The notes under the pieces were generated by a model that was not told where the DNA came from, searched no databases, and saw nothing but the letters and a program-made list of their open reading frames with translations. Made by a program: the position numbers and the translations under genes. A stretch of 50,908 nt of DNA, taken from the NCBI GenBank assembly GCA_025927765.1, contig JAICKU010000019.1, forward strand, positions 1 to 50,908, given 5' to 3'. Origin of the DNA: Burkholderiales bacterium. Its GTDB lineage: Bacteria > Pseudomonadota > Gammaproteobacteria > Burkholderiales > Casimicrobiaceae. Of the stretch, positions 1 to 50,908 are shown in pieces. Positions within the stretch are counted from its first letter, which is position 1. Each line of letters begins with the position of its first letter.

Positions 1-128
1 CCGAGCCAGTTGAAGAGCGTCTCGCGCACGCGATCGGGCGTGGGACGAAGCCCGGGGGCGTCGGGAACCGCGAGGCGCCGGCCCCGATGGCGGCCACCGA
101 TGATCCGGACGCGATGGGCGGGGGGCAC
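1..128 (-). CDS. rsmD: 16S rRNA (guanine966-N2)-methyltransferase, N-terminal part
   Basis: Only the first ~42 codons lie in the window; the rest is off the left edge. The minus strand reads VRIIGGRHRGRRLAVP followed by PGLRPTPDRVRETLFNWL, the characteristic N-terminus of RsmD, which methylates G966 of 16S rRNA in the assembled 30S subunit. The most likely start is GTG at 126-128, giving MPPAHRVRIIGG; no strong ribosome binding site is visible. It is divergent from ftsY, an arrangement I know from many proteobacteria. The motif match is clear, the start codon less so. Confidence 0.85.
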   Translation of the reverse strand, partial: MPPAHRVRIIGGRHRGRRLAVPDAPGLRPTPDRVRETLFNWL

Positions 129-187
129 AGCGAGTAGAATTGCAGTTTCCCCGCGCGGCGTCAAAACCGCGCTTCGCACGACCCCCC

Positions 188-1339
188 ATGTTCGATTTCT
201 TCAAGCGGAAGCCCGCGGCCCAGCCGTCGCCGCCTGCCGAGCCCACGTCGCCGCCGACGCCCGAGCCCGCGTCGCCGGCAGAAACCGTTGCGCCGGCACC
301 CCCGTCCACCACGTCCGTGCAGACCGTTGCGCCGGTGCCCGCCGACCTGGCGCCCACCATTGCCCCGGCACCCGCCGCGGTCGAGCCCGCCGACGCGATT
401 CCACCGGCGGAAAAGCGGTCGTGGCGCGATCGGCTGAAGTCGGGCCTCGGCCTTTCGCGCGACAAGCTGTCCGGTGCGTTGACCGGCGTGTTCCGGCGCC
501 GCGTCCTCGACGACGAAGCGCTCGAGGAGCTCGAGTCGGCGCTCCTCATGGCCGACGTCGGCATCGACGCCACGCACACGCTGCTCGAGGACCTCAAGGC
601 CCGCTACCGCAAGGCCGGCGGCAACGCCGACCCGCGCGCGCTCCTGCGTGCGGCGTTCGCCGACCTCGTTCGCGTCCTCGAATCGCCGGTCGCCATCGGC
701 GGCGCGCGACCGTTCGTGATCATGCTGGCGGGGGTGAACGGCGCCGGCAAGACCACGTCGATCGGCAAGATCGCGAAGTGGCTGCAGCAACGCAAGCTCT
801 CGGTGCTGCTGGCCGCCGGCGACACGTTTCGCGCCGCGGCCCGCGAGCAGCTCGCCGTGTGGGGCGAGCGGAACAACGTGGCCGTGATCCAGCAGGCCGG
901 GGGCGACCCGGGCGCGGTCATGTTCGACGCGGTCGGCGCCGCGACGAGCCGCGGAGTCGACGTCGTGCTCGCCGACACGGCGGGCCGCCTGCCCACGCAG
1001 GGGCACCTCATGGACGAGCTCAGGAAGGTCAAGCGCGTTCTGGGCAAGGCCCGAGCGGACGCGCCCGACGAAGTGTGGCTCGTGCTCGACGCCAATACCG
1101 GGCAGAACGCGCTGGCACAGGTCAAGGCGTTCGACGCCGCCGTGGGCCTCACCGGGCTCATCCTGACCAAGCTCGACGGCAGCGCCAAGGGCGGCATCGT
1201 CGCGGCCATCGCGCGGCAGCACCCCATTCCGCTCAAGTTCATCGGCGTCGGCGAAGGGGTCGACGACCTGCGGCCGTTCGTGGCCGACGACTTCGTCGAC
1301 GCGCTGCTCCCCGAAGAAGAGCAAAACGGGCGCCGCTAA
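188..1339 (+). CDS. ftsY: Signal recognition particle receptor FtsY
   Basis: SRP receptor GTPase of the inner membrane, which docks SRP-ribosome complexes for co-translational insertion. ATG at 188 gives MFDFFKRKPAAQ, the usual start; an upstream in-frame ATG at 140 only adds junk sequence. After a Pro/Ala-rich linker (about residues 10-75) comes the NG domain: P-loop GVNGAGKTTSIGK near 182, DTFRAAAREQL, G3 motif DTAGRLPTQ near 263, G4 TKLDGSAKGG, and the closing GVGEGVDDLRPF. The length of 383 residues is within the family range. It is followed by a hairpin and then rpoH, so it is probably transcribed separately from rpoH. The acidic A domain typical of E. coli FtsY is replaced here by the Pro/Ala-rich segment. 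Confidence 0.97.
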   Translation: MFDFFKRKPAAQPSPPAEPTSPPTPEPASPAETVAPAPPSTTSVQTVAPVPADLAPTIAPAPAAVEPADAIPPAEKRSWRDRLKSGLGLSRDKLSGALTGVFRRRVLDDEALEELESALLMADVGIDATHTLLEDLKARYRKAGGNADPRALLRAAFADLVRVLESPVAIGGARPFVIMLAGVNGAGKTTSIGKIAKWLQQRKLSVLLAAGDTFRAAAREQLAVWGERNNVAVIQQAGGDPGAVMFDAVGAATSRGVDVVLADTAGRLPTQGHLMDELRKVKRVLGKARADAPDEVWLVLDANTGQNALAQVKAFDAAVGLTGLILTKLDGSAKGGIVAAIARQHPIPLKFIGVGEGVDDLRPFVADDFVDALLPEEEQNGRR

Positions 1340-1341
1340 GA

Positions 1342-1371
1342 GCGCAAGCGAGCACTTACGCTCACTTGCGC
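1342..1371 (+). terminator. Hairpin after ftsY
   Basis: Arms GCGCAAGCGAGC (1342-1353) and GCTCACTTGCGC (1360-1371) pair over 12 positions with one mismatch around a 6-nt loop, starting 3 nt after the ftsY stop. There is no T-tract, so intrinsic termination is likely but not proven. Confidence 0.5.
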
Positions 1372-1422
1372 TTGCGTCACGAACTGTGGACCGGCAGGGC
1401 GGTCCGACTTACAAGGCCACAA

Positions 1423-1452
1423 TTGCGTCGGCCACCGATTCCTGACTAAAAT
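1423..1452 (+). promoter_or_regulatory. Sigma70-type promoter of rpoH
   Basis: TTGCGT at 1423-1428 and TAAAAT at 1447-1452 are separated by 18 bp. Transcription would begin near 1459, placing the CIRCE operator in the early transcribed region, the usual geometry for HrcA control. Confidence 0.55.
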
Positions 1453-1473
1453 AGTCGGGAACTTTCCCGGTTG

Positions 1474-1500
1474 TTAGCACTCTGATGATGCGAGTGCTAG
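1474..1500 (+). promoter_or_regulatory. CIRCE operator (HrcA binding site) upstream of rpoH
   Basis: TTAGCACTC (1474-1482), a 9-bp spacer, and GAGTGCTAG (1492-1500) match the CIRCE consensus TTAGCACTC-N9-GAGTGCTAA except for the last base. CIRCE is bound by the heat-shock repressor HrcA. It sits about 15 bp after the predicted transcription start and 60 bp before the rpoH start codon, so HrcA probably represses rpoH in unstressed cells. hrcA itself is not in the window. Confidence 0.88.
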
Positions 1501-1560
1501 ACTAGGGCGTACCGGCGGGCACTCGTTTTTTTGAGCCGGTCGCCGCGAAAGGAGACATGA

Positions 1561-2415
1561 ATGTCCGGAGGAACGCTGGCGTTTCCCACCCCTGCATCGC
1601 TTGGAAGCCTCGATCACTACATCCAGGCGGTCAACCGGTTCCCGCTCCTCACCGCGGAGCAGGAAACGGAGCTCGGGCGGCGCTGGAAGGAACATGAAGA
1701 CGTCGAGGCCGCGCGCGAGCTCGTGCTGTCGCACCTGCGCCTGGTCGTCGCCGTCTCCCGCAATTACCTGGGCTACGGGCTGCCGCAGGCCGATCTCATC
1801 CAGGAAGGCAACATCGGCCTCATGAAGGCCGTGCGCCGTTTCGACCCCGAGCGCGGCGTGCGCCTCGTGTCGTTCGCGCTGCACTGGATCAAGGCCGAGA
1901 TCCACGAGCACGTCCTGCGCAATTGGCGGCTGGTGAAGATCGCCACGACCAAGGCACAGCGCAAGCTCTTCTTCAACCTGCGCAGCATGAAGCGCTCGTC
2001 CGCCGCGCTGACACCCGACGAGGCCCGCGAGATCGCGGCCGAGCTCGGCGTGAAGCCCGAGGAAGTGCTCGAGATGGAAAAGCGCATCTCGGGCGGCGAC
2101 ATCGCGCTCGACCCGACGCCGGGCGACGAGGAATCGGTTTCGCCGATCGCCTACCTGTCCGATGCCGACGACGAGCCGGCGCAGATCCTCGAGCGCGCGC
2201 AGACGGCGGCCAATCGCAGCGCGGGGCTGCGCGAGGCGATGGACAAGCTCGACCCGCGCAGCCGCCGCATCATCGAAGCGCGCTGGCTTCGCGAGGAAGA
2301 CGCCGCCACGCTGCAGCAGCTTGCGGACGAGTACGGCGTATCCGCCGAGCGGATCCGCCAGATCGAAAGCAAGGCGCTGAAGACGATGCGCTCGGAGATG
2401 GCGGCAGTCGAGTAA
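1561..2415 (+). CDS. rpoH: RNA polymerase heat-shock sigma factor RpoH (sigma32)
   Basis: Alternative sigma factor directing RNA polymerase to heat-shock promoters. ATG at 1561 follows an AAAGGAG ribosome binding site. The protein has 284 residues, normal for RpoH. Visible landmarks are region 2 (LVLSHLRLVVAVSRNYLGYG and DLIQEGNIGLMKAVRRFDPERG), the RpoH-box AQRKLFFNLR around residue 133 that separates RpoH from other group 3 sigmas, and region 4 with a helix-turn-helix ending YGVSAERIRQIESKALKTMR. It is preceded by a sigma70 promoter plus a CIRCE element and followed by a strong terminator, so it forms a single-gene unit. The operator suggests transcriptional control by HrcA. Confidence 0.97.
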   Translation: MSGGTLAFPTPASLGSLDHYIQAVNRFPLLTAEQETELGRRWKEHEDVEAARELVLSHLRLVVAVSRNYLGYGLPQADLIQEGNIGLMKAVRRFDPERGVRLVSFALHWIKAEIHEHVLRNWRLVKIATTKAQRKLFFNLRSMKRSSAALTPDEAREIAAELGVKPEEVLEMEKRISGGDIALDPTPGDEESVSPIAYLSDADDEPAQILERAQTAANRSAGLREAMDKLDPRSRRIIEARWLREEDAATLQQLADEYGVSAERIRQIESKALKTMRSEMAAVE

Positions 2416-2436
2416 TCGCGCCGCCTGCACCGCGAA

Positions 2437-2463
2437 ACAACGCCGGCCTCGCGCCGGCGTTGT
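2437..2463 (+). terminator. rpoH transcription terminator
   Basis: An 11-bp perfect stem ACAACGCCGGC / GCCGGCGTTGT with loop CTCGC begins 21 nt after the rpoH stop and is followed by CGTTTCG. The flanking GAA/TTC can extend the stem. This fits a Rho-independent terminator. Confidence 0.75.
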
Positions 2464-2495
2464 CGTTTCGGGATCAGGGCAAAACTTCGGGGTCC

Positions 2496-2564
2496 AACTT
2501 CGGGGTCAGAGCCGCAAGTATCGGCGTTCCACGCGGCGATACTTGTGGCTCTGACCCCGAAGTT
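2496..2564. repeat. REP/MITE-like long inverted repeat
   Basis: Two 28-nt arms (2496-2523 and 2537-2564) are reverse complements with a single mismatch and enclose a 13-nt loop. The outer part is AACTTCGGGGTCAGAGCC. A partial direct copy of the arm end (AACTTCGGGGTC) lies immediately to the left at 2483-2494. The element ends 7 bp from the kup stop codon, so it could also cap the end of the kup message. GGGGTCAGAGCC-type palindromes resemble intergenic REP elements mobilised by REP-associated tyrosine transposases, but no such transposase is in the window. Confidence 0.7.
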
Positions 2565-2571
2565 GCCGAAG

Positions 2572-4482
2572 CTACAGCTCCACCTGCGTGCCGAGCTCGA
2601 CGACGCGGTTCGTCGGCACGTGGAAGAACTCGGAGGCCTTGGTCGCGTTCTTCGACATCGACACGAAGAGCTTCTCGCGCCACAGGCTCATGCCCGGGGT
2701 CGGCGTCGCGATCAGCGTTTCGCGCGACACGAAGAACGACGTCTCCATCATGTCGAACTCGAAGCCGCGCCGGCTGATGTCCTCGAGGAGCTCCGGCACG
2801 TCGGGATCGTCCTTGAAGCCGTAGTTGGCGACGATGCGGAAGAAGTTGCAGCGCAACGGCTCGATCTCGCAGCGCTCCTCCTCGGGCACGTACGGAATGT
2901 CCTTCGTCACGATCGTCATGAACACCACGCGCTCGTGCAGCACCTTGTTGTGCTTCAGGTTGTGAAGCAGCGCATGCGGCACGCGGTTCGGCGTCGACGT
3001 CAGGAACACCGCGGTGCCCGGCACGCGCGTCGGCGGCGACGCCTCGATGCTCTGGATGAAGAGGTCGAGCGGCATCGCGTCGTCGGCGAGCCGCTGCATC
3101 AGGAGCGCGCGCCCGCGCTTCCACGTCGTGAGCAGCGTGAACACGATGCCGCCGATCAGGAGCGGGAACCAGCCGCCGTCGGGAATCTTGAGCGAGTTCG
3201 AGCCGAGGAACGTGAGGTCGATGGCGAGCAGTGGCACCACGATCGCGATTGCCGCCGCAAGCGGCCAATGCCAGAGCCGGCGCATCACCACGAAGATCAG
3301 GATCGAATCGATCAGCATCGCGAGCGTCACCGCGATGCCGTACGCCCCCGCAAGGTTGTCCGAATTGCGGAAGCCGACGACGAGGCCCACGATCGCCGCG
3401 AGTAGCATCCAGTTGATGAACGGAATGTAGATCTGCCCGATCGCACGCTCGGACGTGTGCAGGATCGTGAGCCGTGGACAGTAGCCCATCTGGATCGCCG
3501 CGCGCGTGAGCGAGAACGCGCCCGAGATCACCGCCTGCGACGCGATGATCGCGGCGGCGGTCGCAAGCAGCAGCAGCGGCACGCGTGCCCACTCGGGTGC
3601 GAGCAGATAGAACGGATTCTGGATGGCCGCGGGATCGGCGAGGATCAGCGCGCCCTGGCCGAGATAATTCAGCAGGAGCGCGGGCATCACGATGCTGATC
3701 CACGCGCGCCGGATCGGACTCTTGCCGAAGTGACCCATGTCCGCGTAGAGCGCCTCGACGCCGGTGACCGCCAGCACGACCGCGCCGAAGGCGACGAATG
3801 CGATCGCGGTGTTGTTCTCGATGAAGCGAACCGCATGGATCGGGTTGAGCGCCACGAGCACGCCGGGGCCGCGCAGCACTTCGAGCGCACCCAACAGGCC
3901 GAGCGTCACGAACCACAGCACCATCACGGGCCCGAACACTGCACCGAGCCTCGCGGTGCCGCCCTTCTGCACGGCGAAGAGCACGACGAGGATCACGATG
4001 CTGATCGGCACGATGAACGGGTGCAGCGCCGGCGCGATCACGCCGAGGCCCTCGACCGCGCCGAGCACCGTGACCGCCGGCGTGATCATGCCGTCGCCAT
4101 AGAACATCGCCGCGCCGAAGATGCCGAGGCCGAGCAGCCACCAGCGCAGCCGCGTCTTGCTCTCGACGCCGCGCGACACGAGCGCCGTCAGCGCGAGAAT
4201 GCCGCCCTCGCCGCGGTTGTCGGCGCGCATGATCAGCGTGATGTACTTCAGCGTCACCACGATGATCAGCGCCCACACGAACGCCGACAGGATGCCGAGC
4301 ACGTTCGCGTGCGACACGGAGAGCCCGAACTGGCCCGTGAACGCGGTGCGCAGCGCATACAGCGGGCTCGTGCCGATGTCGCCGTAGACGACGCCGATCG
4401 CGCCGACCACGAGCGGACGCATGCGTCCGTGCGGGTGGACGGGGTCGGTGGTGGCGCTCGAGGCGACGGTCGGCGACGTCAC
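2572..4482 (-). CDS. kup: Low-affinity potassium uptake protein Kup (KUP/HAK/KT family)
   Basis: Inner-membrane K+:H+ symporter. The 636 residues compare with 622 in E. coli. The family signature VVGAIGVVYGDIGTSPLYALRTAF lies in the first membrane segment, followed by about a dozen hydrophobic segments up to residue ~430 and a soluble C-terminal domain ending VVELGTQVEL. Start is GTG at 4482, whose GTGA overlaps the TGA of the upstream ntrX gene by 4 nt, indicating translational coupling. The gene is the last of the def-to-kup chain and ends beside the REP-like palindrome. From memory, the slot after ntrYX in related genomes often holds trk genes, so Kup may be a functional substitute here. 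Confidence 0.95.
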   Translation of the reverse strand: MTSPTVASSATTDPVHPHGRMRPLVVGAIGVVYGDIGTSPLYALRTAFTGQFGLSVSHANVLGILSAFVWALIIVVTLKYITLIMRADNRGEGGILALTALVSRGVESKTRLRWWLLGLGIFGAAMFYGDGMITPAVTVLGAVEGLGVIAPALHPFIVPISIVILVVLFAVQKGGTARLGAVFGPVMVLWFVTLGLLGALEVLRGPGVLVALNPIHAVRFIENNTAIAFVAFGAVVLAVTGVEALYADMGHFGKSPIRRAWISIVMPALLLNYLGQGALILADPAAIQNPFYLLAPEWARVPLLLLATAAAIIASQAVISGAFSLTRAAIQMGYCPRLTILHTSERAIGQIYIPFINWMLLAAIVGLVVGFRNSDNLAGAYGIAVTLAMLIDSILIFVVMRRLWHWPLAAAIAIVVPLLAIDLTFLGSNSLKIPDGGWFPLLIGGIVFTLLTTWKRGRALLMQRLADDAMPLDLFIQSIEASPPTRVPGTAVFLTSTPNRVPHALLHNLKHNKVLHERVVFMTIVTKDIPYVPEEERCEIEPLRCNFFRIVANYGFKDDPDVPELLEDISRRGFEFDMMETSFFVSRETLIATPTPGMSLWREKLFVSMSKNATKASEFFHVPTNRVVELGTQVEL

Positions 4483-5780
4483 GAGACGGCGCTGTCGTCG
4501 GTGCGGCGCGAGAAACGGATGTTGAGCTGCTTCAGCTTGCGGTAGAGGTGCGTGCGCTCGAGTCCCGCACGCTCGGCGACCTTGCTCATGTTGCTCTGCT
4601 CCCGGCCGAGCAGCTGCTCGAAGTAGATGCGCTCGAATGCTTCGCGCGCCTCGCGCAGCGGCATCTCGAAGAAGCGCGTGGTGATCTCCGGTGCGAGCAC
4701 CTGATTGGGCGACGCGGCCTCGCCGAGAAGCCGCTTCACGTGATCGGCGGTGATCTCGCCGCGCACCACCTGCATGTTCGCGACGACGCCTTGCAGATGA
4801 TCGAGGTTGCCGGGCCAGTACGCGTTCGCGAGCATCGTGAGTGCGGCCGGCGACAGCGACGCGAGCAGCGGCGTGGCGCGCTCGTCGGCGCCCGCGGCGC
4901 GCCAGAAGCGCTCGACCAGCGCGGGAATGTCGTCGCGCCGCGCGCGTAGCGGCGGGAGCACGACGGCGCCCGGCGACAGCTGCGACAGGAGCACGGCGTC
5001 GAACTTGCCTTCGGTGGCGAGGTTCGCGAGCGGCTCGGCCGACGTCGCGACGAACTGGATGTTGCTGCGCTCGAGCTTCGGCAGCAGGAACGCGAGGCCC
5101 TTCTGCTCGGCGCGCGTGTACTGGCCGACCTCGGCACAGTAGAGCACGCCGTCGCGCGCTTCCTCGACGAGCGTCAGCGGATTGTTCGCGAATCGCGCGC
5201 CGTTCGCGAGCGCAACGAACGGCACGCCCTGCGTCTGCAGAGCGCGCGCGGCCACGTCGTGGCCGGTGCCCGCTTCGCCGAGGATCAGCACGGGCTTGCG
5301 CGCTGCGACGAGCGCCTCCAGCGCGCGCTCGGTTTCGCGAATCGCCGGACCCGCGCCGAGTTGCGCGAGCGAAATGCGCCGCGGCTCCTTCTTCGCGGCC
5401 GTCTTGAATGCGCGCGCAATCGTCGACAGGAGCTTCGTGAGGCCGATCGGCTTTTCGAGGAAATCGAACGCGCCGATGCGCGTCGCCTCGACCGCCGTTT
5501 CGATCGTGCCGTGGCCGGACATCATGATCACCGGCATCGTCAGGAGCGCGTTCGCGCCCCATTCGCGGAGCAGCGTCACGCCGTCGGTGTCGGGCATCCA
5601 GATGTCGAGCAGCACGAGCGCCGGCTGCTGCCGCTGGCGATACGCGCGCGCTTCGCCCGCGTTCTCGGCGAGGGCGACGCGATAGCCTTCGTCCTGCAGG
5701 ATTTCGGAGAGGAGCTCGCGGATGCCGACCTCGTCGTCGACGATCAGGATCTCGCGTTGCGCGGCGCGTGGATCAACCAT
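4479..5780 (-). CDS. ntrX: NtrX-like response regulator with degenerate sigma54-activator domain
   Basis: Partner of the NtrY kinase encoded just upstream. Order: receiver domain with phospho-acceptor Asp59 in LLDIWMPD, an AAA+ domain (about 140-340), and a Fis-type helix-turn-helix at the C-terminus (NMSKVAERAGLERTHLYRKL). The AAA+ domain looks inactive: Walker A reads GEAGTGHD with His174 where the catalytic Lys should be, Walker B reads GVLYCAEVG with Ala216 in place of Asp, and no GAFTGA loop that contacts sigma54 can be found. It is therefore probably a direct DNA-binding regulator rather than a sigma54 activator (inference). ATG at 5780 overlaps the ntrY stop by 1 nt. Confidence 0.9.
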   Translation of the reverse strand: MVDPRAAQREILIVDDEVGIRELLSEILQDEGYRVALAENAGEARAYRQRQQPALVLLDIWMPDTDGVTLLREWGANALLTMPVIMMSGHGTIETAVEATRIGAFDFLEKPIGLTKLLSTIARAFKTAAKKEPRRISLAQLGAGPAIRETERALEALVAARKPVLILGEAGTGHDVAARALQTQGVPFVALANGARFANNPLTLVEEARDGVLYCAEVGQYTRAEQKGLAFLLPKLERSNIQFVATSAEPLANLATEGKFDAVLLSQLSPGAVVLPPLRARRDDIPALVERFWRAAGADERATPLLASLSPAALTMLANAYWPGNLDHLQGVVANMQVVRGEITADHVKRLLGEAASPNQVLAPEITTRFFEMPLREAREAFERIYFEQLLGREQSNMSKVAERAGLERTHLYRKLKQLNIRFSRRTDDSAVS

Positions 5781-7954
5781 TACGTCTCCTGCTCCTCACT
5801 GGCGCGCTGCACCGCGGCCTTGCGCGCATGAAAATGCAACGTGACCTTCGCGCCGTGAGGCGCGACGTTCTCGAGCGTCACGCGGCCCGCGTGCTCGTCG
5901 ACGATCTTCTTCACGATGGCCAATCCCAAACCGGTGCCTTTCGCTTTCGTGGTGACATAGGGCTCGAACGGGTGCGCGAGCACGTTTTCGGCGAAACCTC
6001 CGCCGTGATCGCGGAACGACAGCGTCGCCTCTCCGTCGTGCAAGGCGAGCGCGATGTCGATCTGCGGCTCGTCCTGCCCCGACTGCGCGTCGATCGCGTT
6101 CTGGATGAGATTGTGGAATACCTGCCGCAGGCGCGTCGGCTCGCCTTGAACGACGACCGGCGCGTCGGGGAGCGCGAGGGCCACATGCGGGCGCAGATTG
6201 TCGTACAGAGCGAGCACGTCGAGCAAGAGGGCCGCCACGTCGACGCCCTGCATCTGCCCGGGCCGCGGGCTTCGCGCGTAGATCGCGAAATCGTCCACCA
6301 TGTGCTTCATCGCGGCCACCTGCGACACGATCGTGTGGGTACCGCGACGCAGCGTGTCGAGGTCGCCATCCTCGAGGCGCGGCGCGAGCTTCATCGCGAG
6401 CCGTTCGGCGGAAAGCTGGATCGGCGTCAGCGGGTTCTTGATTTCGTGCGCGAGGCGGCGCGCGACTTCCGACCACGCCGCGTCGCGCTGCGCCTGCAGC
6501 AGTTCCGACACGTCGTCGAACACGACGACATAACCGGGCACCGGCGACCCGGGCAAACGCGTGCCGCGCAGCAGCAGCGTGCGCGCCTGGCCGGCGACGG
6601 ACAGTGTCGCCTCGCGCTGCCATTGCCCTTCGCGCGCCGTGCGAAAGCCCTCGGCGACGAGCTCCGCGAGCGGCGCGAGCGCGGGCAGCCGGCCGCCCCA
6701 TTCCGACAGCGGACTGCCCGACAGCTCGGCGAACGGCTGCTGGAGGATCACGGCAGCGCTCGGGTTCGCCGTGCGCAGCCGATGGCGCTCGTCGAACGCC
6801 AGCACGCCGGACGAAAGATTCGACAGCACGCTTTCGAGGTACGCGCGCGTCATCTCGGTGGCGCGCTGCGACTCTTCGGTCTTCGCCTTCGCGTCGGCAA
6901 GCTGCGCGGTCATCGTGTTGAACGATTCGGTCAACACACCGAGCTCGTCGCGCGACGTGACCGGCTGGCGCCGGGTGAAGTCGCCTTCGGCGACCGCGCG
7001 CGTGCCGGCGGCGAGGCGCCCGAGCGGTGCGGCGAAACGCTCCGACAGCACGAGGGCCAAGCCGAGCGCCGACGTCAGCGCAAGCAGCAGCGTCAGCGTG
7101 AGCGTGAGCTGGTAGATGCGTTTCAGCGCGTCGCGCGAAAACGAGATTTCCTGGTAGTCGCGCTGGCCCGCCTGCACCTTTTCGAGATCCTGCGCGAGCG
7201 TGCGCGGCACCCGCTCGATCACCTGCAGCACGCGCAGCGGCTCCATGCGATCGGCGCTGTTCACCGGCACGACCACGCGCAGCATCATGCCGGCGTCCTG
7301 CGTTGGCTCGACGCGCGCGTACACCTGCTGCAGGCGCGCGCGACGCAACGCCTCGGCAGGCAAAGGCTCGGGCGTCATGCCGCCGCCGAGGCCCGCCACG
7401 GCGACGACGCTGCCCGACGGCGCGAACAGCGCCGCTTCGTACACGCCCACCTGCTCGGCGGCGCGGCCGAGCGCAGGTCCCGGGGCACCGGGCGCGTCGG
7501 AAAGCGATTGCGCGATCAGCGATGCGCGATTCGTCGTTTCCTTGAGCAGGTAATCGAGCGCACTGCGCCCGAGGTTGATGCCGCCGTCGAGCGCACGGTC
7601 CACGCGCACGTCGAACCAGCTCTCGATGCTGCGCGTCAGGAACTGCACGGACACCGCGTAGACGAGCGCGCCGGGCACGATGGCCACGAGCGAGAACAGC
7701 AGCACGAGGCGGAGTGCCAGGCGCGAGCCGAACACGCCGCGCTTCCAGCGCCGCCACAGTTGCAGCAGCGCGCCCGCGACCACGGCCATCAGCATCGCGA
7801 CGAGCGCGCCGTTGACGACGACGAGCAGGTTGTAATGGCCCGCGAAGAAGTCCGTGTTCGCGGTGGCACTCGCGAGCAGGAACAGCGCGACCGCCGACGC
7901 GCATGCGAAGCCGAGCGTGAGCGAGCGCAGGCTGCGGGAGACGAGGCGCGTCAA
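5780..7954 (-). CDS. ntrY: Membrane sensor histidine kinase NtrY
   Basis: Nitrogen/redox-type sensor kinase phosphorylating NtrX. N-terminal hydrophobic segments (about 12-32, 45-67, 82-105), a periplasmic region, another membrane helix near 300, a HAMP domain (LSERFAAPLGRLAAGTRAVAEGDF), a PAS domain (about 385-470), H-box HEIKNPLTPIQLSAERL with His near 503, and an ATPase domain with HNLIQNAIDA, DHGGGF and KGTGLGLAIV. The 724-residue length and the LTPIQLS variant are typical of NtrY. The start is TTG at 7954, preceded by GGAAAGG; no ATG or GTG lies nearby. Its stop overlaps the ntrX ATG. It lies 19 nt after the DUF4390 gene in the same transcript. Confidence 0.95.
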   Translation of the reverse strand: MTRLVSRSLRSLTLGFACASAVALFLLASATANTDFFAGHYNLLVVVNGALVAMLMAVVAGALLQLWRRWKRGVFGSRLALRLVLLFSLVAIVPGALVYAVSVQFLTRSIESWFDVRVDRALDGGINLGRSALDYLLKETTNRASLIAQSLSDAPGAPGPALGRAAEQVGVYEAALFAPSGSVVAVAGLGGGMTPEPLPAEALRRARLQQVYARVEPTQDAGMMLRVVVPVNSADRMEPLRVLQVIERVPRTLAQDLEKVQAGQRDYQEISFSRDALKRIYQLTLTLTLLLALTSALGLALVLSERFAAPLGRLAAGTRAVAEGDFTRRQPVTSRDELGVLTESFNTMTAQLADAKAKTEESQRATEMTRAYLESVLSNLSSGVLAFDERHRLRTANPSAAVILQQPFAELSGSPLSEWGGRLPALAPLAELVAEGFRTAREGQWQREATLSVAGQARTLLLRGTRLPGSPVPGYVVVFDDVSELLQAQRDAAWSEVARRLAHEIKNPLTPIQLSAERLAMKLAPRLEDGDLDTLRRGTHTIVSQVAAMKHMVDDFAIYARSPRPGQMQGVDVAALLLDVLALYDNLRPHVALALPDAPVVVQGEPTRLRQVFHNLIQNAIDAQSGQDEPQIDIALALHDGEATLSFRDHGGGFAENVLAHPFEPYVTTKAKGTGLGLAIVKKIVDEHAGRVTLENVAPHGAKVTLHFHARKAAVQRASEEQET

Positions 7955-7973
7955 CGTGCCGCCTTTCCGGGCA

Positions 7974-8627
7974 TCACGGCGTGAACGCGAAGCGATGCCA
8001 GTCCGAGCCCAACTGCCAGTCGCGCGACGCGAGCGCGTTCACCTGGAACGGCTTCGGCAGCTGATTGACGTCGAGCTTCATGCGCACCGCCGCTTCGTAT
8101 TGCACGCCTTTCGTCACGTCGCTCGCGGAGGCGACTGGACGGGCGGCGACATGGCCGATGAATCGCTCGACGTCGTCGAGCGATTCGAACGTCTGCCCGA
8201 GCGGCCCGCTCGACACGCGGTACTGGCGCGTCAGCGCGCTGTACGACACGCGATAGGTGATCGACCACGACGCCACATTGTCGGGAAACCACAGGAAGCG
8301 CGGGCGCTTCAGCTCGAAGTCGATCGTGAAGTAGAGCGGAACGCCCTTGTCGAGCGCCTGCTCGAGCGCGGGCGTCAGGTTGACGTCGAACTCCGCGGCG
8401 AGCAGGACTTCGTCGTCGTCGACGCGCAACGAAGCCGACGTCACCGGAATGTCGGCAGCGCTCGCTCCGTGCATGCACGCGACGAACGCGAGCATCGCGA
8501 CGACGATGCGGATGAAGCAGCGTCGTGTCAGCGCAGGCGGGTTGGGGCGGAGAATGGGCGGCATGCCGGCGAGGCGGACCCGCACGCCCGGGCCGGGCGA
8601 ATGGGCCGTGTCGCGCGCGGTCCGCAT
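7974..8627 (-). CDS. DUF4390 domain protein, exported
   Basis: Small protein of unknown function that I know as a constant neighbour of rsmB and ntrY in betaproteobacteria. Translation can start at ATG 8627, which overlaps the rsmB stop by 1 nt (TGATG), or at an internal Met at 8564. A signal peptide is visible (RCFIRIVVAMLAFVACMHGASA, cleavage before ADIPV). The mature part carries DUF4390-like segments such as LAAEFDVNLTPALEQALDKGVPLYF, FELKRPRFLWF and YRVSYSALTRQYRV. Position in front of ntrY suggests a link to periplasmic sensing, but nothing in the sequence shows a mechanism. Confidence 0.88.
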   Translation of the reverse strand: MRTARDTAHSPGPGVRVRLAGMPPILRPNPPALTRRCFIRIVVAMLAFVACMHGASAADIPVTSASLRVDDDEVLLAAEFDVNLTPALEQALDKGVPLYFTIDFELKRPRFLWFPDNVASWSITYRVSYSALTRQYRVSSGPLGQTFESLDDVERFIGHVAARPVASASDVTKGVQYEAAVRMKLDVNQLPKPFQVNALASRDWQLGSDWHRFAFTP

Positions 8628-9919
8628 CAGCGCTTGCGAAGCAGCGCGTAGAAGAATCCATCCTGATTGTGGCTTGCGCCCGGAGTCGATGGCAAGAGCT
8701 GGCCGTCGCGATGCGGCACGTCGGCCCCGAAAACGATGGGTTCGCGCAACGCCTCCGGACGGCGAGCGACGAACTCGTCCACGCGCGCATTATTTTCCTC
8801 GTCGAAGACCGAGCAGGTCGCGTACAGCAACTTGCCGCCGGGTGCAACGAGCGGCCACACCGCGTCGAGCAGGCGCGCCTGCTCGCGCGCGAAGCGGGCG
8901 ACGTCGCTCGCGCGGTGGCGCCATTTGCCGTCCGGATGCCGGCGCACCACGCCGGAGGCCGTGCAGGGAACGTCGAGCAGCACGCGGTCGTACGCAACGC
9001 CATTCCACCACGTTGAAGGCGCGCCTGCATCGGCCCGTACGAGTTCGATCGCGCGATCGGCGAGCCGCAGCCGCTCGAGGTTCTCGCGAATGCGCGCGAG
9101 CCGGGTGGCGTCGGAATCCACCGCCACCACTTCGGCTTCGACGAGCTCGAGCAGATGCGTCGTCTTGCCGCCGGGTGCGGCACAGGCATCGAGCACGCGC
9201 ATGCCGGCGGCGACGTCGAGAAGCGGCGCAGCGAGTTGCGCGGCCAGGTCCTGCACACTGAATTGGCCGTCCGCAAAGCCCGGCAGGTCCGCGACGTCGC
9301 GCGGCGGCGCAACGATGACGCCGGCCGGCCCTGCGCCGCGCGCCTCGACGCCGGCCGCTGCAAATCGCGCGAGCAGCGCATCGCGCGTGGTCGCGCGCAC
9401 GTTCACGCGCAGCGTGAGCGGTGGCCGTTCGTTGCCCGCATCGAGAATCGTCGACCAGTCGCGAGGATAGTCGGCGCGGACGCGATCGATCCACCATTGG
9501 GGATACGAATAGCGCGCGACCTCGTTCGACGCGATCGTGCGTCGGATCGCATCGCACTCGCGCAGGTAGCGCCGCAGGATCGCGTTGACGAAGGCCTTGA
9601 CTGCCGGTCGCACCGCGTCTCCAGCCGCCGCGACCGCGCGATCGACGACGGCGAACGGCGGTGCACGGGTGTGATCGAGCTGGTAGAGCGCGACGATCAC
9701 GAGCGTGCGGAGCAGCGGATCGTCGATGGGCTTGCGCGCAAGCACGTCGACGATCGCCGCGAGCATCCCGTAATGGCGAAGCGCGCCGTACGCGAGCTCC
9801 TGCACGAGGCTTTGTCCGCGCCCATGCCGCTCGTCGACGGCCGCGAGCGCGTCTCGCAACTGCGCGCCGTCGAATACGCGCATCAACGCGAGCGCGGCCA
9901 GCGTCTGCTCCCGTTGCAA
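8627..9919 (-). CDS. rsmB: 16S rRNA (cytosine967-C5)-methyltransferase RsmB (Sun/Fmu)
   Basis: SAM-dependent methyltransferase making m5C967 in 16S rRNA. N-terminal NusB-like helical domain (about 1-130), then a Rossmann methyltransferase with SAM motif LDACAAPGGKTTHLLEL, catalytic motifs DVPCTASGVVRRHPD (motif IV) and LLYATCSVF (motif VI, second Cys), and the C-terminal NQDGFFYALLRK. 430 residues is normal. The start is TTG at 9919, 3 nt after the fmt stop; an alternative is Met13, but the NusB-like alignment favours the longer form. It sits in the def-fmt-rsmB order, and its stop overlaps the DUF4390 start. Confidence 0.95.
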   Translation of the reverse strand: MQREQTLAALALMRVFDGAQLRDALAAVDERHGRGQSLVQELAYGALRHYGMLAAIVDVLARKPIDDPLLRTLVIVALYQLDHTRAPPFAVVDRAVAAAGDAVRPAVKAFVNAILRRYLRECDAIRRTIASNEVARYSYPQWWIDRVRADYPRDWSTILDAGNERPPLTLRVNVRATTRDALLARFAAAGVEARGAGPAGVIVAPPRDVADLPGFADGQFSVQDLAAQLAAPLLDVAAGMRVLDACAAPGGKTTHLLELVEAEVVAVDSDATRLARIRENLERLRLADRAIELVRADAGAPSTWWNGVAYDRVLLDVPCTASGVVRRHPDGKWRHRASDVARFAREQARLLDAVWPLVAPGGKLLYATCSVFDEENNARVDEFVARRPEALREPIVFGADVPHRDGQLLPSTPGASHNQDGFFYALLRKR

Positions 9920-9922
9920 GCT

Positions 9923-10882
9923 TCAGGTTCCGTTGTCGAAGCGGTCGCCCGCCTGCACGCGATGACCGAGCGCGAACGCCTGCGCCGGCATCGTGCGCCC
10001 GCCCGCCGGCTGCACCTCCGTGAGGCGCAGCACGCCGGCGCCGCACGCGACGTCGATCCCGCGCGCGCCGAGCGCGATCACCGCGCCTGGTGTCGCGGAG
10101 GCCGGGTCTTCGAGCGGAACCGCGCCGCGGACCTTCACCGGCTTGCCGCGCCACGCGAAGGCGGCGCCCGGCGAAGGTGACACGGCGCGCACCTGGCGAT
10201 CGAGCGAGTGCGCATCGTTCGACCAGTCGATCGCCGCGTCGGCCGCACGGATCTTCGCCGCGTAGGTCGCGCCGATGGCCGGTTGGGGTGTCGAGGGCAG
10301 CACGCCGTCGCGAGCGAGCGCGTCGAGCGCGTCGACGATCATCGTTGCGCCCAGGTCCGTGAGCCGCACCTCGAGCGAAGCGGCGGTGTCGCGAGGCTCG
10401 ATCGCCAGCGCACGCATGGCGACGATCGGGCCCGTATCGAGGCCGGCATCCATGCGCATGATCGTGATGCCCGTTTCGGTGTCGCCCGCCTCGATCGCCC
10501 GCGCGATCGGCGCGGCGCCGCGCCAGCGCGGCAGCAGCGACGCATGGATGTTGAGACCGCCGTGGCGCGGCAGGTCGAGCACGGATTGCGGCAGGATCAA
10601 GCCGTAGGCGGCGACGACCAGCACGTCGAGCGCGGCGTCGCGAAGCGCCTGCTGCGCGGCGTCGGACTTGAGTGCGGGCGGCTGTGCGATCGGCAGCCCG
10701 TGCGCGACGGCGACGGTCTTGACGGCCGACGGTTTCTGCGCCAGGCCTCGGCCGAACGGCCGATCGGGCTGCGTGAGGACGAGCGGTATCCTGAAGCCGC
10801 GCCGGACGATCGCTTCGAGCGCGAGCGCGGCGAACGCCGGCGTGCCGGCAAACCCGACGCGAAGCGTCGACGTGGCCGTCAG
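9923..10882 (-). CDS. fmt: Methionyl-tRNA formyltransferase; apparent CTG start
   Basis: Formylates initiator Met-tRNA using 10-formyl-THF. Hallmarks: [17 protein letters not shown] at the N-terminus, [34 protein letters not shown] with the catalytic Asn/His pair, [10 protein letters not shown], and the C-terminal [18 protein letters not shown]. 319 residues is standard. No ATG, GTG or TTG exists near the conserved N-terminus. The best start is CTG at 10882, whose CTGA overlaps the def TGA exactly as ATGA/GTGA junctions do elsewhere in this operon, giving [13 protein letters not shown]. Upstream in-frame codons are non-start GTA/GTC deep inside def. Confidence 0.95.
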
Positions 10883-11382
10883 CCGGCGAGGCGCTGCTTC
10901 TTGCGCAGCTTCGCCGCGAGGCGGGCGCGCTTGAGCGGCGACAGGTACTCGACGAAAACCTTGCCCAACAGATGGTCCATTTCGTGCTGGATGCACACCG
11001 CGAGCAGGCCTTCGGCGTCCACGTCGCAGGTTTCGCCGTTCTCGTTCTGGGCGCGCACGCGAACGCGCGCGGCGCGGGTCACCTTGTCGTAGTAGCCCGG
11101 CACCGACAGGCAGCCCTCTTCGCATTCGGCTTCGCCCTCGGCTTCGAGGATCTCCGGGTTGATGAACACGCGCAGCTCGTCCTTGTGCTCCGACACGTCG
11201 ATCACGATCACGCGCTTGTGCACGTCCACCTGCGTGGCCGCAAGGCCCACGCCGGGCGCCGCGTACATGGTTTCGGCCATGTCGCGGACGAGCTTGCGGA
11301 TTTCCGGCGTTACCGCGGCCACCGGGGCTGCAACCTTTTTGAGACGCGGATCGGGGTATTCGAGGATCGGAAGCAGGGCCAT
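10879..11382 (-). CDS. def: Peptide deformylase
   Basis: Iron/zinc hydrolase that removes the formyl group from nascent proteins. All three family motifs are present: GVGLAATQ (motif 1), EGCLSVPG (motif 2, metal-binding Cys) and QHEMDHLLG (motif 3, two metal-binding His). ATG at 11382 gives [16 protein letters not shown], the standard N-terminus; a 10-codon upstream extension is possible but unlike the family. 167 residues. It is the first gene of the leftward chain that continues to kup and is divergent from the LysM gene across a 111-bp intergenic region that must carry both promoters; I could not assign them confidently. Confidence 0.97.
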
Positions 11383-11493
11383 CGCGTGATCGGCTTGCGC
11401 AATGCAAGCCATGGCAGGCAGAATCGAACAGAAGTTCCTATTTTGTGGCGGTTTAGGACGTTAGCAAGTCCGCCCGGACGGAAAAGAGGCCAT

Positions 11494-12594
11494 ATGCGTC
11501 AACAGTTTACCACGGCATCCCGCGTCGGCGCCTGCGTAGGCGTCCTCGCCATTCTGATGCTGGCGGCGCCGCTTCGTGCGCAGGGCATCGGCGTCGCCGA
11601 GCACGCGCCCGACACGTACACGGTCCAGAAGGGCGACACGCTCTGGGGCATTGCCGGGCGCTTCCTCAAGGAGCCGTGGCGCTGGCCCGAAGTGTGGCGG
11701 ATGAACCGCGACGAGATCAAGAATCCGCATCGGATCTACCCGGGCGACGTCATCCGGCTCACCATCGTCGACGGCCAGCCGCGCCTCGACCTCGCGCGCA
11801 ATACCGTAAGACTCTCGCCCGAAATCCGGGTTTCGCCGATCGCCCCCGAAGCCATTCCGCCCATCCCGCCCGGCGACATCGAGCCGTTCCTCTCGCGCCC
11901 GCTCGTCACCGGCCCCTCGGGGCTCGCCGCGGCCGGGGAGATCGTCGCGGGCCGCGACGATCGGGTGATCCGCGGCTCGCGCGACGTCGTGTACGCGGTC
12001 GGTCTCGACCCCAAGCAGGGCGACCTGTGGTTCGTCTATCGTCCCGGCGAGCGCCTCGTCAACAGCCAGGGCGAGACGCTGGGCTTCGAGAACCGCTTCC
12101 TCGGCACCGTGCGCGTCGAGCGCTTCGCCGATGTCTCCACCGTACGGATCGAATCGGCGAGCGAGGAAATCGTCGTCGGCGACCGGCTGCTGCCGGCCAC
12201 CCGCGAAGTCGTGCAGAACTACGTGCCGCACGCGCCCGACAAGCAAATCGACGGGCAGATCCTGAAGCTCGCGCGCGACGGCCAGGAAACCGGCCGCGGC
12301 TACGTGGTCACGCTCGACAAGGGGGCCGAGGACGGCCTGGAAATCGGCGACGTGCTCGCGATCTACCGCATCGTGCCGCCCATTCGCGATCCGCGGCCGA
12401 ACACGTCCGGACCGTCGATCGACTTCCCGAACTTCGACCAGACCACCTACTATTCGCCGCCGCACTACCTGCACGTGCCCGACGAGCGCACCGGCATCCT
12501 GATGGTGTTCCGCGTATTCGACCGCGTGTCGTACGCACTGGTGCTGAACTCCAGCGGCGCGGTGCGCAGCGGCGACTACGTGCGCACGCCGTAA
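11494..12594 (+). CDS. Exported LysM-domain protein
   Basis: Secreted cell-wall-associated protein. ATG at 11494 begins a clear signal peptide ([20 protein letters not shown], hydrophobic, ending PLRAQ). A single LysM domain follows at about residues 43-90 ([20 protein letters not shown], then [13 protein letters not shown]), which binds peptidoglycan glycan strands. The remaining ~270 residues are low in recognisable motifs, with a Pro-rich stretch ([13 protein letters not shown]). Related LysM proteins next to dprA are common in betaproteobacteria. It is divergent from def and 9 nt upstream of dprA, so the two are likely co-transcribed. The catalytic or structural role beyond wall binding is unknown. 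Confidence 0.9.
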
Positions 12595-12603
12595 CTGCCG
12601 GGC

Positions 12604-13704
12604 GTGAGCGTCGATTCGCGCGCGCTTGCGTGGGCGACGCTCGCGCACAAGCGGCTTCCATCGGCGGCGCAGGTTGCGCTGCTGCGTGAATTCGGCAATC
12701 CCGACGCGGTGCTCGCGGCGCCCCGCGCGCGCGTTGCGTGCCTGACGTCGCAGGCGGTCGCCGACGTGGTGGCGGCGCCGCTTGCGGCCGACGTGCTCGA
12801 GCCGACCGCGCGCTGGCTCGACGATCCTGCGCATCAGGTCGTCGCCTGGGACGACAGCGACTACCCGGCCGCGCTGCTGGAGTTGCCGGGCGCGCCGCTC
12901 GCGCTGTTCATCCTCGGACGGCGCGAATTGCTGGGCCGAAGCGCACTGGCCATCGTCGGCAGTCGCCACGCAACGCCGCAGGGCCTCGAAACCGCGCGCG
13001 AGTTCTCCCGCGCGCTCGCGCGCGAAGGCCTGACGATCGTGTCGGGCCTCGCGCTCGGCATCGACGCCGCCGCGCACGAGGGCGCGCTCGACACCGACGC
13101 GTCGACGATCGCCGTGGTAGGCACCGGCCTCGATCGCGTGTACCCGGCGCGTAACCGCGCGCTCGCGCAGCGCATCGCCGGACGTGGCCTGCTCGTATCC
13201 GAGTACCTGCCGGGTACGCCGGCGCGCAAGGAGCATTTCCCGCAACGCAACCGGCTGATCAGCGGCCTCGCGCGCGGCGTGCTCGTCGTCGAAGCGACGC
13301 TGTCGTCGGGATCGCTGATCACTGCGCGGCTCGCCGGCGACCAGGGGCGCGAGGTGTTCGCCATTCCCGGCTCGATCCATTCGCCCTTCAGCAAGGGGTG
13401 CCACAAGCTGATCCGCGACGGTGCGAAGCTCGTCGAAACCGCGCAGGACGTGCTCGACGAACTGCGCGGAACGCGCAGCGCGCCGCACGAACCAGCGTCC
13501 GTGAAAGGTGCACGATCGCACACCCGCGATGGCAAGCTGCTGCACGCGATGGGGTACGATCCCGTGACGATCGACACGCTCGTCGCCCGCACGAAAGCGC
13601 CGGCCGAGTCGATCACCGCGGAGCTCGTCACGCTCGAGCTCGCAGGAAGCGTGTGCGCGCTACCCGGCGGACTTTGGCAGCGCGCTGCCGGATCGGGCGC
13701 GTGA
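12604..13704 (+). CDS. dprA: DNA-processing protein DprA/Smf
   Basis: Cytoplasmic protein that binds incoming single-stranded DNA and loads RecA during natural transformation. An N-terminal SAM-like region (about 1-70) precedes the Rossmann-fold DprA domain with AIVGSRHATPQGLETAREF, SGLALGIDAAAHEGAL, GTGLDRVYPARNRAL, FPQRNRLISGLARGVLVVEA and SGSLITARLAGDQGREVFAIPG. A C-terminal winged-helix segment (about 305-360) includes MGYDPVTIDTLVART. GTG at 12604 is chosen because it lies 9 nt after the LysM stop. 366 residues is typical. The smg (DUF494) gene that often follows dprA in relatives is not present before topB. Confidence 0.95.
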   Translation: MSVDSRALAWATLAHKRLPSAAQVALLREFGNPDAVLAAPRARVACLTSQAVADVVAAPLAADVLEPTARWLDDPAHQVVAWDDSDYPAALLELPGAPLALFILGRRELLGRSALAIVGSRHATPQGLETAREFSRALAREGLTIVSGLALGIDAAAHEGALDTDASTIAVVGTGLDRVYPARNRALAQRIAGRGLLVSEYLPGTPARKEHFPQRNRLISGLARGVLVVEATLSSGSLITARLAGDQGREVFAIPGSIHSPFSKGCHKLIRDGAKLVETAQDVLDELRGTRSAPHEPASVKGARSHTRDGKLLHAMGYDPVTIDTLVARTKAPAESITAELVTLELAGSVCALPGGLWQRAAGSGA

Positions 13705-13767
13705 TCCGATCGCGCGGCGGGAACTCGTCGCGCGCGCACCTGTCCGCCCGACTTGTCGTTCGGATGG

Positions 13768-13797
13768 TTGCGAGCGCGGGCGGACCTTCTGTAGTAT
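13768..13797 (+). promoter_or_regulatory. Predicted topB promoter
   Basis: In the 209-bp gap between dprA and topB, TTGCGA (13768-13773) and TAGTAT (13792-13797) are spaced 18 bp apart. The rest of the gap shows no gene. Confidence 0.45.
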
Positions 13798-13913
13798 CGG
13801 CCCCCCGACTCGCGGCCGCGGCGCATCTTGGCATTGGCGCACGCGGGCCCATGTAGCATCGATCGCTGCCGGCGGGCGCCATCCCGGTCGAGCCCGCATT
13901 CCCGGATCCGCAA

Positions 13914-16900
13914 TTGACGAAACAACTGATCATCGCCGAAAAACCGTCCGTCGCCGCCGACATCGCGCGTGCGCTCGGCGGCTTCACGAAGCACGCCGAT
14001 TACTACGAGAGCGACGAGCACGTGCTCTCGTCGGCCGTCGGCCACCTGCTCGAAATCGGCATGCCGGACGACGAGGAGGTGAAGCGCGGCAAGTGGACGT
14101 TCGCCCACCTGCCGGCAATTCCTTCCCAATTCGCGCTGAAGCCGATCGAGAAGAACGAGGCGCGGTTGAAGACGCTCCTGAAGCTCATCAAGCGCAAGGA
14201 CGTCACGCGCCTCGTCAACGCGTGCGACGCGGGGCGCGAAGGCGAGCTGATCTTCCGCTACATCGTCCAGTTCGCGAAGAGCGACAAGCCGGTCGAGCGG
14301 CTGTGGCTGCAGTCGATGACGCCGGCGTCGATCCGCGACGGCTTCGCGCGCCTGCGCAGCGGCGCGTCGATGCAGCCGCTCGCCGACGCCGCCGTGTGCC
14401 GCTCCGAATCCGACTGGCTCGTCGGCATCAACGGCACGCGCGCGATGACCGCGTTCAATTCGAAGTCGGGCGGCTTCCAGTTGACGACCGTCGGCCGCGT
14501 GCAGACACCGACGCTCGCGATCCTCGTGGAGCGCGAGGAGAAGATCCGCAAGTTCGTCCCGCGCAATTACTGGGAGCTCGTCGCGACGTTCCGCGCGGAG
14601 GCGGGCGAATATTCCGGTCGCTGGTTCGACGAGGGCTTTCGCAAGCGCGACGTCGCGATCGAAGGCGTCGACGACAGCGATCTGCGCGCTGAACGGTTGT
14701 GGGACGAAGCCCGCGCGCAGGCGATCAAGGCGGAATGCGAGCGTGCAGGCCAGCCCGTCACCGTCACCGAGGAAGCGAAACCGACCACGCAGGTCTCGCC
14801 GCTCCTCTACGACTTGACGAGCCTGCAGCGCGAGGCGAACGGCCGCTTCGGCTTCTCCGCGCGCACCACGCTTTCGCTCGCGCAGGCGCTCTACGAAAAG
14901 CACAAGGCATTGACCTATCCGCGCACCGATTCGCGCGCGCTGCCGGAAGACTATCTCGCCACCGTCGAGGAGACGCTGCGCGAGCTCGCGCAGACCAACG
15001 CCTATGCAACGTTCGCGAGGCGCGTTCTCGATCGCCGCTGGGTCCGGCCGAACAAGCGTATCTTCGACAACGCGAAGATCTCGGATCACTTCGCGATCAT
15101 CCCGACGCTCGTGCGTCCGCGCCACCTGTCGGAAGCCGAAGCGAAGCTCTACGACCTCGTCGTCAAGCGCTTCCTCGCCGTGTTCCATCCGGCGGCCGAA
15201 TACCTGGTCACGACGCGCATCACGCGCGTGGGCGAGCAGCCCTTCAAGACGGAGGGCAAGGTGCTGGTCGAGCCGGGCTGGCTCGCGGTGTACGGCCGCG
15301 AAGCGGCGGGCGACGAACCGACGCTGACGCCGGTGCAGATACGCGAGGTCAAAGCGCCGGCCAAGAGCGGGGCAGAAAGCGTCGCGGTGCGCGAAAGCGC
15401 GACGCGCCATTACGAGGGCGTCGAGCAGGTTGCGCTCGCGCCGCCCATCGAGCTCGCCGAACACGCGACGCGACCGCCGCCGCGGTTCTCGGAAGCGACG
15501 CTGCTGTCGGCCATGGAAGGCGCCGGCAAGTCGATCGAGGACGACGAATTGCGCGAGGCGATGCGCGAGAAGGGCCTCGGCACGCCGGCGACGCGCGCGC
15601 AGATCATCGAAGGGCTGATCACCGAGCGCTACGTGCTGCGCGAAGGCAAGGAGCTGATCCCCACGCCCAAGGCGTCGTCGCTGCTGACGCTGCTGCACGG
15701 CCTCGGCATCCCCGAGCTCTTTTCACCCGAGTTGACGGCGGAGTGGGAATTCAAGCTCGCGCAGATGGAGCATGGCGAACTGCGTCGCAGCGAGTTCATG
15801 CGCGAGATCGTCGCGATGACGAAGCACATCGTCGCGCAGGCGAAGAACTACGAGAGCGACACCATTCCCGGCGACTTCGCGACGCTCGCTGCGCCCTGTC
15901 CGAAGTGCGGCGGCGAAATGCACGAGCGCTACAGGAAGTTCCAGTGCGTCGATTGCGATTTCGGCTTCTGGAAGATCATGGGCGGCCGCCAGCTCGCGCC
16001 GAACGAAGCCGAGACCTTGCTCACCGAACGGAGCATCGGACCGCTCGACGGCTTTCGCAGCCGCCTCGGGCGTCCGTTCTCTGCGAGCCTCAAGCTCAAC
16101 GACGACAACGAGGTCGAATTCGACTTCGGGCCGAAGCTCGACGACGAAGACCAGGAAGCGCCCGATTTCTCAGGGCAGACGCCGGTGGGCGCGTGCCCGA
16201 AGTGCGGCCACGACGTGTACGAAACGCCCAATGCGTACGTGTGCGAGCGCGCGGTCGGCGACAACCGCCAATGCGATTTCCGATCGGGCCGCACGATCCT
16301 GTCGCGCATCGTCGATCGCATGCAGATGGCGAAGCTGCTCGAAACGGGCAAGACGGACCTGCTGCAGTTCGTGTCCGCACGCACGCGGCGGCCGTTCTCC
16401 GCGTATCTCGTCAAGCAGCCCGACGGCAAGGTGGGCTTCGAGTTCGAGGCGAAAGCCCCGGGGCGCCGCGGCGCGCGGCCCGCGCAAAGCGCGCCGCTGC
16501 GCGTGCTCGGCACGCATCCGCGCGACGGCCACCCGGTCGAACTCCACGCAGGGCGATACGGCCCCTATGTGAAGCACGGCACCACCAACGCCACGCTGCC
16601 CGACCGCGACGGCGTCGATGCACTGACGCTCGAGCAGGCGGTGGCGCTCGTCGACGAGAAGGCGGAGCGAAGCGGCGGAGCGCCGCGCGCCCCGGCGAAG
16701 GCGCGCGCGCCGCGCAAGGCTCGCGAAGCCACGCAGGAAACGCCCTCGGCACCTGCGCGGCGCGTCACGCCGGATCGCACGACGCGCGCGTCGACGCAAG
16801 CGGCCAAGGCGCCCGCCACCAAGCGTGCGGCCAAGACCACGGCCGCGAAGCGCGCGCCGGCCGCGGCGAAGAAAACGGCCACGAAGCGTGCGTCGGGCAA

Positions 16901-17033
16901 CGGCGGCACGGCCGGCGGGAACGGCAACGGCCAGGGAACGACGAAGTCGCGCGCGGCATCCAAGACGAACGTCGCGGCGCTGGCCGCGCGCAAGACCGCC
17001 GGCAAGTCGCCGGCGAAAACGAAACGCCGTTAG
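13914..17033 (+). CDS. topB: DNA topoisomerase III (type IA) with zinc fingers and Lys/Ala-rich tail
   Basis: Single-strand-passing topoisomerase that resolves replication and recombination intermediates. TTG at 13914 gives MTKQLIIAEKPSVAADIARALGG, the TopB N-terminus; no better start is present. Toprim acidic motif NACDAGREGELIF, GRVQTPTLAILVEREE, and the active-site Tyr in LTYPRTDSRALPEDY near residue 340. Two C-terminal zinc-finger-like segments (CPKCGGEMHERYRKFQC, and CPKCGHDVYETPNAYVC) follow. The last ~110 residues are rich in Ala, Lys, Arg and Thr, resembling histone H1-like tails. 1039 residues is much longer than E. coli TopB (653) because of the fingers and tail. The DUF2905 gene follows 13 nt later. 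Confidence 0.95.
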   Translation: MTKQLIIAEKPSVAADIARALGGFTKHADYYESDEHVLSSAVGHLLEIGMPDDEEVKRGKWTFAHLPAIPSQFALKPIEKNEARLKTLLKLIKRKDVTRLVNACDAGREGELIFRYIVQFAKSDKPVERLWLQSMTPASIRDGFARLRSGASMQPLADAAVCRSESDWLVGINGTRAMTAFNSKSGGFQLTTVGRVQTPTLAILVEREEKIRKFVPRNYWELVATFRAEAGEYSGRWFDEGFRKRDVAIEGVDDSDLRAERLWDEARAQAIKAECERAGQPVTVTEEAKPTTQVSPLLYDLTSLQREANGRFGFSARTTLSLAQALYEKHKALTYPRTDSRALPEDYLATVEETLRELAQTNAYATFARRVLDRRWVRPNKRIFDNAKISDHFAIIPTLVRPRHLSEAEAKLYDLVVKRFLAVFHPAAEYLVTTRITRVGEQPFKTEGKVLVEPGWLAVYGREAAGDEPTLTPVQIREVKAPAKSGAESVAVRESATRHYEGVEQVALAPPIELAEHATRPPPRFSEATLLSAMEGAGKSIEDDELREAMREKGLGTPATRAQIIEGLITERYVLREGKELIPTPKASSLLTLLHGLGIPELFSPELTAEWEFKLAQMEHGELRRSEFMREIVAMTKHIVAQAKNYESDTIPGDFATLAAPCPKCGGEMHERYRKFQCVDCDFGFWKIMGGRQLAPNEAETLLTERSIGPLDGFRSRLGRPFSASLKLNDDNEVEFDFGPKLDDEDQEAPDFSGQTPVGACPKCGHDVYETPNAYVCERAVGDNRQCDFRSGRTILSRIVDRMQMAKLLETGKTDLLQFVSARTRRPFSAYLVKQPDGKVGFEFEAKAPGRRGARPAQSAPLRVLGTHPRDGHPVELHAGRYGPYVKHGTTNATLPDRDGVDALTLEQAVALVDEKAERSGGAPRAPAKARAPRKAREATQETPSAPARRVTPDRTTRASTQAAKAPATKRAAKTTAAKRAPAAAKKTATKRASGNGGTAGGNGNGQGTTKSRAASKTNVAALAARKTAGKSPAKTKRR

Positions 17034-17046
17034 CGCTCGACGCGCG

Positions 17047-17247
17047 ATGCAACGCCTGCTGATCGTGCTCGGCCTGCTGATCCTGATCGCCGGCCTTGCA
17101 TGGCCGTGGATCGCGCGCCTCGGCCTCGGCCGGCTACCGGGTGACATCAACGTCGAGCGCGACGGCTGGTCGTTCCACTTCCCGATCGTGACGAGCATCG
17201 TCATCTCGGTCGTGCTGACGCTCCTGCTCTGGCTGTTCCGGAAATAG
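17047..17247 (+). CDS. DUF2905 small membrane protein
   Basis: A 66-residue protein with two hydrophobic helices (about 3-24 and 46-64) joined by GRLPGDINVERDGWSFHFP, the DUF2905 signature. The function is unknown. ATG at 17047 starts 13 nt after the topB stop, suggesting co-transcription. It ends 1 nt from the convergent aldehyde dehydrogenase gene. Confidence 0.9.
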   Translation: MQRLLIVLGLLILIAGLAWPWIARLGLGRLPGDINVERDGWSFHFPIVTSIVISVVLTLLLWLFRK

Positions 17248-17248
17248 C

Positions 17249-18820
17249 TCAATCCTCGATCTCGAAGCGAATGCCCTGCGCGAGCGGCAGGTCGCGGCTC
17301 CAGTTGATCGTGTTCGTCTGGCGCCGCATGTAGGCGCGCCACGCATCGCTCCCCGATTCTCGGCCGCCCCCGGTCTCCTTCTCGCCGCCGAACGCGCCGC
17401 CGATCTCGGCGCCCGACGTGCCGATGTTGATGTTCGCGATGCCGCAGTCGCTGCCCGATGCCGCGAGAAACGCTTCGGCGGTGCGCAGGCTCTGCGTGAA
17501 GAGCGCCGACGACAACCCCTGCCGCACGGCGTTGTTCTGCGCGATGGCGTCGTCGATCGTGTCGTACGGCGTCACGTAGAGAATCGGCGCGAAGGTTTCC
17601 CGCTGCACGAGCGGATGCTCGTTCAAGAGGCCGGTGACGATCGTTGGCTCGACGAAGTAACCGGGTCCTTCGATCGCATGGCCGCCGGTCACGATCGTCG
17701 CGCCGGCCGCGCGCGCTTCGCCGATCGCCTGCAGGTAGCCGTCGACCGCACCCGCATCGATCAACGGTCCCATGAGTGTCGACGGATCGAGCGGATCGCC
17801 GATCCGAACCTGCGCGTAGACGCGGGCGAGCCGTTCGACGACGTCGCCGATCCGCGACTCATGGACGATCAGCCGCCGCGTCGTCGTGCAGCGCTGACCG
17901 GCCGTGCCCACGGCGCCGAACAGGACCGCCGGCACGACGAGGTCGATGTCGGCGTCCTCGGCGACGATCACTGCGTTGTTGCCGCCGCACTCGAGCAGCA
18001 CCTTGCCGAAGCGAGCGGTCACTTTCTCTGCGACCGTCCGGCCGACACGACTCGAGCCGGTGAACGACACCAGCGACACGCGCGTGTCGTCGACGAGCGC
18101 GCGGCCGACGGCATCGTCGCCCACCGCCAGCGAGAAGATCGGCGGCAAGCCGAGCTCGTCGATCACGCGATCGGCCAGGTTCGACACCGCGAGCGCGCAA
18201 AGCGGCGCCTTGGGCGAAGGCTTCCACACGACCGCGTTGCCGCACACGCACGCGAGCATCGCGTTCCAGGCCCATACCGCCACCGGAAAGTTGAACGCGG
18301 TGATCACGCACACGACGCCGAGCGGATGCCATTGCTCGTACATGCGGTGTGCGGGACGTTCCGAATGCAGCGTCCGGCCGTAAAGCATCCGCGACTGGCC
18401 GACCGCGAAGTCGGCGATGTCGATCATTTCCTGGACTTCGCCGTCGCCCTCGGCCTTGATCTTGCCCGTTTCGAGCGAGACCAGCGTGCCGAGCGCGTCC
18501 TTGTGCTCGCGCAGGAGCTCCGCCATCCGCCGTACCGCTTCGCCGCGCTTGGGCGCCGGCACGTCGCGCCACGCGTCTGCCGCATGCGCCGCGTCGACGA
18601 TCAGCGCCTCGAGCGACGCGCCCGTCAGCGACGGCGCATCGCCGAGCACGAGGCCGTTGGCCGGATCGATGGAGGCGACGCGCTCGGCGTGCGTCGAGCG
18701 GGCGAGGACGCGCTCGACACGTCCCGCGGGCTCGACGATCAGGCCGAGCCGTGCGAGGACCGGCAGCGCGCGCTCGTCGAGGCGCGGCGTCGAAACGGTC
18801 GGGGATTCGTCATCGGACAT
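17249..18820 (-). CDS. amaB: ALDH7-family aldehyde dehydrogenase (L-aminoadipate-semialdehyde / piperidine-6-carboxylate dehydrogenase)
   Basis: NAD(P)+-dependent oxidation of alpha-aminoadipate semialdehyde in lysine/pipecolate breakdown. Diagnostic ALDH7 motifs: the catalytic Glu in LLECGGNNAVIV and the catalytic Cys in GTAGQRCTTTRRLIVH; other ALDH families differ at NNA and TTTRR. Also present are ITAFNFPVAVWAWNAM, WKPSPKAPLCA, SFTGSSRVGR and a C-terminal GTSGAEIGGAFGGEKETGGGRESGSD. ATG at 18820 gives 523 residues, as expected. It is convergent with the DUF2905 gene and divergent from the response regulator gene. No other lysine-catabolic gene is adjacent, so the exact substrate is inferred from the family only. 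Confidence 0.88.
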   Translation of the reverse strand: MSDDESPTVSTPRLDERALPVLARLGLIVEPAGRVERVLARSTHAERVASIDPANGLVLGDAPSLTGASLEALIVDAAHAADAWRDVPAPKRGEAVRRMAELLREHKDALGTLVSLETGKIKAEGDGEVQEMIDIADFAVGQSRMLYGRTLHSERPAHRMYEQWHPLGVVCVITAFNFPVAVWAWNAMLACVCGNAVVWKPSPKAPLCALAVSNLADRVIDELGLPPIFSLAVGDDAVGRALVDDTRVSLVSFTGSSRVGRTVAEKVTARFGKVLLECGGNNAVIVAEDADIDLVVPAVLFGAVGTAGQRCTTTRRLIVHESRIGDVVERLARVYAQVRIGDPLDPSTLMGPLIDAGAVDGYLQAIGEARAAGATIVTGGHAIEGPGYFVEPTIVTGLLNEHPLVQRETFAPILYVTPYDTIDDAIAQNNAVRQGLSSALFTQSLRTAEAFLAASGSDCGIANINIGTSGAEIGGAFGGEKETGGGRESGSDAWRAYMRRQTNTINWSRDLPLAQGIRFEIED

Positions 18821-19009
18821 GGCGACGCAGATCGGGATCGAGGCAGTTGGATTACAGCATGCCGGCGGCGTGCGGCATAGGACGAATGGAGGAGGCGCGA
18901 CGCGCGCGTCCGGACTATGCTCGTCCCGGTGTCCGGACCTCGCGCCCGATGCATCGGGTCTCGCCCACGGCTCCGTTACACTCCGCTGCCGCACGATTGG
19001 GGACCTCGG

Positions 19010-19702
19010 ATGAAGGTGCTGCTGATCGACGATCACCGGCTGTTCCGTGAAGGCGTCGCGCTGCTCCTCCGGCAACTGATGCCCGAAGTCGAGTTGCGCG
19101 AAGCCGGCACCTGTGACGAAGGGTTCCGGCTGTGCGACGAGCACCGCGACGTCGAACTCGTGCTGCTCGACCTCAACCTGCATGGCCTGTCCGGTCTCGC
19201 GGGCCTCGCGATCCTGCGCGAGCGCTATCCCGGCATTCCCGTCGTCGTGCTGTCGTCGTCCGAGGACGATGAGACGATTCGCGCGGCCATCGATGCGGGG
19301 GCGATGGGTTACATCCCGAAGAGCTCGTCGTCGGAAACGATGCTCGACGCGCTGCGCGTCGTGCTCGCGCACAGCATCTACCTGCCGCCCAGCATGGCCA
19401 TGCACGAACTGGTCAGCACGGGAACGGTCGCGCTGCCCGCGCGGCATTCCGACGGACCGCGGACGCCGATCGATCTCGGCCTCACGCCCCGCCAGGCCGA
19501 CGTGCTGTACCTCGTGCTGCAGGGCAAGCCGATCAAGCTCATCAGCCGCGAGCTCGCGGTGGCGGAAAGCACGGTCAAGAGTCATGTCACGAGCGTGCTG
19601 CGCGCGCTCAACGTGACCACGCGCACGCAGGCGATCGTCGCCGCGCATCGCCTCGGCCTGCGCTTCGACCCGACAACGGCCGCGGTCAAGCCGCGCGACT
19701 GA
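19010..19702 (+). CDS. NarL/FixJ-type response regulator
   Basis: Two-component transcription factor. Receiver domain from residue 1 (KVLLIDDHRLFREGVALLL) with acceptor Asp54 in LLDLNLHG, switch Ser in VVLSSSED and Lys in GYIPKSSS. A LuxR-type helix-turn-helix follows at about 160-220 (LTPRQADVLYLVLQGKPIKLISRELAVAESTVKSHVTSVLRAL). ATG at 19010 gives 230 residues. It is convergent with the hybrid kinase gene (13 nt apart), and the two are probably cognate. The target genes are unknown. The 189-bp gap to the divergent amaB shows no additional gene. Confidence 0.93.
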   Translation: MKVLLIDDHRLFREGVALLLRQLMPEVELREAGTCDEGFRLCDEHRDVELVLLDLNLHGLSGLAGLAILRERYPGIPVVVLSSSEDDETIRAAIDAGAMGYIPKSSSSETMLDALRVVLAHSIYLPPSMAMHELVSTGTVALPARHSDGPRTPIDLGLTPRQADVLYLVLQGKPIKLISRELAVAESTVKSHVTSVLRALNVTTRTQAIVAAHRLGLRFDPTTAAVKPRD

Positions 19703-19715
19703 CGAAGAAGCGCAG

Positions 19716-22019
19716 TCAATGCTGCGCGAGCAGCCGCGACATCGTGGCGCGCAGCTGCGCGGGGTCGAGCGGCTTGCGCAGCACCACGACGTCGTCGCGG
19801 TCGATGCCCTGCACCGCCACGTCGGCCGACACGATGATCGCGGGAATGCGCGCATCCGCCTCGCGGCGGACGTCGTCGATCGCCATCAGCCCGGTCAGGC
19901 CGTCGCGCAGGCGGAAGTCGGTCACGATCAGGTCGGGTGCGCGCAGATGCTTCGCGAGCGCGGCCAGCGCCGCGCTCGCCGAGTCGCCGCTCACCACGTG
20001 GCAGCCCCACTGCCGGCACAGCGCTTCGGTCGCGAAGCGGTTCTCCGCCTCGTCGTCGATGACGACGACGAACGCGCCCTCGATGGTGCGTGCGAAGTCC
20101 GATGACGTGCCGCGCTGCGGCGTCTCGGCCTCGCCCACGACCGGCACGCCGATCTCGAACACAGAGCCGCGGCCCGGGCGCGACGAGACGCGCAGCGGCA
20201 GATGCAGCAGCACCGCCGTGCGCTTGACGATCGACAGCCCGAGGCCGAGGCCCTGCGCCTGCTCGGCGTTGGAGCTGTCGATCTGGAAGAACTCCTCGAA
20301 GATCTCGTCGAGATGCGCTTCGGGAATGCCGACGCCGGTGTCGACGACGACGATGATGCGTCCGCCGAAGCGCCGGCGCGTCCCGAGCAGAATGCCGCCG
20401 CGCTCGGTGTAGCGGATCGCGTTGGCGACGAGATTGCCGACGCTGCGCTCGAGGAGCGCGAGATCGGTGCGCACGATCGCTCGCGTGGGCACGACGCGAA
20501 AGTCGAGTCCCTTCGCCCGCGCCTGCAGCGCGTAGTTGCCGGCGATTTCGTCGAAGAGCGCCTGCAGCGGGAACTGCGAGACGTTCGGCCGCACGGCGTC
20601 GGCATCGAGGCGCGTGATGTCGAGCAGGCTGTTGAAGAGACGCTCCATGCTTTGCACCGACGCCTGCACCTTGTCGACGAGGTCGAGGCCGTCGCGGCCG
20701 ATCAGGCGCTCGCGCAGGATGCCGACGAGCAGGCTGACCGTATGCATCGGTTGCCGCAGGTCGTGGCTCGCGGCTGCGAGGAAGCGCGACTTGGCGGCGT
20801 TCGCACGCTCGGCTTCCTCCTTGCTGCGCCCAAGCTCGGTGAGCTGTAGGGTGAGCTGCTCGTTCAGCGTCTCGACTTCGCGCGCCTGATGCTGCAGCGC
20901 CTCGCCGGCTTTCGCGAGCGCGTCCGTGCGCGCGTCGACGCGCTGCTCGAGCTCCGAATACGAGCGGCCGAGGTTCTCGGCCATCCGGTTGAACTCGTTG
21001 CCCAGCACCTCGATCTCGTCGCCGGTCCCGAGATTCACGCGCGCCTGCAAGTCTCCGCGGCCGAGGCGCGTCGCGGCGCGCTGGATCTCGAGGATCGGCC
21101 GCGCGAGCTTGCGGGCGATCACCACGCTGACGGCGAACGCGAGCAGCAGGATGAACGCGAGCAGGCCGAGCATTCCATAGAGGCTCGCAGCGACCGGCGC
21201 GAGCACCTCGTCGCGCGGCTGCTCGACGAACACGAGCCAGCCCGTGCGCGTGATCTCGAACGCGCTCGCATAGACCGGCTCGTCGCTGTAGAGGCTCGTG
21301 CCCTCGACGGTGACCGTGTTGCCGGCCGTCCGCGCAAGCTTGGCCCGCGCGTGCTGGATCTGCGGCAACACCGACAGGTCGAGGTTGCGGTGGACGAAGC
21401 TCGGCTCGGGATGCGCGAGCAGCCGGTTCGAATCGTCCACGACGTACACCCGCCCGTCGCTGCCGAAGCGCTCGCGGTTCACGACGTCGGTCACGAAGCG
21501 GACGTCGAGCTCGGCCACCGTGGTCTGGCGCGCTCGTGCACCGCCGCCGATCGCGAGCGTGACGAACGGCTCCGACGCATTGCGGAAGTACGGGCGGCCG
21601 TACCACGCGCTGCTGCCCCGCAGCGTCGGAACCGCCGTGTGCGGCGGCGTCGCGCTCGCCGGCCGATCGAGCTTCACGCGCGACACGAACACGCGCACGC
21701 TTTCGTCTTCGCTGATCGTGCGTAGCTCGTAGATCGCGGGATTGAGCGCGATCAGCCGCCGATACTCCTCGCGCTCGTCGTCTTCGTCGAGCAGGCCGTC
21801 GCCCCATGGCAACTCGGCGACCGCGCGGATCTGCCGCTCGAACGCGTCGAGGCGCGTCTCGATGCGGTTGCCCAGGATGCGCGCCTCGTCCTGCTGCAGC
21901 GCGCTGGCGCGTCCCTCGTTCTCCTCGTACGTATGAATCACGCCGACGAGCGCGAATGCCGCGAAACCCGCGGCGGCAAAGCCGGACAGGACGGCGAAGT
22001 AGCGGCCGGCGAGTTTCAC
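19716..22019 (-). CDS. Hybrid sensor histidine kinase with periplasmic Cache-like domain
   Basis: Membrane sensor. A first membrane helix (about 8-30) is followed by a ~250-residue periplasmic region resembling a double Cache domain (AWYGRPYFRNASEPFVTLAIG, VYVVDDSNRLLAHPEP), a second helix (about 283-305), HAMP (RKLARPILEIQRAATRLGRGDL), a coiled coil, HisKA with His419 in AASHDLRQPMHTVSLL, an ATPase domain (VANAIRYTERGG, VDTGVGIPE, GLGLGLSIV) and a C-terminal receiver with Asp701 in VTDFRL. 767 residues, ATG at 22019. It starts 44 nt downstream of the substrate-binding lipoprotein gene, probably in one operon, so the lipoprotein may present a ligand to the Cache domain (inference). Confidence 0.93.
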   Translation of the reverse strand: MKLAGRYFAVLSGFAAAGFAAFALVGVIHTYEENEGRASALQQDEARILGNRIETRLDAFERQIRAVAELPWGDGLLDEDDEREEYRRLIALNPAIYELRTISEDESVRVFVSRVKLDRPASATPPHTAVPTLRGSSAWYGRPYFRNASEPFVTLAIGGGARARQTTVAELDVRFVTDVVNRERFGSDGRVYVVDDSNRLLAHPEPSFVHRNLDLSVLPQIQHARAKLARTAGNTVTVEGTSLYSDEPVYASAFEITRTGWLVFVEQPRDEVLAPVAASLYGMLGLLAFILLLAFAVSVVIARKLARPILEIQRAATRLGRGDLQARVNLGTGDEIEVLGNEFNRMAENLGRSYSELEQRVDARTDALAKAGEALQHQAREVETLNEQLTLQLTELGRSKEEAERANAAKSRFLAAASHDLRQPMHTVSLLVGILRERLIGRDGLDLVDKVQASVQSMERLFNSLLDITRLDADAVRPNVSQFPLQALFDEIAGNYALQARAKGLDFRVVPTRAIVRTDLALLERSVGNLVANAIRYTERGGILLGTRRRFGGRIIVVVDTGVGIPEAHLDEIFEEFFQIDSSNAEQAQGLGLGLSIVKRTAVLLHLPLRVSSRPGRGSVFEIGVPVVGEAETPQRGTSSDFARTIEGAFVVVIDDEAENRFATEALCRQWGCHVVSGDSASAALAALAKHLRAPDLIVTDFRLRDGLTGLMAIDDVRREADARIPAIIVSADVAVQGIDRDDVVVLRKPLDPAQLRATMSRLLAQH

Positions 22020-22063
22020 GCGTCAAGCCTCGCGGTTCGACGTCCTCGCACGTCGCCTATCCG

Positions 22064-23086
22064 CTAGTTCTCTGGCGCGCCGGCGATGCGCGTCGCGCGC
22101 TTCAATATCGCCTTCGATGGCCGCAGCGCGCGATGCTCGCGGCTGCCGTCGAGATTCACGGCGATCTCGAACGATTGCGGCTGCTCGACGGGAATCGAGG
22201 CTGCGGACACGCCGGCGAGAATCAGGCGCAGCTGGCGCGCCCAGATGCCGAACGGGTCCTCGAGGCGCGCCTCGTACGCGATCGTGCCGCCCTTCAGCAC
22301 CGCGCTCACGCGCGAATAGACGATCGGCTTGTTCAGTGCGTGCATCAGTGCGATCACTTGGTCGGGATCGTCGCTCGTGATCTCGCTCACGGGCACGTAC
22401 CACGCGTCCATGCGCGCCGCCTGCGCGGTTGCGAGGACACGCCGCAGCGCCGCGACGTTGCCCGCCGCGAACATCGTCACCTCGAGCCCGAGCGACGCCT
22501 CGGCGAGATGCACGTCGTCGGTGAACCATTTCGCACCCATCAGGTAAGCGTCGACGACGGCGCCCACCCGGCGCACCGACGGGAAGCCGTCGTGGAGCGT
22601 TTCGAGGTGCTTCGCCGTCACCGGACTGAAAAACGTGAAGCCGGTGCGATCGACACCCGGGCGCGCCAGGCTCACCACGTCGCCGAGCGCGACGGGATCG
22701 GGATGCGACAGGAACAGGATCGGCACGTGCATAGGCGTGTGCAGCACGGCCTCGAGGCAGAACTGCGACGTCGCGACGAGAACGTCGGGCGGCCGGCGCG
22801 CAAGCTCGGCAAGGGCGCGCCGGGCGGGCTCGGCGCCCGGACCCACGACGTTCAGGAGCTCGAGCGAAACGTCCTTCGTGTCGATGCCCGCGCGCTGCAC
22901 CGCGCGCGTGAATTCGCGGAAGTCGCGCATCCCGGTCTCGCGATCCTTGTCGCTCGCCACGAAATAGACGACGCGGCGCACCGCCTTCGATGCGGCGCCG
23001 GCGTCGCTGCCTCCGCCCTCCGGGACGCTGCACGCCGCGAGGACGAACGCCGCGCACGCGGCCAGCATCGCGAAGCGGGCGGGCAA
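22064..23086 (-). CDS. ABC-type substrate-binding lipoprotein (ABC_sub_bind family), no transporter nearby
   Basis: A periplasmic binding protein of the TrpX/ABC_sub_bind type. Lipobox LAAC at residues 16-19 (FVLAACSVPEGG) indicates a lipid-anchored protein. The body has the two-lobed pattern of the family: VVYFVASDKDRETGMRDFREF, PDVLVATSQFCLEAVLHT, VPILFLSHPDPVALGDV, VRRVGAVVDAYLM and ARMDAWYVPVSEIT. The start is TTG at 23086; an internal ATG at 23068 would still leave the lipobox. No permease or ATPase gene lies near; the next gene downstream encodes a sensor kinase, suggesting a sensory rather than transport role (inference). It lies 10 nt after the protease stop. Confidence 0.85.
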   Translation of the reverse strand: MPARFAMLAACAAFVLAACSVPEGGGSDAGAASKAVRRVVYFVASDKDRETGMRDFREFTRAVQRAGIDTKDVSLELLNVVGPGAEPARRALAELARRPPDVLVATSQFCLEAVLHTPMHVPILFLSHPDPVALGDVVSLARPGVDRTGFTFFSPVTAKHLETLHDGFPSVRRVGAVVDAYLMGAKWFTDDVHLAEASLGLEVTMFAAGNVAALRRVLATAQAARMDAWYVPVSEITSDDPDQVIALMHALNKPIVYSRVSAVLKGGTIAYEARLEDPFGIWARQLRLILAGVSAASIPVEQPQSFEIAVNLDGSREHRALRPSKAILKRATRIAGAPEN

Positions 23087-23096
23087 GCGCTCTATC

Positions 23097-25250
23097 TCAC
23101 TGGCAAAGCGTACCCGGGCTCACGAACACTTCGCGCGTGATCGCCTTGCTCTGCGTCACGCTGCCGACCGTGTACGTGAACGTCGCGTGATTGCCGTCGC
23201 TGAAACTGAACGTCGCGGCGCCGACGGGCGCGCGCGTCACGACGGCGGGATTGAACGGAACGCTGTTGAACGCGGGCCCGGTCGAGCGAACGAGCGCGCC
23301 ACTGTAGACGCCGGGCCCGGCGCTCGACGCCGTCGCGGACAGCCACAGCGGGGTGCCGTCGACGTCGTACGTGAACCACGTGGCGAAGATCACGTTGCTC
23401 TGCATCGTCAGGTTGATGCCCCAGCCGGATTCGGAACCGGGGGGCGACGCCCACCACAGGTCCTGGTAATTGGTGGCAAGTGCGAGATCCGGTTGCGCGC
23501 CGAACACGCACGAAGGCGGGGTGCCGAACAGTTCGCGGGTGATCGACTTGACCTGTGAAATGCCGTCGAGCGTGTAGGCGAACTGCGCGTTGTTCGCATC
23601 CGAGAACGTCAGTGTCGCCGTGCCCACCGGACCGGGCGTCACGGCCGCGGGATTGAACGGCACCGCGGAAAACGCGGGGCCCTGCGTCTGCACGAGCGTG
23701 CCCTCGTACACATTCGGTGCGGTCTTGTTGGCGGTCATCGACAGCCACCACGGCTTGCCGGTGGCGTCGTAGGTGAACCACGTCGCGAAGATGATGTCGC
23801 CCTGGTGCGCGAGGTTCAGGCCCCAGCCCGACTCGGCACCGGGCGGCGCCGCCCACCACAGTCCCTGGTAGTTCGTGGCCGAAGCCGGCGCGAGTGCCGC
23901 CGCCGCGCGCACTGCAGCGCCGGCGTCGAGGATGCCCGCGCCGCAGATCGCCGTCGTGCACGTCGAGGCGGCCGGAAACGGTTTCGCCGTGGCCTGCAGT
24001 ATCTGCACGATCTGGGTGGGCGAGAGTGCGGGCGCGACCGCGAGCATCAGCGAAATGGTCGCCGACACCATCGGGGCGGAGAAGCTCGTACCGCCTTCGC
24101 TCCCCACGGTATCGTCCCCGGGCAACGTCGGACCCGTGTTCGACAGCACGAGCGTGCCTTGCGTCGGCAACGCAGGCACGTAGGTACCGCCCGGCGCCGA
24201 CAGCGTGATGCCCGCGCCGAAATTGCTGTAGCGGGCGAGATTGCCGGTGACCGTCGTCGTGGACGCCACCGCGATCACGCCCGGGCAACTCGCCGGCGAA
24301 TGACCCGCGACGTCGCTGGATTCGTTGCCGGCCGCGGCAACGATCGCGCGTGTGACGCCGCGTGCGTAGGCGGCCGCGATCACCGGCGGGTAGTACGACG
24401 GGCAGGCGCGATCGCCGCCGAGGCTCAGGTTGATGACGTGCGCAGGTGTCGGGTTCGGCGGCACGCCGGGCACCGCGAGACCGGCCGCCCACGCGATGCC
24501 GTCGACGATGTCGGAATCCCAGCCGCCGCATTTGCCGAGCACGCGCACGGGCAACACCTTCGCGTTCCAGTCGATGCCGGCGGTCCAGCGGCCGTCGTTC
24601 GTATTCGCGGCGATGATGCCCGCGACGCCGGTCCCATGCCACGTGCTGTTGCGCGCGCTGCAGTCGCCGCTCGCTTCGCTCGGCAGCACCCAGTCGCCGG
24701 GGTCGCTCGCGTCCGCGTCGCGACCATCGCCGTCGTTCGCGCGCGTGGGGTCGGAAATCATGTCGTAGCCCGGCAGGAAGCGGCCGACCATCGCCGCATG
24801 CGGGCGATAGCCGGTGTCGACGACGGCGACGACCGTGTTGCTCGAGCCGTGCGTGGTCTGCCACGCGGAAAACGCGTTGATCGACGCCGGGTCGTTGGTG
24901 AGGTACTTCTGGCCGCTCAGGAATTCGTCGTTGACCACCGCCTGCTCGGCGTGGCGCAACCGGTCGACGTCGACGAACTCGACGTCGGGGTTCGCCCGCA
25001 GCTTGCGCACGACGTCACCCGCCTCGTCGCTCGCAGCGCTCACGACGTCGAACCCGACGGCCATCGGCCGCACGTGCGAAAGCGCAAGGCCGCTGGCGGC
25101 GCCGGCTTTGGCAATGCGCGCCTTCGTGGTCATGCCCGATTTCGCGGTGTCCGCGCGCAGCCGGACGATGAGGCGCGTGTCCGCGTGGGCGACGCCGCAG
25201 AGCATGAGCGCAACGCCGAGGCCAAGCGCGAGGTGCAGGGCTTTATGCAT
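23097..25250 (-). CDS. Secreted S8 subtilisin-family serine protease with duplicated C-terminal domain
   Basis: Exported protease. Signal peptide MHKALHLALGLGVALM...AHA, then an inhibitor-like prodomain, then the catalytic triad: Asp in VAVVDTGYRP (about 143), His in WHGTGVAGI (about 203) and Ser in GGTSFSAPMVS (about 389). Two tandem ~120-residue repeats follow, starting TNYQGLWWAAPPGAESGWG near 457 and TNYQDLWWASPPGSESGWG near 591, each running through FATWFTYD, GPAFSAVPFNP / GPAFNSVPFNP and ending KSITRELFG / KAITREVFV. I know this WW-SGWG-FATWFTYD module from many secreted betaproteobacterial proteins but no function is established to me. ATG at 25250 gives 717 residues. Disulfide-type Cys are present (CGGW, CTTAIC). 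Confidence 0.93.
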   Translation of the reverse strand: MHKALHLALGLGVALMLCGVAHADTRLIVRLRADTAKSGMTTKARIAKAGAASGLALSHVRPMAVGFDVVSAASDEAGDVVRKLRANPDVEFVDVDRLRHAEQAVVNDEFLSGQKYLTNDPASINAFSAWQTTHGSSNTVVAVVDTGYRPHAAMVGRFLPGYDMISDPTRANDGDGRDADASDPGDWVLPSEASGDCSARNSTWHGTGVAGIIAANTNDGRWTAGIDWNAKVLPVRVLGKCGGWDSDIVDGIAWAAGLAVPGVPPNPTPAHVINLSLGGDRACPSYYPPVIAAAYARGVTRAIVAAAGNESSDVAGHSPASCPGVIAVASTTTVTGNLARYSNFGAGITLSAPGGTYVPALPTQGTLVLSNTGPTLPGDDTVGSEGGTSFSAPMVSATISLMLAVAPALSPTQIVQILQATAKPFPAASTCTTAICGAGILDAGAAVRAAAALAPASATNYQGLWWAAPPGAESGWGLNLAHQGDIIFATWFTYDATGKPWWLSMTANKTAPNVYEGTLVQTQGPAFSAVPFNPAAVTPGPVGTATLTFSDANNAQFAYTLDGISQVKSITRELFGTPPSCVFGAQPDLALATNYQDLWWASPPGSESGWGINLTMQSNVIFATWFTYDVDGTPLWLSATASSAGPGVYSGALVRSTGPAFNSVPFNPAVVTRAPVGAATFSFSDGNHATFTYTVGSVTQSKAITREVFVSPGTLCQ

Positions 25251-25354
25251 GGATGAGCGGGGCCGCGAAACGCCGGCCGCCGTTTGATGGGTGGGAATCA
25301 GTGCGTAGGCGTGGCGCTCGCGCTCGGTTCTCGGGTCGCCGATTTCGTCGGCCA

Positions 25355-25492
25355 TCACCGACGACTTCTGCGCGACGCGGGCTTGCGGAAGAACGTGTCG
25401 ACCGGCGGCGGCGCCGCCGTGGCGCCCGATACGAAAAGGGCCGCAAGCAGAATGCCTGCGGCCCTTTTCAACGGTGATGCGAAGGCACGCAT
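25355..25492 (-). pseudogene. Truncated 5' remnant of a secreted peptidase gene
   Basis: A 45-codon ORF starting at ATG 25492 encodes a textbook signal peptide (KRAAGILLAALFVSGATA) followed by APPPVDTFFRKPASRRSRR and a stop. The APPPV-FFRKP stretch resembles the first mature residues of S9-family (prolyl oligopeptidase-like) exported peptidases, whose next segment should be a beta-propeller start; this is missing. I read it as a decayed or truncated gene start, but an authentic small exported peptide cannot be excluded. It lies between gyrB and the subtilase gene. The gyrB terminator hairpin falls inside it. Confidence 0.45.
25434..25468 (-). terminator. gyrB terminator hairpin
   Basis: AAAAGGGCCGCA (25434-25445) and TGCGGCCCTTTT (25457-25468) form a perfect 12-bp stem with an 11-nt loop. 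On the minus strand the stem ends in TTTT, 43 nt after the gyrB stop. It is symmetric and could act in both directions. It overlaps the small signal-peptide ORF. Confidence 0.7.
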
Positions 25493-25511
25493 GAAGCGCC
25501 TCCCGCAATGT

Positions 25512-27947
<2,436 letters not shown>

Positions 27948-28029
27948 CTATGAGCGGATTACGGCGAGATTCGCACGCGGTAAGACCCAACGACGCAAGA
28001 CGGGCCGAGCAGTTGCGCTACCCCGCGAA

Positions 28030-29133
28030 TCAAATGCGCATGGGCATGACGACGTACTTATAGTCGTCACGCTCCGGAAGGGTCACGAGCGCGCTGGAAT
28101 TCGCGTCGCCGAACGCGAAATACACCTTGTCGCTCGTGACGTTGGACAGGACGTCGAGGAGGTAATTGATGTTGAAGCCGATGTCGAGCGCCTCGCCGCT
28201 GTACGCGACCGCCAGCTCCTCCTCGGCTTCCTCCTGCTCGCTGTTCGTACACAGAATCTTGAGTTGATTGTCGGCCAATACAAGTCGTACGCCGCGGAAT
28301 TTCTCGTTCGACAGGATGGCCGCGCGCTGCAGCGCCGCGAGGAGCTCTGCGCGGTCGAGCTCGATCTTCTTGCCGTGCCCGGCGGGGATCACCCGGTTGT
28401 AGTCGGGGAATTTGCCGTCGACCACTTTCGAGACGAGCTCGACGTTGCCGAAGCGGAAGCGCGCCTGATTGGCGAGGATGTCGATGGTGATCGGATCTTC
28501 GGTGTCGGCAAGCAGTTTCGAGAGCTCCAGCACGGTCTTGCGCGGCAGGATCACCTCGGCACGTGCATAGTTGCCCTCGATCGCGAGGCTCGCCCACGAC
28601 AACCGATGGCCGTCGGTGGCCACGACCTGCAGCGAGCCGCCTTCGACGACGAGCAGCATGCCGTTCAGGTAGTAGCGGATGTCCTGCTGTGCCATCGCGA
28701 ACTCGGCGAGCTTCAGCAGGCCGCGGAAATCGCGCTGCGGCAGCGCGATGGTCTGCAACTGCTCCTGCCCGACGTTGATGCGCGGATAGTCGCTGGCGGC
28801 GAGCGTTTGCAGGTTGAAGCGCGAGCGGCCGGCGCGAACCGTCATCTTGCTGCCGGACGTGTCGACGGTGATCTCCGCGTTGTCGGGGAGGGCGCGCAGC
28901 AGGTCCTGCAGCTTGCGGGCGCCGACCGTCGTGGCCTGGCCTTCCTTGCCGCCCACTTCGGCCACGGCGGTGATCTGCATCTCGAGATCGGTGGCGGTGA
29001 CGTGCAGCCGGTCGTTCCTTTGCTCGAGCAGGACGTTCGCGAGGATCGGCAGCGTATGCCGCCGTTCGACGATTCCCGACACGGCCGACAGCGGCGTGAG
29101 CAGCGCGTTACGCGGTATCTGCTTTAATTGCAT
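28030..29133 (-). CDS. dnaN: DNA polymerase III beta sliding clamp
   Basis: Ring-shaped processivity clamp. ATG at 29133 gives MQLKQIPRNALLTPLSAVSGIVERRHTLPIL, the standard N-terminus; a 12-codon upstream extension is rejected. Three-fold repeated clamp folds: conserved LPILANVLLE, LVVEGGSLQVVATDGHRLSWA, KTVLELSKLL, FPDYNRVIP and the C-terminal YVVMPMRI that carries the end typical of DnaN. 367 residues. It has its own predicted promoter with overlapping DnaA boxes in the dnaA-dnaN gap. No Shine-Dalgarno sequence is evident in front of the ATG. Confidence 0.98.
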   Translation of the reverse strand: MQLKQIPRNALLTPLSAVSGIVERRHTLPILANVLLEQRNDRLHVTATDLEMQITAVAEVGGKEGQATTVGARKLQDLLRALPDNAEITVDTSGSKMTVRAGRSRFNLQTLAASDYPRINVGQEQLQTIALPQRDFRGLLKLAEFAMAQQDIRYYLNGMLLVVEGGSLQVVATDGHRLSWASLAIEGNYARAEVILPRKTVLELSKLLADTEDPITIDILANQARFRFGNVELVSKVVDGKFPDYNRVIPAGHGKKIELDRAELLAALQRAAILSNEKFRGVRLVLADNQLKILCTNSEQEEAEEELAVAYSGEALDIGFNINYLLDVLSNVTSDKVYFAFGDANSSALVTLPERDDYKYVVMPMRI

Positions 29134-29247
29134 GTCGAACAATAAGAACGATAATAGGAGAACGCCCAAAACGGCTGCAACTCGTCATTGTGTTGCAGCG
29201 TCAGGCACTTGGAAGAACGGCAGCGCCTGTATGACGACGGTGCGGCT

Positions 29248-29309
29248 TGTGGATGAACTGGGGACTTTTTCTCGCCTTCGCCGCCCCGCCGCTTAATCCA
29301 CAAATTATA
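29248..29309 (-). promoter_or_regulatory. dnaN promoter with two DnaA-box-like sites
   Basis: On the minus strand a perfect TATAAT (-10, 29304-29309) has a weak -35 TGGAAA at 29327-29332 (17-bp spacing). Immediately downstream is TGTGGATTA (29294-29302), and a second site TGTGGATGA is on the plus strand at 29248-29256; each differs by one base from the DnaA box TGTGGATAA. DnaA bound here could regulate dnaN-gyrB and contribute to the origin. An AT-rich stretch adjoins at 29132-29160. Confidence 0.55.
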
Positions 29310-29380
29310 ACGTTTCGACCCCCGGCTTTCCAGCAGGGCCCGGCCGCGTCCGACGGCGTGCAAAACCGCCCGGGCCGGCG

Positions 29381-30796
29381 TCATCCGCGCAACACCTGCA
29401 GCAGCAGATTGAAGTCCTGGTTGAGCTCGGGCAGCGATTCGCGCAGCTTCGCGATCTGCCTGCACGCGTGCAGCACCGTCGTGTGGTCGCGCCCCCCGAA
29501 ATTGCTGCCGATCTCGGGCAACGACAGCTGCGTCAGCTCCTTCGCGAGCGCCATCGCCACCTGCCGCGGCCTCGCCACGGCGCGCGAGCGCTTCTTCGAG
29601 TGCATGTCGGTGACGCGCACCTTGTAGTAGTCGGCGACCGTCTTCTGGATGTTGTCGATCGAGATCTGCCGGTTCTGCACGGCGAGGAGGTCGCGCAGCG
29701 CCTCCTTCGTCATCGCGAGCGTGATCTCCTGCCCGTGGAAGTTCGCGTAGGCGAGGATGCGCTTCAGCGCACCCTCGAGCTCGCGCACGTTGCTGCGGAT
29801 GTGCTTGGCGATGAAGAACGCGACCTGCTCGTCGAGCTTGACGCCCGACGACAACGCCTTCGCCAGCAGGATCGCCACGCGCATCTCGAGCTCGGGCGGC
29901 TCGAGCGCCACGGTCAAGCCCCAGCCGAAGCGCGAGATCAGCCGGTCTTCCATGCCGGCGATCTCCTTCGGGTACGTGTCGCAGGTGATCACCACCTGCT
30001 TGTGCGCCTCGATCAGCGTGTTGAAGAGGTAGAAGAATTCCTCCTGCGTGCGGCTTTTCCCCCCGAAGAACTGGATGTCGTCGATCAGCAGCAGGTCGAG
30101 CGAGCGGTAGTTGCGCTTGAAGTCGTCGAATGCCTTGTGCTGGTAGGCGCGCACGACGTCGGACACGTACGTCTCGGCGTGGATGTAGCGGATCTTCGCT
30201 GCCGGGTTGTGCTCGAGGATCTGGTTGCCGATCGCCTGGATCAGGTGCGTCTTGCCGAGACCCACGCCACCGTAGACGAACAGCGGGTTGTACGACGTCG
30301 GGTGATCGGCGACCTGCAGTGCGGCGGCGCGCGCGAGCTGGTTGGCCTTGCCGGCGACGAACGTGTTGAACGAGAACGTAGGGTTGAGGCTGCCGGGGTC
30401 GCGCCGCTGCGGCGGGTTGGTACCGAGTGGGGTCGAGGTCGCGCTCGCGGTGCGGCCCGCGATCGACGGCGCGCTGCTGAGTGCGGCGGGCTCGGCCACG
30501 ACCGGCGTTTCCGGCGCGGGCGGTTGCGGCTTCGGCGGCGCCGACGGGTCGGCCACCGCGAACTCGACGGCGACGGTCGCGCCGGTCGCCTGGCGCGCGA
30601 GCGTTTCGATCCGGCCGCCGAAGCGATCCTTGACCCATTGCAGCACGAAACGGTTCGGCGCGATGAGGCGCAGGCGGCCGTCTTCGTCGTTGCAGGCGAG
30701 CGGACGGATCCAGGTGGCGAATTGCTGCGGGGTCAGCTCGCGCTCGAACGCGGTCAAGCAGGCGGCCCACGCGGGAGGGAGCGTAGCGGAATGCAC
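29381..30796 (-). CDS. dnaA: Chromosomal replication initiator protein DnaA
   Basis: AAA+ protein that opens oriC. N-terminal domain I ([22 protein letters not shown]), a Pro/Ala-rich linker (about 85-140), the ATPase domain with [17 protein letters not shown], Walker [11 protein letters not shown], Walker [14 protein letters not shown] and [18 protein letters not shown], then domain IV with the DnaA-box signature ([14 protein letters not shown]). The start is set to GTG at 30796: the upstream ATG at 30901 overlaps the DnaA box and lies ahead of the predicted -10 (30872-30877), so it cannot be on the mRNA. No good ribosome binding site precedes the GTG. 471 residues. Confidence 0.97.
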
Positions 30797-30871
30797 GGAG
30801 GACGAGCGGCCAGTGGATGAAATCGTTGTTGCGGCGTGACGCGACTGCTTTTTGCGGCTGGCCGGGCAGGC

Positions 30872-30902
30872 ATTGTAGCCGCGCGGCGACGGGTTATCCA
30901 CA
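30872..30902 (-). promoter_or_regulatory. dnaA promoter overlapped by a consensus DnaA box
   Basis: On the minus strand the DnaA box TGTGGATAA (30902-30894) overlaps a weak -35 (TGGATA) and is 17 bp from a strong -10 TACAAT (30877-30872). The arrangement predicts autorepression of dnaA by its product. Confidence 0.65.
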
Positions 30903-31035
30903 GCCCGTTCGGCGGCCCGGCAGCCGGCGCCGCGGGCCGCGGTGAGCGGCCGAAGTGATCACTCGCCAAGGCGCAGCGGTCCGGCGCGAGTGCATCCGCG
31001 TCAGGCGCAACGCGCCGATGCGTTGCAACGGCGCA

Positions 31036-31064
31036 TTGACAGTTTCGCCGTAAGCTGCTCCAAT
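31036..31064 (+). promoter_or_regulatory. rpmH-rnpA promoter
   Basis: A perfect TTGACA (31036-31041), a 17-bp spacer and TCCAAT (31059-31064) form a convincing sigma70 promoter about 105 bp upstream of the rpmH ATG. Confidence 0.65.
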
Positions 31065-31174
31065 GTAAGGCTTTTCCGGAAGCGGCCGCCCGAGCGCCCC
31101 GTCTTCCCTCGCGTGCCCACGCGAGATGCTTCGAGGTCCCGATCCCTCCCGGGGCCGACTCCTGGAGTTGAGAG

Positions 31175-31309
31175 ATGAAACGCACTTACCAGCCGTCGAA
31201 GATTCGCCGTGCCCGCACGCATGGCTTCCGTGCCCGCATGAAGACGGTCGGCGGCCGCAAGGTCCTGTCGGCGCGCCGAGCGAAAGGCCGCGCCCGGCTG
31301 TCGGTCTGA
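31175..31309 (+). CDS. rpmH: 50S ribosomal protein L34
   Basis: A 44-residue, highly basic protein: [18 protein letters not shown] continuing [20 protein letters not shown], an almost invariant L34 sequence. ATG at 31175 has GGAG 7 nt upstream. First gene of the rpmH-rnpA-yidD-yidC-mnmE series; rnpA follows 11 nt after its stop. Expression should be high, consistent with the consensus -35 upstream. Confidence 0.99.
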
Positions 31310-31320
31310 CGTCGGTTGCG

Positions 31321-31680
31321 GTGACGTCCGTTGCGGCACCCCGCCGCGTGCGGTCGTCCTGCTATCGGCTTCGCGGCGCGAAGGCCTTCGAGTCGCTGTT
31401 CCGACGCGGCACGCGCTACGACACCGCGTTCCTGCAACTGATCGCCGCGCCGGCGGCGCACTCCCCCGGCCGTGTCGGCTACGTGATCGCCCGCAAGGCG
31501 ATGCGCCGTGCCGTCGATCGCAACCGCCTGCGGCGGCGGCTGCGCGAATGCGTGCGCGCGGCCCGGCCCGCGATCGAGGCGTTCGACATCGTCCTGCGCG
31601 TGCGCCGGCCGCTGCCTCGTGCCGACATCGCTTGCGCCGCGGCGGAATGCCCGCACCTTCTCGCGCGCTTGACGCAGTGA
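31321..31680 (+). CDS. rnpA: Ribonuclease P protein component
   Basis: Protein subunit of RNase P, which trims the 5' leader of pre-tRNAs together with the M1 RNA (not in this window). [25 protein letters not shown], then [28 protein letters not shown], the basic RNR signature helix, and [14 protein letters not shown] at 31321 is the only plausible start before the conserved region, giving 119 residues. It lies 11 nt after rpmH and 2 nt before yidD. Confidence 0.96.
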
Positions 31681-31682
31681 CG

Positions 31683-31892
31683 ATGAAGGCCCTCCTGATC
31701 GCGGCGCTGACCGCCTACCGCTACCTGATTTCGCCGTTCCTCGGCGCGAACTGCCGCTTCTACCCGAGCTGCTCCGAGTACGCCCGCGAGGCGATCGAAC
31801 GGCACGGCGCGTGGCAGGGATCGCTGCTCGCAGTGCGCCGTCTCGGCCGCTGCCACCCGTGGCACGACGGCGGCTACGACCCGGTGCCGTAA
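31683..31892 (+). CDS. yidD: Membrane protein insertion efficiency factor YidD
   Basis: A 69-residue inner-membrane-associated protein with the family pattern [26 protein letters not shown] and [15 protein letters not shown], including three conserved Cys. ATG at 31683 starts 2 nt after the rnpA stop. It aids YidC-dependent insertion and lies in the classic rnpA-yidD-yidC order. Confidence 0.97.
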
Positions 31893-31922
31893 GCCGCGCC
31901 CGCTTCTCACCTTTCCCCCCGC

Positions 31923-33620
31923 ATGGACACGCAACGCCTCATTCTCTGGCTGATTTTCTCGTTCTCCGGGCTGCTGCTGTGGCAGGCCTGGGAGCGCGAG
32001 CACATGCCGCTGCCGCAGCCGACGGTATCGGCGCCCGCGACACCCGGTGAATCCGCCTCGCACGCCAGGCCCGCGTCGCCGGGCGCGAGCGAGAGCGTTC
32101 CTGCCGGGACCGCCAGCACGGCAGCGGCGCCACCCACCTCGGCTGCGCCCGTCGGCAAGACGATCGAGATCAGCACCGACCTCTACGTCGCCGACATCGA
32201 CACGATCGGCGGCACGATCCAGCAGGTGGCGCTCGACAAGCATCGCAGCGCCGAGGATCCGTCGAAGCCGTACCTCGCGCTGCAGCACAACGCGGAGCGC
32301 ACTTACGTGGCGCAGGCCGGCCTGATCGGCGCGGGCTTCCCCAACCACCGCACGCCCTACGAAGCGCAGCCGGGACCGCGCACGCTCGCGCCGGGGCACG
32401 ACCAGCTGCAACTCGTGCTCGACGCCACGGGGCCGAACGGCGACAAGATCGAGCAGGTGCTGACGTTCCATCGCGGCAGCTACGTGATCGACATCGCGTT
32501 CCGGGTGACCAACGCGGGACAGCAACCGATCACGCCCGAAGCGTATTTCCAGCTGATGCGCGACACCAGGAAGGTGGGCGTGACGAGCTCGATGGCGCCG
32601 GCGTCGTTCGTGGGCCCCGTGGTCTACGACGACCAGGACAAGTTCAAGAAGATCGATTTCGGCGAGATCGACAAGGAAGCGGCCGATCCGGCGCGGAAGG
32701 CTCCGTACACCCGGACCAACGACAACGGCTGGATCGGCATGATCGAGCACTACTTCGTCGCCGCGTGGTTGCCGCCCGACAGCGTCAAGCGGCAGTTCTA
32801 CACGACGAAGCTCGACAACGGCCTCTACACGGCGGGCGTTCGCTACAGCGAAGGCACGATTCCCCCCGGCGGCACGGGCGTCATCCAGTCCCGCCTCTAC
32901 GTCGGCCCGCAGGACCAGGACGCGCTCCGCAAGCTCGCGAAGGGCCTCGACCTCGTCGTCGACTACGGCATCTTCACGATCATCGCCGAACCGCTGTTCC
33001 TGCTGCTCAAGTGGCTGCACTCGCTGATCGGCAACTGGGGCTTCGCGATCATCGTGATGACGATCCTCATCAAGAGCGCGTTCTATCCGCTGAACGCCGC
33101 GTCGGCGCGCTCGATGGCCAAGATGAAGATCGTCGCGCCGAAGATGAAGGCGCTGCAGGAGCAGTACGCGAACGACAAGCAGCAGCTCCAGATGAAGATG
33201 ATGGAGCTCTACCGGCAGGAGAAGATCAATCCGCTGGGCGGCTGCCTGCCGATCCTCGTGCAGATCCCGGTGTTCATCGCGCTGTACTGGGTGCTGCTGT
33301 CGGCGGTCGAGCTGCGGCACGCACCGTGGATCGGCTGGATCCACGACCTGTCGGCGCCCGATCCCTGGTTCATCCTGCCGGTCGTCTACGCGGTCACCGC
33401 GTGGCTTCAGGTGAAGCTGTCGCCGACGCCGATCTCGGATCCGATGCAGGCGAAGATCATGCAATTCATGCCGGTCGCGTTCTCGATCATGTTCCTGTTC
33501 TTCCCGGCGGGGCTCGTGCTCTACTGGCTCGTCAACAATTCGCTGCAGATCCTCCAGCAGTGGCACGTGAACCGGATGCTGACGAAGGAAACCGCGTCCG
33601 CGGCAGCGAAGCGGCGCTAG
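31923..33620 (+). CDS. yidC: Membrane protein insertase YidC
   Basis: Inner-membrane insertase working with or without SecYEG. ATG at 31923: MDTQRLILWLIFSFSGLLLWQAW is the N-terminal membrane anchor, followed by a Pro/Ala-rich linker and a large periplasmic beta-super-sandwich domain (about 80-350). The insertase core follows: YGIFTIIAEPLFLLLKWLH, NWGFAIIVMTILIKSAFYPLNAAS, the cytoplasmic hairpin KMKALQEQYANDKQQLQMKMMELYRQEKINPLGGCLPIL, and two more membrane segments ending LVLYWLVNNSLQILQQW. 565 residues, standard for Gram-negative YidC. Its 3' end overlaps the predicted mnmE start region. Confidence 0.98.
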   Translation: MDTQRLILWLIFSFSGLLLWQAWEREHMPLPQPTVSAPATPGESASHARPASPGASESVPAGTASTAAAPPTSAAPVGKTIEISTDLYVADIDTIGGTIQQVALDKHRSAEDPSKPYLALQHNAERTYVAQAGLIGAGFPNHRTPYEAQPGPRTLAPGHDQLQLVLDATGPNGDKIEQVLTFHRGSYVIDIAFRVTNAGQQPITPEAYFQLMRDTRKVGVTSSMAPASFVGPVVYDDQDKFKKIDFGEIDKEAADPARKAPYTRTNDNGWIGMIEHYFVAAWLPPDSVKRQFYTTKLDNGLYTAGVRYSEGTIPPGGTGVIQSRLYVGPQDQDALRKLAKGLDLVVDYGIFTIIAEPLFLLLKWLHSLIGNWGFAIIVMTILIKSAFYPLNAASARSMAKMKIVAPKMKALQEQYANDKQQLQMKMMELYRQEKINPLGGCLPILVQIPVFIALYWVLLSAVELRHAPWIGWIHDLSAPDPWFILPVVYAVTAWLQVKLSPTPISDPMQAKIMQFMPVAFSIMFLFFPAGLVLYWLVNNSLQILQQWHVNRMLTKETASAAAKRR

Positions 33621-35008
33621 CCGCAGCGCCCATCGCGGCGATCGCCACGCCGCCGGGGCGTGGCGGCGTCGGCATCGTGCGCGTGTCGGGCGGCAAGCTC
33701 GATGCGCTGATCGAAGGCATCGCGCGAAAGCGCCTGGCGCCGCGCGTGGCGACGCGCGCAACGTTCCACGCCGCCGACGGCGCCGCGATCGACGAAGGCC
33801 TCGCGCTCTACTTTCCCGCGCCGCATTCGTACACCGGCGAGCACGTCGTCGAATGGCACGGCCACGGCGGCGTCGCGGTGATGCGCCTTCTGCTGGCGCG
33901 CTGCGTCGAGCTCGGCGCGCGGCTCGCCGAACCCGGCGAATTCACCAAGCGCGCGTTTCTCAACGGCAAGCTCGATCTCGCGCAGGCCGAGAGCGTGGCC
34001 GACGTGATCGAGGCCGCGACGTCGACTGCCGTCCGCGCCGCAGCGCGCAGCCTGACCGGCGAGTTCTCGCGCGAGGCGCACGCGCTGCGCGACGCGCTCG
34101 TCGAGCTGCGCATGTACACCGAAGCGACGCTCGACTTTCCCGATGAAGACGTCGAACTGCTGCGCGAAGGCGACGTGCGCGAGCGCCTCGCCGCGATTCG
34201 CACACGTCTCGATCGCATGCTGGAGCGCTCGCGCAGTGGCGCACTCCTTCGCGCCGGGCTGTCGGTGGTGCTCGTGGGCGCGCCGAATGTCGGCAAGTCG
34301 AGTCTCTTGAATCGTCTGGTGCGCGAGGACGCGGCGATCGTCACGCCGATCCCCGGCACCACGCGCGACGCCGTGGAGCGTGCGATCGACATCGCCGGCA
34401 TTCCGTTGACGATCGTCGACACGGCGGGTCTGCGCGACACCGACGACGTCGTCGAACGCGAAGGCATCGCGCGCACGCGCGCCGCGATCGATCGCGCCGA
34501 TCTCGCGCTCGTGATGGTCGACGCCTGCGACGACGCGCTCGAGACGGCGGCCGCATCGTCGTCGCTCCTCGCGGCATTGCCGCGGCGATTGCCGCGCATC
34601 GTCGTGCACAACAAGTGCGACTTGGCGTTCGCGGTGCCGCACGTCGAGCGCTACCCGGCGGCACTCGATGACCTTGCCGGCGAGCAGGCGGAGTCGACGC
34701 ACGTGTGGCTGTGCGCGCTGTCGGGGGAGGGCGTGTCGTTGCTCGAGGCCGAGATCCTGCGCACGGCCGGCATCGCCCACACGGTCGAGGACGCGTTCTT
34801 CGCGCGCGAACGTCACCTCGTCGCGTTGCGCGATGCGCGCGAGCATCTAGGCCGCGCCGATGCGTTGATCGCGCCGGCGATGCCTGCGCTCGAGCTCTTC
34901 GCCGAGGAATTGCGTGCTGCGCAGCACGCAATGGCGTCGATCACCGGCGAATTCACCGCCGACGACCTGCTGGGCGAAATCTTCTCGCGCTTTTGCATCG
35001 GCAAGTAG
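33560..35008 (+). CDS. mnmE: tRNA modification GTPase MnmE (TrmE)
   Basis: Works with MnmG to make 5-(carboxymethyl)aminomethyl-U34 in tRNAs. Formyl-THF-binding N-terminal domain (PIAAIATPPGRGGVGIVRVSG), helical domain, and inserted G domain: GAPNVGKSSLLNRL (G1), PIPGTTRD (G2), DTAGLRD (G3), NKCD (G4). It ends with the essential FCIGK. Start is uncertain: no ATG, GTG or TTG precedes the conserved PIAAIAT by the usual 3-5 codons. The nearest is GTG at 33560, overlapping yidC by 61 nt and adding ~20 residues; a non-standard start such as ATC at 33632 is the alternative. Confidence 0.95.
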   Translation: MAREPDADEGNRVRGSEAALAAAPIAAIATPPGRGGVGIVRVSGGKLDALIEGIARKRLAPRVATRATFHAADGAAIDEGLALYFPAPHSYTGEHVVEWHGHGGVAVMRLLLARCVELGARLAEPGEFTKRAFLNGKLDLAQAESVADVIEAATSTAVRAAARSLTGEFSREAHALRDALVELRMYTEATLDFPDEDVELLREGDVRERLAAIRTRLDRMLERSRSGALLRAGLSVVLVGAPNVGKSSLLNRLVREDAAIVTPIPGTTRDAVERAIDIAGIPLTIVDTAGLRDTDDVVEREGIARTRAAIDRADLALVMVDACDDALETAAASSSLLAALPRRLPRIVVHNKCDLAFAVPHVERYPAALDDLAGEQAESTHVWLCALSGEGVSLLEAEILRTAGIAHTVEDAFFARERHLVALRDAREHLGRADALIAPAMPALELFAEELRAAQHAMASITGEFTADDLLGEIFSRFCIGK

Positions 35009-35045
35009 GACGCGAACGCGGGCCATCCCCTCGTTTTCGCAGGCA

Positions 35046-35061
35046 CGATCCACGTGGAAGG
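35046..35061. promoter_or_regulatory. Degenerate parS-like site after mnmE
   Basis: This site contains TCCACGTGGAA and matches 12 of 16 positions of the intact palindrome at 45319. It sits 38 nt after mnmE, in the 168-bp gap before the PQQ dehydrogenase gene, which shows no other clear element or gene. It could be a weak ParB site or a remnant. Confidence 0.35.
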
Positions 35062-35176
35062 TGCGCCGCTCGCTTGTGCGGCAACGGCAATTTCTTCCGT
35101 CGCTGCCGAAGAATTATTGCGGCAAGCAACGAGATCTGCTTCCCAAGTCGCTGATTCGCAATCATTTTAACTTGGT

Positions 35177-36988
35177 ATGCCCTTTGCTGTGATGCGCGGG
35201 AAAAGCAGAAGGGCGGGGCGTGCGTTGAAGGCGTTTGCGGGTGTCCTCCTGTCGGTCATCGTCGTCGCCAGCGGCGCAAGGGCGGCCGACGATGCCGGCC
35301 CGAACGGCGACTGGCCGATGGCGGGCCACGATTACGCGAACACGCGCTTCAGCCCGCTCGATGAGATCAACGCCGCCAACGTCGGCAAGCTCTCGCTCGC
35401 GTTCACGTTCTCGACCGGCGTCCTGCGCGGGCACGAGGCGGCGCCGATCGTCGCGGACCACACGATGTTCGTCGTGACGCCGTTTCCGAACGTCGTCTAC
35501 GCGCTCGACCTCACGCAGCCCGGTGCGCCGATCAAGTGGAAGTTCTCGCCGTATCCGTCGTCGTCGGCACAGGGCGAGGCGTGCTGCGACGTGGTCAACC
35601 GCGGCGCTGCGTACGCCAACGGCAGCCTCTACTTCAACACGCTCGACAACCAGACGATCTCGCTCGATGCGAAGACCGGCAAGGAAAACTGGCGCGTGCA
35701 GCTCGGCGACTTCGCCCGCGGCGAAACGATGACGATGGCGCCGCTCGTCGCCGACGACAAGGTGTTCGTGGGCAACAGCGGCGGTGAATACGGCGTGCGC
35801 GGCTTTCTGCAGGCGCTCGACGCGAAGAGCGGCAAGGCGTTGTGGCGTGCGTACAGCACCGGGCCCGACGCCGACGTCCTGATCGGGCCGACGTTCAAGC
35901 CGTTCTATGCGCAGGACCAGGGCAAGAACCTCGGCGTCTCCAGCTGGCCGGGCGAGGCGTGGAAGATCGGTGGTGGAACGGTATGGGGCTTCGTGTCGTA
36001 CGACCCCGCGCAGAACACCCTCTATTACGGCACGGGCAACCCGGGGCCCTGGAATCCCGCGCAGCGCCCCGGCGACAACAAGTGGACGTCGGGCGTGTTC
36101 GCGCGCGACGCGGGCACCGGCGAGGCGCGCTGGTACTACCAGATGAGCCCGCACGACCTGCACGACTACGACGGGATCAACGAGAGCATCCTGGTGGACG
36201 TCGCGGTGAACGGGCAGACGCACCCTGCGCTCGTGCATCCCGATCGCAACGGCTACGTGTACGTGATCGACCGCACGAACGGACAGGTGCTGTCGGCAAC
36301 GCCGTTCGTGCCGATCACGACGTCGATGGGCGTCGACATGAAGAGCGGACGCATTCAATGGAATCCCGACAAGCAGCCGGAGCCGGGCAAGACCGTGCGC
36401 GACATCTGCCCGGCGTCGCCCGGCGGCAAGGACTGGCAACCCTCCGCGTATTCGCCGCGTACGCATCTCGTCTACATCCCGCACCAGAACCTCTGCCAGG
36501 ACGCGATGACGTCGCAGGTGAGCTACATCGCCGGCACGCCGTACGTCGGCGCCGACCTCAAGATCAAGGTCGGTCCGGGCGGCAAGCGCGGCCTTTTCAC
36601 CGCGTGGGACCCGGCTGCGGCGAAGGCGGCATGGAAGATCGAGGAGGATTTCCCGGTGTGGAGCGGCGCGCTCGCGACCGCCGGTGACCTCGTGTTCTAC
36701 GGCACCATGGACGGCTGGTTCAAGGCCGTCGACGCGAAGAGCGGCAAGGCGCTCTGGCGATTCAAGACGGGGTCGGGAATCGTGGGGCAACCGGTCGCGT
36801 ACCGCGGTCCCGACGGAAAGGAATACGTCGCCGTGTTGTCCGGCGTCGGCGGATGGGCGGGCGGCATCGTCGCGGGCGATCTCGACGCGCGTGACGCGAG
36901 CGCGGGCGGCGGCTTCGTCAACGCGATGTCGGACCTGCCGCAAAAGACCGCGAAGGGCGGCATGCTCTATGTCTTCGCGTTGCCGTAG
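35177..36988 (+). CDS. PQQ-dependent alcohol dehydrogenase, lanthanide-type (XoxF/ExaF-like)
   Basis: Periplasmic quinoprotein of the methanol/ethanol dehydrogenase family, oxidising an alcohol and passing electrons to cytochrome c. Signal peptide (KAFAGVLLSVIVVASGARA), eight-bladed propeller repeats, the adjacent Cys136-Cys137 disulfide ring (GEACCDVVNRG), Glu204 in NSGGEYG and Asn288 in GTGNPGPWNP as metal ligands, and catalytic Asp330 in HDYDGINE with Asp332 two residues on. That extra Asp marks lanthanide-using enzymes. The residue before Asp330 is His rather than the usual Trp. The C-terminus GGWAGGIVAGDL is also family-like. 603 residues; start ATG 35177 or 35192. Substrate cannot be told from sequence. 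First gene of an eight-gene operon. Confidence 0.93.
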   Translation: MPFAVMRGKSRRAGRALKAFAGVLLSVIVVASGARAADDAGPNGDWPMAGHDYANTRFSPLDEINAANVGKLSLAFTFSTGVLRGHEAAPIVADHTMFVVTPFPNVVYALDLTQPGAPIKWKFSPYPSSSAQGEACCDVVNRGAAYANGSLYFNTLDNQTISLDAKTGKENWRVQLGDFARGETMTMAPLVADDKVFVGNSGGEYGVRGFLQALDAKSGKALWRAYSTGPDADVLIGPTFKPFYAQDQGKNLGVSSWPGEAWKIGGGTVWGFVSYDPAQNTLYYGTGNPGPWNPAQRPGDNKWTSGVFARDAGTGEARWYYQMSPHDLHDYDGINESILVDVAVNGQTHPALVHPDRNGYVYVIDRTNGQVLSATPFVPITTSMGVDMKSGRIQWNPDKQPEPGKTVRDICPASPGGKDWQPSAYSPRTHLVYIPHQNLCQDAMTSQVSYIAGTPYVGADLKIKVGPGGKRGLFTAWDPAAAKAAWKIEEDFPVWSGALATAGDLVFYGTMDGWFKAVDAKSGKALWRFKTGSGIVGQPVAYRGPDGKEYVAVLSGVGGWAGGIVAGDLDARDASAGGGFVNAMSDLPQKTAKGGMLYVFALP

Positions 36989-37790
36989 CCGCTTCGTCAT
37001 TCTCGCCTGCGCCTTTGCGCTCGGCATGGCAGGCGTCGCGGCCGCCGACGCACGCGAGTTGCGGGTGTGCGCCGACCCGGACGGCCTGCCGTACTCGAAC
37101 CGCGCCGGCGAGGGCTTCGAGAACCGCATCGCGGCGCTCGTCGCGAACGATCTCGGCGAGACGTTGACCTATTACTGGCTGCCGCAGTGGCGCGGCTACG
37201 CGCGGAAGACGCTCGGGCAGCGCCACTGCGACGTGATCCCCGGCATCGCGCACGACGACGAGACGGTGCTCGCGACGGATCCCTATTACCGTGGCACGTA
37301 CGCGCTCGTCTATGCGCCTGCGCGCTTCCCGGACCTCGACAGTCTCGACGATCCGCGCCTGCGGTCGCTTCGCATCGGCATCCAGGTGATCGGCATCGAT
37401 GCCACGCCGTCGCCGCCCGCGCAGGCGCTCGCGCGGCGCGGCCTCGTCGACAACATCGTGGGCTATCCGGTGATGGGCGAAGTGCCCTCCGCGAAGCGGA
37501 TCGTCGACGCGCTCGCCGCGGGCCATCTCGACGTCGGCGTCGTCTGGTCGCCGCAACCGGGCTACTTCATCGCGGCGCGCAGGCTGCCGTTCGCGGTCGT
37601 GCCGATCCGGCGCGAGGCGGGCGATCCGCGCTTCGATTTCGCGATCTCGATGGGCGTGCGCCACGACGACGTCGCGCTGCAGCGCGCGGTGAACGCGTCG
37701 CTCGCGCATCTGCGGCCTGCGATCGACGACGTTCTGCGCGAGTACGCGGTCACGCGCGCCGACGCTCCGCCAGCGAAGGCCGCCCGATGA
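36969..37790 (+). CDS. XoxJ/MxaJ-like periplasmic quinoprotein-associated protein
   Basis: Substrate-binding-protein fold partner found beside PQQ alcohol dehydrogenases. Signal peptide (RFVILACAFALGMAGVAAADA), then ELRVCADPDGLPYSNRAGEGF, LTYYWLPQWRGYARKTLGQRHCDVIPGI, DPYYRGTYALVYAP and DVGVVWSPQPGYFIA, matching the quinoprotein-associated family. In characterised systems the relative XoxJ/MxaJ supports maturation or activity of the dehydrogenase. ATG at 36969 overlaps the dehydrogenase gene by 20 nt; its stop overlaps the next ATG as ATGA. 273 residues. Confidence 0.88.
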   Translation: MSSRCRSRFVILACAFALGMAGVAAADARELRVCADPDGLPYSNRAGEGFENRIAALVANDLGETLTYYWLPQWRGYARKTLGQRHCDVIPGIAHDDETVLATDPYYRGTYALVYAPARFPDLDSLDDPRLRSLRIGIQVIGIDATPSPPAQALARRGLVDNIVGYPVMGEVPSAKRIVDALAAGHLDVGVVWSPQPGYFIAARRLPFAVVPIRREAGDPRFDFAISMGVRHDDVALQRAVNASLAHLRPAIDDVLREYAVTRADAPPAKAAR

Positions 37791-38335
37791 ACGTTCGCGC
37801 GGCGTGCTGTGTGGTTGCGGCGATCGTCTCGCTCGCCGCCTGCCAGCGCGAGAAGCGCGACTTCGAAGCCCCGACGAAGGCCGTGACGCCGCCGCCGGTG
37901 CGCCTCTCCGAGATCCAGCCGGGGGCGATCTCGACGAAGACGAGCCTCGAGGGCAAGTACGAGGACAACGCGTTCGCGCTCTCCGAAGGCAAGCGGCTGT
38001 TCGGCTGGTACAACTGCACCGGCTGCCACGCCCATGGCGGCGGCGACAAGGGGCCGGCGCTGATGGATCGCGTTTGGATCTACGGCAGCGAGCCGGCGCA
38101 GATCTACGCGACGATCGTCGAGGGCCGCCCGAACGGCATGCCGTCCTTCGGCGGCCACATTCCGGACAACGAGGTGTGGGAGCTCGTCGCCTACGTGCGT
38201 TCGCTGTCGGGGCTGGCGTCGGGAATGGCGTCGCCGAATCGCTCGGACACGATGCACGTGAAGGCGCCCGAGAGCAACGTCGAGGCGCAACAGCCGGTCA
38301 CCGCGGCCCCGTCGGGCGCGTCCGAGCGGCCATGA
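37787..38335 (+). CDS. Cytochrome c lipoprotein
   Basis: Single-haem c-type cytochrome. Lipobox LAAC at residues 16-19 (VSLAACQREKRDF) predicts lipid anchoring; haem motif CTGCH in FGWYNCTGCHAHGGGDKGPALMD; the distal Met is probably in GRPNGMPSFGGHIPDNEVWELVAYVRSL. 182 residues with a low-complexity tail. ATG at 37787 and the downstream coxB ATG are both ATGA overlaps. Its position between the dehydrogenase and the oxidase genes suggests it carries electrons from the quinoprotein to subunit II (inference). Confidence 0.92.
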   Translation: MNVRAACCVVAAIVSLAACQREKRDFEAPTKAVTPPPVRLSEIQPGAISTKTSLEGKYEDNAFALSEGKRLFGWYNCTGCHAHGGGDKGPALMDRVWIYGSEPAQIYATIVEGRPNGMPSFGGHIPDNEVWELVAYVRSLSGLASGMASPNRSDTMHVKAPESNVEAQQPVTAAPSGASERP

Positions 38336-39300
38336 CGGGCGGCCTGCACGACGTCGAGGCGCCGGCAGGCGCGCAGGCGCAGGCGATCGCGCAGCTGTGG
38401 CACGTGCTGCTGCCGGTGTGCACGATCGTGTTCGTCGCGGTGCTCGTCGCCGTGTTCGTCGCGCTGCGGCGTGCGCCGCGTGCCACCCGCGAGACGGCGC
38501 CCGACGTGTCGTCGCTGTCGCAGCCCGAGCCGGCGCTCGCGCGCGCGGTGTGGGCCGGCGTCATCGTCTGCGCGGTGCTGCTGCTCGGCCTGCTCGCGGC
38601 GAGCGTGTTCACCGATCGCGCGCTCGCGCGGCTGCCGCTCGAAGACGCGCTGCACATCCGGCTGACCGGATACCAGTGGTGGTGGGAGGCGCAATACGAC
38701 GATCCGGCGCCGTCGCGGATCTTCACGACGGCCAACGAGCTGCACGTGCCGGTCGGCCGCCCGGTGATCGTGACGCTCGTCGGCGCGGACGTGATCCACA
38801 GCTTCTGGGTGCCGAGCCTGCACGGCAAGAAGGACCTGATTCCCGGGCGACCGCAGACGATCTCGTTTCGCGCCGATCGTCCCGGCGTCTATCGCGGCAC
38901 CTGCGCCGAATATTGCGGCTACCAGCACGCGCACATGGTGTTGTACGTGATCGCCGATACGCCGAACGACTTCGCGTACTGGGCCGCGCGGCAACGCGCA
39001 CCGGCGGCGAAGCCCGCTTCGGCGCTCGCGCAGCAGGGCGCGGAGCTCTTCCTGCAAAAGAGCTGCGCGATGTGCCATGCGATCGATGGCACCGGCGCGC
39101 AGGGACGCAACGCGCCGAACCTCACGCACGTCGCGAGCCGCATGACGATCGGCGCGGGTACGCTCGCGAACAGCGTGACCAACCGCGCTGCGTGGATCCT
39201 CGATCCGCAGCAGTTCAAGCCCGGCGCGAACATGCCCTCGCAGAACATGGCGCCGGACGAGCTCGCGGCCATCAACGCGTACCTGGGGACGTTGCAGTGA
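38332..39300 (+). CDS. coxB: caa3-type cytochrome c oxidase subunit II with fused cytochrome c
   Basis: Two membrane helices (about 20-42 and 70-92) anchor a periplasmic CuA domain with all expected ligands: His in ADVIHSFWVPSL and CAEYCGYQHAHM (two Cys, Glu, His, Met). The WWWEAQYD aromatic patch for electron entry is present. A C-terminal cytochrome c domain (about 225-322) carries CAMCHAIDGTG and a distal Met in GANMPSQNM, the caa3 arrangement. No cleavable signal peptide is evident. 322 residues; ATG at 38332 overlaps the cytochrome gene by 4 nt. A 61-nt gap with a short GCGC palindrome and GGAGGG separates it from coxA. Confidence 0.95.
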   Translation: MTGGLHDVEAPAGAQAQAIAQLWHVLLPVCTIVFVAVLVAVFVALRRAPRATRETAPDVSSLSQPEPALARAVWAGVIVCAVLLLGLLAASVFTDRALARLPLEDALHIRLTGYQWWWEAQYDDPAPSRIFTTANELHVPVGRPVIVTLVGADVIHSFWVPSLHGKKDLIPGRPQTISFRADRPGVYRGTCAEYCGYQHAHMVLYVIADTPNDFAYWAARQRAPAAKPASALAQQGAELFLQKSCAMCHAIDGTGAQGRNAPNLTHVASRMTIGAGTLANSVTNRAAWILDPQQFKPGANMPSQNMAPDELAAINAYLGTLQ

Positions 39301-39361
39301 GCCCCAACGTGCGCCCCGAGGGCGAACGGACCCCGAAGCGCGTAGCGCGGAGGGAAACCGA

Positions 39362-41350
39362 ATGAGCCGTCTCCTTGCGGCGCTCGATCCGCGTGAGTTG
39401 CGCAAGGCCGCTCGCGCGTCGGTCGGGCGCGGCGAGGCGATCTACGACGGACCCGGTTGGGGCTCGCCGGCTGCGAGCGCGCTCGACCGCACGTGGCGCG
39501 AAAAGCCCGGAGTGCGTGGCTGGCTCGAGACTGTCGATCACAAGCGCACGGGCAAGCGTTTCGTCTTCACCTCCTTCGTGTTCTTCTGCGCCGCCGGCAT
39601 CCTTGCCGCGATCATGCGCTCGCAGCTCGCGTTTCCCGACAGCCATCTCGTCGGACCGGACCTGTACGACCAGATGTTCACGATGCACGGCACGACGATG
39701 ATGTTCATCTTCGCGGTGCCGGTGATGCAGGGCATGGCCGTGTACCTGATCCCGCTCATGGTCGGCACGCGCAACACCGCGTTCCCGCGCATGACCGCCT
39801 GCGCGTTCTGGTTGTACCTGCTGGGCTCGCTGTCGCTCTGGGTGGGCTTCGCGCTCAACACGGGCGCCGACGCCGGATGGTTCGCGTACGTGCCGCTCGC
39901 CGGTCCCGAATATGGCATCGGCAAGCGTTCGGATCTTTGGAACAACCTGATCAACCTCACCGAAGCGATGGGGCTCATGGTCGCCGTCGACTTGGCGACC
40001 GTGATCCTCAAGATGCGCGCGCCCGGCATGTCGCTTCGCCGCATGCCGGTGTTCGCCTGGTCGATTCTCGTGACGTCGGTGATGATCATCTTCGCGATGC
40101 CGTCGGTGATGCTCGCCGCGAACCTCGCGCAGTTCGACCGCACGTTCGCCACGCATTTCTTCAATCCGGCCGAAGGCGGCGACGTGCTGATCTGGCAGCA
40201 CCTGTTCTGGTTCTTCGGCCACCCGGAGGTCTACTTCATCTTCATTCCGGCGCTCGGCTTCATCTCGACGATCATCCCGACGTTCGCGCGGCGCCCGCTG
40301 TTCGGCCACACCGCCGTCGTGCTGTCGATGATCGCGACCGGCTTCCTCGCGTTCGGGCTGTGGGTGCACCACATGTTCGCGACGAACCTGCCCGAGCTCG
40401 GCAAGGGATTCTTCACCGCGATGAGCATGATGATCGCGATCCCGACCGCCGTGCAGATCTTCTGCTGGATCGCGACGCTGTGGTCGGGCCGCATCAACCT
40501 GCGCGCGCCGATCCTGTTCGTACTCGGGTTCTTCTTCATCCTGGTGCTGGGCGGCATGACGGGGATCATGATCGGCGCGGTGCCGTTCGACCTGCAGGTG
40601 CACGACAGCTACTTCATCGTTGCGCACCTGCACTACGTGCTGCTGGGGGGTGCGGTCTTCCCGCTCTTCGCCGCCTTCTACTACTGGTTCCCGAAGTTCA
40701 CAGGGCGCCTGCTCGACGAGCGCCTCGGGCGCTGGCAGTTCTGGACGTTCTTCGTGGGCTTCAACGTCACGTTCTTCCCGATGCACCTGCTCGGCCTCGC
40801 CGGCATGCCGCGGCGCATCTACACGTACGCGGCGGACACCGGATGGGGGACGCTGAACCTCGTCGCGACGATCGGCGCCGCGATCATCGCCGTCAGCGTG
40901 CTGCTGTTCGTCGTGAATGTCATTCGCACGCGCGCCGGAGGCGAGGCCGCGGGCGACGACCCTTGGGGCGCGGCGACGCTCGAGTGGGCGACGCATTCGC
41001 CGCCGCCGGCGTTCAACTTCGTCGCGCTGCCCGTGGTCGCGTCGCGCGAGCCGCTGTGGGCGCGCGAGGCCGACGAGCCGACGCACGTCAGCGGGCTGTC
41101 CGCGCAGGTGCGCGAAGGCCTCGTGACGACCGTTCTCGACGCGTTGCCCGACGTGCGCTACGCGTATCCGTCGCCGTCGATCTGGCCGGCCGTCGCCGCA
41201 GTGACTGTCGTCGTGTGGCTCTTCTGGTCGAACGTCACGCCGTCGGGCATGTGGTACGGCCTGATTCCTCCCGCGATCGCGTTCATCCTGTGGTATTGGC
41301 CGACGCGCAGGGAGACGGCGGAGCAGCTGTTGCTGCAGCGGCGGCCATGA
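39362..41350 (+). CDS. coxA: Cytochrome c oxidase subunit I, lacking canonical D- and K-channel residues
   Basis: Catalytic haem-copper subunit, 662 residues, about 12 core helices plus C-terminal extra helices. Haem a ligands His109 (FTMHGTTMM) and His423; haem a3 ligand His421 (VAHLHYV); CuB ligands His287, His335, His336; Glu289 and the cross-linked Tyr291 in GHPEVYF. Yet the D-channel motif normally GxxDxAFPxxNN reads GTRNTAFPRMTA, with Asn138 instead of Asp and Thr145-Ala146 instead of Asn-Asn, and the K-channel lysine in PTGIKIF is Gln364 in PTAVQIF. Proton uptake and pumping may therefore differ. These channel readings are from memory of model enzymes, not from an alignment. The stop overlaps a mini-ORF. 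Confidence 0.96.
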   Translation: MSRLLAALDPRELRKAARASVGRGEAIYDGPGWGSPAASALDRTWREKPGVRGWLETVDHKRTGKRFVFTSFVFFCAAGILAAIMRSQLAFPDSHLVGPDLYDQMFTMHGTTMMFIFAVPVMQGMAVYLIPLMVGTRNTAFPRMTACAFWLYLLGSLSLWVGFALNTGADAGWFAYVPLAGPEYGIGKRSDLWNNLINLTEAMGLMVAVDLATVILKMRAPGMSLRRMPVFAWSILVTSVMIIFAMPSVMLAANLAQFDRTFATHFFNPAEGGDVLIWQHLFWFFGHPEVYFIFIPALGFISTIIPTFARRPLFGHTAVVLSMIATGFLAFGLWVHHMFATNLPELGKGFFTAMSMMIAIPTAVQIFCWIATLWSGRINLRAPILFVLGFFFILVLGGMTGIMIGAVPFDLQVHDSYFIVAHLHYVLLGGAVFPLFAAFYYWFPKFTGRLLDERLGRWQFWTFFVGFNVTFFPMHLLGLAGMPRRIYTYAADTGWGTLNLVATIGAAIIAVSVLLFVVNVIRTRAGGEAAGDDPWGAATLEWATHSPPPAFNFVALPVVASREPLWAREADEPTHVSGLSAQVREGLVTTVLDALPDVRYAYPSPSIWPAVAAVTVVVWLFWSNVTPSGMWYGLIPPAIAFILWYWPTRRETAEQLLLQRRP

Positions 41351-41391
41351 GACGCTTCGCGACGCGCATCCGATCGGAGACGCGCCGATGA
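41347..41391 (+). CDS. 14-residue mini-ORF bridging coxA and coxC
   Basis: ATG at 41347 encodes MRRFATRIRSETRR and stops at 41391. Both ends are ATGA overlaps: its ATG overlaps the coxA stop and its stop overlaps the coxC start. The peptide is strongly basic (six Arg). It could be a translational-coupling relay or the relic of an older coxC N-terminus. Chance is possible, since only 37 bp separate the flanking genes. Confidence 0.35.
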   Translation: MRRFATRIRSETRR

Positions 41392-42086
41392 CGCCGTCGA
41401 CCGGCGCGCATCCGATCCAGTCGTCGGCGAGCCCCGCGAAGGCGTGGCGCCGCGAGCGCGAAGCGACGCCGGCCAGCATTCCCGCGATTCGCCGCGGCGA
41501 TGCGCTCGACGTGTCGATGCTGCCGAGCTACGGATTCGGCACGCGGAGCCTGATGTGGTGGGGAACGCTCGCCATGTCGACGATCGAGGGCATGGGCTTC
41601 GTGCTCATGATCCTCGTGTATTTCGACATGCAGAGCCGCGCGCGCATCTGGCCGAACGAGGCGCCGCCGCCCGACCTGCTGTGGGGCTCGGTCAACATGG
41701 TGCTCGCGCTCCTCAGCATCATCCCGAACCTCCTTGCGAACAAGGCGGCCGACGATCACGACCTGCGCAAGGTGCGCATCTGGCTCGTCGTCGTGCTCGT
41801 CGTCGTGTTCGCGCTGATGGGCGTGCGCTGGCTCGAGTTCCACGCGCTGCACATCCGCTGGGATACGAGCGGGTACGGCTCCGCGGTGTGGGTGCTGCTC
41901 GGGCTCCACACGTTCAACCTCGTGACGAACTTCGCCGACTTCGTCGTCGTCACCGCGGTGATGTTCAAGCCGCCGATCGACGGCAAGCGCTACGTCGACG
42001 TCGCCGAGAACACCGGCTACTGGTGGTTCATCGTGTTGTCGTGGATTCCTGTCTACCTGGTCGTCTACTGGGCGCCGCGGCTGTAG
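41388..42086 (+). CDS. coxC: Cytochrome c oxidase subunit III-like protein
   Basis: Membrane subunit III of the haem-copper oxidase. After a hydrophilic N-terminal stretch of ~50 residues, about five membrane helices follow, with SLMWWGTLAMSTIEGMGFVLMIL, VNMVLALLSIIPNLLANKAADD, VRWLEFHALHIRWDTSGYGSAVWVLLGLHTFNLVT and ENTGYWWFIVLSWIPVYLVVYW, a COX3 pattern. 232 residues is shorter than the seven-helix mitochondrial/Paracoccus form (~270), consistent with a five-helix version. ATG at 41388 overlaps the mini-ORF by 4 nt. Confidence 0.88.
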   Translation: MTPSTGAHPIQSSASPAKAWRREREATPASIPAIRRGDALDVSMLPSYGFGTRSLMWWGTLAMSTIEGMGFVLMILVYFDMQSRARIWPNEAPPPDLLWGSVNMVLALLSIIPNLLANKAADDHDLRKVRIWLVVVLVVVFALMGVRWLEFHALHIRWDTSGYGSAVWVLLGLHTFNLVTNFADFVVVTAVMFKPPIDGKRYVDVAENTGYWWFIVLSWIPVYLVVYWAPRL

Positions 42087-42096
42087 CGAATCCGTC

Positions 42097-42423
42097 ATGC
42101 GCATCTGGTACCCGCTCCTCGTCGTCCCGCTGCTCGCGCTCGCCGATCAGAGCATCGCGTACGTCACCACGGTGTGGGCCTGCACGCACCAGAACTTGGT
42201 CGCGGTGCACGTCGTCCACGCACCCTTCCTGCTCCTCGCGGCGGTCGGCGTGGTGATGGCGTGGGACCGATGGCGCGCGTCGGCGCCGGCGAAGTCGCAG
42301 AACGACATGCTCGCACGGCGGCACTTCGTCGCCGGCCTCGCGACGGGCGTCGCGGCGCTGTCCGTGCTCGTGATCGGCGCGATGTGGGGGATCACGTGGG
42401 CATTGCCACCCTGCGTGTACTGA
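42097..42423 (+). CDS. Small membrane protein of unknown function in the oxidase operon
   Basis: 108 residues with about three hydrophobic helices (5-25, 37-58, 80-101), a short polar loop (RWRASAPAKSQNDMLARRH) and two Cys (VWACTHQN, LPPCVY). I do not recognise a family. It starts 10 nt after coxC and overlaps ctaG by 28 nt, so it is surely part of the operon. A role as an oxidase accessory or subunit IV-like protein is conceivable but not shown. Confidence 0.8.
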   Translation: MRIWYPLLVVPLLALADQSIAYVTTVWACTHQNLVAVHVVHAPFLLLAAVGVVMAWDRWRASAPAKSQNDMLARRHFVAGLATGVAALSVLVIGAMWGITWALPPCVY

Positions 42424-43319
42424 TCGCCGCGGCACTCGCGGCGACGCCCGGCGCCGGCATCGCGCACGCGTTGCCGGTGAGCGGCGGCGATGATACTGCG
42501 TTCGACGCCATTCTCGCGGGACTGCTCGTTGTCGCCTGCGTTCTCTACGCGTGCGGCGTCGTACGGTTATGGCGCAAGGCCGGCGTGGGCCGCGGCATAC
42601 GTCCCGGCGACGTCGTGCGGTTTGCGCTCGGCATGATGACGCTCGTCGTCGCGCTGCTGTCGCCGCTCGACGTGCTCGCGTCGCGATCGTTCGCCGCGCA
42701 CATGATCGGGCACGAGCTGCTGATGATCGTCGCGGCGCCGCTTTTCGTGCTGTCGCGCCCATTGGAGGCGTGGGCATGGGCGCTCGCGCGGCCGGCGCGC
42801 CGTGCGGTCAGGTCGTTCACGCATGCGCCGGGTGTGCGTCGCGTCTGGCTTACGCTGGCGGCGCCGGTTGCGGCCGCTTGCCTGCACGGGCTCGCGCTCT
42901 GGATCTGGCACCTGCCCGCACTATTCGTGGCGGCACTCGAAAGCGCTGGCATGCACGTACTCCAGCATGCGTGCTTTTTCGGATCGGCACTCGCGTTCTG
43001 GTGGGCGATGTTCGGCGGCGCCGCCCGCGTGCCCGGCGGTGCGTCGCTCGCGTGCCTGTTCGCGACGATGCTGCATACGAGTGCGCTCGGCGCACTGCTT
43101 ACGCTCGCGCCGAGCGCGCTGTACGAACACGCGAACCCCGACGTGCTCGGATTGTCACCCCTCGAGGACCAGCAACTCGGCGGGCTCGTGATGTGGGTGC
43201 CCGGTGGACTCGCGTATGTCGTCGCCGGCCTGATGATCGTCGCCGTCTGGCTGCGCGCGCCGCCGCACGCACTGCCGCCGGCCGGCGCGCTGTCGCCCGG
43301 ACGAGCACGGTCGGCATGA
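42396..43319 (+). CDS. ctaG: Cytochrome c oxidase assembly protein, CtaG (Caa3_CtaG) family
   Basis: Polytopic membrane protein of the caa3-assembly type (distinct from Cox11). Seven or so helices with conserved His-rich pieces: FAAHMIGHELLMIVAAPLFVLSRP, LHGLALWIWHLPALFVAAL, MHVLQHACFFGSALAFWWA and CLFATMLHTSALGALLTL. It is thought to help copper delivery to the oxidase. GTG at 42396 is the first plausible start; it overlaps the preceding gene by 28 nt. 307 residues. Last gene of the respiratory operon; a 135-bp gap with a promoter-like sequence follows before pckG. Confidence 0.88.
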   Translation: MGIATLRVLIAAALAATPGAGIAHALPVSGGDDTAFDAILAGLLVVACVLYACGVVRLWRKAGVGRGIRPGDVVRFALGMMTLVVALLSPLDVLASRSFAAHMIGHELLMIVAAPLFVLSRPLEAWAWALARPARRAVRSFTHAPGVRRVWLTLAAPVAAACLHGLALWIWHLPALFVAALESAGMHVLQHACFFGSALAFWWAMFGGAARVPGGASLACLFATMLHTSALGALLTLAPSALYEHANPDVLGLSPLEDQQLGGLVMWVPGGLAYVVAGLMIVAVWLRAPPHALPPAGALSPGRARSA

Positions 43320-43361
43320 ACATGACTTGCATTCCGAATTCGCTCGTATTGCGCTGCGTCA

Positions 43362-43389
43362 TTCTTCCTGCGCGCGTCGGTGCTACAGT
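43362..43389 (+). promoter_or_regulatory. Predicted pckG promoter
   Basis: TTCTTC (43362-43367) and TACAGT (43384-43389) are 16 bp apart, 66 bp before the pckG ATG. The -35 is poor, so this is a tentative call. Confidence 0.35.
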
Positions 43390-43454
43390 CGTTCGACCGG
43401 CAACGTTTTCGCTGCGCGACCTCGCGTCGTGCTGCGTCGTGGAGCATTTTCGCG

Positions 43455-45278
43455 ATGAATGATTGGATCGGTACCCCGGTCGCGTCGGCCCCGGCGCGCG
43501 TGAAGCATGCACGCCTGCTCGCGTGGGTGCGCGACATTGCGGAGCTCACGAAGCCGGCGCGCATCGCGTGGTGCGACGGCAGCGAAGCCGAGTACGCGGC
43601 GCTGTGCGACCAGATGGTCGCGTCCGGCACGCTGCATCGCCTCGATGCCGCGAAGCGGCCGAACAGTTTTCTCGCGCGTTCCGATCCGGCGGACGTCGCA
43701 CGCGTCGAGGACCGCACGTTCATCTGCAGCGAGCGCGAGGAAGACGCGGGGCCGACCAACAACTGGATCGCGCCTGCCGAAATGCGCACGAAGCTGCTGC
43801 GCCTCTTCGACGGCTCGATGCGTGGGCGCACGATGTACGTGGTGCCGTTCTCGATGGGTCCGCTCGGCAGCCCCATCGCGCACGTCGGCGTCGAGATCAC
43901 CGACAGTCCGTACGTGGTCGTCAACATGCGCATCATGACGCGCATGGGCGAGCGCGTGCTGGACGTGCTGGGCGACGACGGCACGTTCATTCCGTGCGTG
44001 CACTCGGTCGGCGTGCCGCTCGACGCCGGGCAAGCCGACGTGCCGTGGCCGTGCAATCCGCAGAACAAGTACATCGTGCACTTCCCCGAGGCCCGCGAGA
44101 TCTGGAGCTTCGGCTCGGGCTACGGCGGCAACGCGCTGCTCGGCAAGAAGTGCCTGGCGCTGCGCATCGCGTCGGTGATGGGACGCGACGAGGGCTGGCT
44201 CGCCGAGCACATGCTGATTCTCGGCGTGCGCTCCCCGCAAGGGGACAAGCGCTACGTCGCAGCCGCCTTCCCGAGCGCCTGCGGCAAGACCAATTTTGCG
44301 ATGCTGATTCCGCCTGCCGGTCTCGAGGGCTGGCAGGTGACGACGATCGGGGACGACATCGCATGGATCAAGCCGGCGGCTGACGGCACGTTTCACGCCA
44401 TCAATCCGGAAGCGGGTTACTTCGGCGTGGCGCCGGGCACGTCGTACGAGTCGAACCGGAACGCGATGGAGACGCTGCGCGCGAACGTGATCTTCACCAA
44501 CGTCGCCCTCACCGACGACAACGACGTGTGGTGGGAGGGCATGACGAAAACGCCGCCCGCGCATCTCACCGACTGGCGTGGGCAATCGTGGACGCCGGGC
44601 TGCGGCCGGCCGGCCGCGCATCCGAATGCGAGGTTCACCGTCTCCGCCACGCAATGTCCGTCGCTCGACGCCGAATGGGACAACCCGGCCGGCGTGCCGC
44701 TGGCGGCGCTCGTGTTCGGCGCGCGCCGCTCCGACACCGTGCCGCTGGTGACGGAGGCGCGCTCGTGGGAGGAGGGTGTGTACAAGGCCGCGACCATGGG
44801 TTCGGAAACCACGGCGGCAGCGAGCGGCAAGGTCGGCGAAGTGCGTCGCGATCCGTTCGCGATGCTGCCGTTTTGCGGCTACCACATGGGCGACTACTTC
44901 CGCCATTGGCTCGAGATGGGGCAGCTCGTCGCGCAGCCGCCGCGGATCTTCAGCGTGAACTGGTTTCGCAAGGACGACGAAGGGCGGTTCGTGTGGCCGG
45001 GGTTCGGGCAGAACATGCGGGTGCTCAAATGGATCGTCGAGCGCTGCATGGGTGCGGCGCGCGCGCGTGAGACCGCGCTGGGGCTCGTGCCGGAGTACGA
45101 CGACCTCGACTGGTCGGGGCTCGATTTCGGCGCGAGCCGGTTCTCGAGCGTAATGCGCGTCGATCCGGCGTCGTGGAAGCGCGAGCTCGATTCGCACGAT
45201 GCGTTGTTTGCGCGCTTGGGCAAGAAGCGGCCGGCCTCGTTGATGCGTGAGCGGGAGCGGCTGGCGCGCGGTATGTAA
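43455..45278 (+). CDS. pckG: Phosphoenolpyruvate carboxykinase (GTP)
   Basis: Converts oxaloacetate to PEP with GTP, feeding gluconeogenesis. The GTP-class signatures are present: [35 protein letters not shown], the P-loop [23 protein letters not shown] with metal-binding Asp, [27 protein letters not shown], and [19 protein letters not shown] at 43455 gives 607 residues, the expected size. It stands alone between the oxidase operon and the parS region. Near a C1/C2-alcohol oxidation operon it could serve growth on small carbon sources, but that is inference from position only. Confidence 0.97.
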
Positions 45279-45318
45279 GCACTCACTTCACGACGGGTGC
45301 GACCGGGGCTTCATCTGG

Positions 45319-45334
45319 TGTTCCACGTGGAACA
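45319..45334. promoter_or_regulatory. parS centromere site 1
   Basis: TGTTCCACGTGGAACA is a perfect 16-bp palindrome and a known variant of the parS consensus TGTTTCACGTGAAACA bound by ParB. It lies in the 315-bp pckG-mnmG gap, about 3.7 kb from parB. Confidence 0.85.
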
Positions 45335-45403
45335 GCAACGTGACGAACACGGAACCGTCGGTGCGAACTTGTTTGTCGTCCTCGCGTCCGGGAAGGGTTG
45401 CGC

Positions 45404-45444
45404 GCTGAGGATGGTTAGCACGAGCTGAGGGTGGTTGGCACCGA
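45404..45444 (+). repeat. Imperfect tandem repeat, two 20/21-nt units
   Basis: Unit 1 (45404-45423) reads GCTGAGGATGGTTAGCACGA and unit 2 (45424-45444) differs by two substitutions and one inserted C. It lies between the two parS sites; no function is apparent. Confidence 0.6.
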
Positions 45445-45540
45445 ACGGCGCTGATCCTGCTGCCTGCCCGCGTCGGACGTCGTCCCGATCTCCGAAACAC
45501 GGTCGCTCTTGCTCCGGCATCGCCGTCCTCGTTCCTGCAC

Positions 45541-45556
45541 TGTTTCACGTGAAACG
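45541..45556. promoter_or_regulatory. parS centromere site 2
   Basis: TGTTTCACGTGAAACG matches the consensus parS at 15 of 16 positions. It ends 38 bp before the mnmG start and lies against the mnmG promoter, so ParB binding could influence mnmG-rsmG-parAB expression. Confidence 0.9.
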
Positions 45557-45561
45557 CGGCG

Positions 45562-45567
45562 TAGAAT
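45562..45567 (+). promoter_or_regulatory. -10 element of mnmG-rsmG-parA-parB promoter
   Basis: TAGAAT, 27 bp before the mnmG ATG. The region where a -35 should be overlaps parS site 2 and has no good match, so the promoter may be activator-dependent or weak. Confidence 0.4.
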
Positions 45568-45593
45568 AGCGACCGCTTTTCCCCCGACCTCCC

Positions 45594-47495
45594 ATGCGAT
45601 ATCCCGAGCGCTTCGATGTCATCGTCGTCGGCGGCGGCCATGCCGGCACCGAGGCGGCGCTTGCGTCCGCGCGCGTGGGCCGGCGCACGCTGCTCCTCAC
45701 GCACAACTTCGAAACGCTGGGTCAGATGTCATGCAATCCGTCGATCGGCGGCATCGGCAAGGGGCATCTCGTCAAGGAGATCGACGCGATGGGCGGTGCG
45801 ATGGCGCTCGCCACCGACGAGGCGGGCATCCAGTTCCGCATCTTGAATGCCAGCAAGGGCCCGGCGGTGCGCGCGACTCGGGCGCAGGCCGATCGGGTGC
45901 TCTATCGTCGGGCCATCCGTCGTCGGCTGGAATCCGCACCCAACCTGACGCTGTTCCAGCAACCCGTCGACGACCTGCTGCTCGACGGCGATCGCGTCGC
46001 AGGCGTCGTCACGCAGATTGGCCTCACGTTCGAGGCCACGAGCGTCGTCTTGACCACGGGAACGTTCCTGGCGGGATTGATCCATGTGGGCTTGCAGAAT
46101 TACGAGGCCGGTCGCGCCGGCGATCCGCCCGCCAGAAACCTGGCCGCGCGTCTTCGTGAGCTTGCGCTTCCCGTCGGCCGGCTCAAGACGGGCACGCCGC
46201 CACGCCTCGACGGGCGCACGATCGACTTTTCGCGTCTCGTCGGGCAGCCGGGAGACATGCCGGTGCCGGTCTTCTCGTTCCTCGGCACGCGGGCCATGCA
46301 TCCCGAACAGCGCGCATGCTGGATCACCCACACGACGCGCAAGACGCACGACATCATTCGCGGAGGCCTGGACCGCTCGCCGCTCTTCACAGGCGTGATC
46401 AAAGGCGTCGGACCGCGATACTGCCCATCGATCGAAGACAAGGTGGTGCGCTTCGCGGAGCGGGACAGCCATCAGGTGTTTCTCGAGCCCGAGGGGCTCG
46501 AAACGAGCGAGATCTACCCGAACGGCGTGTCGACCTCGCTGCCGTTCGACGTGCAGCTCGAATTGGTCCGTTCGCTCCCCGGCTGCGAGCGGGCGACGAT
46601 CGTGCGTCCCGGCTACTCCATCGAATACGACTACTTCGACCCTCAGGCGCTCCGACCCACGCTGGAAACCCGCGCGATCGCCGGCCTGTTCTTCGCCGGC
46701 CAGATCAACGGCACGACCGGGTACGAGGAAGCAGCCGCGCAGGGCTTGCTGGCGGGACTCAACGCGGCGCGGTATGCCGCCGGCGAAGAGGGGTGGTGGC
46801 CGCGACGCGACGAGGCCTACCTCGGCGTTCTCGTCGACGACCTCGTGACGCGCGGCGTGTCCGAGCCGTATCGGATGTTCACGTCGCGTGCCGAATATCG
46901 GCTGCAGCTGCGCGAGGACAACGCGGATTTGCGGCTCACCGAGCAGGGGCGCCGCCTCGGCGTCGTCGACGACGAGCGCTGGGACGCGTTCTGCCGCAAG
47001 CGCGATGCCGTCGCCCGCGAGCGCGAGCGCCTCAAGTCCACGTACGTTTCGCCCCGGCGTGTGTCGGCCGAGCGCGCCATGACCGTCCTCGGCCAGCGGC
47101 TCGACCGCGACCGCTCGCTCTTCGACCTGCTGCGCCGCCCCGGCGTCGGCTACCGCGCACTGCACGTGCTCGAAGGCGCCGGAGAACCGGTGGCAAACGA
47201 CGCGGTGGCCGAGCAAGTCGAAATCGCCACGAAGTACGAGGGCTACATCGACCGCCAGCGCGCCGAGATCGAGCGTCAGCGCGGCTTCGAGGACATGACA
47301 CTGCCGCGCGGGCTCGACTACGCCACGGTCCGGGGCCTGTCGATCGAGGTGCAGCAGAAGCTCACCGCCCGCCAGCCGCAGACGATTGGTCAAGCCGCCC
47401 GCATCTCCGGGATCACGCCGGCTGCGATCTCGCTGCTGCTCGTCCATCTGCGCCGCGGCCTCGGTCGCGATGCGCCCACGGCGCAGACCGCATGA
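45594..47495 (+). CDS. mnmG: tRNA uridine 5-carboxymethylaminomethyl modification enzyme MnmG (GidA)
   Basis: FAD enzyme partnering MnmE in U34 modification. FAD-binding motif [22 protein letters not shown] at the N-terminus, [79 protein letters not shown], and a C-terminal helical domain with [17 protein letters not shown] and [22 protein letters not shown] at 45594 gives 633 residues, full length. Its stop overlaps the rsmG ATG. First gene of the mnmG-rsmG-parA-parB unit, with parS immediately upstream. Confidence 0.98.
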
Positions 47496-48142
47496 CGCCG
47501 TGCAAAGGCGAAGCCGTGCATAGCAGCGCCGCGCCCGACGTGAGCGACGAACTGCCCGCCGGCGCCCGTGCCAGGCTCGACGCTTATCTCGACCTCCTCG
47601 AGAAGTGGAACCGCGTCTACAACCTGACGGCGATCCGCGCACGCGGCGAGATGGCGCCGCTGCACGTGGAAGACGCGCTCGCCGTGCTGCCGTGGCTTCC
47701 CGACCGCGCTGGACTGCGCGTCCTCGACGTGGGCTCCGGCGGCGGCGTCCCGGGCATTCCGCTCGCAATCGCGCGTCCGGCGGCCCATTTCACGCTGATC
47801 GACTCGAACGGCAAGAAGACGGCGTTTCTCGCGCAGGCGGCCATCGAGCTCGGGCTTGCCAACGTGCGCGTCGTCACCGCGCGCGTCGAGGCATTCGCGC
47901 CGGACGTGCGCTTCGACGTCGTGATCGCCCGCGCCTTTTCGGATCTCGCCACCCTCGCGGCCGCCGGCCTGCCGCTCATGGCCGACCGGGGCTCGATCCT
48001 CGCGATGAAGGGCGTGCTGCCCACGGCCGAGATCGCGGCGCTGCCGCCCACGGTTACCGTCGTCGCGACCCGCGCGCTCGACGTCCCCGGCGTCGACGCC
48101 GAGCGCCATCTGGTGATCCTGGAGAAACGGACCCCGACATGA
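47492..48142 (+). CDS. rsmG: 16S rRNA (guanine527-N7)-methyltransferase RsmG (GidB)
   Basis: Makes m7G527 in 16S r[36 protein letters not shown]-binding [43 protein letters not shown] and [15 protein letters not shown] at 47492 overlaps the mnmG stop (ATGA); a slightly later start is possible because the first ~20 residues are poorly conserved. 216 residues. Its stop overlaps the parA ATG in the same way. Confidence 0.97.
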
Positions 48143-48978
48143 CCCGCACGTTTGCAGTGGTCAACCAGAAAGGTGGCGTCGGCAAGACGACGACCACGAT
48201 CAACCTCGCGGCGAGCCTCGCCGCGATGAAGCGCAGCGTGCTGGTCATCGACGTCGACCCGCAGGGCAACGCCACTACCGGTGCCGGCGTCGACAAGCGT
48301 GCGTGCAAGCGCACGGTGTATCACGTGCTGCTCGGCGAAGCCGACGTCGCCGCCGCGCGCGTGACCTCCGAGTCGGGCCGCTTCGACCTGCTGCCTTCGA
48401 ATCGCGAACTTGCAGGTGCGGAGATCGAGCTCGTCGAGTTGCGCGGCCGCGAGTCGCGGCTCAAAAGCGCGCTCGCCGAGACTGCCGCATCGGGCACGAG
48501 CTACGACTTCGTGCTGATCGACTGCCCACCGTCGCTGTCGTTGCTCACGCTGAACGCCCTTTGCGCAGCCGACGCGGTGCTGATCCCGATGCAATGCGAG
48601 TACTACGCGCTCGAAGGGCTCTCCGATCTCGTGCAGACGATCCGCAAGGTGCGCGCGCATCTCAATCCGCGCCTCGAAATCGAGGGCTTGCTGCGCACGA
48701 TGTACGACCCGCGCAACACGCTGGCCTTGAACGTCGCGGCCGAGCTCGAGCGGCATTTCGGCGACCGGTTGTACCGTACAGTCATCCCGCGCAACATCCG
48801 GCTCGCCGAGGCGCCTTCGCACGGCGTGCCCGCACTCGCGCTCGAGGCCAGGTCGAAGGGCGCGCTGGCGTACCTTGCGCTGGCGGGAGAGGTCATCCGG
48901 CGCGAAGAGGCACGCGAGCGAGCGCTTACTAGCATGGCGACGGAGGCCCACAAGCCCGAAGTCCCGGCCGAGGAATGA
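48139..48978 (+). CDS. parA: Chromosome partitioning ATPase ParA
   Basis: Walker-type ATPase driving origin segregation with ParB-parS. Deviant Walker A KGGVGKTTTTINLAASLA, IDVDPQGNATTG, Walker B DFVLIDCPPSLSLLTLNAL, and PRNIRLAEAPSHGVPALALEARSKGA. ATG at 48139 overlaps the rsmG stop by 4 nt. 279 residues, the chromosomal (Soj-like) form without an N-terminal DNA-binding extension. parB follows 24 nt later. Confidence 0.98.
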   Translation: MTRTFAVVNQKGGVGKTTTTINLAASLAAMKRSVLVIDVDPQGNATTGAGVDKRACKRTVYHVLLGEADVAAARVTSESGRFDLLPSNRELAGAEIELVELRGRESRLKSALAETAASGTSYDFVLIDCPPSLSLLTLNALCAADAVLIPMQCEYYALEGLSDLVQTIRKVRAHLNPRLEIEGLLRTMYDPRNTLALNVAAELERHFGDRLYRTVIPRNIRLAEAPSHGVPALALEARSKGALAYLALAGEVIRREEARERALTSMATEAHKPEVPAEE

Positions 48979-49002
48979 CGTAATCACAGGACAGGAGTGA
49001 AG

Positions 49003-49866
49003 ATGATCCGACCGAAGGGATTGGGCCGCGGCCTCGATGCACTGCTCGTGAGCAGCGACGACGACGAAGGCCAGCGCGAGTCGCTGCAGATGCTGCCCGT
49101 CGACCGCCTGCGTCCCGGCAAGTACCAGCCGCGCACGCGCATGGACGCCGCCTCGCTCGCCGAACTTGCACTGTCCATCAAGGAGCAGGGGGTGATGCAG
49201 CCGATCCTCGTGCGTCCCGTCGACGGCAGCCGCTTCGAGATCGTGGCCGGCGAACGGCGCTGGCGCGCGGCGCAGCAGGCTGGGCTGCGCGAAGTGCCGG
49301 CGCTCGTGCGCACCGTGCCCGACCAGGCGGCGCTCGCCGTCGCGCTGATCGAGAACATCCAGCGCGAGGATTTGAACCCGCTCGAAGAGGCGAAAGGCCT
49401 CGAGCGCCTGATCGAGGAGTTCGGCCTCACGCACGAAGCGGCGGCCAAGGCAGTGGGACGCTCGCGCAGCGCCGTCTCGAATCTGCTGCGGCTCACCAGT
49501 CTCGCGCCGCCGGTGCAGGAGTACCTGCTGGCGGGCAAGCTCGAGATGGGCCACGCGCGTGCGCTCCTTGCGCTCCCCGTCGCCCAGCAGTCGGGTGCCG
49601 CGTCGCGGGTGGTCGAAGCGCAAATGAGCGTGCGCGAGACCGAGCGCATGGTGCACGCGCTGCAGAACCCGGAGCAACGCACGCAGCGCAAGGTGCGCTT
49701 CGCGCGCGACGGCGACACGCTCCGCCTCGAAAACGAGATCGGCGAGCACCTCGGGGCGGTGGTTCGGCTCGAGCCGGGGCGCAAGGGCGCCGGTCGGCTC
49801 GTGATCCGCTATTCGTCGCTCGAGCAGCTCGACGGCATCGTCGAGCGCCTCGGCGCGTCGCGCTGA
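49003..49866 (+). CDS. parB: Chromosome partitioning protein ParB
   Basis: parS-binding CTP-dependent clamp. N-terminal KGLGRGLDALL, the ParB/Srx domain with LRPGKYQPRTRMD, EIVAGERRWRAAQQAGL (GERRxRA CTP-binding box) and ENIQREDLNPLEEAKG, a central helix-turn-helix (THEAAAKAVGRSRSAVSNLLRL) and a C-terminal dimerisation domain. ATG at 49003 is preceded by AGGAG 5 nt away; a GTG at 48997 overlaps that ribosome binding site and is rejected. 287 residues. Intact parS sites lie upstream of mnmG. Convergent with the peroxiredoxin gene, 12 nt apart. Confidence 0.98.
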   Translation: MIRPKGLGRGLDALLVSSDDDEGQRESLQMLPVDRLRPGKYQPRTRMDAASLAELALSIKEQGVMQPILVRPVDGSRFEIVAGERRWRAAQQAGLREVPALVRTVPDQAALAVALIENIQREDLNPLEEAKGLERLIEEFGLTHEAAAKAVGRSRSAVSNLLRLTSLAPPVQEYLLAGKLEMGHARALLALPVAQQSGAASRVVEAQMSVRETERMVHALQNPEQRTQRKVRFARDGDTLRLENEIGEHLGAVVRLEPGRKGAGRLVIRYSSLEQLDGIVERLGASR

Positions 49867-49878
49867 GGCGAGGCTCCG

Positions 49879-50385
49879 CTAGCCGAGCTCCTGCAGCATC
49901 GTCTGCGCACCCGACACCTCGAACTTGCCGGGCGCCTCGATGTTCAGCGCCTTGACCACCCCGTCGTCGACGAGCATCGAAAACCGCTGCGAGCGCACAC
50001 CCATCCCGCGCCCGGTGAGGTCGAGTTCGAGGCCGAGCTTCTTCGTGTATTCGGCGCTGCCGTCGGCGAGCATCCGCACCTTGCCGTCGGCGTTCAGGTG
50101 ACGTCCCCAGGCGCCCATCACGAAGGCGTCGTTGACCGAGAGGCAGGCGATCGTATCGACGCCCTTGGCCATGAGCTCGTCGTAGTGCTCGAGGTAGCTC
50201 GGCACGTGCTTCGCCGAGCACGTCGGCGTGAACGCCCCCGGCAGGCCGAACAGCACGACCTTTTTCCCGCGCGTCAGGTCCTCGATCGACACGGGGTTCG
50301 GGCCGATCGCGCAGCCGTCCTTCGCGGCGTCGTAGTACTCCATCAACGTGCCCGGCGGCAGCCGGTCACCCACTTCGATCGTCAT
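49879..50385 (-). CDS. Peroxiredoxin, Prx5 type
   Basis: Thiol peroxidase reducing peroxides. The active-site signature LFGLPGAFTPTCSAKHVPSYLEH contains the peroxidatic Cys near residue 54; CLSVNDAFVMGAWGRHL and SQRFSMLVDDGVVKALNIE are typical of Prx5/AhpE-like atypical enzymes using GSH or glutaredoxin. ATG at 50385 is preceded by AGGAG at a good distance; a 21-codon upstream extension is rejected as Arg-rich junk. 168 residues. No redox partner gene is adjacent. The 170-bp gap to the next gene holds nothing recognisable. Confidence 0.95.
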   Translation of the reverse strand: MTIEVGDRLPPGTLMEYYDAAKDGCAIGPNPVSIEDLTRGKKVVLFGLPGAFTPTCSAKHVPSYLEHYDELMAKGVDTIACLSVNDAFVMGAWGRHLNADGKVRMLADGSAEYTKKLGLELDLTGRGMGVRSQRFSMLVDDGVVKALNIEAPGKFEVSGAQTMLQELG

Positions 50386-50555
50386 CGTGGTTCTCCTGTC
50401 CATGTGTCCCCGGCGGCGCCGGCGACGTGTCGAGGATCGCAAGCGCACGATCCGATTTCAAGCCCGACGCGGCGCCTTGCCCGGGCGACGATCCCGGCGT
50501 AGCTTTGCAGGCTTTGTGCGGGGATCCCACCTCGCCCATCTATCTGGAGGAATCC

Positions 50556-50908
50556 GTGGTGGCTCGAACATCGGTCGCAGCGGGGAATACATCCGCTCGG
50601 CGGACGCGACTCTGGATCGCGACGCGCAAGGGCATCTGGACGCTCTCCGGGGATGCCGCGCGCAACGGCTGGCAGCTCGCCGGCCCGCATTACCTCGGAC
50701 ACACGGTTCATCACGTCGTCGCGGATCCCCGCGACCGGCGAAGCGTGCTCGCGGCCGCGCGCACGGGCCATCTCGGCCCGACGGTGTTCCGCTCGGCCGA
50801 CGGCGGGCGCAGCTGGAAGGAAGCGCAGAAGCCGCCGGCCTTCGGCGCGGGCACGGGGCGCGTCGTCGACCACACGTTCTGGCTCACGCCCGGCCATCCC
50901 GACGAACC
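50556..50908 (+). CDS. BNR/Asp-box repeat protein (exo-alpha-sialidase-like), 5' part
   Basis: The open reading frame runs off the right edge; 117 codons are visible. GTG at 50556 or 50559 follows GGAGG. The sequence TRLWIATRKGIWTLSG, VHHVVADPRDRRSVLAAARTG and VFRSADGGRSWKEA shows an Asp-box (SxDxGxxW) and the strand spacing of a BNR beta-propeller. Such proteins are labelled sialidase-like or WD40/YVTN-type, but true glycosidase activity cannot be claimed from this portion. No signal peptide is evident. Confidence 0.75.
   Translation, partial: MVARTSVAAGNTSARRTRLWIATRKGIWTLSGDAARNGWQLAGPHYLGHTVHHVVADPRDRRSVLAAARTGHLGPTVFRSADGGRSWKEAQKPPAFGAGTGRVVDHTFWLTPGHPDE

Follow-up and report, generated by a model that had tools for sequence, protein, structure and literature searches.

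A clade of A-type haem-copper oxidases without the D-channel mouth aspartate and the K-channel lysine, and with new acidic residues in the D-channel region

Proton entry into bacterial A-type haem-copper oxidases is ascribed to two channels, D and K, and single changes in either block or uncouple the enzyme. According to the portions covered of the sources cited here, Asn139Asp in the Rhodobacter oxidase uncouples pumping with slightly raised activity and Asn207Asp uncouples it too, whereas the equivalent mutants of the mammalian enzyme have no effect on pumping (PMC6934443); the pKa effects of both substitutions are dealt with in PMC5040959, and conversion of the mouth Asp to Asn impairs activity and blocks uptake (PMC8361435). 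K-channel loss inside family A, a feature shared with the oxidase reported here, is on record for archaeal oxidases without a canonical K-channel, where seven losses are counted under one hypothesis and an acidic helix IV site is not described in the parts covered (PMC8239418).

Among bacterial oxidases, the COX operon type a-II of Degli Esposti et al. 2014 (PMC4013037) encodes a COX1 of 630-670 residues with a C-terminal extension, this part being homologous to COX4/CtaF, and a COX3 of five helices, and often has a PQQ dehydrogenase nearby; it was later termed 'A1, subtype a', and Caa3_CtaG accompanies the subtype a operons (PMC6431628). The main text on type a-II contains no word beginning with 'proton'; the present analysis adds the channel changes. 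The alternative oxidases coxMNOP and ccaa3 (PMC5492768) share a CuA subunit fused to cytochrome c; channel analysis is absent in the parts covered of that source. Among the holders named there, Sinorhizobium meliloti and Mesorhizobium belong to genera also found in the outer or window-type clades defined below. In the parts of the literature covered, no description was found of a joint Asp and Lys loss with new helix IV acids.

The window, the whole stretch of 50,908 nucleotides of contig JAICKU010000019.1 that was analysed, carries a COX operon that matches the published type a-II, with the gene for a PQQ alcohol dehydrogenase next to it (Table 1). The 662 residues of CoxA lie inside the type a-II range, the TIGR03075 dehydrogenase supplies the PQQ enzyme often seen in such clusters, and Caa3_CtaG is present as in subtype a operons. 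Genes for the dehydrogenase, the MoxJ-like protein, the cytochrome and CoxB lie upstream of coxA, and those for CoxC, the small protein and Caa3_CtaG downstream. The coxC product is matched by profiles under their cut-offs (PF00510, E 0.0011; NF050119, E 3e-9), and the ctaG interval starts at a chosen codon inside a longer open frame (42174-43319), its start not being settled. In the window-type loci examined the operon is kept (CoxB 20/20, CoxC 20/20, CtaG 19/20), and homologues of the small hydrophobic protein occur at 5 of 20.

Table 1. Genes and key CoxA residues in the window, with residue counts for the groups of homologues described in the text
Feature	Position	Strand	Basis or distribution
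PQQ-dependent methanol/ethanol-family dehydrogenase	35177..36988	+	TIGR03075, 651.6 bits (cut-off 480)
MoxJ-like quinoprotein-associated periplasmic protein	36969..37790	+	TIGR03871, 257.3 bits (cut-off 212)
c-type cytochrome (CTGCH), lipoprotein-like signal by eye	37787..38335	+	PF13442, 53.5 bits; motif
coxB, subunit II with CuA motif and fused cytochrome c	38332..39300	+	TIGR02866, 150.9 bits (cut-off 147.7)
coxA, A-type haem-copper oxidase subunit I, 662 aa	39362..41350	+	C-terminal extension modelled as helical stretches
Arg66, helix I start, adjoins Paracoccus Tyr35 site	39557..39559	+	Arg 31/31 window-type, 21/52 outer; basic 0/61 canonical
Gln123, helix II	39728..39730	+	Glu 52/52 outer, 19/31 window-type; acidic 0/61 canonical
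Val127 for D-channel Asn113 (Paracoccus)	39740..39742	+	Asn 0/31 window-type, 0/52 outer, 61/61 canonical
Asn138 (codon AAC) for D-channel mouth Asp (Paracoccus D124, Rhodobacter D132)	39773..39775	+	Alignment
Thr145 for D-channel Asn131 (Paracoccus; Rhodobacter N139)	39794..39796	+	Alignment column
Glu201, helix IV, new carboxylate	39962..39964	+	83/83 in clade; Gly in 60/61 canonical
Asp210 for D-channel Asn199 (Paracoccus; Rhodobacter N207)	39989..39991	+	Acidic 21/31 window-type, 52/52 outer; Asn 61/61 canonical
Glu289-Val-Tyr291 (HPEVY), proton-shuttle Glu and cross-linked Tyr, both kept	40226..40234	+	Alignment
Gln365 (codon CAG) for K-channel Lys (Paracoccus K354, Rhodobacter K362)	40454..40456	+	Alignment
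coxC, short divergent subunit III-like protein, 232 aa	41388..42086	+	Aligned with clade CoxC
Small hydrophobic protein, 108 aa	42097..42423	+	NCBIfam none; one Pfam match under cut-off
ctaG, Caa3_CtaG-type CuB assembly factor	42411..43319	+	PF09678, 179.3 bits; TIGR02737 under cut-off

CoxA, from a respiratory enzyme related to mitochondrial cytochrome oxidase, belongs to family A by descent, in sequence as well as in fold, yet fails the channel-based definition of A1. It scores 491.1 bits with PF00115 and 675.5 bits with TIGR02891 (cut-off 670.75), and in phmmer comparisons with solved structures its best matches are family A chains (171-490 bits), ba3 chains reaching 40-49 bits. An AlphaFold2 model built on an alignment of the window protein with 49 of 84 listed sequences (pLDDT 87.9, pTM 0.91) has 2yev_A as its top Foldseek match (TM-score 0.82 by query length), the best matches again being family A chains. 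Helices are modelled at 608-659 in the C-terminal part, for which no Pfam COX4 match was obtained. C-terminal extensions were not counted for the outer clade, where the cut-outs were padded and some open frames, as long as 1814 residues, may include COX3 fusions; one Achromobacter frame (L039:3025-8466, 1814 residues) matches COX1 39-614 once and 39-241 again upstream in the same frame.

The six His that the haem-copper superfamily uses for the low-spin haem, haem a3 and CuB are present in CoxA at 109, 287, 336, 337, 422 and 424, and are His in 153 of 153 rows of the four groups of homologues. Glu278 and the cross-linked Tyr280, expected of A1 in Paracoccus numbering (PMC3084760, part covered), are found as Glu289 and Tyr291. 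The original prediction, made from the letters of the window, of retained haem a, haem a3 and CuB ligands, Glu289 and Tyr291 holds, and catalysis at haem a3/CuB should be normal.

Homologues were gathered by a contig scan (at least 595 stretches matched, at least 593 relatives, best 80 kept) and by searches of 61 relatives, 369 class genomes and 398 phylum genomes, the class and phylum searches using an E cut-off of 1e-150, with scoring limited to three candidates in each genome and output to 30 loci. From frames with matches of E 1e-60 or better came 154 distinct COX1 rows. Because each was found through its likeness to the protein of the window, proportions among the rows are not a census; two window copies and five short frames (two at L092, two at L087, one at L004) were left out, and L005-L008 had no frame under the cut-off. 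The window-type group (A) comprises 31 rows with Asn (23) or Ser (8) at 138, Glu201 and Gln365; the outer-clade group (B) 52 rows with Asp (49) or Glu (3) at 138, Glu201 and Gln365; and the canonical group (C) 61 rows with Lys365. Nine rows with Trp at 289 form the Trp group (W), and one row, L050, lies outside all four. Columns 138, 201, 365 and, for the Trp group, 289 define the groups, and independent support comes from other columns (66, 123, 127, 210, 368); the 83/83 for Glu201 is part of the definition and not independent support.

Both losses occur in all 30 window-type homologues, which are 51.8-70.1% identical to the window protein, and the double loss is a family trait of one clade rather than a one-off. 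The nearest row of the 154 with Asp or Glu at 138 has 51.3% identity and the nearest with Lys365 has 48.7%; none of the 154 rows pairs Lys365 with Asn/Ser138 or with Glu201, and none is Asp-less without Glu201. The predicted conservation of Asn138 and the Gln in homologues was borne out, with Asn or Ser at 138, and close homologues with the usual Asp and Lys, which the prediction had named as evidence against itself, were not found above those two identities. The window-type group was seen in at least 8 of 398 phylum genomes and at least 2 of 369 class genomes, the window's own being counted in each, and in at least 4 of 61 relatives (the window, G013, G021 and G023); its distribution is scattered. 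Clade members occur in cultivated genera including Bradyrhizobium, Mesorhizobium, Massilia and Paraburkholderia. The fragments at L092 in relative G023, outside the 154 rows, also have Asn and Gln; they represent the same oxidase at 73% identity, with a match split over two frames that may reflect a frameshift or an assembly fault.

With the Paracoccus residues listed in PMC3084760 (part covered) as reference, eleven channel residues were placed on the window at a constant offset, +14 up to Ser134 (N113 to V127, D124 to N138, N131 to T145, S134 to A148) and +11 from Ser193 (S193 to G204, N199 to D210, E278 to E289, Y280 to Y291, S291 to S302, T351 to T362, K354 to Q365); canonical rows mostly show the expected residue in these columns. 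By phmmer, Asn138 aligns without a gap to residue 115 of 6adq_F, the M. smegmatis subunit I, in which D115 is the D-pathway residue (Chem Rev review, part covered). In place of the A1 D-channel set the window has N138, V127, T145, D210, F67, A148 and G204, F67 standing in the Paracoccus Y35 column (Tyr in 61/61 canonical rows); of the K-channel set (Lys354, Thr351, Ser291) the Lys is replaced by Q365, and T362 and S302 are retained. The predicted replacement of the D-channel Asp by Asn138 is confirmed by the gap-free alignment and the constant offset, and the replacement of the K-channel Lys by Gln is likewise correct, at residue 365 instead of the 364 first given.

The altered columns are not equally constant. 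Asn is kept at the Asn131 site in 29 of 31 window-type rows, being changed only in the window (Thr) and L090 (Ser). Of the 31 window-type rows, 12 have Gln or His at 123 and 10 have V, I, S or G at 210. Asn at 210 is found in 0/31 window-type, 0/52 outer and 61/61 canonical rows. Glu289, Ser302 and Glu201 are kept in 31/31 window-type rows, Glu201 being the only universal one among the new acidic sites, and Cys368 occurs in 31/31 window-type rows, 21% of 52 outer rows and 0/61 canonical rows. A helical-wheel estimate puts 123 on the face of 127, but has 201 lying to the side of 204 and 210, which are lining residues. The D-channel appears to have been rebuilt and not only lost: the conserved Asn113 and Asn199 are gone, and acidic residues stand on helices II and IV and at the Asn199 site. 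The 'altered channels' of the original prediction are borne out by these changes at 123, 201 and 210 and at the two Asn sites. Its claim that proton-entry residues are lacking is too simple, since the D-channel region has gained acidic residues in helices II and IV. Of the substitutes it had named as evidence against itself, half were thus obtained: acids appear in that region, and a conserved new Lys or Arg in the K-channel helices was not found.

CoxB carries the CuA motif CAEYCGYQHAHM from C191 and a haem c site, CAMCH, at 245, as expected of a caa3-like CuA cytochrome c oxidase. Its Val73 stands in the column of the Glu at the K-channel mouth, E101 in Rhodobacter; the yeast residue is Glu82, according to the part covered of its source. 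This Glu is present in 41 of 42 subunit II rows of Lys-bearing loci, the one exception (L018), kept in the count, being the CoxB of that locus's window-type oxidase, and in 0/30 window-type (one gap), 0/51 outer and 0/8 Trp-group rows (one gap). The counts are unchanged with three columns allowed on either side, in a stretch that aligns less surely than subunit I; L030, with two oxidases at the locus, was left out, and the Lys side has 42 subunit II rows for 61 COX1, some loci having given no subunit II match. The K route seems to have been lost at both ends, through the subunit I Lys and the subunit II Glu.

Replacement of the Lys from another helix was considered and rejected, no gain of Lys or Arg inside helices VI or VIII reaching 60% of the 31 window-type rows. 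The basic gains that do reach this proportion (28, 65, 66, 188, 189, 217, 377, 381, 562 and 599) lie in helix I, helix ends, loops and terminal parts; at residue 345, where helix VIII begins, 9/31 have Arg.

Phylogenetic trees were built with nine key columns left out. In a tree of 109 of the 154 rows (all 93 without Lys and 16 of 61 with Lys), the window-type rows form one clade (support 97, starred), nested in a clade of window-type and five Asp-bearing rows (99, starred), and the window-type and outer rows group together (97, starred). A mixture-model tree of 43 rows drawn from the 109, from which the long-branched L001, L048, L050 and L031 were excluded, also gives a window-type clade (93/96, unstarred; one clade in 96% of 200 bootstrap trees), window-type plus outer rows (98/92, starred), and these with the Trp group apart from the canonical rows on which the root was placed (100/99, starred). 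The 'distinct oxidase clade' that had been predicted is recovered as these 31 rows. The fewest changes required are one loss of the Asp and one gain of Glu201, with five (109-row tree) or four (43-row tree) at residue 210; the mouth Asp was, on these trees, lost once. The Lys loss is wider than the Asp loss, extending over a clade of 83, and the two represent separate evolutionary steps. If the root lies among the Lys-bearing rows, as assumed, the order would be loss of the Lys, gain of the helix II and IV acids and loss of the Asp. The Trp-group rows and L050 lack the Lys and keep Asp138, Asn127 and Asn210.

The Trp group was a side finding: nine COX1 (L030:5926-7902, L093, L131, L141, L142, L143, L146, L148 and L123) have Trp for the D-channel Glu286 (HPWVY), with Ala (7), Thr (1) or Gln (1) for the Lys, and keep Asp124, Asn113, Asn131 and Asn199. 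Three of these rows are sister to the window's larger clade in the 43-row tree rooted on Lys-bearing rows. L050:5155-7941, an oxidase from an actinobacterial MAG, combines Gln at the K-channel Lys with a canonical D-channel and is a possible intermediate.

With the Rhodobacter and Paracoccus aa3 oxidases the window protein shares fold and active site, and its natural changes fall on the same residues as D132N, N139D, N207D and K362M; compared with those mutants, the changes of the clade co-occur and have become fixed, and three acidic sites are new in it. In the proposed course of events the K route would have been dismantled first, when Gln replaced the Lys of subunit I and the mouth Glu of subunit II disappeared; helices II and IV of the D-channel region would then have gained Glu at 123, 201 and 210 with loss of the Asn113/Asn199 pair; and in the window's branch the mouth Asp would have become Asn or Ser. 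Every proton, whether consumed in making water or pumped (if any are), would enter through one modified D-type route, in which internal carboxylates (Glu201, here with Asp210) may relay them to Glu289, and pumping may be weakened or lost.

The reading preferred here, to which an even chance (about 0.5) is given, is that of an active oxidase without a K route, with one remodelled, carboxylate-lined D-type route and with pumping probably lowered or lost. It is favoured because of the mutant results cited above together with the window residues, in which Asn207 is replaced by an acid, Asn139 by Thr, and the mouth Asp is missing, and reduced pumping is plausible by analogy with those mutants. Lost pumping does not follow automatically because the mammalian equivalents are unaffected. 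The reading supposes that 123, 201 and 210 face the channel, and geometry is its weak point, given the helical-wheel position of 201 off the lining face. Also against it are the non-acidic residues at 210 in 10 and at 123 in 12 of the 31 window-type rows, which leave Glu201 as the one universal site. A wider formulation, put forward more tentatively, is of a natural A-type oxidase, present in many Pseudomonadota, with one carboxylate-lined route, no K-channel, fixed changes at the sites of uncoupling mutants and a pump that evolution has uncoupled or rewired, serving high-potential electrons released by periplasmic alcohol oxidation.

The relocated carboxylates might instead restore normal coupling in a fully compensated pump, which is rather unlikely. 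In a Rhodobacter uncoupling and recoupling study, a double mutant with an acid inside the channel and loss of the mouth Asp reportedly regains pumping, and the window likewise pairs loss of the mouth Asp with inner acids under signs of purifying selection; however, that exact pairing is not required, an acid at 210 being missing in 10 of the 31 Asp-less rows, and the outer clade has the Asp with an acid at 210, the combination uncoupled in Rhodobacter. A sealed D mouth, with the new acids being structural and protons entering elsewhere, for instance by way of subunit III, an H-type path or the C-terminal extension, is less probable again. Arg66 beside the Tyr35 site in 31/31 Asp-less rows, Cys368 universal there, the loss in the window of the Ser134, Ser193 and Tyr35 sites as well (A148, G204, F67) and a short, divergent subunit III would suit it, but Glu289, Ser302 and Glu201 are all retained, no alternative route was identified and Arg66 is placed at the mouth by its sequence position.

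Sequencing error, a pseudogene or a non-functional oxidase is very improbable. Nothing beyond the missing textbook residues points that way, and the frame is full-length, the ligands are intact and dN/dS is 0.04-0.37 in six pairs of the Asp-less clade, which speaks for purifying selection; error and pseudogene were rejected on this ratio and on losses common to 31 sequences. The clade has lost two channel Asn and the subunit II Glu as well as both mouths, and still bears signs of purifying selection. The homologues offer a natural series, running from canonical through K-less and then K-less with inner acids to K-less and Asp-less, along which the part that each element plays in proton uptake and pumping can be measured.

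Electrons may plausibly pass from the neighbouring PQQ alcohol dehydrogenase through a c-type cytochrome to the cytochrome domain of CoxB, the cytochrome encoded at 37787..38335 being a possible link between dehydrogenase and oxidase. Within about 6 kb a PQQ dehydrogenase was found at 9/20 window-type, 1/25 outer and 0/37 canonical rows, counted by BLAST with the window's own gene at loci from the best-80 contig scan, where some contigs end before 6 kb. A tight link between oxidase and dehydrogenase was rejected, 11/20 window-type loci having none within that distance. The suggestion that the oxidase is tuned to a quinoprotein chain accordingly suits the window and nine of the 20 loci, and is opposed by the other 11 and by the failure to find pqqB and pqqC in the host.

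The host genome (95.6% complete assembly) has CtaA and a cytochrome c1 match, and no match to pqqB or pqqC was obtained in it. In the controls, pqqC matched 0/14 control genomes and pqqB matched six, under its cut-off; a positive-control search of 8 genomes detected pqqC in 3 (L014, Bradyrhizobium; L010, Paraburkholderia; G273), and it was not found in G013, G021, G023 or the L016 Massilia genome, all with the same oxidase. Either the host takes up PQQ or the pqq genes are missing from the assembly. The host genome (G000, 4.0 Mb) also holds eight COX1-family matches on seven contigs, two of them partial, representing several oxidase types. Residues 330-332 of the window's PQQ dehydrogenase are Asp-Tyr-Asp, an instance of the Asp-x-Asp motif that presumably marks lanthanide-dependent PQQ alcohol dehydrogenases.
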